Of a stretch of 64,000 nt of DNA, positions 1 to 64,000 are shown one piece after another. This stretch comes from Pelecanus crispus. Taxonomy: Eukaryota > Chordata > Aves > Pelecaniformes > Pelecanidae. Every line of letters starts with the position of its first letter. Positions within the stretch are counted from its first letter, which is position 1. The stretch lies in assembly GCF_030463565.1 (NCBI RefSeq), contig NC_134662.1, positions 5,061,001 to 5,125,000 of the forward strand, in the 5' to 3' direction. Both the position numbers and the translations under genes were made by a program. A model generated the notes under the pieces. It saw only the letters and a list, made by a program, of their open reading frames with translations, was not told the DNA's origin and did no database searches.

Positions 1-5754
<5,754 letters not shown>

Positions 5755-6360
5755 CGAGGCTGATGGGGTGCAGGGGCAGGGGGCCGAGCCTGGGGGAGCA
5801 ACCCCCCGCTTCGCCCCCATCCTCGGACCCCCGGGAAGCCCCCCCCACCCTTTGCAATGCTGCCGGGGGGGTCGGCGGTGCCGCAGGGCCTCCCGCGGGG
5901 TGCCGGTCCCCCACCCTGGGGCTGCAGCTCCCGGCAACCCCCCCCTCCCCTCCCCGGTGCCCCCCACATGCCACCGCCCCCCCCCAACCTGCAGCTCTGC
6001 CCCCCAGCCCCCTGCGAGGCCAGGACCCCACGGGCGAGGAGCGCTACCCCGGTGCCCTGTCCGGTTCCGGACACTGTACATCCCCGTCCGTCCGTCTGTC
6101 CCTGCGCCAGCGTGTCCCCAGCAAGCGGGAATGGCTGAGAAGTGCCACGGGGTGGCAGCAGGACTGAGAGCACCCGCGCCAGCTCCAACCCTGCACACCC
6201 CTGGCCCAATCCTGCACCCAGCCGGGGCGGCTGCCGGGGTCCCGCGGCGAGGTGGGAGGGAGGGAGGGAGGCAGCCGGGGGTGGGGGTGCTGCACCCCCG
6301 GCCCAGGGGCTCTTTTCTATTTATTATCTTCTCACCAATAAAGAGATGGGGGTGTCTGGG
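5755..6360 (+). other. MEF2B: MEF2B 3' UTR with polyadenylation signal
   Basis: After the TAG at 5752-5754 the sequence stays C-rich for about 580 bases and then reaches AATAAA at 6337-6342, followed by a G/T-rich stretch suited to cleavage near 6360. No other hexamer lies between the stop and this point. The end is inferred from the signal only. Confidence 0.7.
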
Positions 6361-6468
6361 TGTCTGGCGTGAGCTTCTTGGGGTCAGGCGGCGCGACTCA
6401 GGGTGGCTAACGAGGTGGCAGGTCATTAATGTCCCCAAGGGGGGATGTGGCCCATGCCCTGACCCCCT

Positions 6469-6635
6469 TTGGCTCAGCGTTGCCATCCCCCATGCCCCCC
6501 AAGCTCAGCGTTGCCGTCCCCCGTGCCCCCCAGGCTCAGTGTTGCCGTCCCCCGTGCCCCCCAGGCTCAGCGTTGCCATCCCCCACGTCCCTTTCGGCTT
6601 GGTGTTGCTACCCCCCGTGCCCCCCAGGCTCAGAC
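6469..6635. repeat. 31-bp minisatellite, about 5 copies
   Basis: Imperfect tandem copies of a roughly 31-bp C-rich unit; each copy has a GTTGCC core followed by a long C-run and CCCCCAGGCTCAG. It lies just beyond the MEF2B polyadenylation site. Overlapping open frames here are by-products of the repeat. Confidence 0.75.
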
Positions 6636-6909
6636 CTGCCTCTCCAGGGTCACTGACCAGCAAGGTGGGTGACAGCCGGGTTCCTGGGGCCCAGCCACGC
6701 TGCTCCCACCCCTCAGCACCCTGGGAGACCCCAAAAAAGCTGCTCAGAAGCCACAGCCTGGTGCTGGGAGGGGGCGGGAGGAGGAAAAACCCCTTCTGTG
6801 CCCTTAAGGTCGGCATCGGTGGGGGCAAGTGGGCGTTAAGGGTGAGGGTGGGACTGGCCCAGCTGAGCTTCGTCCCTTATAGCTCGGGGCTGGGGTTTCT
6901 GCTGCTCCT

Positions 6910-7022
6910 GGGGTAGGCAAGCATCCCCTAGGGTGGGCGAGCATCCCCCTGGGGCGGGCGAGCATCCCCTGGGGCGGGCGAGCATCCCCTGGGGCCGGCG
7001 AGCATCCCCTGGGGCCGGCGCT
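6910..7022. repeat. 20-bp minisatellite, about 6 copies
   Basis: Tandem copies of GCGAGCATCCCCTGGGGCGG with few differences. The surrounding 6.4-7.5 kb holds no recognisable gene. Confidence 0.8.
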
Positions 7023-7504
7023 GTGCTGGCCGTGGCCATGGCCGTGCTGCTGAGAGGTGAGCGAGGAAGAGGGGGGACCCGGCTTTGGTAGTGCCCATCG
7101 TGCTCTGGTTTCGGGGGTGGCGTGGGTCCCCCCCCAGCGCTGCCTGGGCACCCGCAGGTTGGGATCAGGCAGGAATGGGGGTCCCTCCGCGCCGGCCGCT
7201 CGCCAGTGCTGAACTCGGCCCCTTCCCGCGGCGGGGGGATTACTGCTGGCCGAGCCCCGAGATTAAAACATGGGTGGGAGATTAATCCTGGGAAGAGTTT
7301 GCCCGGTTTTAACAGAGCCCAGCAAGCACCATAAATACGCGCTGGGATTAGGGGCTGCACGGAGCCCCGAGAGCCCAGGGCTGGCCGCAGCCTGGGCCCA
7401 GGCCCCCCCCGGCCGGCGGGTCCCCTCCCGGGCCACCCTTGGGGCTGGGAAGGGGCTTCTGCGTGCGAGGAGGAGCCGAGACCCCCGGGGAAAGTGTGGG
7501 GGCT

Positions 7505-7640
7505 GGGGTAAGAGACACTGATTGAATAGCAATGACTGCATGATTTATGGTTTGCATTATTGCATGGCTCATTTGAATATATGCTAATAAGGCTTTTCTC
7601 CTGGTTTTATTTGTAAGATTTAGATTTGCTATGGCAACCC
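7505..7640. promoter_or_regulatory. Candidate conserved noncoding element with POU-like and RFX-like motifs
   Basis: An AT-rich island with sharp borders in very GC-rich DNA. It holds TTTGCAT (octamer-like on the other strand), ATGCTAAT at 7581-7588, ATTTGAAT, and near its right edge GCTATGGCAAC, which resembles an RFX half-site arrangement. There is no open frame of note. This composition is typical of deeply conserved neural enhancers, but conservation itself cannot be seen from one sequence. Confidence 0.45.
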
Positions 7641-8999
7641 GCTGGCATGGAAGGAGCGCCAGGAAATGTCAGGGTGAGGTGAGCCCCGGGGAGGGGCTGG
7701 GGCTGCCGGGGAGCCTCGCCACATCCCACCGCGGGGACGTGGGAGCGGCCGGCAGGACCCGGAGGGCAGCGGTGGGAGACCCGGGAGCCGACCGGAACCG
7801 CGCACCCCCCTGGCTGCCTGCAGGTCCAGTAACGCCCCGTTGCGACAGGTCCTAAACTGGGGTGGGAGGGTGCCCTGGGGTGCCCCCAGCCCCATTTCGG
7901 TCTCGCAGGGAGGCCCCTCTGCCCCCGGCCTCGTGCCCCTGCCCACCTGCCGAGCATCCCCCATCTCCGCTGCGCTGGGGGGATGCCCCATTGCGCTGGA
8001 CCCAAAGGTGGCACCCAGGGACCCCCGGCTTTGTTGGGGGGGACGGTGCTCAGGTTGACACTGGGAAGAGACAGAGCATCTGCGGGCGCTCTGTGACCCC
8101 CACCCACCTGTCCTACGGGGTCCTGGTCCACGGTGGAGGGGTGTGGGCCATCTCCCCACCTCTGTGGCTCTGCGTCCCCTTCCCAGCCGGCCCAGGAGCT
8201 GTCCCAGTAAAGCCCAGTTACCTGCAGGCCCAGCATGGCGGGGGGCCGTGCTGCTCCGGGAGGGTGCTGGGCTCCAGCGCTCGGGGCTGCGGAGCCGGTG
8301 GGGCTTTGTCTCCCGGCTGGTGCCGGCACCTCTCCCTTTGCTGGGGGGGGATGTGCTGGCGGGGCTCCGCACCCCTATCTGGGGGGCTGTGACCTTGCAG
8401 TCAGGGTGCTCCCTTGCTGGGGAAAGGGCGGGCAGGTTGGTTTTGGGGGGGACCATCCCCTCCCGAGAGCCGTGGGGGAGCAGCCCCGTGTCATCAGATC
8501 CCAAGCCCGGGGCGGCGGGGGGGTCCATGTCCTTCGGGGTCGTGGTGCCACCGAGGGGAGATCCCGGGTGGGGATGGGGTCCCCCCGCTGCCCCCACCCA
8601 GGCGGCTCTGCCCCCGCCGGGAGGGCGCCGGGCCTGGCCCGGGCTGCGGGAGCCGCTGCCCTCCGGAGCCCCACGGCCACGCGTGACCGCGGAGCAGCCC
8701 CGGGAGGGCGGGCAGGGCCGGGGCGGCTCCGGGCTGTGGCAGTGGGCCCGGGGGGGCTCAGCCGGGGCTGAGGGGTCCCTGCGGCCACCCGACGGGCCGG
8801 GCCCCGCTCCCCGCTTACCGGAGCCGTTTCACGCCTTATAACGGGGTGGGAACGAGCCCCGGGCTGGGGGCGAGCGAGCGCGGCTCCGGCCCCGAGGGGA
8901 CGGGGACGGGGGTGGGGGGGCCCGGCCCCTCCCCGCCGCAGCAAACCGGGGCCGAGCCGGGCACCGGGGGCTGCCGCCCCCCCTCCTCCCCCAAGCCCC
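7641..8999. other. GC-rich intergenic sequence, nothing recognised
   Basis: No splice-bounded exon or known domain in any frame; GC content rises steadily toward the right. Long open frames on both strands reflect the scarcity of stop codons in GC-rich DNA. Confidence 0.5.
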
Positions 9000-9090
9000 C
9001 ACTTTGTTGTTTTGCAAAAACCCTGAAATATTCATGGCGCTGCGCCGAGCGCCTCTTAATGAATTTTTGATCAAAACGTTATCAGGGAGC
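9000..9090. promoter_or_regulatory. Candidate conserved noncoding element with SOX, homeobox and TCF-like motifs
   Basis: A 90-bp AT island in CpG-rich DNA. It carries TTTGTTGTTTTGCAAA (SOX-like and octamer-like), CTTAATGAATT (homeodomain core) and TTGATCAAAA, which contains TCF/LEF-like half-sites. There is no coding potential. Confidence 0.4.
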
Positions 9091-10182
9091 CAAAATACAC
9101 CGCGCGCCCCTCGCCCCAATCCCCGCCGTCGCGGGGGGGGCCGGGCCCGCCGGTACCGGGGGTCTGGGGGAGCCGGGCTCGGCCCGGGGGCTTTTTGCTG
9201 GGGGAGGCCCCGGGGGTCGCCCCCCGCCCAAGGGCATGGCTATTCCGGGGCCGGCGGCAGGATTTGGGGTGTCCGACGTGCAGGCCCGGCCTCCTGCTGC
9301 CCCCCACACCCCCCCCGGGCCGGGCGGGACCGGCCGGGCCCCCGTGAAGCCCCGCTTGGACGGGACGGGCGGTGGGCGGCCGGGGCAGCGCATCCCGGTG
9401 CCCCCCAGCCCCGCCGGGAGAAATATTCGTTGAGGGGGAAATGCATAAGCGGAGCTCATTAGGGGAGAGCCGGGAGCCGGCGGGCTCCCCGGCAGCGCCG
9501 GGCCGGGGGCTGCCCGTTCCCGGGGCGGCCAGGGCTGGGGGGGGGGCACCGGGGCGGCCCCGGCCCGGTCCCGGCTCCGCGGCGGGGTTTGCGCCCCCGG
9601 AGGTGCTGGAGCCCACCCCGGCCCCGCCCGGCAGCTCGGGGTCAGCGGGGGTTTGCCCCCCCCCCCCGCTCCGGGGCCGGATTTGGGGCGCACACCCCGG
9701 CGGGGGCTGCGCGAAGCCGCCTCTGCACCCCCCGGTTTGTAACGCGCTCCGAAAATCCCGGTGCGCCGGAGGAACGGGGCGGGGGGGGCTCCGTTCCCGG
9801 CCGCGTCGGAGCTTGGAGGTGTTAACACCCGGGGCAGGGGCCGATTTTTGATTTAATTTAAAAATAGCCGATTTCTGCTTCATTTCCACCGGAGAATCCC
9901 GCACCGGCCGGGGAGCGGGGTGACCCTGCCCGCCCGCCGCCTCCTGCCGCAGCCCCGGCCCCGGGAGGGGGGAAGGGACCCCCCCACCCCCCCCCGGCCC
10001 CGCTCCCTCCGCGCCCCGTGGGGTGCCCGGAGCCCTGAGGGTCCCGCGGTGCCCGGGGCCGAGCGGAGCGGGGGGGGATCCGGATCCAGCCCTGCCTCCC
10101 GCTGCCCGTGCGGGGCCGCATCCGCGGGGTCACCGGCATTATTATTTTATTATTTTATTTTTTTAAATAATAAAAATCCCAG

Positions 10183-10192
10183 TTATTTTTAG
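10183..10192. promoter_or_regulatory. MEF2 consensus site
   Basis: TTATTTTTAG, read on the other strand as CTAAAAATAA, is a perfect MEF2 site. It lies at the edge of a 60-bp A/T run, which raises the chance of a fortuitous match. Confidence 0.3.
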
Positions 10193-10333
10193 GTTGTGGT
10201 GCCAGAGCCGCCCCCGCCCCCGCGCCCCCCCCCAGCCCGGTGCATTCCCCCCAGCGCAGGGCTAACCTATCCCGCTCCCGACGTGAGGACGTCATGCCTT
10301 ACGTAGTAAAATATGGAGAAAGCAGGGGGAAAG

Positions 10334-10368
<35 letters not shown>
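10334..10368. repeat. Poly(A) tract of 35 bases
   Basis: An uninterrupted run of A in GC-rich DNA, preceded at 10271-10321 by a CRE-like GACGTCAT. No retroposon body or target-site duplication is visible around it. Confidence 0.9.
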
Positions 10369-10369
<1 letters not shown>

Positions 10370-11029
10370 CAGCGGCGCATTTTTCCCTCCTCTCTCCCAT
10401 CTCCATTTCCAAAAGGGACAAAATGGATGTTTGGGCGGAATCCCCCCCCACGCCCCCCCAGCCCCGAGGGCCCGGCGGCGGGGGGCCGGGGCTGCCCGGG
10501 CCCGCTCGGGGGGCTCCCGGCGTTAAAGCCCCGGGCAGACGTTATCTGTTTAACCCCACGTAAAGGCAACGTGATCGCGGGGGGCTCCGCTTCCCACTGC
10601 TGCTCCTGGCAGTCCTCTCTCCGGGAGCCGCAAGCCGGCCCCGCCGCGCTCCGCCTCGGCTGGATGGCTCCGGGCTCCGCGTCCTGCCCCCCCCCGGTGC
10701 CGGTACCGGTGCCGGTGCCCCCAGCCCCCGCCCCGGAGGCTGCCGGTGTCCCGGCGGCTCTCGGCTCAGGCTGTCGCTAAGTCATTAATGGATGCAGATG
10801 TGCGGAGGGAGGTAAATAATTCCCCCCCCCCCCCCCACTCCCCTTTTTCGTCGCTGTTTTCCCCTCTCCCTGCCCCGCACTGAACTCCCGGGGGCAGCGG
10901 GCGGCTGCCGGTGCTGCCCGCCGGAGGGGCAGCGCTGTGCGGGCACCGGCAGCCGCCCCGCTCCCCCTCCCGCTTCTCCCAACTTGGAGGAAGTCTGCGA
11001 GGGGGGACTCCGCGCCTCCCCCCACCCGG

Positions 11030-11032
<3 letters not shown>

Positions 11033-11061
<29 letters not shown>
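11033..11061. repeat. Poly(T) tract of 29 bases, with a G-run at 11149-11166
   Basis: A pure T-run followed 90 bases later by an 18-base pure G-run. Such runs are replication-slippage prone and also common places for assembly length errors. Confidence 0.9.
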
Positions 11062-11310
11062 GGGGGGGTGGTGTGGGGGGGGTGGTTTTTGCCTCCTCCT
11101 CCTCCGGGTTAGGGGCTGCGGGTCCCGGCAGCCCGGTGTGAGGGTCGCGGGGGGGGGGGGGGGGGGCGGAGGAGGCGTGGAAAGCTGCCCTCCCTCCGGC
11201 TCCCGCAGCGCCGGGAACAATGGCCACGGGCTCCGTGGGGACAATGCCCGGCGGAGCCGAGCTGCTTGGGTTGCAGGACACGTCCACCACCGCCTCGGCC
11301 ACCCCGGCCC

Positions 11311-11374
11311 CCCGCCCCCCCGGGGCAGGCACCCCCCGCCCCCCCGGGGCAGGCACCCCCCGCTCCCCCGGGGC
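11311..11374. repeat. Short GC tandem repeat, about 2.5 copies of 24 bp
   Basis: Repeats of a unit containing CCCCGGGGCAGGCACCCCC. No other function is evident. Confidence 0.7.
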
Positions 11375-11799
11375 TGTGGGAAAACGCGTGGCCGGGGCTG
11401 GCGGGAGGGGGGGGGGGGGGGCGAAAAACTTAGGGGAAAGTGTCCCCCCCCGCCATCCCCGGGGCCGGCTGCGTGCCCTGCCGGCTTTGGGGACCCCCCC
11501 GCCCCGCCCAACCCCGCCGTTCCCTCTTGCCCATCCCGGCTCTGGCCGCAAACTCCACCGGGAGCTCCCGGCCGGGGATCAACAGGTCGGTACCGGACAG
11601 TCCCCGGGTGCGCGCGCCGCCGCCGCCCCCGCCGCCTTCCCCAGCCCCCCCCTCCCTCATTATTCCTGTTATCCCAAGGCAGCTCCGTGCCCAAACGCCG
11701 GCATGTGCGCGGCGAACAGAGCGCGATTGTTCCGAGCCTGGGAACGCGCGGAGGGGGCGCGGGGGCCGCCGCCCGCCGCCCCCCGCCCGGCCCCCGCTC

Positions 11800-11960
11800 A
11801 GACGCGATTGTGATGGAAATCGGCCTTTCCCGCATGCTGTTGAACTTGATGTTGACTCCTTTTCTTTGGGGGGTTTCACAATCTCCTCGGCCGCTTGTTT
11901 TGTGGGAAAAATTTTCTCCCGAGCTCCGGTGTGAAATTAATTAATCAGGGCCTCTAGATG
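11800..11960. promoter_or_regulatory. Candidate conserved noncoding element
   Basis: AT-richer sequence between CpG-rich blocks, with GAAATTAATTAATCAGG (homeodomain cores), CTTTTCTTTGGGG and TTGTTTTGTGGGAAAA. No exon is recognised. It could equally be transcribed sequence of a noncoding RNA. Confidence 0.35.
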
Positions 11961-12649
11961 GCAATGGGACACAAAAGGGGACAGCCCGGGGAAACTCCGG
12001 CAAACTCCCAAGAGCCACCCCCGGGGGCCGGAGCCCCGGGCCGGCCGGACCGACTGCCCGCTGCCCGAGGTAAGGGGCTGCCGGAGCGAAGTTTCGCTGT
12101 GCGGAGCTATTTTTATTGAAGGGGAGGTTTGGGGTGGGGGGGAAAAAGGGGGAGCAGGGAGCCGGGGGCTTGGGGGTGCCGTGCCGGGGCTGTGTGTTTT
12201 GTGGGCATCCGCTCCCGTGCCCTCCCAGCCCTGCGTCTGTGCTGGGCTGTATCCCAGCCGAAAAAAAAAAACAAACCAAAAAACCAAACCCAAAACCAAA
12301 CCAAAAAAGAAAAAAACCCCAGGAAACAAACAAACAAAAAAATTCTCCACTCAAAGGGCCGGGGCTGATTGCAGCATTTCTGGAGAAAGGGGAAAAAAAA
12401 AAATTATCTTGTTTTATTATTATTTCTCCCCCCCAAAAAAAAAAAAAAAGTAACTGGGGTTGTTGCCGTGCTGAAGCGCCTGGCTCGGCACGGCGCGGAT
12501 TTCCACGCCGTTGTTTCCCGAGCGGGGAAATCGCTGCCGTGCGCGGGGGGAACCCGTTTGCCCCCAGTTTGGGGTGGGGGGGTGCCGGTTTGATTTCCAG
12601 TCCTCCCATTAGTTTCAGCGGGTGCGCGTCCTCCGGCGGGTTTAGCAGC

Positions 12650-12900
12650 GACGGGGGGGATAAATATAAAATCAGATTTTTTCTTTTGAAGCACTTTGCA
12701 GGGCAGGGTATGATTGGTTTTTTTAGAGAGATCAATCTTTGCAAAGCGTGCGGGGCGTTGGGGGAATATTTCTGCACGGGAACAGGCCAAAAATACGAGC
12801 GTCAAATCCCCTCCCGCTCTTTGTTGCTACAACACCTTTGGGTGACAGCGGCTGCAGAAAGAAAAAGCATTAAAATCTGTTGAATCTGTAGTTTTCGCCC
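12650..12900. promoter_or_regulatory. Candidate conserved noncoding element
   Basis: A 250-bp AT-richer block with GATAAATATAAAATC, CTTTGCAAAGC, CTTTGTTG (SOX-like), CATTAAAATC and ATCGATATTT. No splice-bounded exon is visible. The boundaries with the neighbouring GC-rich DNA are abrupt. Confidence 0.4.
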
Positions 12901-13049
12901 ACATCGATATTTCCAGCCGGGCAGGAATTGGGGTGGATTTGGCCGGGGGTTTGGGGACCCCTTTTCCTCGGGGTCGGTCCCACCCTCTCCGGTGCTGGTT
13001 GAATTGAGCTGCGAAGCGATGTGCAGGGGAACGAGTCGTTGTGTTTTAA

Positions 13050-13057
13050 ATGCAAAT
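13050..13057 (+). promoter_or_regulatory. Perfect octamer ATGCAAAT (POU factor site)
   Basis: The octamer sits in TTTTAAATGCAAATAATTCC, an AT island inside CpG-rich DNA. POU-class factors acting in neural progenitors bind this motif. A second perfect octamer lies 450 bases downstream of the miR-9 hairpin. Confidence 0.45.
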
Positions 13058-13654
13058 AATTCCCAGCGACAACGTTGGAATCAAACGGCGAAAAAAAAAA
13101 AAAAAATGGGGCGGGAAAAGGAAAAGAAAAGGGGGGGAAAAAAATCTCGGGGGGAGGAAAAGGGGGGGTAAAAAAAAAAAAAAAAGGTGAAAAATGCGCT
13201 TTCGAGGGGCTCCGCTGGCCGGGGAGCGGCGGCGGCTGCCCGGTGCGATGCTCCGGTGCCCGGGGAGGCTCCGGTGCCCACGGCGCGGGGGAGCTGGGCC
13301 GCCCCCCGCCCGGTAAAGAGAGCCAGCCAGCCAGCCGGCCAGCCGCCGGGCGGGGGGCTGCCCCTCCGGGGGGTCTCCCGTATTTCCCCGGCAGCAGAGG
13401 CCGGGTCCCGGCTTGGCCCCTCGGGCAGGGCCGGGGCTCCGGGTGGGTGTCCCCACTCCGCGGGTGGAAGGGACCGGCTCCGGGGCATCCCACGCCCCGG
13501 CAGCCGGTGGGACCGGTCCCGGCTGGCCGGGCAGGGGCTCCAGCGCCGCCCACCCCCCCGCCCCCGCTGCCAGCCTCGCCGGGAAAGTTGCTCCAAGTTG
13601 GAGCGATGGCGGCGGCTCCTCCTGACGCCTCTTCTCTCTCTTTCCCTCCCCAGG

Positions 13655-13707
13655 TGGGCTCGGCCGAGCGGCCCCGCGGGGACCGGCACACGGCGAGGCG
13701 GAGGTAA
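13655..13707 (+). other. Possible noncoding exon between strong splice signals
   Basis: A very strong polypyrimidine tract and CAG end at 13654, and GAG followed by GTAACC lies at 13705-13713, giving a 53-nt candidate internal exon on the strand of the microRNA. A second donor-like CAG/GTACCC lies at 17039-17047. These could belong to the miR-9 host transcript. Splice-like strings are frequent by chance in C/T-rich DNA, so this is weak. Confidence 0.2.
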
Positions 13708-14804
13708 CCGCGGCTCCCCCCACCCCCACCCCCCTCTTTTCCAAAGGCGGCCCCGGGATGCGGCCGGTTCTAGCGGAGGGGATGCGGGGCAGGTGCGGGA
13801 CCCGCAGTGAGTGGCGTTACCGGTAACGCTGCGAAGTTACCGGGCTGGCGGGCAGCGGCACGCCGCGGCATCCCTCGGTGCCATGGGAGCGGGGGGCCGG
13901 CGGCTGGCCGGGCTGCCCGGCCCCCGGTTCTCCGGTGGGAGCCGAGCCCGGCCGCGCTGCCTCCCCGCCGAGGCGGCCGGCGGCTCCTGCGGCGAGCGGC
14001 GTGCCGGCCCCGGAGCCCAACATGGCTGCTGTAGTGAAGGTATTTGGTTCACACGGGGGTGCAGGCGAGGGGAGAAGGGGCGACGAGAGGCGCCGGGGCC
14101 GGAGCCAGCGCCCGCAGCCCCCCGGGGCGAGGGGTACCGGGCGACCGCTCGCTAAGCGCCGGGGATGGACCGGGGCCGGGCATTCCCCGTGGAGCCCCCG
14201 CCGCGGACACGCGTGGGGGCGGCCGCCCCTCCCGTCCCGGCGCTACCGACCCCCCGCCGCCGGCCCCCTCGGGGGGCAGGGAGCCGCGGGGAGCCGGGAC
14301 CGGCGCCCGGCGGGGAAAAACCGGGCCCGCTGCGGCCCGCCCGGGCCCTGCGCGGCGGCTACCGGGCCCCGCCGGTGCCCGAAGCCGCCCTTCCCGCAGC
14401 CGGGCCCGGCACGGAGGGTGCTGCCGGGGCGGCGGCGAAGCTCCGCCGGTGCCGTTCGTTCCCTCGGCGGAGCTTCGGGGCCGCGGTCGTTGTTGGGGTT
14501 TTTTTTTACCCTTTGGGGCAGGGCCGCGGGCCGGGCCCCCCCGGGGGAAGGAGCGAGCCGGTAGCGGAACCCCCCGGGGCGGCGGAGCGGGGCCGGCACC
14601 GGCGGTGCCCCGGGCGGGGCGGGGGGCGGCGGGGCCGGGCAGGAGGGGCCCGGCGGGGCCCGGCTGCGGGAGGGAGCGGCAGCGGCTCGGCCCACGCGTG
14701 GTGCGGGCCCACGGTGCGGGGTGCGGGGGGTGGGGGGAGGGCGCGGGAGGCAGCTACCGGGAGTGCGCGGGGCGGGGGGGGCGGGGGGGGAAACACACGG
14801 TCCG

Positions 14805-14945
14805 TTAATTTGGCAACCGGTTGCCTCGCTGGCACCATCTTCCCGCTCGGAACGGTTTGGCCGTGCCGCGGTGCACCGGCGCGACGGGAAGCTCGGGGTT
14901 GATCCCGATAATTATTAATAGCGATAATGAGGAGAAATTAGCGGC
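14805..14945. promoter_or_regulatory. Candidate conserved noncoding element with a 14-bp perfect palindrome
   Basis: It holds GGCAACCGGTTGCC at 14812-14825, a perfect palindrome containing the grainyhead consensus AACCGGTT and two RFX-like half-sites facing outward. About 80 bases later comes GATAATTATTAATAGCGATAA and AAATTAGCGG, rich in homeodomain cores. It is an AT island in CpG-rich DNA with no coding potential. Confidence 0.4.
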
Positions 14946-15467
14946 GGTTTGGGAAGAGACGGGCGGCGGAGGCGCGACCCGGCGCGGCCCCGGGGCGCGG
15001 CCGCGGTTCAGCACCACGGAGAGCGGCGGGGCCGGGGCCCGGTTCCCGGGGCCCGGTGCCGGCGGAGCCCCCCCCCCCCGCCCGCCCCCCGGGGTGCTGC
15101 GGGCGCTGCCCGCGGTCGGGGCTCCCGCCAAGGGCTCCCCGCATCCTGGGGGTCCCCGGTGCGGGGCACAAAGCCCCGCTGCTCCCGGGGAGCCGCCGGT
15201 GCGGGCGGGTTGGCATCTCCGGCAGCGCGGCCGCGCATCGCTCCCTTCAAACGCCGCTGATCCTATCCATGCTGTGCATCTGTATGTATAGGTGTGTACG
15301 TATAGAGAAGGGCGCGGGTGGGCAGCGGGGGCCGGGACGGTTCCGTGCATCCTCCCCGAAAACCGCAGCGCTGTGAGCGGGACCGGGCCCCGCCGCCCGC
15401 CCCGACCCGACCCGCTGCTCCCGGGCCCCGCTGGAAGCGGAGCCTGGCCGGGGCTGCCCGCAGCCGG

Positions 15468-15725
15468 GGCACCGGCACGGTGCTGAACCCGGGGCACCGG
15501 CACGGTGCTGAGCCCGCCGGTGCTGAGCCCGGGGCACCGGCACGGTGCTGAGCCCGGGGCCGCGGCCGGTGCTGAGCCCGGGGCCACCGGCCCGGTGCTG
15601 TACCGGGGGCACCGGCACGGTGCTGAGCCCGGGGCCGCGGCCGGTGCTGTACCCGGGGCCGCGGCCGATGCTGTACCGGGGGCACCGGCACGGTGCTGAG
15701 CCCAGGGCCGCGGCCGGTGCCGGGT
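15468..15725. repeat. 24-25-bp GC minisatellite, about 10 copies
   Basis: Two alternating unit types, one containing GCACCGGCACGGTGCTGAGC and one containing GCCGCGGCCGGTGCTG, repeat in tandem. GCACCG and CGGTGC arms inside each unit could fold into small hairpins. Confidence 0.8.
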
Positions 15726-17039
15726 CCGGGCCGTCTCTCCGTTTCATTTTCCGCCGTTTCACCGGAGAGAGGTGCGACGAGGCGGCTCCGGGAGGGCTGC
15801 GGAGCCCGTGGGGCCGGGGCAAGGCTGGGGTCCCCGGGGCGTGGAGGAGGCTGGGCAGAGGCCCGGTGTCCTGCGTGGGGTGTGCGTGGGCGTGCACGGG
15901 TGCGTGTGCGGGGCCGTGCGCCTGCCTCGGGACCAGCGTGGCCGTGCATCGGTGTGAGCGCTGCCGGGTGTGCATCTGCCCGGGCTCCCGCCTGTGCCCA
16001 CCGGTGCCCGGGCACGCCTGCGGGCGTGGGTGCACACGGGGGGCGGGGGGGGCACGGCCGTGCCCTCCGGTGCGCTCCCGGTGCGCTCCCGGTGCGAGGC
16101 GGCCCGGGGTGCCGGGGCAAGGCCGCTGCCCCCCGCCGCTGCCGGGGGGGCCGAGCGGGTCCCCTGCCCGGGGCAGAGCCGGCCGGGACCGGCCCCGGGT
16201 GGCCGCACGGGGGGGACGTGGAGCCGGAGCTCGGCACCGCGCCCCGGGCTCTGCCCCACCGCCCCTCCGAGCCGCGGCCCCGCTTTGTCCCGGGGGGTCC
16301 CTCCCGGGCCGGGGGGGCAGAGCCGCGGCCGGGGCGGTCGAGGGAGCCGGTTACCGCCCGGGACGCGGGGGTTGGCGGCGGGGGCGGGGTCGAGCCCCGT
16401 TTTCCTCCCGAGCAGCCGCAAATTTTCCCCGTTGCAAGCGGGGCCCGTGGCGCAGCCTCGACGGGAGGGTCCGGCCGCCCCCCCCGCCGCACCGGCCGCT
16501 TCCCCTCCCCGGGCCCGTCGGGTTTAACCCCGGCTTTTGCCGGGGCGGGGGCGGCTCCGCCACGGCCCTGCCCGAGCGGGGTTACCCCCGGGGCACCGCC
16601 GCCTCCCCGACGGGGCGGGCCGGCTGCTGGAGGGGGGCGGGGGGCCGGGGCGAGCAGCCGGGCCGGCCCCCGGGGACAGCGGCGGCCGTGGCGAATGGCG
16701 CTGCCCGCCGGGGGGGTGACCCCTGCCCCGGCCCCACGCCCGGGCTGTCCCAGCCCCGCCGCTCGGGCTTTGTCCCCGCCGGCCGCCCCGTCCCTCCTCC
16801 CGCCCTCCCCCGCCCTCCCGCCATCCCTCCGCCGCCGGCTCTGCCTCAACTTTAGAGGCAGGTCCCGGAGGCGCCGGGCAGCGGGAGCGGGGCCCGCACC
16901 GGCACCGGCACCGGCACCGGGCGGGGGCACCCACCCTCCGGCCCGGCCCGAGCCGCCTCCCCACCCTGCCAGCCTGGGAAGGATGCGGCGACCCGGAGCC
17001 GACGGCGACCGCGGACAGCACCGGCCCCAGCGGGGCGAG

Positions 17040-17155
17040 CAGGTACCCCCCTTCCCCGGGTCCCCTTCCCCGGGTCCCCTTCCCAGGGTCCCCCCCGCCC
17101 GGGCTCCCTCCCCGGGTCCCCTCCCGGGGTCCCCCATCCTCTCCCCGTCCCCCGC
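17040..17155. repeat. C-rich 13-bp tandem repeat
   Basis: About seven degenerate copies of CCTTCCCCGGGTC. They follow directly after a CAG/GTACCC donor-like string, so the tract may lie in an intron of a noncoding RNA. Confidence 0.6.
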
Positions 17156-17544
17156 TGCGGGCCGGGGGCAGCCGCTCCGCCGAGTTTCCCTCCGAGCACG
17201 GCTGGAGCCCCCCGGCTCGGGCAGCTCCCCGGGAGCCTCCCCCGCCGCGGCCGGTGCCCGGGGCCGGTACCCGGGGCCGGTGTCCGGAGCCTCCCAGCTG
17301 GGGCGCGGGGTCCCTGCGGAGAAGGGTGGGCGAGGACGGGGCCACCCCGGGGGGCGGGCAGGGTCCCCCCCGCCGTGGGAGATTCACGGCCCGGACCCCC
17401 AGAATGTGCGGGGTCCCACCGGAGCCGCAGGGCCCGGCTGCGGGGAGCGGGTGCGGGAGGAAGGGGAGAAGCGGACAGCAAAGAGGGGGCGCGGGGGAAC
17501 CCCCCGGGGGGCCCTTTCGGCTGGGCCCGTCCCTTCCCCAGCCG

Positions 17545-17600
17545 CTCTCATGACTCAGCAGTTCCGTGCCAGTAATTACAGTAATTATAAAGTGGGAGCG
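17545..17600. promoter_or_regulatory. Candidate element with AP-1/MAF-like and paired homeodomain sites
   Basis: TGACTCAGCA at 17551-17560 is a full AP-1 site and MAF half-element. It is followed at once by a tandem AGTAATTAC/AGTAATTAT pair with two TAATTA-type homeodomain cores. It lies 400 bases upstream of the miR-9 hairpin. Confidence 0.35.
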
Positions 17601-18000
17601 GGCTCCGGGGTGGGTCTCGGGGCGAATTTGGGGCTGGGAAGGAGGCAGGTCCCTGGGCCGCAGGCGTCGGGGATGGATCCTGGGGGAGCATCCTGCCCTG
17701 CGATGGCTCCCGGGCCACGGGGGGCTGCGTGGGGCTGAGCCCGCTTTAGGGTGCGGGTCCCTTTTGGGGTGCAGGCGTTGGGTCAGGGCGCTCGGGTGGG
17801 CTTTGGGGAGCGCCGGCGCTGTGCGTTGCATCCCAAGGCGCCGGGGCAGATTCCTCCTCTCCCACCGAAACCGTTGGGGTTTCCTCGTTATTGGCGGCGA
17901 GGGGACGCGGATCGCGGCCGCCCCGGGGGGCTCCGGCACCGGAGCAAAACACCCCCGGGCGCGTGGCGCGGCCGAGGCCCGTTTTGTAAAGACCTGGGTT

Positions 18001-18074
18001 GGTTTTTCTCTTTGGTTATCTAGCTGTATGAGTGTATGTGATATCATAAAGCTAGAGAACCGAATGTAAAAACC
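18001..18074 (+). ncRNA. MIR9: miR-9 precursor hairpin
   Basis: The 5p arm at 18009-18031 matches the 23-nt mature miR-9-5p as I remember it, with the seed CUUUGGU intact. The 3p arm at 18046-18067 (ATAAAGCTAG, then AGAACCGAATGT) matches miR-9-3p except at two positions, 18057 and 18065. The arms pair over U18017-A18058 through U18025-A18050, with one A-G mismatch at 18018/18057, and around a 14-base terminal loop. The basal stem also pairs: GGTTTTT at 18001-18007 with AAAAACC at 18068-18074. The loop starting AGTGTATG resembles that of human mir-9-2. miR-9 is a neural microRNA that controls progenitor proliferation and differentiation. It lies between MEF2B and TMEM161A on the same strand; the paralogues MEF2C and TMEM161B flank mir-9-2 in the same way. 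The host transcript is not resolved. Confidence 0.95.
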
Positions 18075-18224
18075 CGCTCGCTATTCTCCGGGAGAAGAGC
18101 CCTGCCCTCCCGGCAGGAGAGGGGCTCGGTGGCCGCCAGCCTCCCCGAAGCACCGGCCCGGTTCCTTTGCAGGGGGAGAGCGGCTGGAAGCCACACGCGG
18201 CTGTGGAGTGGAAATTTCAGTGGG

Positions 18225-18640
18225 GTTTTGTCTTTAATCATTTTTATTGAGGCCCAGAGCTAGTGCCTGTGCCTGGGTGATTATTTCGATTCCAACCCGG
18301 GGTTCCTCAGGCTACCTACAAACCCAGCACCTTTATTTTATTAATTTTTTATTTTTTTCCCACTGTGGTTTTAATTTCCACGTCGGCAATTAAGCTCGCT
18401 TGCGCCGGGTGTGCTGGGGATAAATGAAACGGGGCCAGCTCAGAAATAACCCCCAGAGAAACCCTGTTTATAACGAAGTAGAAGGAAAGTTGCTTAAATA
18501 TATTACCGCATGCAAATTGTAATTTAGCGCAAACCCGTTCCCGAGGCCAGTTTATCTACTGGGAAAGAGGAATAAATCATCCTTGCTCATCGGTTATTCT
18601 GCATCTGCAGAGAGATTGCAGCTTTGTTCTTCTGAGAGGG
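18225..18640. promoter_or_regulatory. Candidate conserved noncoding block downstream of miR-9
   Basis: About 400 bp of AT-richer sequence starting 150 bases after the hairpin, with TTTAATCATTTTTATTGAGG, TTTATTTTATTAATTTTTTA, GGCAATTAAGC, a perfect octamer ATGCAAAT at 18510-18517 and TGTAATTTAGC. No open frame matches a known protein. It may be transcribed as part of the miR-9 host RNA or act as an enhancer. AATAAA at 18571-18576 could serve as a polyadenylation signal, which is unproven. Confidence 0.45.
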
Positions 18641-20519
18641 GGATTTGGGAGCATCGCTCCGAGGGTGCTCCGGTCTCAGCCTCCCCCCCGGTCTCTCCCG
18701 GACCCCCCCCGTGCTCCTGCTTTGCTGCCCGTGGGTTGGGGTGTTGCGTGCAGCCAGCTCCCTCCTTCCCTCCGGCTTCCTCCGGCTCCTCTCGGTCCCC
18801 GCGGCGCCTGGGGATTCTCGCCGGTGCGAGGGACGCGGGGCTGCGCCCGGGCTGCCCGGGGGCTGCGGGGGCCGTGCAGGCGGAGGGGTGCTGGATCTGG
18901 CCCTGCCAGCTGATGCTGGAAGAGGGGAAAGGCTGGGAGTTGTGAGCCCGAAGGCTGAGCGGTGCCCAGTTATTCCTGGGGAGCTCAGGGAAGCGGGGAG
19001 CGGTGTATTCAGGCGTGTGTTTCGGGGCGCAGCTTGGAGCGGGCAGCGAGGGAGGCCCCTCCACGGCCGCAGAGTCCGGCCCTGCGCTCTCGGGCTTTCG
19101 GCAGTGGTCAGCGGGGAGGCTCCGCAGAGGGACCCAGGTGCTTACACCACTGCAGGATCAGGCCCTGAGCACGCCGGCCCACCCGCGGGAGGCACGCACG
19201 GTGCGAGGGGCGCAGCAGCCCGAGCAGGGCGGTGGCACTGGGGCACGTCCCCGTCCCCCCCGCCTCGCTGCTCGGCTCTTGGGTGCCTCGCTTCCCTGGC
19301 TGGGTTGGTGCTGAGAAATGAGAAAGAGAAAAGCATCAGCTCCGGGCGTTAAAAAGCTCAGCGCCCCGATCCCTCGCCCCTCAGCCTCTCCCTGCCCTGC
19401 GCATCCTGGCCAGGGTTTCGCTTCTCCGGCGGGTTGCACCTACTCGCTCGCCTGGTGTTGCTGGAGCCTGCAGCAGAGGAGGGAATTTGGGGTGCGAGAG
19501 GCAGGGGTGCACCTTCCTCCCTCTCCACAGGTCTTGCTTTGTTCAGGCAGGAGAGGGGCAGGCTCCTTGTCCCGGCTCTCTGTGATCCCTGGCACTGATC
19601 CTGCACCCCCAGCCTGCTCGAACACCCTGGGCTCCCCCAATTTAGGCCTTTTTCTGGGCAGGGAGGACGTGGACCCTATATATAGTGCAAGATAAAGCGG
19701 GGATGGCCCCCATACACCCCAAAATATGGTGTGGGAAAAAGAGGAGACGGCCCCTCATATACTGCATGCCCCACAGAGCTGCTCCGCCTGCGGCTTGGGG
19801 CCGGGAGCGCGGGTGCTTTAGCCGCGGCAGCGCCGAGCTGGGTGAGAGCCTTTGCTGCAGCGCAGCGCGGGGCCGCTGCGGCGTCCAGAGGCACCGGCTC
19901 GTCTCCTTGCAGGAGACGCAGGTCCCCGGGGGGGAGATGCGCCCCGTCCGATGGCTGATGCCACCCTGCGCGCCGCTTGCGGGTCCGGATGGATGGGGCA
20001 CTGTGCCGGGAGGAAAACCTTCCCCAGCTCCTCGCTTATTTTGCCCTGAGCTCCTCCAAGGGACGGCTGGTTTCTGGTGGAGCAGGCTTTCCGTGCCAGA
20101 CCTGCTCATATCCCTACGATCATCTCGGGCTCTCCAGGATCTGGACCAGCCGTGAATCCCGTAGCTTTGTGTGCGGCTTAGGGCAGGGTTTGGGCAGGGG
20201 CTGCCTGCACCGAGCCGCCCGCGTTTCCGTAGCGTCGGCGGAGGAAGCCGCTGCCTGGCGGGAGAAGCATTTTGGCAGCAGCGAGGCCGCGTGGGGACAG
20301 CCGGGAGGATGCAAAGCGGCGGCCGTGCAGCAGCAGGAGGGATGCGCGGTGCACAGCGCGGGGAGCTGATGCTCTGCATCAATCCTGCCCTCACCGCATG
20401 GGGTTCCAGGCTGAAGTGTACCCCAAAACACAACGCCGTGCACCCCAACATCCCGGCCGGGAGCAGAGGGGGAACCGGCGCAGGCTTTGCCGCGCTCGGG
20501 AAACCTTCTCCTCCCTCCT
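18641..20519. other. Intergenic, nothing recognised
   Basis: Moderately GC-rich sequence without a recognisable exon, RNA gene or repeat on either strand. A short TATATATAG string at 19678-19686 has no promoter context that I can support. Confidence 0.5.
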
Positions 20520-20900
20520 GACTACTTGTAAACCATTCAGCAAGAATTTCTTAAAATAGGTTCCACTTTAAGGACTTATCTGCTGAATACCATTAATTTT
20601 CTGGGGTTCGTTAAAAGCAAACTTGGTATCATAGCAACTGAATCTTTTCCAGGGAAGCAGCCAATTGCGCTGCGCGGTGTGTGCAACCGAAGGCGAGAGA
20701 AAGGAGCCTTTCAGGTTTATTCTCGGGCTTGTGTCTTTGCAAGTGAAGTTGTAATTTTCAATGTTTTATTCCTTGCAGAATATTTTATAATTTCTCCCGG
20801 CGAATCTGCAGGGAGAGGAAAATCACCATGCTGGCCAATATTTGCAAAATCACCCTCGTTTCGTGCCGTCTGCGTGCGGGCAGAGGCGGTGGCAGCGGGA
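20520..20900. promoter_or_regulatory. Candidate conserved noncoding element
   Basis: A 380-bp AT-richer block with TACCATTAATTTTCTGG, GTATCATAGCAACTG (RFX-like GCAAC), GTTGTAATTTTCAATG and CCAATATTTGCAAAATCACC. It is bounded on both sides by GC-rich sequence and has no exon-like frame. Confidence 0.4.
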
Positions 20901-21949
20901 TGCGGCGGGTGCTCGGGCTGGAGCCGGCACCGACTGGTGCTCGGGCCGGCTGGGCTCGTCCCTCCTGGCTTGACGCTGCCAGCCCCAAATGTCACCCTCG
21001 GGAGCGATGCCCGAACGGAGCCGGGACCGCCCAGTGGGATTGGGGGCTGCTGGTAAAGAGGACGCTAATCCCCGTCTCATTTCCCCCGGCCTCGCTAAAG
21101 AAATCGTCATTATTTTCCTTTTAATCCTATCTCTCTCCTCTTTTCCATTAGACCCTAAGCTGCAATCTTGTTCCCGGAGGATAATCCCAGGCGCTGCCGG
21201 GGCGCTCGGCATGGCTACTTTGGGGCAGGGGGTGGTTTGCAGTCCCGGGCTGCTGCCGGCGCGTCGGGGCTGAGCCCGGTCGGCCCCGGGGATCTCTGGT
21301 CCCGGTCCCCGGCACTGGGAGAGGAGCTGGGCTGAGCATCCCAGCGCGGGCACAGCAGAGCGAGTCGGGGGCAACGGGGTGCTCCCCAAAACCCTGGCCC
21401 AGCTGCGGAGATGGGAATAGGGAGCTCACGGCCGGCTTAGCTGTTGGGATGTCGGGATGGTGCTGCTGCCCCGTGTCGGGTTGGGCGGTCAGGATCCGGC
21501 CCCGGGTTTGGCGGTGGGATGGAAGGAGCCCTTTGTGCTGTGGCTGGTGCAAGGGGCGGAGGGGCTGGGGGGATGCCGGGGATTGGGGTGCCGAGAGGAG
21601 CCGGGAGGCAGCTCCACCTCCACCCCACGGCCGCCAAGCTCAGCCGGGAAACACGAAATGGCGGGGCCAGCACCTCGTCTGCCGGAGCCCTAAAAATAAC
21701 GCCGCCCAGGATTGCCTCCCGCCACCAGCAGCGCCATGGTCAGGTTTTAATTGGGGGTGGGTGGTGGGAGCCGTGTTCGCAGCTGTCCTGGCCGCCGGCA
21801 TCACGCGTGCGTGTGTGCCCAAAGGTTGCACCTCCCGGCCTCGGCCGTTAAACCCAAATTTCCCTGTTCCTCGGCGAGGGGGTCCCCGTGCTGCCCCCCA
21901 GCCCCGGTGCCGCTCCCTCCTCCCAGCACAAGCTGCTGATTTTCCGACT

Positions 21950-22270
21950 TGACAGCAAGGAGGGGGAAAACAGATCATTTATGATAAAAAGTATCACTTA
22001 AATAGACAGAAAGGGTAAAAGCCCCAGACAAAAACATATCCCCAAGCAGGAGAAAATGAAAAACACTGATGTGTTTAACTTTAGGCCATTTAAAAATAAC
22101 TATTGAACAGGGAGCAGGAAATAACAATTCCTTCCCATCAGGTACGTGTCACTGTGGTGGCGAAGCTCCCGTTTATTTACCCAAAGCTGGTGGAGGATGG
22201 CCGGGCTGGCTCTTTAGCTGCTAATTTTTATAGATGTCAGGCTGAAGTCTCCGACCTGGATAAATCAGGT
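21950..22270. promoter_or_regulatory. Candidate conserved noncoding element with a MEF2 consensus site
   Basis: A 320-bp low-GC block. TTAAAAATAA at 22090-22099 is a perfect MEF2 site; TTTATGATAAAAAGTATC, GTGTTTAACTTTAGG and GCTAATTTTTATAG are further factor-like strings. It lacks an open frame and stands out sharply from its flanks. Confidence 0.42.
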
Positions 22271-22479
22271 GCCGGCGGTGGAGGTAGCGGTGCGAGAGCC
22301 CTCAGCCCTCCGGTGCTGGAGGGATGCGGTGCTCCCCGTCAGGGGTGCGCGGGACCCCCACCCACAGGACCCAGCCTGGGAGGGGGGAGATGAGACCCCA
22401 CGTATGGGGCCGGGTGCCCAGGGCGTCGAGGTCTGTTCCCAGCCCACCAGCCCCACGTGATGCGCCGGAGCCTTTCTTT

Positions 22480-22620
22480 CGCTCTTTTTTTTTTTTTTTT
22501 ATTATGGAGAAATTATTATTTACAGTTTAATATCTTCATGTTTCTATGGAAACTCCATGGCTGCGCTGGGTGGAGAAGTCAAAACCAGTGGGGAAATGGC
22601 AATATTTGAAAGCGAGAGGA
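22480..22620. promoter_or_regulatory. Candidate conserved noncoding element after a T-run
   Basis: A run of T at 22483-22500 is followed by GAAATTATTATTTACAG, CATGTTTCTATGGAAACTCC (a near-palindromic, RFX-like string) and GGCAATATTTGAAAG. No coding potential. Confidence 0.33.
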
Positions 22621-22910
22621 GCGGGGCGGGTGCTCGCCGGCGCCGGGGTGCAGGGACCGGGGTAGGGTCAGGCGCGGGATGCGGGGGGACCCGCCGCGTG
22701 TCAGTGATGCTCAGGCTGCCGAGGACGTGGCCTTGGTGGCTGTGCTTTGTCCCTCCTGCCAAAGCCAAACCCTTCGCCCGGGCTCCTCGGTGAGTGGTTT
22801 TTCAGGATGCTCCAGCCGAGCAGTGTTTGCCGAAGCCTTTCCCCTTCCCCGTGCCAGGAATCCTGCGCAGGGAAAGCCGGGGGGATGGCGGCGCTTCGGC
22901 GGTGAGGCTT

Positions 22911-22963
22911 TGCCCTGGTTAACGCGGTTGCCCTGGTTAACGCGGTTGCCCTGGTTAACGCGG
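22911..22963. repeat. 18-bp tandem repeat, about 2.7 copies
   Basis: Near-perfect repeats of CTGGTTAACGCGGTTGCC. Each copy carries the palindrome GTTAAC and a GTTGCC core. Confidence 0.8.
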
Positions 22964-24958
22964 GCACGCGTGGGCATCGCACACCCGGGGAAGGTGCCAC
23001 CGCCCCCAGCGCCGGTCACCCACATACGTGCATCATCACATCCATACGGTGACTTCAAAGAGCTGGGGCTCATCCTCGCCCGTAACAAACCCGCGTGCGG
23101 CTGTTAAACATCCGCGTTTATAAACGGCGAACGCGGGGCACGCGCGTTACGTACTGGGGGGCCGGGGGACCCCCCCCAAGCCTGGCACCGGCGCTCATGC
23201 GGAAAGAGCAGGGCGGCGGGGGAGATCTTCTTCCCCTAATAGCCGGTGACAGGGACTTGCTAGTGGCGATGTCCCTGCGCTGGGTGCGGAGCAAGGACGG
23301 AAGGTGTGCGACGTCCCCGCTTTTGTCAGAAAGTATCTATCAGAGCAGCGGGGAAAGGTCAGCGGGAAAAGCACGCGGGGAGGCACGAGCGGGCCCCGAG
23401 GATGCTGTCCCTGTGTCCGTCTGTCCTGCTGCTAATACCAGGCAACGACGCCTGCCCCCCACCCCAGGATAGCAGGAGATTAGCTTAAAAAATCCCAGCT
23501 GCTTCAAAAAATAATAACTGTGGGTTTCGCTGCCTTTGCTTTCTGGTTTTCGAGCCTTTGGGGATGGTGTTTTCATGCCTTCTGCCGCCGCCACCAGAAA
23601 CGTATTTATTTATTTTTAATGAAAAGCACGATCCTGGTGCTATTCTGGGGCTGGGCCCTGGCAAACAAGGGAAGGTGCTGGGGCTGGCGGGGGGGTGGGG
23701 GCTGCGCCTGTGCCGCTGCTGCCGGCTTCGAGGACCAGCCCCCCCTCCACGGCGGCTGCGCGGCGAGCGGGACCCCCGGCTCCGCCATCCCCGGAGCTCC
23801 TTGGGAGGCAGGGCCCAGACTTTCTCTGCCCTAATTCCCCGGGAAACCAGGCGAGGGCTGATCCTTGTGTGGCTGTTTATTGTTTTCTATAAATCTTGGA
23901 TTTCTACAGAGCTTGGAGAGGATTTTTGGGAAAGCCACGGGCTCGATGTTAGGGGAAATCAAGGGGTGATGTATCCGAACCACCCCATCCCTGGGGAATC
24001 CCATCACTTTGTGTGTCAGGCGTGGATTTAACGTGGAATATTCGCTCCCAGAGCATCAAATGCTGGCTGTGAAACCTGGGCAGGGCCGGGGCTGCGGAGG
24101 AGCTCAGGCTGGTGCCGGGGTGTTTGGGGTCTCCGTCGGTCCCCGTGGCTGGGTTGTGGATGGGGGTACGGCCACTGGCCACGTGCCCCCTCTGCTCGCT
24201 GAGCCTCTGGGTTTGCAAATCAGGAGCTTTTGGCCCATTTCTTATATCAAAATTGAAGCATCTGGATAAAAGGGAGAGACAGGAGGGGTCCGGGCTGGGG
24301 GCATTGACACCGGCTCGGCTGCCCGGGGCATGGAAAGCCCCCTCGGCTCCAAATCTCTCCCCCCGCTGCCAGCCGCCCCTTTCAGAGCGAGCTTTGGGGA
24401 TGAAACCCCACGCCAGCTGCAATGCATCAACCTCCAGACAGGCACACGCATGCTCCCACGCATGCCCGGGCTTGCACACGCGTGTGCACATGCAGCCGAG
24501 CCGGAGTTGGGGCCGGCTGCTCCGGGAGACCGGGTGCGAGTGGCATTTCAATGCAATCCAGGCGGGAACAATGAGGTGTGTTTTTAAGGGACTGTGAAAG
24601 GGGGGTTTTTGCTGAAGGACTGAAAAGGCGGCGGGGGGAGGAGGGAGCCGGCAGCCCCTCCATTAGCTCAGTGCAGCAGCGAGAACAGCTGTGAAAAGAG
24701 CCCAGGCCTTTTTCCCACGCCCAGAGGAGCGGAGCGAGGGAAGGAGCCCTCCCAGCGAGGTCAGATCCCATCACTAATATATACACAGGCTGTGCCCTCA
24801 TTCACGTCACCCCGGCGCAGGTTTGTTTAAGGCACACACACACTGACACTAATTTCTCCTCACCCTCGCTCCCCCAGCCGGCCCCATTATGGTCCCCGCT
24901 GCATTAAACCCTCCCCGTGCCCTGGCGACGGCTGGCGGCACCGAGGGGTTTGGGTTGG

Positions 24959-24989
<31 letters not shown>

Positions 24990-26849
24990 TTCCCCCCCCC
25001 CCCCAACACCTGACCGGCAAGGTCAAGACGAGCTGCCCGCGCCGTGGCGGCGGCAATCGGCTCTGTCCGGCAGCTGCTGCGCCGGGGCCGGCTCGCAGGA
25101 ATGCGCCGTGGCAGCCGTGTCCCGCAGATGGGACCTGGCGGGGGTTTGGCACCCGGGACTCAGCTGGCGGAGGCGGGTGGGGGATGCTGAGCTTAAGGGG
25201 GGGGGGGGGGGTGTCCGTGCATTCACGGGAGCGTGGCTGATTGATGCCGGCAGAGCTCCGGCCTCGTGGCTGCTTGTCGGGAGGATGAAGTTGTGGGTCT
25301 TTGCTGGAGCCGAGTTAAAGGGTTGGTTCAAGCCCCCCAGCCCGCAGTTTCCAGACCCTGACCGGAGAGCGATCCCGCTGGCGCCGGTGCTGCCGGTGGG
25401 ATCTCTCCGGTCCCTGCTTGTCCCGGTGCCGGCCGTGCTGTGCTGTCCCGCGGAGTGGCAAGCCTGGGGCCAGGCAGCTCTGCCCCTGCCCTCGCTGCCA
25501 CCGTCCCCGTCCCGCACACCCCAGCACCGGGGGGGCTCTGGGGGACATTGCATGGGGCTGCGGGGGTGCAGGACGCGTGCGTGCGGGGCTGCTCCGCAGC
25601 CCTCATGGGGGGTGTGCAGGGGTGAGGGGGATGCTCCCCTCCTGGTCTTCCCGTGCCAGGATCCGGCCGCAGCGGTTCCCCGTCCCCCCTTGGCTGCGGT
25701 GCTGCCAGCCCGGCCAGGCATCTGCTGAGAGACGGGCAGCGAATAAATCAGGTCTTGTTTATTCTCGTGCCTGGGCTTGGTGTGTGAGTTCATTTTAAAA
25801 CGTTCTGCCTTAAATTACAGCCTAATAAATCAATACCCACTTAGCGATGCAAGCGAGCGGGTGCAGTTGGCGCAAAGAATTAAAGTTGCCTCCGCCACTC
25901 TCGGGCTTCACGAAGAGCAAGGGAGCGAGTCCCGCCAGGACCCGGTCCCGGGACACGTGTGTTACATGGCCGGGACATGCGTGTGCATGGCTGGAACACA
26001 CGTGCGGATGGCTGTGTGTGGCTAGGACATGGCGGTGCATGGCTGGGACACGTGTGTCATAGCTATGCGTGGCCGGAACACATGTGTGCGTGGCAGGGAC
26101 GCACGTTAGGGCAGGCGCGTGTCGTCAGCCGCCCCGTGCAGGGGCTTGGGGCAGCTTCAGAGCTGAGCCCAGCCCCCCCCAGCTCCTCTGACACGGGGTC
26201 TCCCCAGATTCCCCCCCCAAAAGGTGACAATAAGGTTCCCCCATCCAGCTCCCACCCGCCTCTGCCTCTCCACCCCCTCCCCACTCCGGGCGCTTCCTTG
26301 CGCCCCGCTGACGGCTTTCCCTGAGCATCCTCCCCCCCTTCGCCCCTCCGCTCACACCTTTCACTTCTCTAATCCCCTTGTATTTGTCTGGGCCGCCTTC
26401 CAGGGCCACCCACCTCTTTAGAGGGCCACTGCTAAGTAAACGCTGCCTTTGCTCTGCTAAACGGGGACTCCTCCTCGGCACAGTCGGGGTTAGCGGGACC
26501 GGACCTTTCATGTGCCGCTCGCCTTTCTCAGGGGCTGCCCTTCGCCTCCTGGCCTGGCACCCTCCATCCTCCTCCTCCTCCTTCCCAGGGATTCGGGGGG
26601 CACACCGGGCTCTCGGTGCCCAGCACCGGGGCGGTCGCAGCCCTCGGTGCCATCGCTGCCTGCTCCCACCAAAGCCGCCCTTGGCGATGCCCAAGGACCC
26701 TCATCCCTGTCCCCCCCTGCTTGTGTCGAGGCCGGTTTTGTCCCTCCCCCCTTCGTCTCCGGTGCCAAGCCTTGACACTTGATGGCAGCCCATTCAAAAT
26801 GCATGGGCTCCCCTTTCCAAGCGCCCCAGTCCTTTTGAACTAAAAGGAT
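22964..26849. other. Intergenic, with simple repeats only
   Basis: No recognisable exon. Contents noted: AT-richer patches at 23480-23660 and 25740-25900, a 28-base T-run at 24961-24988 followed by a C-run at 24992-25004, and a degenerate GT-rich tandem repeat at about 25955-26110 built around ACACGTGTG and GCATGGCTGG. Confidence 0.5.
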
Positions 26850-26960
26850 TTTCTCAGAGGCTAAGTTCAAATGTACGGCCGTTATTTATTTATCACCCCG
26901 CTATGTATTATTCATTTATTTAAAAATGTATGGCAGCTGGGAGCCCCGTGTTTAATCACC
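26850..26960. promoter_or_regulatory. Candidate conserved noncoding element
   Basis: An AT island with GTTATTTATTTATCACC, TATGTATTATTCATTTATTT and GTTTAATCACCCC, flanked by GC-rich DNA and without coding potential. Confidence 0.35.
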
Positions 26961-27699
26961 CCGCGGATGGCGAGGGCCAGGTGGAGCCGGCCCCTTGCTC
27001 CGCCGGTAACCTGGCGCGGTGGCTGCCGCCGGCTCGCCGGCCTCACGCCTGATTTACCATGAACCCGGCCAAAACGAAGCCCAGCCCCACGCCAGGCAGA
27101 GCAGGGCGGCCGCGCCAGGTGGGCGCGGGGCCGGAGCTGGTGTTTCAGGGGGATGCCAAGGACGTGCGGTGCCCCGGTGCTGCGTGTGGCTGGGAGTGGG
27201 TGCATGGGGTTGTTATCCCTCCCCCCTGCCCGCCCCCAGCACTGCTTTTTGGGGTTGGGGATGGGGACGTGCCCCGCTCGCCACCTGGCTGGCCCCGGCC
27301 ACTGTCCCCGATTGCTGCCCGTCCCCCATACAAGGACGAAGTGGCTGACGCGCTGCTGATGTGCAGGGAGGCTGGAAGGGGCTGGCATTGGGCTGTCAAA
27401 AAGAAAAAAAAAGGCAGAAAAAGGAGAAAACTGGCTGTGCTTTGCTTTCCCCGGCATCATGGGGAGAAGGGGATGCATCCAGCCCTCCCGGCATCTCCAC
27501 GTCGCTGCAGGGCTTAACGCAGGGGTGAAGGACCGAGTCCCCTTGCGGGAGGAGCACGAAGGGTTAAGGACGCTTTCTTTCCCCGCTAAACTCCCCAGGT
27601 CCCCCCATGAGCCCCCACCACCCTCTTCCTCGCTGGGACACTCGCTAATTGAGACAGCTTCAGCCCCTGCCTCCCTCCTCTCTCCCTGGGGCTGAGCTG

Positions 27700-27850
27700 C
27701 CTCTTCCCAGGGGGAGCACATTGTCTGCTCCAGCCGGGTTGATGTAATCCCTAAGCCCGAACAATACTTCCCCACCCCGCTCCCGCTGAAAGGGTATTAC
27801 TTGCCCAATGAGATAATTACTCCACAGGCCACCCTAATCATCCCGCCGGC
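27700..27850. promoter_or_regulatory. Candidate conserved noncoding element
   Basis: It contains ACATTGTCTGC (SOX-like), GTTGATGTAATCCC, CCGAACAATAC, CCAATGAGATAATTACTCC and CCCTAATCATCCC: a dense mixture of SOX and homeodomain-type cores in otherwise GC-rich sequence. Confidence 0.38.
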
Positions 27851-28254
27851 CCGGCCGCTTGCCCCGGCGGGCGATGAGCTGCCCGGCTCAGCCCCACAGC
27901 GCCCGGAGTGCGGGGTCGGGGTCCCCCGGGGTGATGCTGCTGGGGACGCTCACCCTACCTGGGCACCTGGACCCCAAACGCCAGCCGCAAATTATACTGG
28001 GGAAGGGGGACGTGCTGCTGAGATGCCACCTCCAGCCCCATGGCTATTGGCACCCGCAAAATGCCACCCACGCGTGGGGTGTAGGGTGGGAGTCCCGGGA
28101 TGCTGAGCCGTGCTGACGAAGCATGAACCCGTGCCCGGTGCGATGGGGTTTGGGTTTTTCCTGAAGTCACGTCCCCGCCTTGGCCCCCTCGGGAAGGGTC
28201 TGGGCTGGCAGATGTCCCCCGAGCGCCCGGCAGTGAGCACAGAGCCATCAGCAC

Positions 28255-28460
28255 ATCGAGAAACCAATTAGCAGGCTAAAATTTTTGGGAAACAAAATTC
28301 TACATTTTTTCATTAAATACCAGCATTGGCGCAGACCTGATTTAAAAAACCAGAATTTCAGCAATTAAAAAAAAAACCTGCCCCAACCTACAGGATAAAT
28401 GTGACCCGTTTCTTGAATTGCTTTAACAGGAAATAATCCAGTTTTCAGCCCTGCTTTGCA
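28255..28460. promoter_or_regulatory. Candidate conserved noncoding element
   Basis: A 200-bp low-GC block with ACCAATTAGCAGGC, TTTTCATTAAATACC, CAGCATTGGCGCAG and GAATTGCTTTAACAGG. The flanks are GC-rich and there is no exon-like frame. Confidence 0.4.
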
Positions 28461-30999
28461 TAGGGTTTGCTGCTGGAGGGGCCCTGCCCTTGCTCCTGCG
28501 GAGCATGTGGGGCCGCGTGGCACACGTGTGGCGTTAGCATGTACCCGCGGGCACACGCGTGTACCTGCAGACGCAGCGCTGGCTGCTTGGCTGGGCTGCA
28601 ATCCAGCGGTTTGCCCAGCTGGAAGGTGCCAGGGCTGACTTTCCCCTCCCAGAGCAGCTAGGACGTGGCCGTCACAGAGCTCCCCCGTCCCTTAATTGTC
28701 CGACGCGCTGGAATTGCGGATGCTGCAGGCAAAGGGACCTGTTCAGGGCTGCCGAAATTACAGCCTAGTTCTTATTAATCCTGCTCTTTGCGGCTCTGGC
28801 TCCGCTGGAGTCAGGGATTACCGCGTCCGCCTGCCTGCACGCCGGTACAGCAAGAGCGGGGCGGCTGGAGAATTAATCTCCTGTAGGTTTTGCTGATCCC
28901 ATCTCCAGGAATGGTGGCCGGGGGGGGACCCAGAGGGGCCGGAGCCGGGCAGGGGGGGGGCACAGACCCTTTGCCACTGCGGATTTGTGTTGGGCTCAGG
29001 GAGGGGAGCTGGCGTTTGGTGGGATGCTCACTGGGATGCTAGCCGGGATGCTCGCCGGGATGCTAGCCGGGATGCTCGCCGGGATGCTCGCCAGGGCCGG
29101 GGATGGGCTTTGAGCAGTGGGTCCGGCAGCACCGCAGTCACCGGGCTGCACCTCCCCAAGTTCCCAGCAAGGACTTCTCCCCCCCCTGGCACCGCCAGGA
29201 ATATTGCCGGCGGCACGGGGGCCGTGCAAGGCCAATGCTGCGGCAAGGAACGCTGCCCCGCTCCAGCCACCGCTCCTCCCCGTCCCTTTCTTGGCCGATC
29301 TCTTCTGACAGACAAACACCGGTTCTTTCTCCGCCACAAAGTCCTTGTCCAGCCAAGCACACAAAGCGGATCCATTATCCGATGGGGGACAGAAAGGAGG
29401 GGCCGGGGGGGGCCGCCGCCGCACAATGCGCACAAGTGGCGCGCGGGGCCGCCCCTATTGTGTCTGGGCAGGAAGGGCCGGGACCCACGGCGGGGCCCCC
29501 TCAATGGCAGCATTGTGTCTGAGCCCCCCGTCCCCTTGGGCATCCCCTTGGTGTCCCCCCCCAGCTCCTGCCACCCGTCTGGGGCAGCACCCTCAACCCG
29601 CCCTGTCTCTGGTCTTTTTGGGGTCTTCTCATCGGACACCCCCCGGGAGTGCTGAGGGGTGTTGGAGGGGCTGAGTTTTTGGGAGCAAAGCGAAGGGGCT
29701 GATGGGTGCCCCCCCGCCCTGGCAGGGTTGTGCAGGGTGAACATGGGTGCTGGGGCCAGCGAGGGCTGAAGTCCTCACCCCCACACCCCATGTTTTTTGG
29801 TGATCAAAAGGCTGATCTGGGGCAGACCAAGGCCGGCGGCGGGTGCTGGGGGACGGGGGAGACGCCCAAGGGCGCATCTGGAGGGGGTTTGCCCCCATCA
29901 TCTGACACAGAGGGGTTTCCCTCCCCACCGGTCCTGGGAAGGTTTGGCTCCTCTCCCTGCCGATGCCACCCCGTCTGTAAAATGGGATGTGGGACGCAGT
30001 CCGGGGTGCGATCCAGGGAATGATGGAGCCGCTTGACCCTCTCTCTGCACCGCGATGGAGAGGTCAAACAGAAATCTGTCCCTAAGCAGGGACCTGTGCG
30101 GGTACCCAGAGCGGGGCTCGTACGTAGAGGTGGGCGCAGAGACCTCCAGGCCCTTTGCCCGGCTCCGGCGGTGCCAGGAGAAACCTTCGTGATCCCCTTA
30201 AAGCGTCGTTTTGGCCACGTGGGCCTGCCCGGCGCGGCAGCTGGGCTGGTTAAGATGGCTCAGTGACGAGCAGAGCGAGATCGGTGTGTTTCCGGAGGGG
30301 ATCGGTGCAGTTCGGGAGGGGATCGGTGTGATTTTGGACATGATGGCATCGCTCATTTTATTTTTTGCAGAGGAGAAATCCCCACCTTGCTTTGATCAAC
30401 GCGGTCCGGCAGCATCCATCGCCGAGGACGGGGATGGGGCGAAGCGGCCAGGGCGCCAGGGAGCGGCCAGGATGGCGTGGGCAGAGCCCCAGGGAGACCA
30501 CCCGCACCCCAGCACCCTCGCCTGGGAAACCGAAGGACGGAGGAGCCCCGTGGGGTGCCGTGGACTGGGCTTTCCTGCCCGTGGGAGCCGCTGGGCCCGG
30601 AGGAGGCTGCTCCCAGCACGGGTTTGCAGCGGCAAGGTTGCGCGGGGCTGCCGGGGACGGGCTGGCTCGGTCGCATCGCTCCGCGGCAAGGGCAGCGCCT
30701 GCGGAGCCAGGCAGGGGAAGTTGGCTGCGCTCCCCCAAGGATGCTCGAGACCCCCTCGCCTCTCCCGGATGGGGTAAGTTTGGGCGTTTCTTGCTTTTCT
30801 CTCCTTTCCTGCAAGCCCAGCCAGCCGGCACGGGGTTTTCCCCACAAACGCTCCCCCCGGGCTCTCTCCAGCCGGGGATTTGGGGGGACCAGGGAGCAGC
30901 GCCGCAGAGGGGGGCACCCACGATGGCTCCGCGCATGGCTGGGCTGCCCCTCGCCGGCGGGTCCGGGCAGGCGGCTGCGATCGCCAGGCTGTGAGGTGC
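28461..30999. other. Intergenic, with one short tandem repeat
   Basis: No gene recognised. An AT-richer patch lies at 28740-28890 and a mixed one at 29280-29400. The six-copy GGGATGCTCGCC array is listed separately. Confidence 0.5.
29021..29092. repeat. 12-bp tandem repeat, 6 copies
   Basis: Six consecutive copies of GGGATGCTCGCC or its variants. As 12 is a multiple of three, it keeps all frames open. Confidence 0.85.
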
Positions 31000-31250
31000 C
31001 ACACTGATTTTTTTCTCATCGTTTCAGGGGAAAAAACCCAGCTTTTGTCCCCATTTTATTTATATTCTTCTTTGAAAATATTTAGATCCCCCCCCCAAAG
31101 CTCGTGGAAGCTGGGCTATTATAACAGCTTTTGGTTGCCAAATAATTGACTTTTTCACCCTGTTTCCTTTTTAATGTACATCTAAAAATCTATCTTCTAT
31201 GACTCAGAACCAACCTTTTCTCTGACTTACCAGCGTAAGGGGGAATCTTC
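31000..31250. promoter_or_regulatory. Candidate conserved noncoding element
   Basis: A low-GC block with CCATTTTATTTATATTC, GAAAATATTTAGATCC, CTATTATAACAGC, GGTTGCCAAATAATTGAC and TGACTCAG at 31200-31207. It is bounded by GC-rich DNA, with no open frame of interest. Confidence 0.4.
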
Positions 31251-32464
31251 CCCCCTCACCTCTTGCTTTGCCCCCAGCTGGGAGCACAGCCTCCCCCCAT
31301 CCATCCCCAGTTCCTCCTGCTCCGCCCCATCCAAACCCCCAGCCCCCATTTTTCCTGCTGGCAGACATCGGATTTAGCCACACAAGCGACTTCCAGCTCT
31401 GTCTGGGAGTCTGTTTTGGGGTAACATTTTCATCCCAGCCCCCAGCAGCGCTGGGAAGGGGGGGGGCGGGGAGCGCAGCCCCACGGCGGCAGCAGCAGCA
31501 GCAGCATTGCATCCTTGGGAGTCAGTCAAGGGAGAAAAACCACATCCCCTGCGGTCCTTGCTCCTCTGAGTTTTTCACATGACGGCGAAGCTGTCTGAAA
31601 CATTAGAAAAATAACTTTCACCTTGCCCAGGGTGAGCCTGGCAGCCAGCGCAGGCGCTGCCGTGGTGCCCGTCAGCAGCCCACGCTCTCCGGGCCGGTTT
31701 TCCAGCAGGGATTTGGTTCACCCCCAGATGCACGACGGGGAGATGAGGAATATTATTCCCCATTTTTCCCCAAAACAATGCCTGTGCGGGAGGGGTTTTG
31801 GGTATCTGTTTGTTGAGGCTGGATTTTCCCGGCTTTTCCTGCTGGCCAGCACCCCAAGGGGGATGCGGGGTGCATCCCCATGGAGTCACCCTCCAGAGAG
31901 GTTTCTGGGATGCTCCCATGGCACGGGGCTGGTTTTTAGGGGAGCAAGGTGCAGCGGTGGTCCCAAGGAGACGCCCATCTCCCCGGGACGGCTGCCGCGC
32001 CTCTCTCCCCATCGCCCACCTCCTCCAGCAAATACCTCCGGGGATGCTAATCCCCGCATCGGCAGTCAATCTTCATCCGCACAGAGCCCGGCGCCGTCCC
32101 ACCTGGAGACCCCAGCACGCAGGGACGGAGCGGGGAGCCCCAACCAAGGGTGAGGGGCACGCTAACACCCCCAAATTATGATGCCCCATCGCTTTAACCC
32201 CCCCTCCCCATCCATCTTTGCTTCATTCCGTCTCCTCCCTGCTTTTAAATCGCCTCTTCTTCCTCAAAACAATATGAATGGCAGTCGGCGGGGCTGGTTG
32301 GTGCCGGCACCCGGCACAGCCCCGTGCCCAACGGGTGCCCCGAGCAGATGCTCGGCGCCGCGGGCGAAGCCGTCCTCCTCCTCCTCCTCGCTCTAAGATG
32401 GCCGGCGGCCCCAAAATGGTGCTGAGCATGAGACGCCATCTGCAAGGCTGGTCCCACGCCCGCC
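31251..32464. other. Intergenic, nothing recognised
   Basis: C-rich sequence with a short CAG-type repeat near 31488-31507 and a TCC repeat near 32374-32392. No exon or RNA gene could be supported. Confidence 0.5.
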
Positions 32465-32530
32465 CGTGGCCTTTTTATGCAAAGGGGAATTAATTAGATT
32501 TGAATATGGTAATTAAGCCATCAAGCCCCG
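32465..32530. promoter_or_regulatory. Candidate homeodomain/POU element
   Basis: TTTATGCAAAGGGGAATTAA continues into TTAGATTTGAATATGGTAA and TTAAGCC: an octamer-like site and two TAATTA-type cores packed in 60 bp between GC-rich flanks. Confidence 0.4.
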
Positions 32531-33259
32531 CCGGGTGCTGTGAGGTCCCTTCTTTTCTTTGGGCTTTCTTCTCACCCCTCTCTCCCGCCGCCCCTTAACC
32601 CTTCCCCCTCCGCTTTTTGCACCCAAAGTACCGCTCCTGCATCTTAATGAAACGCCGTGTCTAGGCAATGCCATCGCCGCCCCCTTTCCCACGCCAAATT
32701 CTGTCCGTCCTGGCGATGCCGTCCGTCTGTCTTGGCCAACAGCCGTGTCCGTACCCCATGTGCGCCTGTTTGTGTCCCCCCCCCAAAAAAAGCCAGGTGC
32801 TCATAGAGGGATGAGGGCGGCTACCCAAAAGGAGAAGCGGGATTTCGGCAGGTGATGGCCGTAGCAAGAAATCGGTCCAAAATTAATTCTCCCAAAGCTG
32901 GGCCGTATTTTAAGCCTCCCTGACCCTCCCATTCCCAATATCGTCTTTTTTGTCCGACAGCTATGGGCTGCGGGGGTCCCCATGTCATGCGGGTGCTGCC
33001 CTTGGCTGATGCACAGGGATGGGTGAAGCTGCTTTTGGGATTTCTCCCGGGGTATTTTGTGATGGGAAGGAAAAGAAGCAAGAATTGAACGTGCTTTCAA
33101 CATCTGTGCCCAGAAAAGGATTTTTTTTAAACTGGGAATTAAAGCTTTTGCCATTCCCACATTTCTTAGCGGTGTCCATCCAGTTGCCCTGACCCGTAAC
33201 TCCTGGGTCTTTACCCACCTGAGCCAGGTGATGGTGCGGAGACTGGAAAACTGTAAAGA
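32531..33259. other. Intergenic, nothing recognised
   Basis: Moderate GC content with no recognisable exon or repeat on either strand. Confidence 0.45.
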
Positions 33260-33580
33260 GGGATCTGCTCAGGGAAGAAAAAAAAAAAAAATCCCTGGAA
33301 TATTTTTTATGCGTATGTCTATATTTATAAGGAAACTATTTCTCTTTTTTTCTCACGTACCTCATAAAGCAAACGAAGGAAATTGGGAATACCTGCGGGA
33401 GCTCGTCAGAAAAGCCCCCGGGCGCTTCCTCAGCAAGTTGCTGGGAACTCGAATCGGCTTCTTTAAAAACCGGAATATTTGCAAGAGGGTCATTTCTGGT
33501 AAAACTTTTAATTGCATCGGCAAGCTGCTTCCATCTGAAATAAGAAAAAGGCTGAAATTATACATATATATAAAATATAT
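33260..33580. promoter_or_regulatory. Candidate conserved noncoding element
   Basis: Low-GC block with GGAATATTTTTTATGCG, CTATATTTATAAGG, GGTAAAACTTTTAATTGC and GAAATTATAC. A plus-strand open frame runs through it, but it matches no family I know and ends in the adjacent TA/TG repeat. Confidence 0.33.
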
Positions 33581-33655
33581 ACCCATCTATGGGGTGTGCG
33601 TGTGTGTATATATATGGTGCTATGGTGTGTATATATATGTGTGCATATATACGGT
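33562..33655. repeat. Alternating TA/TG simple repeat
   Basis: Interrupted alternating purine-pyrimidine sequence (TATATA and TGTGTG blocks), a slippage-prone microsatellite. Confidence 0.8.
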
Positions 33656-34199
33656 GCTGGCAAGCGGCTCCCAGGGGTTTCATCCCAGCCGGCGGCTCGG
33701 CAGCGGGCGGGGGCGACCCCGGGGCTGGGGCCCCCGCGCTCCCTCGCGGCGCCGGCTCTGCCCTACATAGCGGGTGCTGGATCTGGCCACCCCGGCAGCC
33801 GCCGCAGCCCGCGGCCGGTGCGCCTGCGATGACGGACATGGAGGGGCCAGGGCCCTTCCTTCGTCCCCAACCCCCCCTTGGCTTCAGTTTGGGTGAAATA
33901 AGGCGGGAATGGTGTTTTTTTCCTCCGGGTCTTGCCGCGGGGCAGGCACCGGGAGCTTGGCAGTGATGCTCTGGGTGCTGTTGGGGAGCCGTTCCCGGGC
34001 TCTCCTCATCCCGGACCGGGCTCTGGCTCTCTCCCAAGATGCAGGAGGTGCCGATGGCATCTTCTAGGCTGTATTTTGCAGCTCAGCCTGAAATAGGGCC
34101 ACGAGACCCGCCCGTGCTGGCAGGCCAGGGACCCAGCTTCATGGGGACGCCTGCCCCAGCGTGCTCGTCCCCACTGCCACGGTCCTGCCCACCCCTCCT

Positions 34200-34480
34200 G
34201 GGATGGCAGAGGGGAGAGCAAATACACTGGGGGGAGGGAAAAGGAGGAGGAGAAGAGAGAGGGTGAGGAAGAGGAGGGTAATCTATAGAGCAGGGGAGGA
34301 AAGGAACTGGTGAGAGAGAGAACTATAGGAAAAATAATAAAAAGCATGGAGGGGAAAAGGGGCCGAGTGGAAGAAATAGCAGATAGCGGAGGGGCTGATG
34401 GGCTGAGAGACAAATGAGGGAGAGGTGACAAAGCGGGAGATGGGCAGAGAAGACAGAGAGGACCCCAGGCAGCGCGAGCG
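34200..34480. repeat. Polypurine (GA-rich) tract
   Basis: About 280 bases in which the plus strand is strongly biased to A and G (GGAGGAGGAGAAGAGAGAGG and similar). No tandem unit dominates. The rest of 33.66-35.35 kb contains no recognised gene. Confidence 0.65.
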
Positions 34481-35354
34481 GGAGGCAGAGCGTGGCGGCC
34501 GCGGAGCTGGTACCCACGGGAGGATGCTGGAGGCTCCGGCTCGCACCAAGGCTCAGCCCCTCTGAGGGTGGCACGGCGGGGTGGCAACGGCGCCGGCGCG
34601 GCCCCTGCCAAGCTGGGAAGACCCGAAGGTCTACAACCACACGAGCATCCCCGTATCCCCATACCTCATTAACCAGGGGCCCCGGCTAACGAGCCCGGCT
34701 CCGCGGAGCAGGTGAGCGGCACCCATGGCAGGCAGGTGGCTGCGAAGCGCGGGGCTATAAATCTCCCGCGCGGTGCCCGTGCCCGCCAAAAGCTTTCCAG
34801 CAGGATTTATCTCCCCTTCCCACTTTCCCCGCCTTCCCGCAACTGCCACGTGGATTCCCCGCGGCAAGGGAAAACAAGCGAAGATGCTTTCTTTTGTCTC
34901 CGCCGCCCGCTCGGCCACGGCTCTCCGGCTCTGATCCTCCTTGGCCTCCTCCCCTCCATTCACAATTTTCTTCCCATCCCTGCGGTGGAAGAAAAGGGAG
35001 AAACCTTTTTTTCTTTTTTTCTTTTTTTTTTTTTTTTTAATTGAAAAATAAATCAGTGTCGGGGAGGTGGCGGCAGCGCTGGGGAAGGAGGGATGGAGAC
35101 GCCCCGACAGCCGAGCCTGGCTCTGGCCGGTCCCAGGGTAACCCCAAGGGTTTCACCTCCCCGAGCCCCCGCACGACGCCCACCTCAGCTCGCTGCTACT
35201 TGTTATTCCTTAGAGCCCTTACAAACCATTTACGCTACTTCTGTGCAAAAAAAAAAAAAAAAAAAATATATGTAAGTGATGGATGCACTGGTGAGAGCTC
35301 TGCATTGGGGGAGAGGGGGGGGAAAAGGGGGAGGATGGAGAGAGCTTAAAAATT

Positions 35355-35510
35355 ACAGTGGGAATTAGCAGGAGTCTAAGCTGTTGTTTGCGCTGCCCAT
35401 TAGCATCTGCCTATTTATGTGTCACCAGATCCTTGTGGCATCTATCCATCCATCTGGATCCTTGTCAGTCTGTCTGCCTATCTAATTATCCATTAGCATG
35501 GCAAAGCCCC
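35355..35510. promoter_or_regulatory. Candidate conserved noncoding element
   Basis: It contains CTGTTGTTTGCG, GCCCATTAGCATCTGCC, CTATTTATGTGTCACC, TATCTAATTATCC and ATTAGCATGGC: repeated homeodomain-type cores in AT-richer sequence with no coding potential. Confidence 0.38.
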
Positions 35511-35783
35511 TCTGACAGCGGTCCCGGCGAGGCAGACGTGAGACCACCTCAGCTGCCCTTCACCGTCGCGTGGATGCTTTTATGAGCGTTCCCGACACGC
35601 GAGCAAAACCCCGCTCGTACGTTTCGCAAAACAATACGTTGTGGTGGGCAGGGAAGGTTCTGCAAGGCTGCGGGGTGCGGATGCATCCAACGGCGGTGCG
35701 GGAAAGGCAGGCGGAAGCAGGCAAACGCCGGGGGTTGCATGGCAGGGGTTGTCCATAGGGTGTTGATTGCATAGGGGGGTGCA

Positions 35784-37150
35784 TGTGCACGCCATGGTAT
35801 ATGTGCACGCCACACTATATGTGCACGCCATGGTATATGTGCACGCCACGGTATATGTGCACGACACACTATATGTGCACGCCATGGTATATGTGCACGA
35901 CACACTATATGTGCACGCCATGGTATATGTGCACGCCATGGTATATGTGCACGACACACTATATGTGCACGCCATGGTATATGCGCACACCACGGTATAT
36001 GTGCACGACACACTATATGTGCACAACACACTATATGTGCACGCCACGGTATATGTGTACGACACACTATATGTGTACGCCATGGTATATGTGCATGTCA
36101 TGGTATATGTGAACGCCACACTATATGTGCACGCCATGGTACATGTGCACGACATACTATATGTGCACGACACACTATATGTGCACGCCATGGTATATGC
36201 GCACACCACGGTATATGTGCACGACACACTATACGTGCACGACACACTATATGTGCACGCCACACTATATGTGCACACCACGGTATATGTGCATGCCATG
36301 GTATATGTGCATGACACACTATACGTGCACGACACACTATACGTGCATGCCACGGTATACGTGCATGCCACACTATATGTGCACACCACACTATATGTGC
36401 ATGCCACGGTATATGTGCATGCCATGGTATATGTGAACGCCACGGTATATGTGCACACCACGGTATATGTGCACGCCACACTATATGTGCACGACACACT
36501 ATATGTGCATGCCATGGTACATGTGCACGACATACTATATGTGCACGACACACTATATGTGCACACCACGGTATATGTGCATGCCATGGTATATGTGCAC
36601 GACACACTATACGTGCACGACACACTATACGTGCACGACACACTATACGTGCATGCCACGGTATACGTGCACGCCACGCTATATGTGCATGCCACGGTAT
36701 ATGTGCATGCCACGGTATATGTGCACGCCACACTATATGTGCACGCCACACTATATGTGCACGCCATGGTACATGTGCACGACATACTATATGTGCACGA
36801 CACACTATATGTGCACGCCATGGTATATGCGCACACCACGGTATATGTGCACGACACACTATACGTGCACGACACACTATACGTGCATGCCACGGTATAC
36901 GTGCATGACACGCTATATGTGCACGCCACACTATATGTGCACACCACACTATATGTGCATGCCACGGTATATGTGCACGCCATGGTATATGTGCACGACA
37001 CACTATATGTGCATGCCACACTACATGTGCACGCCACACTATATGTGCACACCACACTATATGTGCACGCCATGGTATATGTGCACGCCATGGTATATGT
37101 GCACGCCACACTATACGTGCACGCCATGGTATACGTGCACGCCACACCAC
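35784..37150. repeat. 18-bp minisatellite, about 75 copies, with higher-order structure
   Basis: Tandem copies of TATATGTGCACGCCATGG and variants (ending GCCACAC, GCCACGG, GACACAC, ACCACGG, GTCATGG). Variant copies recur together: the rare GCGCACACCACGG copy comes back at about 35971, 36187 and 36817, spacings of 12 and 35 units, which shows duplication of multi-unit blocks. Because 18 is a multiple of three, several frames stay open for more than 400 codons on both strands; these are repeat by-products, not genes. Confidence 0.95.
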
Positions 37151-37222
37151 GCGCTTTCGCTGCTCGCAGATGCTCCATCTCGCCCATGGGAAACAAACCC
37201 GGAGGCCTCGCCAAGCGCGGGC

Positions 37223-37262
37223 ACCGCTGTGCCGTGCCGTGCCGTGCCGTGCCGTGCCGTGG
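37223..37262. repeat. GTGCC pentanucleotide repeat
   Basis: About six to seven copies of CCGTG, a short slippage product in GC-rich DNA. Confidence 0.85.
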
Positions 37263-37379
37263 GCAGCTCCGGTGCCGGTGGCTCTTTGTGCCCGCGCTGC
37301 CGCGTGGGGTTTCTTTGTTCGCGGCGCCGGGCAGGTTCCCCCTCCCCGCCTGCCCACGGCCCCGGCTCAGAGCGGCCGC

Positions 37380-37610
37380 TGAGGAGCAAATCAGCGGCGT
37401 TTGCATATTCAGAGCAGGTGGGGGCCCATATGCCTAAGATGCACCAGACAAAATTAGCCACCATAATCATAATCAAGTGTGCCGTTGTGCTGGGGGAAGG
37501 GAGAGGCTGGCAGACAAGCCTGATAATTATGAAGCTCAGCATGTGCGCGGCGGTTTTGCAACAATTATGCCTAGCTCAGCAAGCCGGCAATGATGCTTGT
37601 TACAGCCACC
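37380..37610. promoter_or_regulatory. Strong candidate conserved noncoding element
   Basis: About 230 bp with very mixed, non-repetitive composition: GCGTTTGCATATTCAG (octamer-like), CATATGCCTAAG, AAAATTAGCCACC, ATAATCATAATCAAGTG, CCTGATAATTATGAAGC and GCAACAATTATGCC. Motif density and sharp edges against a minisatellite on the left and GC-rich sequence on the right make it one of the best enhancer candidates of the interval. No exon is visible. Confidence 0.5.
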
Positions 37611-40129
37611 CTCCGTCGCCCACCCGCCCGCCGGTAGCTCGCTCCCGGGAGGGCTGCGCCGGCCTCGGCTCTCCCCGTGGCGCTGTCGGGAAGGGAGCCT
37701 GGGGCTGGCGAGGGGCTGCGGGCAGACCCTGTCCCGCTGGGTTTGCGGCTTGGGGGCAGCCGTTGCTTGGGCACCCCCCGCCAAGCTGCCCCCCGCTCTC
37801 CCGGTGCCCCAGCCACCCTCCCAAATCCTCCTCTTGCAGCGAAACCCCCATTTCCCACCCGGACTAAACCCGCCGTGTCCGAGGCATCTCCGGAAAACAT
37901 CCTCCCCTGGCCCGGGCAGCACCCGGCTGCTCTTGCCCTGCGTGGAGAGCAACACAAACCCCTTGCGTAAAGGAGCTCTGGCGCTCCGGCTTCACTAAAA
38001 ATCAGTTTATATTTGCCTCCCAGGACGTTCCCTTTCCCGTCTTCCTCTGCTCGCCCCGCTCTTCGCAGGGGCGTGTTATCTCCCACGCATCCGCTCCGCA
38101 GGCTGGGAATGAGGGCGGTGGCGGGAGGTGACGCTCCAGATTCATCTCCAGCCGCCAGCGCTCGAGGGCCGGTGTCACGCAGCATTGTCCTGAACGAGCC
38201 CTGGGGAAGGGGAAGGGGAAGGGGAAGGGGAAGGGGAAGGGGAAGGGGAAGGGGAAGGGGAAGCAGCCACGTGCGCACGAGGCTGGCGGGCGATGCTCTG
38301 CGGCGCAGCGAGGACCAGCCCCTGCGCCGTGGCCTCGGCGACTCGGGGTTGCGCAGACGCGGCTCGGCGTCGAGCATCGGCAGGATGCTCCCCGGCGCCT
38401 CCTGACCCGCATCCAGCGGAGGGGGAGATAAATAAATCGGTTTTCCCTTTTGAACAGGCTGGAAGCTGCCCCGGCTCAAGCCGGGTCAGGGGGTGGTGCT
38501 GGGGGATGCTTGTGTTTCCCCGGCGTGCCCCGGTGCAGCGGGGACGGGGGGACAAGGTTGTAGCGTTCCCTTGATGGCTCGGCTATAAAGGAGCTCAGCA
38601 TGCGTGGAAACCACGGCTCCGCTTTCCCCAGCATCCTTCCTCCTCCTCCTCCTCTCTCCTGTGTGGTGTCTGGGGGTCAGGATGGGCCACCCCCCGCCCC
38701 AGTCCCAGGGAAAAGCCTGCTTGAAGCACAGCGGTACCCACAGCCCTGGTTTAAACAGCCCAAAAAGAGGATTTTCCATAGAGGGAGGCTTGTGGACATA
38801 CCCAGCATCTTTCTGCCCGTTACCTCCCAGCTCAGTTAACAGAAGGAAGCACCAAACCAGCACAGAAATGCCCGTCGGCACTGGAGGATTGCTCTGCTCG
38901 GTACTGGGATCAGCCCGGAGCCGGTTTGCTCCAAACTGGAGGATTTATCAGAAGACGACAGCGAATCTGGGAAAGGACCAGCTTTTTCCCATGGCCAGCT
39001 CCTGGAACATCTCCCAGGGTCCGGTGAAACAGCCTCAAAGATGCAGTTTCTGCCGGACGGGGCAGCACATGCCTTTGGGGATGGCGCGTGGGAGCAACTC
39101 GACGTCGCGGGCGGTATTCAGGGACCCGAAGATCCGGCCCGGCTCTTGGAAGAGCCATCGCTGTCAGGCCCTGGGTGTCCGGTGCGTCATTTGGGGGATT
39201 TGCTGGATCCTTTCTGGGCTGTTTTCTTCCCCCAGGAAGCGGGGAAGGACGTGAGCCTTGGCAGTCCCCCATCACTCAGCATCTGATCCACGGCGAGAGG
39301 CTCCCACTCTTCTCCATGTGGGAATAGCGGCGCTAGCATCCGACTCAGTTGACCCATTTCTGCGCAGCTGGAGCATCTGGGAGCAACCAAACCAGCCCAC
39401 ATTAGCCCGATTTCCCACCCGCAGCGATCCCCTGCCTCAGCCCTGTTTCGGTAGCGTTTGAAATAACTCTGCAAGAACTTGGATTCACGCCCGGTCCCTT
39501 CGTACCCCAAATCACCCATCAGGGAGAAGTTACCCTTTACCAGGATTTTCCAAATCCCAGCAAAATGGCCTTCATCGATCCTCCTCTTTCTTCCCCAAAT
39601 GTTAAGGTTTCCCTGGTCGAAACCCTTCCTGAACAAGCACCTTTGCTTAAATCCTCTGCTTTGGAGCCCGGGATGCTGAGGGATCTTCCTGGGGACTCCG
39701 ATGGGCTCAGGGCAGACCCGAATCCCCCCACACCTGGGGGTACCGGGTGCACCCACCCGCAGCATCTCCAACAGAAGGATCTTAAAATATTCTTCGCTGG
39801 AGCTTTGGAAAGGAGCTTTCGATTGTTTTAACTGATGGCGGAATTGGGCAGCGAGCAAAAACGCAGTAAAATAAATCAGCAGCGCGTTTTCATCACCTTC
39901 CCCCCCCCCCCCCCAACTGGTTTGGGAGCAGCGCGGCTTTGCAAGACTTGGGAAAAGCGAGAAAATTCCCCCACCTGTTTGCTTTTAAACAGGCATTTTT
40001 TAAGGGGGAAAAAAAAAAAAAAAAGACTCGAGGGCTGTGAACAGTACCCGAAACCAAGCCGGGGTGCGTTATTCATGCACACGAGCATCCGAGGGGCAGG
40101 ATCCGCCACTCCGCACCCCACAGGGCTAA
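37611..40129. other. Intergenic, nothing recognised apart from a hexanucleotide repeat
   Basis: A long minus-strand open frame at 39187-39858 matches no family I know and has no support from splice sites. AT-richer patches occur at 38400-38440, 38800-39000 and 39440-39660. A C-run lies at 39900-39914 and an A-run at 40011-40024. Confidence 0.45.
38203..38263. repeat. (GGGGAA) hexanucleotide repeat, about 10 copies
   Basis: Perfect tandem GGGGAA units. The length makes it likely to be polymorphic. Confidence 0.95.
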
Positions 40130-40320
40130 AGAGCAGCAACTCTCCGGACTATAAATTCCCAGATTCCCTGGATCTCACCCGCCCGGCTGTTATTGAGATG
40201 CAGGGAGCAGGGGAGAAGGTGACCGCCGACTCCATAAATATTATTGGGGGCGACGGGGCTGCGCGGGGCCGGCGAGCGCAGACAAAGCGCCCATTGAGCT
40301 GTCGGCGGAGGCGCGACGGC
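40130..40320. promoter_or_regulatory. Candidate element with a facing pair of SOX sites
   Basis: ACAAAG at 40282-40287 is followed by CCATTGAG, an inverted SOX-like pair with a 3-5 base gap as in SOX dimer sites. Upstream lie GGACTATAAATTCCC, GGCTGTTATTGAGATG and CTCCATAAATATTATTGGGG. No coding potential. Confidence 0.38.
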
Positions 40321-40879
40321 CCAGCTGCCGCGGGGAACCAGGACGGGGGTCAAGGTCAGAGGTGGCCCCTGCCCGTATTATTCCCTGCCCCCCCCCGCCA
40401 GCCCCTTTCCTCATGCCCATAAAATTGGTAAAGTTAAGCGGGTACCGCCGGCTCGGCGTGCCCACGGAGGCTGCCAGGAGAAGCGGTGCTGACGGCAGCA
40501 GCCGCCTTGCTCATGCAAGAAAGGAAACTGAGGCACCGTGCAAGAGCCCAGCATTGCACCCACCCCGAGGGAGCAGCGCTGGTGTCTTTATCCCTCGGGG
40601 ACCCTTTGGTGAGTCTGATTAATAACATATCTGCTTGTTTTAAAGGGTGGCAGACCTGACATCCCCAGCTCTGTGCCAGAGCACCCCCAGGACCGTGCCA
40701 ACGCTGCCGGGGAGCCCGTGCCCACCCCAAATCACCCAGCACCCTGTGCCCCGTTCTCCCTGTGCCAGGGGTTTCTCCGTACGGATGGAGAACTGGAGCT
40801 TTCGCCTGCCCGTGGGAGCTGCTGCGAGGGCAGCGCCGACAGCCCCATGCACCCGCCAGGACTGGGGGTTCAATCCTGC

Positions 40880-41015
40880 TGCCGCATAAACTTAGGTTTT
40901 TAGAATATTTTACTCCCTATTAAGCAATCCCTTAGCAACGCTTGTTTCCATGGTAAAGAGCAGAGAACCTCCATGCTGATGCTGAGCTTTGCCTTAAACT
41001 GTAATTCAGCTCATC
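40880..41015. promoter_or_regulatory. Candidate conserved noncoding element with RFX-like motif
   Basis: AT island with GTTTTTAGAATATTTTACTC, CCCTATTAAGCAATCC, CCTTAGCAACGC and GTTTCCATGGTAAAG (close to an X-box), then AAACTGTAATTCAGC. Flanks are GC-rich. Confidence 0.4.
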
Positions 41016-41980
41016 TTACGTGGCCACTGTCCCGTGGGCCGGGTCCCCAGCACCCATGGGGGCTGCCCGCCCTGGGATGGCCCACGGGTGCCTGTTCCGG
41101 GCTCCCAGCCAGGCTGGGGACACAAAGCAAGGGCGGGTTACCTGGGAACAGGAGGTCTGCAGCGTGCAGAGCCTCTTCTTGCAAAAAAGGGGGGCCTGGG
41201 GCGCGCTGTGCGCCCCAAAAAAGCTGCTCTCCATCCCCTGCAAGCCCGGCTCTGGAGCTTTTGGGGTTTCAAGGCAGAGCCGTGCCCAGACGCGGGGCAG
41301 CCCAGGCTTCCGACACTGCTCTAATGAGCCCAGCCGCCGGCGGGGCTGCGGGCTTTCCTTCCATCCCTGCTTTCCTGCCTTAATGAACTCAAGGAAACGA
41401 GGCGCAGGACGCCCGGACAGTGCTGGGTGCCGGTGGGTGCTGCAGCACCAAACCAAACGGGGGGCGGGTGCTTTGGAGCCCGAGTTGGTGGGGGCTGGCA
41501 CGGCATGGTGAGAAAGCCCTTCCAGCAGCCTCGCTCTTCCAAAGGGGCATGTGAGGCACTTAAAAATTGGGATTCCTGCAAAAAATCCAAATGGAAATGG
41601 TATTTTTTAGTTAAAAAAAAAAATCCCGGCGATGTTCTGTGTTCCACTTGGCATCTTCAAAGAAATGGGTTTAATTCTGATGTATCCATCCTCAGTGGAA
41701 AAAAGTTCCGCTTGGGAGCGATGGCAGGTTCCTGGGACGGACCCTCCATGGGGACATTCCCTCCAGGAATCACCCAGGGTCTCCATTTTCCACCCCAGAG
41801 CCTAAAATCAGCGTTTCTGTGGGTGCCAGACCCCTGGCAGACCTGGCATTGCTGGCTTTGCCCGTCTCCATCTCCCCGGGAAGAGAAAGGAAACTCTCCT
41901 TCCTCGCCACGCTTTTATTTTGCTGCAGCGGTAACGAATTCTTGCAGCAGTTTGTGCCCTGAAGGAGCCTTAAAACCTCC
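41016..41980. other. Intergenic, nothing recognised
   Basis: Open frames on the plus strand at 41016-41510 and 41427-42002 lack homology that I can recognise and overlap each other in different frames. Confidence 0.45.
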
Positions 41981-41989
41981 CAAATTTGA

Positions 41990-42180
41990 CAGCCAAAAAT
42001 AGCTATCGCTCTGCTTGCTTCCAAGTGTTCACTAGCCCTGATTTATTTACCCCGGTTATTCGAATCCGCCGTGCACTTTGAATCCCAAATCCTAAGCAGA
42101 ACGGAAAAAAACCCTGCATCTGTCATTTAGATGCTCTTGCACTCGTTTAATGGGAGGGGGATTATCATTTCTCCTCGCCG
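41990..42180. promoter_or_regulatory. Candidate conserved noncoding element
   Basis: It contains GATTTATTTACCCC, GGTTATTCGAATCCGCC, GTCATTTAGATGC, CGTTTAATGGG and GATTATCATTTC. AT-richer than both flanks, no exon seen. Confidence 0.33.
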
Positions 42181-45100
42181 AAAGGGCGTCCCCTGCGCCG
42201 GGGGTCCTGGGGAGGGCTGGAAAAGCCGAAAAACATCATGGCATTATCAGCTCCTGGGATTTCCAAGCATCCAGACTGTGTGGCTGCTCCAGGAGTATTT
42301 TTCCCAGCCCTGGATATCCCCGTCCGCGGTGGGGGAGGCTGCCGGGGCTGCGGGTGAGCAGAGCTCGCAGGGACCTGTGGGCTGAATTCCTCAGCGGCGC
42401 GGGAGCGTTGAGCAGCGAGAATCGCTGGTGGCATCCCCACGCACGCCCCCCGCCCCGCACCGGCGCTCCCCCGTGCCGCAGCCCACCGGCGCGGACGGAG
42501 GAGCCCCTGCCGCGTCCCACCGCCTCCCGGCCCCGTCGCGGTTTTGTGTCCGGGGTCCCGGAGCGCTGCTCGGGGAGCACCAAAAAACAAAATGCAGATT
42601 TTTGGTGCAGAAGGACCCGGGTCAGGCATCCCCAGGGCAACCCCACGCCGGGGCGAAGCCAGGACAAGGCTCCTGGTCAGGGGGGCATCCGAGGGCTTTC
42701 AATCATGGCAAATCCCATGGATTTTCTTCCCACTGGCTTGCACAGCCCAAATCTCTCCCCCTGATGGTATTTCGAGCCACTCGACGCTGTCTTTTGGCTC
42801 ACTGTAGCTCTGCGTGGAAAGTTTTGAAATTTTGGGGCTGGATGATCCCCTCTGCTTGGGACCAGCATCTCTGGCACCGAGTCCCCGCTGGGCAGGGCTC
42901 GCGTGCAGGCGAGGAGGGGGCCAAATCCTTCCCGCAGCTGGGAACGGAGGGATGAAGGGCAGCGAGGGTGGAAGGGGCTGCGGGGAGAGGATGGTGCCCC
43001 CATCCTCCTTGTCTCCTCAGCTCCCCCAAAACAGGCTCAGCTTTGCTCATGCACGCACACACACACACGCGCTCGCCTCCGCCACGCTGCTGGAGAAGGG
43101 ATGAAATTAATCCCTATGGAAATTTATTTAAATGAATTCCTTGCCTGGACACTCAAGCTGTTCCCAGCCTGGTGAGGGCAGGGCAGCCGGGGGAGGAGGG
43201 AGCGCAGCCCCCCCGGGCACCCCGGTTCCCACACCACAGCCACATCTCAGGGGGTTCTCCCCCCCCAGGCAGTTGCCCCAGCGGTGCTGAACCGTGCCAC
43301 AAACCCAGGTTTGGGCCAACAAATTGCCCCAGGGCTCCGGGGGGGCACTTGTGTCTTGTCCCCAGGTTGGAGCAGGGAGAAGATGCCGGTGGCTCTCGCT
43401 GCGCCTCGGCGAAGGTCGGGGGGGAGCATCCGGACAGGTTGCTTTGTGCCCCGTAAGCAGCTCTGCTTGGTCAGTTCATCAGGGAATAGAGAAATTAGCT
43501 GAGCATGTCAATAAATAAGAAATACTCGTTTTTCCTGCCCAAAACACACCTCGGTTAATTCATTAATTCCACACCGCGTGCAGCAGTGAGATCCAGCCCT
43601 TCCCGTTCCCATCGCACCGCACGAGCTGCTGAGATCCTCATCCCGGCCCTGGCCGTCCTGGCGCCAGGTGCTGCACGGATCCTCGGCTCGAGTGGTCTCA
43701 CCCCACGAGACAGGGGAGGTGGGGGGCAGACAGGAGCCCCTCGGCTGCAGGGAGGCCGAGCAAGCGCCACTGTGAACCCCAAGCTCCGGGGAAGCGACGC
43801 ATCCGCCCCCGGGGAGGGGGATCCAGGGCATCTGCATCCCCCGGACAAGGCTGCTTTGAGATGGGGCACAGACGTGGTATTGTCAGCGCAGGCAAGGGGC
43901 GAGGGCGATCCGGGAAGAGCGTTTGACGTGGGATTGTGGTGGGAAAGGCTGGGTTTGCAGGGAGCCTGGCTTTGCAGGGGAGCCCTCCAGCAGCGAGCAT
44001 CCTCCCTGCGCCCCGGCAGCTTTGCAGCACCCTGGAGGGAGAGCCCAGGCGCGCTCTGGCAAAGCCCAAGCATAAAAGCATCGAGAAGGAGCTTTTTCCA
44101 AGCGCAGTATTCCTGCTGGAGCATCAGGCGGTCTCTCAGCACGTGCAAACGCGCTCACGCCTTCCCCAGCCCTGCGTGGGCATCCGTGCGCACGCGTGGG
44201 GACGCACGGCCCCGTGTGCATCCCCACGGGCACGCGTGCGCGCGGGATCGGAGGGGCTCGGGGGGAGGAGCCCCCCCCGATCAGCCTGCGCTGAGTCCCC
44301 ACTCGTGGGGGAGCGGGGCTGGGTGAGGCAGCAAGAACAGGCCCTTCTTGGGGATTTATGCCACGCAGCACTTGTCAGCGCAGCTTTAGCACCCCATAAA
44401 GCAACGCCGAAGGCTGAACATGAAGGGAGAGCACAAGGATGCCCCGACGGCCAGTTAATGAGCGAATTCGGGCTCAGGCCCTGCAAAGCTGCGTAAGGGA
44501 AAGGCTGGGGGGGACGCAGCCGTGGGGAGGACGGGGAAAATGCGGGAGGAAGCTGGAATTAGGGGAAGGGCGCATGCACCACGACGCGGCGTGGCAGCCC
44601 CGGTGCAGGCAGCGGCTAACGCCATGTGTGTTCATCTGCAGGCAGCTGCCCGGCAGCGCGCCGGGGGCTCTGCTGACCGCACCCCACGGTCGAGGCATTG
44701 GGACCCCCCGCAAGCGACCGACAGCAAGAAGGACGTGAGTGAAGAGGGGCCACCGCGTGCCCCGGGGACGGCGTGAGGGTCAGCCTGTTCACAGGAGACC
44801 TGGCACAAAGCGCGGCTCTCGGTGAGGATTTTTTGGAGCAGCCAGCGGGAACGGAGCGGGAGGTGGGGACCCCGTGAACCCCACAGCAGCGCTCCGGTCC
44901 CCCCCAAGCTCTCGGTGCTTTGGGAGCATCATCTTAAAGGTCTTGCATGAGTTTTGCAGGACACAACTCCCTCTCCTGCCCAGGTGGGAGCTCTTCTCCC
45001 CATTAGACACCGGCAGCAACATGGTTTTTCCTGCTCCTGCTGTCATGTGCCCTCTTTCAAGATGTCCCAAGGGGCCACCAGCCACTTAAATCCACACTGA

Positions 45101-48100
45101 CCCCCAACCCCTGCCTGTCCCCACTGCCAGACACCATTAGAAATGTCCCCAGGTGCATGGCGGGATGGGGACTGCGGTTGTAGGGATGGCAGAAATTATC
45201 CGGGCAGCGAGTTGGCGTGGCGGTGACACGTCACCCGGCCGTCCCACGGGGACTCGGCCTCGGTTCTCACCGGGCTGGGACTGGGCTCACACCAGTTTCT
45301 CCCATTAACAGCTGACAAGAGCGGACGCCGTGGGGTCCAGGTGACCAAGAAAGGCTGGAGGAAAGCCGAGGCTTGGTTTGAAGCGTGGGCGGGATCCCAC
45401 GGGATCGAGGACGAGGTCTGCAGCTTGACGAGGTGAAAGGGAAAAAAAAAAATTCACGCGCATTAAAGGTGTTCGAAGCCCCCAGCCGTGTCGCAGCCTG
45501 GTCTCCCTCGCGCCGCTGCTGCTTGAGCAGGATTTTGCCCCTTTTTCTTGCGGGACGCCCCAAATCCCTGCAAGACCCCGTGTGCAGGGGATGTTTCCTT
45601 TCCAGTGGGTCTGGCTTTTATCTCACCAGCCCTCTCCTTCCCCGCAGCGGGAGGCGAGGGGTGCCCCGAGGGGGTCCCAGCCCCAGAGGGGACGATGTCG
45701 CGTCCCTTTGGGGCTTGGGGGGAGGCAGGAGCAGCCCGGCTTCGGGCTTGGCTGGCGTGGGGATGGGCACGTCTCACCTCACCCGGGGGTGGCCCTGATG
45801 GGGGACGGGTGGGACAGGTTGTGCAAACGGGGACCCGGGAGGGACAAACACCCAGCCAGCACCACCAGCTCCCAGTGCACTGACTGGTTGCTCCAGCCCC
45901 AACTGGTGCCACGGGTCCTGAGGCTCACCCCAGCCCTGCAGCCCCCGTTTTTCCGTCTTTAAGTCAAATTTCAAGGCAAAACCAGAGCCTGGAGACCTGC
46001 AGCTCCAGGAGCAGACAGGGGACGATGCGCAGCGTCGCCGCAGAGGTTGGTGACTCCGGTTGCTCGCTCGGCATCGGGGTGCCGGAGCCGGTGCCGGGTC
46101 CAGCCGGGGCTGCCGCTGCTCAGTCCCCTCCCCAGGGAGGGCTGCGGGGTCCCACCAGTGTTTCTGGTGACCAGTTAAACACAGCGTGGGTGACGTGGGG
46201 CCTGGCCGGCTCCCCTACGGCTGCGTCAGAAGGACGTCCTCGCCGCAATCCCTGCCTCCGAACCCCCGCAGCACGCGCTCGCCTGCCCGCCCGCCGCCGC
46301 CAGCGACCCAGACGCCCAAATATTGAGCTATACATTAAATTACCCCAGGGAAAGGGCCGGGAGGGAGCCGGAGCACGTCGGAGGGAGCGTGGCAGTTTGT
46401 TATGCTAACCGAGGGGGGCTCCGCTCAGGGGATGTGTCGGAGAGGTCTGAAGAGCAAGGAGTTCACAGGCCCTCTCCTTTTGTCATGCTAAAAGTGCAAC
46501 ACAGAAAATATATACAGGCAGCTGCTCAATGGAGCGTGAAATACAAGTGATTTCTCCGGGAGCCCTGGGTAATGCGATGCAGCCCGGACAATGCCCACCG
46601 CCGCCCGCCGCCGTCTTTGTGCGAAATGGGAAACTTCTGCGGGGGGAACGGGCACAGACCGGCTCCCGCTCCGCCAGCTGCCCCCAGCATCATCCGGAGG
46701 CGGAAAGTCCCCGAGCTGGTCCCTGGCCACGGCGCCCATGGGGTCCCCCCACTGCGGGGCCGGCAGGAGCTCGGCTGTCCGGGGATGGGCTCCGGCTCGG
46801 CGGGTGCCGCGTGGCTGCCAAGCCCCAGCCCCTCGAGGAAACATCCCCCGGCGCGTACGGGGACCGCGCTGGGCCTGGCCCCACCTCACCGGGCACAGGG
46901 CCGGGGCGCCCCGTTAATTCAGTGACTTTACAGCAGCACCGACAGCGGCATGGCAGCTCCCTTTGCTGATGCTAATTCCGGCAGCTCTGCAGGAGCGGTG
47001 TAAAATCAGTCCTCAAAGGGGCTTTTGTGTCCTGGGGGAGGGTGGCCGGGCTGGGGGTGCTCCGAGCATCCATCTTCCACCTTTCCCTCCTATTTTTCTG
47101 TCTCGGCGGAGCTGAAAGCCGACGCCGTGGGGGCTGCGAGGGTCCTGGGGCCCTGCATTCGTTCCAGAGACGCGCAGCCACCGGTTTGTGCAGACCCCGC
47201 GGCCAGTGCTGCTGCCCGGCGCAAGGGCTGCGGGGGCCTGGGGGTTCTGGGGGGCCAGGACACGGGGATGGAGCTGCTGCTCGCCCCAACCCTGGCTCGG
47301 CTCGCAGCCGGGGGCACCTGGTAGCCAGGATCAGGCCCCTTGGGGCAGGCTGGGAGGAGGTTTGGGATCGCAGCCCCCGAGTTCTCCCCCCGTCGGCGGA
47401 GGGGCTGCTCAGCTCCTGGCCAAAGCTGGTGCGGGGGCACACTGGGGGCTGCACGCCCAGGCGGCCTTGGGGGTGCCGGGGGGGGTGGTGTGGGGTGGCA
47501 CCCCCCAAACCTGGGGACCCCAACCCGCGGGGGACGCTCGGGGCACGGGCGGAAGCGACATCTAGCGGGAAGCGCATCCGGTCGCCTGGGAGATCGATAT
47601 CCATGGCAACCCCTCGGGGCCACCGGCACCTGCCTGGACCAGGGCACCCACCAGCACCCACGCAGCCCCCCGCCAGGGTGAGCGGGTGCTTCTTGCAGGG
47701 CAGGGCCGTCACAGCCCTAAAGAACCCCGAGCTCGGCTGAAACGCCTGCAGCCCCCCGCCGTGACGCAGGCGCTGGCGTCGTGGCTGGCCCTGAAGCCCC
47801 TTACCCACCGTCAGCCTGGACGAGCTGCACCCAGCGGGCTCTGCCCTGGCCTCGGCCACCTTCGGCTCCTCCCGTGCTCACAGGGGGATGCAGCCGGGAG
47901 CAAGCGGGGATAAATGCGGGAGAGGAGCCCGTTTGTCTTGCAGGGAAGACGTGGGCAGAAGGACACGGTGGGCGAGATGCTTACAGCCATCGTTGCTCCA
48001 CCGAGGGTCCTGGGGAGGGGAAGGTCCCAGCTCAGCCAGCCCCAGGCCCAGGGTGGAGGAGGACGGGGAGGCCACGGGGGTCCAGCCGCCCCTGCCCAAA

Positions 48101-48279
48101 CCCCTGTGCCCTCCTTTGCCCCGAAACACAGCGCCCAGGGGCTGCATGCAGGGGCGGCTATCGCACAGCCTCAGCCTGAAGGGGCCCTTTGGGTGCAAAC
48201 ACACACCCATACGTGCGCACATATGCACATAGTGGGTGCAGGCATATACATGCATATGATTTAATTTATGTACGTACAT
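42181..48279. other. Intergenic up to the TMEM161A promoter, nothing recognised as a gene
   Basis: Six kilobases without a recognisable exon. AT-richer, possibly regulatory patches lie at 43095-43150 (GAAATTAATCCC, ATTTATTTAAATG), 43480-43580 (CGGTTAATTCATTAATTCC), 46310-46560 (ATATTGAGCTATACATTAAA, CAGAAAATATATACAGG) and 46910-46990. A CA repeat is at 43053-43071. Overlapping open frames in several phases are GC artefacts. Confidence 0.5.
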
Positions 48280-48514
48280 GCGGCCGCTGCTGGGGCTGTG
48301 CCGCTGTCCCGCACGGCGCAGGCGGGGCTCGAACCCGCGACCTAGGGGACGGGGGCGGGGGGGGCCGCGGCTCCCAGGAGGCAGCGCCCGCGGAACCGCG
48401 CGCCGCGAAGGGCCCGCCCCCGCCCAGTGCCGCCTCTCCATTGGTGGAGAAGCTGCCAATCAGCGGGAGGGCGGTGGGCAAGCTTCCTGCGGCCGCCTTT
48501 GCACTGACCCCGGC
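48280..48514 (+). promoter_or_regulatory. TMEM161A: TMEM161A CpG-island promoter with two CCAAT boxes
   Basis: A short CpG-rich stretch directly upstream of the TMEM161A start codon, with an inverted CCAAT box (ATTGG, 48440-48444) and a direct one (CCAAT in GCCAATCAGCG, 48456-48460) 16 bases apart, and no TATA box. This is a typical housekeeping promoter arrangement. The 5' UTR is therefore probably under 60 bases. Confidence 0.6.
48314..48388 (-). pseudogene. tRNA-like remnant with intact T-arm and B box
   Basis: Read on the minus strand, 48338-48322 gives GCGGGTTCGAGCCCCGC, a perfect tRNA T-arm (5-bp stem, 7-base loop) with the B-box consensus at 48335-48325. It is followed by CTGCGCC, which pairs 6 of 7 with GGCGCTG 74 bases away (48388-48382), the right size for a tRNA acceptor stem. 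The region between has no D-arm, no anticodon arm and a C-rich run instead, so it is not a working tRNA. It could be a decayed tRNA gene or a TFIIIC-binding site inside the TMEM161A promoter. Chance in GC-rich DNA is possible. Confidence 0.35.
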
Positions 48515-53146
<4,632 letters not shown>

Positions 53147-53800
53147 CTGGGGGGAGCTGGGACCTGCCTCGGGGCGCAGTCGGTGCCCGGCTGCTGCTCC
53201 CCTTGCCCCTGCCTTGGCTGGTTTCCCCCTTTGCACGTGCCCGTGGACGCGCACGTGGGGACATTTCTGCCACCAGCTCTCGTCATGACGGGTTTTACGC
53301 ACCCCAGCCAGCGTGGGCACCGCCTGCTCCTGCCACCGATCACCACCGTGCCTGCTCTCGCCCTGCCGCCGCTCCGCGCTGCGTCCCTCCGGCCCCTCTT
53401 CCCCTTCCCAGCCCTGCACGGTGATGGAGGAGCTGAAGCCCCGCGGCTCTGACCTGGTGCGGTCGCCCAAGGCTCTGCTGCTGTGTTTTTCTCGAGGGCA
53501 GCGGCTCCTGCCAGCCCCGGGCAGCGCGTGCCGGGCAAAGGACGCTGCGGGGATCGCCCTTGCGCGGTGGAGACCCCGCAGCCGGGCTGGAGCGACAGCG
53601 TGGCTTTGCAGCGCAGGCTTTGGGGTTTGCTCTGCCTAGCGCTTGCCTCCACCGGCTGAGGGTGAGTGTATTTTTGTAGGGTCGCTGCTCTGGCCAGCTG
53701 GGTCGGCGCTCCTAGAGTCACCCCTCTGCTTCGTGTGAAATCCTCAGGCCCAGCAGCCTCGGCTGTTGGCTGTTTTAGAAATAAATAAGTTAAGCCAGAG
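53147..53800 (+). other. TMEM161A: TMEM161A 3' UTR
   Basis: After the TGA at 53144-53146 the first AATAAA is at 53780-53785; a second at 54367-54372 could give a longer form ending near 54390. No reading frame with recognisable homology occurs between them. Confidence 0.55.
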
Positions 53801-54393
53801 GCCATTTGCCGCGCTGAAAGCTGCTGTTTTGTTTGCACTTCGTGGCCCTGAAGCCCTCGAGCAGGGCAGGGGCTCCCACGGCGTGAGCGCAGCCGCCTTG
53901 GGGCCGAGCAGCAAAGCCCCGTACGTGTTACTGCAGCCATGCGCTCGAACCAACCCTGCAGCCCGGCCCTGTGGCGCTCGAGGAGAGCTCACGTTCACCC
54001 CGGCGCGGTGCCCGTTCCTGGCCCTTCGTCCCCTCGGCGCTGGGATGGCAGCCGGGCTGATACAGCACTGCTCAGCCTGACGGCGGCTGCGGGGAGGGGA
54101 CGGGGCCCCGGCCCCTCGTCCATCTCGGCCGAGCTCTTCCCTGCCGCACGGTGTGTGCCGGTCCAGCTGCATGAAAAAGGATTAGCAGGTCTGGGCTGCT
54201 CAGAGAAAGGGAGAGGGGCTCTGATCCTATTTGATAGCCTTGTAATGGTCTTAATTCCCTCTTGCTACGGGCCGGGATGAGAAGGCAGCCCTTCGCCCGG
54301 TGTTAACAGCGCTAATCCGGACAGCACTCCTCCGCCTTGGTTCCCAAGTACCCGAGCTGCGGACGCAATAAAAGCCCTTTTGCAAAACATGAT

Positions 54394-54455
54394 GGGGAAA
54401 TTCCCCTTTAGCAAAAAAAAAAAAAAAAAAAAAAAAGGGGAAATTCCCCTTTAGC
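54394..54455. repeat. 19-bp direct repeat flanking a pure poly(A) run
   Basis: GGGGAAATTCCCCTTTAGC occurs at 54394-54412 and again at 54437-54455, separated by 24 A residues. Each copy holds GGGAAATTCC, a perfect NF-kappaB-type site. The arrangement looks like a target-site duplication around a retroposed poly(A) tail with no body, or like a local duplication. Confidence 0.9.
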
Positions 54456-56149
54456 AAACAGCTGGGGAAGCCAGAGCCCAAAGCAGCACCATTAAGCAGC
54501 ACAGGGCCAGGAGGAATTTGGCTCCAGCAGCTCTGTCCCCAAGACGGGGGTGGAAAGGTGCAAGGCAGAAGTGATTCCCCCAGGGCGAGGATGCAGAGGG
54601 ACTTGTTCCAGCCTGCGCCGTCCCATTAAAAGCTAGTCTAACTGCCTTGATGGCTCATTTATCTAATTTTCCTTAAGCATGTGGAGGAAGCGGCCGGGGG
54701 CTGAGCTGGCAGGGAAGCCTTCGCAGCAGGAGGATGGTTGCTAGGGCCTGGGGTTGTGCTGCATTCAAACATGCAGACAGTTCCTCCCCTGAGATCTGCC
54801 CAGACGTGACCCTCTCCGGCGGGGACAATGACTGATAGACTAGCCAAAAGCAGGAGACAGATCCACAGGCACTGAAATTGGGCCACATCAAATAAAATGA
54901 AAGAGCCCCCCCATCTTCCTCTCCCCAGAATTATTTTTACTCTTTGTAGCTTTGCTTTATTTAGAACAGGGTGCGGGCTGGGCTTTGCAAAGGGCGGCGC
55001 TGAGGCTCTTGGCAGAGAGGGGAGCAGCTGGGACCAAGAGGTTTGGATGCGGCAGAGGCTCCGCTGGCACCGGGATGCAGACTGGCACCAGGAGTCCCTG
55101 CTGTGCCCCGGATCCGGCCTCGCATCACCCCTGCTCCCCTGCACACCCGCCTTCGGCTCCTGCTGAGCCAACCTTGGCAAGGAACCACGGGCTGGGGAGA
55201 GGGCTCGGACCGCAGTAGCTCCTGGAGGTCTTCCTTCGTGCCCTGGCAGGGAGGGAAGCGGTGAGCCCTGCCTTCCCACCCCACTTCCATCCAAAAACCA
55301 GGCCCCCTTGCCATCCTTACCGCCTGCATCCTGCAGAGCTGTTCCTGCTCGGAGCAGAGGGAAATCCCTCATGGCAGCTCTCTCCGTGGCCGGCAGCCCA
55401 AGCCAACCCGGCTGGACGCTGCCCTGCACGCAGGGAGCCAGAAAGCCAAAGGCAGGGATGCTGCCCTCGAGGGGCAGGGTCCCGGGGAGGCGGACATGGA
55501 CCATCCTCCGCCTCCGCCACAGGCTTCCCGCAAGGTTCAGGGCAAGCCTCAGCCTCCGGGCCTCAGTTTCCCTTGGGGTACACCCAGGCCATGGGCTCTG
55601 CCCTGGCAGGGAGCAGCCGTGGGCTACAGGGAGGTTACTCCGAGAGGGCTGGATCCGTCCTCCCTGCCGAGACTTTCCTACCTCGCAAGGAGCGCGGCCG
55701 GCGAAGCATGGCGATGGCACGTCCACACCGGACCTGAAACGCAGCTGGAAGCACCGAGAGCCCCAAGAGCCGAGCGGGGCTGAGCAGCAGCCGGGGGACC
55801 CCCAACTTGGGGGAAGGCAGAGGGCCATGCCTGAGCCGACAGTGCCACCTGCTGCCATTGCACACCCGGCCCTGTCCCACGCTGCCGTGCTGGGGACGGG
55901 GACAGCGCAGGCCTCCTCTGAAGGAACCACAGCTTTTGAGCTCCTTCCTTCAAGCTTCTCCCAGCTTCCATGGGAGGGACCCTGGAGGGAGCTGCATGCA
56001 GAGACCTGCGTGCCTGGGGGCACGGCCAGACCCACAAGTGGCACCCCCGGCCACAGCCCCCACGTTTAGCCCCTCGATAAATCCACCCAGATGTGCCAGC
56101 CCCCTCTCCCTTACGAGCAACGTGTAACAGGAGACACCCTGAGAGAGCC
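54456..56149. other. Intergenic spacer between convergent TMEM161A and SLC25A42
   Basis: No gene recognised. A minus-strand open frame of 461 codons (54659-56044) has no domain I know and is treated as chance. An AT-richer block at 54600-54970 is listed separately. Confidence 0.5.
54600..54970. promoter_or_regulatory. Candidate conserved noncoding element between TMEM161A and SLC25A42
   Basis: It holds CCCATTAAAAGCTAGTC, GGCTCATTTATCTAATTTTC, GGTTGCTAGGG, GCATTCAAACATGC, GGACAATGACTGATAGAC and CAAATAAAATGAAAG. It is AT-richer and more motif-dense than its flanks. It could be a distal element or an extended 3' UTR. Confidence 0.35.
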
Positions 56150-59100
56150 TGCAAAGTCAATTATATTTTTTATTAAATATACATCCTCTCTTGGCACAAA
56201 TCTTAAAATATATAAACATTATATAACAAAGTGTCTTCACTGCAATAAAATAGAACTCCAGATCCAAGAAAAGCAGTCAAAACCGACACACACGCATACA
56301 CGCACACATTGATGGTGAGGACACGTCTTGACAAAAGGCATTTAACAGTGTTTGTGCTAATATATGCATAGACCACACAGGCAGCGAACAGTGCCGGGAA
56401 ACCCTGCGTCACATGGCATTCAAGGGGGAGACGGGGGTAGCGGGAGGAATCAGCCCCTACAATAAAAAAAAAAAATAAAAAAAAATAAAGGCTGCTTTGT
56501 AGGAAGGCCACCTCCTCCTCTGGCCCTGTCCAGGTAGGGAGGGTCCGCAGCATCTGCCCTGGCTCCCTGCGGAGCCCAAGGACCCGTCAGGCACTGGGGA
56601 AATGGCACGGGAATTACCCCGCCGCATTTCCCCCTCCTCCTGCCTGCCCAGGACTGGCACCAGGCTCGCTCGGGGTTGCCACAGTGCTTCTGCTCAAAGT
56701 TCCCTTTCACGCCTCACCTGCTTTTGTGTCAGACACCAGAGGGTGAAGGTGATAGTGCTCGAGTCCTTCTGGGCGGAAGGCAGCAAGAAGCTAACAGCAG
56801 TACCGCTACTTTTCCATAGAAGCTATGAAACCGCTTTTGGAGAGCTTCCACGGAGTACCAATGCTACACCACGCTACCCAGCCCAGGGCTTTCAGTGACT
56901 TTGTGCCTCAGGAGGCCATGCCTGCCTCCCGATCCTTCCACCACGGTCCTGCCAACCACCAGCCGGCTCTTCAGCGGCTCCGTCTTCCCGGGGAACTGGC
57001 AGAGGTCTGCCAGGGGCATGCAGGGCAAAGGGGTTTGCAAGAAGCCAGCTCAGATCCCACCTCTCGCATATTCAAGTTCCCTCCGAGGCTCCCAGAAGGT
57101 CCAGCTCTCCCCGAGCTACCTACCCAGCGAGCAGCCACTGTCACAGAGCACAGCGGGCATCGCGTGCAGGTACCGAAAGAGGAAACGGTAAGAAGCAGCA
57201 GCATTTCACAGCTTGTGAAGGAAAGGTGCTAGAAGGAAAGGCGCTAGGCTGGACAAGTAGCTCAAGAACCTTTCAAGAACACCTTCTGCCCCATCACCTT
57301 TAAGTGCCTTTAACTTCTTGCCCCCACACAAGCATCCCTGCCTGCAAGTGGGAAGCCTTAGTGGGGCTGTTTGGGTGTCGCTACCAAAGCTGCAATTTTG
57401 TCATTTTGGATGCGTTTCATTGGACCTGATTTTCTCGAAGTGCTAGTGCGGGACTAAGGGTGCAGAAGCAGGGAGGGAGGGAGAGTAGGCAAGAAAAAAA
57501 AGCACAAATTCATGGTTGGCGTTAACGCATTAAGGAACAATGAGAAACGTGACTTGAAAGTAAAAGCAAGGAATTTGAGAAGAATAAAATGAAAAAAATG
57601 GGGAATTTGGGGTAGTAAAGAGGTTCTAAAGAAAAGAAGGACTAGAGAATATTCCCGTTAGACTTGTCTCCCTTCTCAGAGCTAAAGGCAATGGTCCTTC
57701 TTGGCCAGCACACAGGCACCCTCCCTTTCCAAATCAGCATGGCCAAAACTCCCTGGGCACTCATTCCAGGCAGCAGAGAGATCTGGAATTCATGCAAGTA
57801 TTAAGAGGAGGGAAGAGAACACTCTGTTTCTCCCTTTCTACATTCAAATCAGAAGGGGAAAAAAAAAAAAAAAGCTATTTAAAACAACCCAAAGCAGTAA
57901 CACACAGTTACTCTGAACACTTTTGCCCAAGAAACAAAAGCACCAAAATCATTACAGACTGAATTCAAAGATCTGTCTCTGAACAAACACTCAGCCTGCA
58001 AAACTTGGAAAAACATGTTTGGCTAAAATTCCACTCAGTTAAAATCAGGTGCAGCTGCTAATTAGGGAACAACTTATCTGAGCTCAATGCTTCCAAGTCT
58101 GGCTGTGCTTCAGGTCGCGTTTCTCAGCTCGGAGTCCCCGGGCTCCAGACAAGCTGCCTGCACCGCGTTTCAGCTGCAGGGTGGGTGACACCAGGGTCAG
58201 CCAGCCAGAAGCTGCCTCCTCCACTGCCTCCCGTTCATTTAACACACTAGCTGCGCTCCCGACGTGGCAGAAGGTATCTTGTGCGGACCCGCCCTCCCGC
58301 TCAGTCCCAAACAAGAGGCTAGTCATCCAGTGTAAATCCTTTCTCAGTCAGGACCCAGGAGGAATTAAGCCACTTCTGCTGCCATAAGGGTTCAGTGACG
58401 CTCAACATCTCTTAAGACAAGGCCTGCTGCACTTGCCTCCGAGATGACCTACCGTACCGTGGAGCAAAGGAGCCTCCTCGAACTGGGATGCCACAGTTCA
58501 GCTTCCTCCCGTCTTCATACAGTACCCGTCGGCTGCGCAGGAAGGACTGGGCTTTGAACCGGCAGCCTCCAAGCTGGGAGAGAACTTGGCACGGATTGTA
58601 CACAGACACACGTACACGCGCAGTCAACTGCTGACACACCCCGTTGCTGGTCTGTACCTCGCTTCTGCGGTAGGATGCAACTGCCTTAGTATTTCCTCAC
58701 TGGGCCAGACAAGATAAAGACAAGAGCAGGAGTAATTGGCTTCTCCATTGGAGAAAAGAAATCGGAGCTCTTGCAAAGGACTAAATAAAATTTTACCCAA
58801 ACGAAGAGAACCACTGATCATCTTCCATTAGCAATGGGAGCAAAAAATATACAGAATTCATGGCTATCATCTCTAAAGACTCTTAAAACAACACCACCTC
58901 ACATTTCTTTAATTACAAGGTAAATCAGTGACTGCAGTCAAGTTTCACAATGGAAATGGGCTTGGAGGCAGAAATTACTGAGGATAATACCCCGCCCAAC
59001 CATTAAAGTATGATCGATCCCACATGTTCTGGGAACAACATGCATGCTAATACTTCAGTATGCTGGCTCTCTGCCGTGTCCACAAAATGGAAGTGTAGGT

Positions 59101-60831
59101 GCTCAATTCCTAGGGAAATATTTGGCATTAGAAGCAAGTTATGCTCCAGAGAACAAGTGCAAAGACAAAAGAAAGGAGAAAGCTATTTCTACCAATTGTG
59201 CAATTACCTCCATTCCCATTAATAAAGCCGTGACACAAGGCTCAAACTACATTGGCTAAAATACATACACCAGAAAAGGACAGCTTTTAAGTTACACCTT
59301 CTTTTTCTTTTATACATTATGGACTATAGGGGCTGGAAAGGGATTTTTAATCTTGGCTTATGTAATCCAGTTCTCGGAGAAGTCTAAAGTTTGGTCTGAC
59401 CTCTCTTGCACTCCAAATTTAATGTAGGAAAGGAACATAAAACAAAACCACCCCCAAATCTCCATTTCCCCGAAAAATGATTTGAAATAGAAACACTGAA
59501 AGGTACTTTACCATTCATTTTTCAAATCGCAACTGGAAATGATTGGCACTCTATATAATTTCTGAAGGTTAAATACTGGCTGCGGAGTCCATTCTCCCAA
59601 GGACCCAGTTGGTCCAGAACTCTAGGGATAAAAGCAAGTGGGCTTAGGTGTGGACTAATGAACAGAGGTGACACCACCGACACAGCAGGCACCGAGAGAC
59701 AAGAAGGTTGTTCAGAAGCAGGGCCAGCAGCTTGAGTTAACTACTAGGCTGCATTCACCAGACGTGAACAGCCTTGCAGGACAGCTAATTCTGCATCACA
59801 TGTGCGTCTTCGAGATATCTGTTCTCGCATCGTGCATAAAGCGGCACCAATAATACTGAAGGATAAAACTGCTTAAGTTTTAAGTATGTAACACTTCCTT
59901 TTCTAGTGCATCGACACTACAGGCTGCCAAGTCCCCCAGAAAACGCTGCCTTTAAGACGACAACAACAACGGAAGGGTTTGGGTAGCCCAAAAGCACTAC
60001 TGCAGTTCGACTCAATCCAGTTTGTGAATCCAGGCACAGCCCCAACTCAACAACACTGACAACAAACATGAGAATTTGATTTACAAAACTGCTCAGAACT
60101 TTCCTCCCCTGCTGTCTACAGTCTTTGGTAATCTCAGAGGGACACTGCAAGCAAGGGATATTTTATGCAACAAAACCCAGAAATGAGAAGAACATTTGAA
60201 AAAGGGCAGCATTTCCAGCCGGAGCTCACATTCAACTTCCAGAACAAAAGAATTGACCTGGACCTGTTAAATCCTGCTGTGTCCTGTTTTATGGAGACTG
60301 ATGCTTACAGGTCAGAGGAATCTGGAATTCCCTACAGACTAACTGGAATATTGCACTTGGCAGACTGCCTCCAGCTAACACATGTTCAGTAACTAAAAAC
60401 TGCCTACGAGGAGCAGCAGTCACTTCCCAGATTCAGGGGTTCATTCCGACAGCACCAAGTCCTCTCTTTCATCATCCACCGCTTTATCTGCCCCCAGAGA
60501 CCAGGTGAGGAGCCAGCAGCAGCACGTGTTTGTTTGAAAGGCTCCATTCCTGGTATCAAAGAGTAAAACAGAAGGGTGAGGCAGCTACTTTAGAGGACTC
60601 AGTTCTGCAGAACTGTAAGAAGACTTTTGTTTAGGAAGAGTTAGTTTCAGGTCGAGGTTTCCAAACAACTCAGAGGCTCATTAAAAAGAAAAAAAACAAC
60701 AATAGAAAAAAACAAACAAGAAAGGTAAGCTCTCAGCTGCAGGAGAGCATGTACAAAGTGAGGGAACGCTAGCATTGCTCTTTCTACACGTGTTGTACTT
60801 TTCCCCAGCCAGGGCTGTGGGGATTAAGCTA
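56150..60831 (-). other. SLC25A42: Probable long 3' UTR of SLC25A42
   Basis: From the SLC25A42 stop codon down to about 56.15 kb the sequence is AT-richer than anything to its left, holds no recognisable exon on either strand, and ends at a minus-strand AATAAA (plus TTTATT at 56169-56174) followed by a G/T-rich stretch. The long tail is inferred from composition and this signal; a shorter UTR with intergenic DNA beyond it cannot be excluded. A-runs occur at 56464-56488 and 57859-57873. Confidence 0.45.
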
Positions 60832-63800
60832 CTACCTTTCAACATTAGTGCTGTGCTGTAATTTACGGAGAAGGATCTGCGTCAGGTCAAAGGTTGTGAA
60901 GCTTATTCCCACTGCAATCGGACCTTTGACCCAGTTCATGCTGAGTCCTTTGTACAAGCCACGGATTAGTCCCTCTTCTCTTATAATCTCCTTCATGGTG
61001 AGAAGGATGGAACTGTACGTGTGTCCCATAACCCCCGCTGTCTGCATTCGTCGGCGAACCACATCCAGGGGGTAAGAAGCTGACTGGCCAATCAAACCTG
61101 CACAGGCACCAAACAAAAGCCGCTCTGGAGGAGATGGCTGCAATTTCCCACTGTGATCTGGGAAAGAGAAAGTAACGGTGTAGAAAGCTTCTCGTAATAA
61201 ACACATGATTAAGGTCAAGTGGGCTGAGAGCCAAAGAGAGTGCCAGAGCTGCCGAGATTTTGTTCCCAACTTGGTTATTAGCTGACTTGGTATATAACCA
61301 AGTCCTTCTGCACCCAGGACTTGCACCTCCTTGTTCCTTGCAAGACAGAGATACTGCTTTTCTGCAGCTTGCCTTCCTGATAGTCTGGAATTGGAGAGAC
61401 GAGGGCACAAGGCATCCTCCACAAGCACAGAGCTGTGCGACTGGCTTCAAGGCCAGGAAAAGGACTTGTACCACTGAATTCAAACGCCTCGAACTGGCCA
61501 AAAGCCGACACCATGTCATTTGAAAGCAAACCAAGCTGCCTTTACCTGCATGTAGTTTCTTCAACGTCTCGTAGGTGAAGAAGCTAAGCCCAGCATATGG
61601 AATCACTCCAAGGATGGTTGGTGTAAATCCCCTATACAATGTCTTCAATCCTTCCTCTCGGGATATCCGGATGAAGACATGAACAATATTGCTGTACCTA
61701 GCATGCGGACACAGGAAAACCAAATCTGCGCTGGTTAGTGACTGCACACACCAGTAATATTTCCAACAGTACTTTCTGAAGGATCAGCAATTAATTAATT
61801 CAGCTCTGAGCTCATCAAACAGCTCAGAAGGGATTTCAGAAGCCTGTCTGCAAATGGAGAAGCCAGTCACCAGCTCTCCTACAGTCCTATCACAACATGC
61901 TGTCCTGTGTGTTAGATCTCTTCCGGAGGCATGGTGCCAGCTGGCCTCCTAAAGAACCAACACACAGGTTTTACTAGCGAGGTCTTTCAGTATCGATCTC
62001 CTTCCAGCCCCTGGACTAACCAGGACTCTGGTCATTTAATCAGTGCTCAGACCCCAGCACTAAGAGGTTTATTACACCAGAGGCTCCGAGCAAGAAGTGA
62101 CCCAGAAAATGGGAATAAAGTCATCTGACCTTAAAAGAAAGTTCTGCATTTGTTCGTGGTGCTTGTACTTGCTTTCGTTAGGCACTTACATCTCCTTCGG
62201 CGTGACAGCCATTCGAGCACGGACCATATCCAAGGGGTAGGTTAACATGGCAGCCGTTGTGCCTGCCAGAGAGCCAGCAATGAATCGAGGAAAGGGTGTC
62301 AGCGCTCTAAAGTAAGGTGAGAGAAGAGACCAAACAGATCACCTGGAGATGGAAATACTACGTCGCTTTTGAGGATGGCTCTATTCTATCAGCTACTGAA
62401 TCCCTTCCCTGCCTGTGTACTGAAGAGCGTCGGGTGGGTAGGGGTTGAAGCAGCTGTGGTTTGCCACAGCCATTCAAGACATAGGCTTAGAGAAATATCT
62501 GTTGAGGACAGCAAGCCTGACTTGGGGTGTCTCAGACACTACGTGCCCAAGAGCAAGAGGCTCAGGCCATGCGCATGGCTCAGATAACAGCACAAGGCTG
62601 GATCTTGTTGCTTCTCCTGCAAAGAAAAGCTCTTTGTTTTGCCTGCCCACTCTCAGCACAGGGAAGTGCTAACTCAATGTCTAGGCCACTTCTTGCTCAT
62701 GCCTCTAGAAGACAGGGTCTTCCTCTCACAAAGCTCTCCCCTGTGCAAGACTAGAAGCCCAGCCCCTTGCTTAGCCCCCTCACACACCCTGTTCCGCGAA
62801 GCCATCCTGAGAGGGGCCGGCACAACTCTGTACCAACAGAGCTTTCAACTCAGCAGGCCTGCACAAAGCAGAGAAATGTGCTTCCCTCCCTACAATCTAC
62901 GGTCCCACAGACTGCTCCATCCTCCTCTGCAAGGATCAAAGCCACGCGGCATCTTACTTTCCCTGGAAGCCGTAGTAACTCCCCAGGAGCTGCTTGTACT
63001 CTTCGTGTGCGCAGAACTGAATGGCAGCGTAAGGGATCACACGGACCATGGTGGCTGAGTTCCCCCGCCAAAGACTCCAGAAGCCTTCATTGAGGTAGGT
63101 GCGATAAATCAGCCTGTAGGCTTCCTGCAGGCAACAGATCAAAGGTCAGACAGGGAGATCATTATAAGAGGGGGAAAAGGTGACCCTATAGCTTAACCTC
63201 TCCAAATCCTCCTTCTCACCCCAACCACAGTAAACTGATATCAGCTGTTTACGCTCGCAACCCTGACTCCAGAATAAGACAACTAAAACGTCTTGTCTGG
63301 GGAGACTGAATCAGATACATTAGAGCAAAAAAAGAACCGGAGTCAGGAAGGCAGAGTTTTACACTCAAGACATCTTCACTTTCCCTCCAAGGGCAAGGCA
63401 CAGAGCTGGATTGCTGTTTTCACAAACCATTTCTCAACCCAAATTAACCTTCTTGGTATAAGACAGAAAAATTTGGATGACACGTTATTAGCATGGCACA
63501 CATGGAACAGCTGTAATGCACATGCAACCAAACATTCAGCAAGCCATGACAGCAATCAGCTCCCAAATTCAAATTTCTTATATATGCTGAAACAACTCCA
63601 ACGGTGGCTGGGGGAAAGAAGGCACCCACTAGAGGAGAAGGTCTAAGAAAACAAAGCCCTGAGCAATGCCACAACATTTACTGTCATGTCACGGGTAGAA
63701 CCTGGACTATGAATGGGGCCCCTCTGTGCTAGGCACTGGACAAAAACATGAACATGAAAGAGCACTGTCCTAAAGAGTATTATAAACAATACTGTTTCCA

Positions 63801-63975
63801 GTCTTTCCCTCTGTGCTCTTTCACTATGAGTGCTGCTAATAAAACCCAAGCAAGAAAGTTAAATAAATACAAACAAAAGATGCTGTTAGGGCTATTACTA
63901 CCATTAATCAAACATTTCAGGTCAACAGGAGACAGACACATCACCTCACCTTGGCAGAAAATCTTTTTGAAGACA
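60832..63975 (-). CDS. SLC25A42: SLC25A42, mitochondrial coenzyme A carrier (3' part; N-terminus outside window)
   Basis: Inner-membrane carrier of the SLC25 family that exchanges cytosolic coenzyme A (and dephospho-CoA) for matrix adenine nucleotides. Five exons on the minus strand: 63975-63950 (26 nt, encodes SSKRFSAK), 63124-62958, 62306-62190, 61697-61546, 61157-60832; all junctions are GT-AG and in frame, giving 261 complete residues to the TAG at 60834-60832. The second and third mitochondrial-carrier repeats are whole, with signatures [10 protein letters not shown] and [10 protein letters not shown]; the end of repeat 1 ([14 protein letters not shown]) is present. About 57 N-terminal residues of the usual 318, including the first carrier signature, are encoded beyond 64000. 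[14 protein letters not shown] and [20 protein letters not shown] are near-identical to the human protein. It converges on TMEM161A as in human 19p13.11. Confidence 0.95.
61158..61545 (-). other. SLC25A42: SLC25A42 last intron
   Basis: Donor GTAAAG, acceptor CTTTCCCAG. The open frame that reads through it on the minus strand is not coding. Other introns (61698-62189, 62307-62957, 63125-63949) hold nothing recognisable. Confidence 0.8.
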
Positions 63976-64000
63976 CTAAAAAGAAAAAATGAGCATTAGG

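Follow-up and report, generated by a model that had tools for sequence, protein, structure and literature searches.

We wondered which member of the miR-9 family lies beside MEF2B in the pelican Pelecanus crispus. The locus belongs to a window of 64,000 nucleotides, the whole stretch of DNA analysed here (contig NC_134662.1, positions 5,061,001 to 5,125,000, forward strand). A sequence-only reading of this window had placed a miR-9 gene at 18001..18074, in the interval between MEF2B and TMEM161A. Humans have three mir-9 loci, none of them known to adjoin MEF2B, and the hairpin had been proposed to be an extra miR-9 copy that is missing in the human lineage. We asked whether the hairpin represents a genuine miRNA gene and, if so, which of the vertebrate copies it corresponds to. 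Published work seen in part is cited as an excerpt.

The hairpin and its two arms

Of all Rfam families, only mir-9 (RF00237) gave a match of at least the gathering score when both strands of the 64-kb window were searched. The match reached 73.2 bits (E = 2e-12) and ran over model positions 1-78 of 78. We judged membership of RF00237 by a score above the curated gathering cut-off of 58.6 bits and by a mature miR-9-5p in the 5' arm, and the hairpin has both. The locus is composed as follows.

18000..18075, + strand: precursor hairpin of the mir-9 family (RF00237), preferred reading mir-9-4 / mir-9b; full-length Rfam match, fold z -4.44
18009..18031, + strand: miR-9-5p; exact, 23 of 23 letters
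18032..18046, + strand: terminal loop region, from the sequence, with UGU at 18033-18035
18047..18068, + strand: b-type 3p arm of miR-9, with the same letters as the clu-miR-9b-3p primer
17995..17996, + strand: basal UG, 14 bases 5' of the expected Drosha cut
18086..18089, + strand: CNNC motif, starting 18 bases past the 3p end

The miR-9 gene and the complete miR-9-5p of the sequence-only reading were thus both recovered. Of the 23 query letters for miR-9-5p, 22 find their complement in the miR-9 LNA of PMC5824543 (excerpt). With the four bases taken as equally common, an exact match to 23 letters is expected about 2e-9 times by chance.

The 3p arm had been described as nearly complete. In comparison with human MIR9-2, and with human miR-9-3p as the reference, the bird arm differs at two of 22 positions. 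Both changes lie outside the seed, so that a large overlap in targets with the usual miR-9-3p is to be expected. A search of open-licence papers with a shortened DNA form of the arm matched a lumpfish study (PMC8773022, excerpt), in which the primer for clu-miR-9b-3p was taken from the mature sequence. The pelican arm is identical to this primer over 22 of 22 letters in the one species compared, and the lumpfish and bird sequences, set side by side over the 3p arm only, do not differ. Judged by these letters, the arm is a complete variant common to a teleost instead of a damaged arm.

We folded the 106 bases at 17985-18090 and obtained a single hairpin in which a loop tops a central and a basal stem (-33.2 kcal/mol), in agreement with the paired basal stem described before. 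The mean of shuffled sequences was -19.05 (z -4.44), and none of 200 shuffles was as stable. The minus strand folds as well, more weakly than the plus strand (-28.1), and we do not claim an antisense miR-9 from it. UG, UGU and CNNC are motifs of Drosha/DGCR8 substrates, UGU being relevant to DGCR8. In addition to the CNNC listed above, a second one begins 6 bases downstream of the 3p end. A stable hairpin, paired arms, a basal stem and processing motifs, by which we recognise a bona fide miRNA gene, are all present. A tRNA search found none.

Gene order between MEF2B and TMEM161A

Protein searches identified both neighbours and so confirmed the proposed MEF2B-TMEM161A interval.

2105..5754, + strand: upstream neighbour MEF2B, coding region in several exons; MADS exons, PF00319 and protein matches
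49956..53146, + strand: downstream neighbour TMEM161A, second and later coding exons, end approximate; PF10268 and bird TMEM161A matches
60835..61783, - strand: mitochondrial carrier exons, beyond TMEM161A; PF00153

In the protein search, the joined MEF2B reading frame matched best to MEF2B of the ibis Theristicus caerulescens (95% identity over 100% of the query), and the five best matches were all from water birds. MEF2B is also the best solved relative, with MEF2C and MEF2A close behind on the MADS part alone, and the C-terminal end of MEF2B was located too. The joined TMEM161A exon peptides scored 440 bits against PF10268, and a C-terminal PF10268 match was found as well. Their best protein matches were bird TMEM161A sequences, led by Buteo japonicus (86% over 99%). 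Pfam matches were obtained for three of ten stretches in one set and for two of four in another. By synteny, the mitochondrial carrier exons are probably those of SLC25A42. CR1 repeat tails were sought as a marker of bird DNA and not found, and it is the protein matches that identify the window as avian.

The hairpin lies about 12 kb past the MEF2B stop and 32 kb ahead of the first TMEM161A exon found, and MEF2B, the hairpin and TMEM161A are all on the plus strand. The hairpin, both of its arms, the flanking genes and their order and direction are read directly from the DNA. The first exon of TMEM161A was not located, which allows for a position of the hairpin inside a TMEM161A intron, an arrangement that we consider unlikely.

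Two tandem arrays occupy part of the interval. About 76 copies of the 18-base unit ATGTGCACGCCACGCTAT (83% matches) fill 35783-37145. Both strands of this array contain long open frames, and it is most likely a minisatellite. A G+C-rich minisatellite at 48529-49836, with GGGTGCATGCCC-like units and nested periods including 15, 71, 117 and 157 bases, lies directly before the first TMEM161A exon that was located.

Identity of the miR-9 copy

Copies of miR-9 in vertebrates parallel the genome duplications (PMC3834235, excerpt), and a figure legend of the same 2013 review states that eutherian mammals lost miR-9-4/miR-9b. The pelican hairpin resembles this class, as described in the review and in lumpfish (PMC8773022, excerpt), by its exact 5p and by the b-type 3p arm from which we recognise the class, identical over the 22 primer letters of the single species compared. 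The reported eutherian loss supports the earlier suggestion of an additional copy that the human lineage lacks. Going by the literature, the hairpin is supported as a genuine miR-9 locus that is absent from placental mammals.

The neighbours point in the same direction. Human MIR9-2 is located inside LINC00461, between MEF2C and TMEM161B (PMC5663582, excerpt). Like MIR9-2, the bird hairpin belongs to the miR-9 family and lies between genes of the MEF2 and TMEM161 families, but its flanks are MEF2B and TMEM161A instead of MEF2C and TMEM161B. From the paralogous neighbourhoods it can be argued, by synteny, that the early vertebrate duplications gave rise to this copy and that placental mammals lost it afterwards. 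Combined, the neighbours and the letters of the 3p arm favour bird miR-9-4/miR-9b over other readings of the locus, an orthology drawn from these two features and from published statements. We consider it highly probable that the hairpin is a miR-9-family miRNA gene and that it is most likely orthologous to miR-9-4 (miR-9b), the fourth of the copies that the two genome duplications early in vertebrate history left behind.

This fourth vertebrate miR-9 class is already known in print. As a class with the b-type 3p exists in fish and the eutherian loss has been in print since 2013, birds have probably retained an old copy at the pelican locus and not gained a new one. What the locus adds is a bird chromosomal setting for the described class: MEF2B - miR-9 - TMEM161A, paralogous to MEF2C - MIR9-2 - TMEM161B.

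The bird gene may already be present in miRBase under another name. According to PMC5824543 (excerpt), which refers to miRBase 21, there are three miR-9 genes in human, four in Xenopus tropicalis and two in birds, and chick gga-mir-9-1 is close to zebrafish mir-9-4. By this closeness gga-mir-9-1 is possibly the same gene as the pelican hairpin. In the tree of that excerpt, a single clade contains both mir-9-3 and mir-9-4 from mammals and teleosts, and the tree departs from an earlier one. Given this clade and the conflict between the trees, the species numbering of miR-9 genes is weak evidence for orthology. Among open-licence papers, literature searches for the 3p arm written as RNA (21 letters, exact) and for the name Mir-9-P4 gave no match. 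A broad search of such papers on miR-9-4, eutherians, birds and reptiles had no mir-9-4, mir-9b or mef2b among the matches listed. The excerpts of PMC8789304 and PMC8728216 do not name a MEF2B-linked miR-9 copy.

We weighed this identity against three other explanations. The first thing to consider is whether a chance hairpin or a repeat-derived inverted repeat might simply resemble miR-9. When we folded 106-base stretches of the window within 5% of the G+C content of the hairpin (step 20, both strands, 584 folds), nine were as stable as the miR-9 hairpin. Two of these overlap the miR-9 hairpin itself, six belong to the array of 18-base units at about 36 kb, and one is located at 57901-58006 (-). 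As this degree of stability is common to nine control folds, the identification of the hairpin rests on the sequence match, and fold stability was dropped as sole evidence. The exact 23-letter 5p (about 2e-9 expected) combined with the Rfam E-value of 2e-12 excludes a fortuitous resemblance, to which we assign a negligible probability.

A true miR-9 hairpin could still be a lineage-specific addition, a recent duplicate or retro-inserted hairpin that came to lie beside MEF2B in birds. The two avian miR-9 genes counted from miRBase 21 (PMC5824543, excerpt) leave room for one that is not listed. However, the 3p arm has the b-type letters of a teleost, which would not be expected if a copy with an ordinary 3p had been duplicated recently, the order MEF2-miR-9-TMEM161 repeats that found at human MIR9-2 (PMC5663582, excerpt), and the basal stem and the processing motifs are present. 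We therefore regard such an addition as very unlikely. Equally improbable in our view is a copy in decay, or a pseudogene, which still folds but has ceased to be transcribed or processed. The reported eutherian loss does show that the class was dispensable in one lineage (PMC3834235, excerpt), but the pelican hairpin has retained all 23 letters of the 5p, all 22 letters that the 3p shares with the fish variant, and an intact stem and motifs. Since long neutral decay leaves changes, the intact arms argue against decay. An old miR-9-4/miR-9b copy that was kept in birds is the reading that we prefer.

Possible expression and action of the bird copy

For this bird miR-9-4/miR-9b locus, we infer transcription, processing and targets as well as an action of the MEF2B-linked copy in the bird brain. 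A non-coding transcript of the plus strand, running from MEF2B towards TMEM161A as the counterpart of LINC00461 at MIR9-2, would carry the hairpin. Drosha/DGCR8 and then Dicer would release miR-9-5p, the same as that of the other copies, together with miR-9b-3p. Loaded into Argonaute, these products may repress messages of neural progenitors, FGF8 in chick being one example. The copy would thereby add to the dosage of miR-9-5p and contribute a 3p strand that is distinct outside the seed. As the 5p has the usual miR-9-5p letters, the contribution of this copy to the bird brain can be read only from its 3p strand or by deleting the hairpin.

In neural progenitors, the targets through which miR-9 is described to work are Hes/her, members of the FGF pathway and REST/CoREST (PMC3834235, excerpt). 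At the chick mid-hindbrain boundary, FGF8 is a direct target that is repressed by miR-9, and extra miR-9 caused no obvious fall of HES1 there (PMC5824543, excerpt). In lumpfish, clu-miR-9b-3p was significantly higher in brain by RT-qPCR; the difference by sequencing was not significant (PMC8773022, excerpt). In sea bass, a miRNA named miR-9-4-3p was among the five most raised in ovary compared to testis (PMC12060346, excerpt), and a purely neural role is for this reason not a given.

We speculate that bird miR-9b resides in a long non-coding ohnologue of LINC00461, with an expression domain of its own and a distinct 3p output, a proposal that we consider rather unlikely. If it held true, placental mammals would have lost a separate regulator and not a spare copy.

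Upstream of the hairpin, the region 8500-18000 has a G+C content of 0.55-0.83 and a CpG observed/expected ratio of 0.68-0.98 in 1-kb steps, and it ends at the hairpin. This CpG-rich region between MEF2B and miR-9 may serve as promoter for the transcript that hosts the miRNA. Tandem repeats with units of 24, 25, 40, 49 and 75 bases are found at 15464-15720, in the CpG-rich stretch upstream of miR-9.
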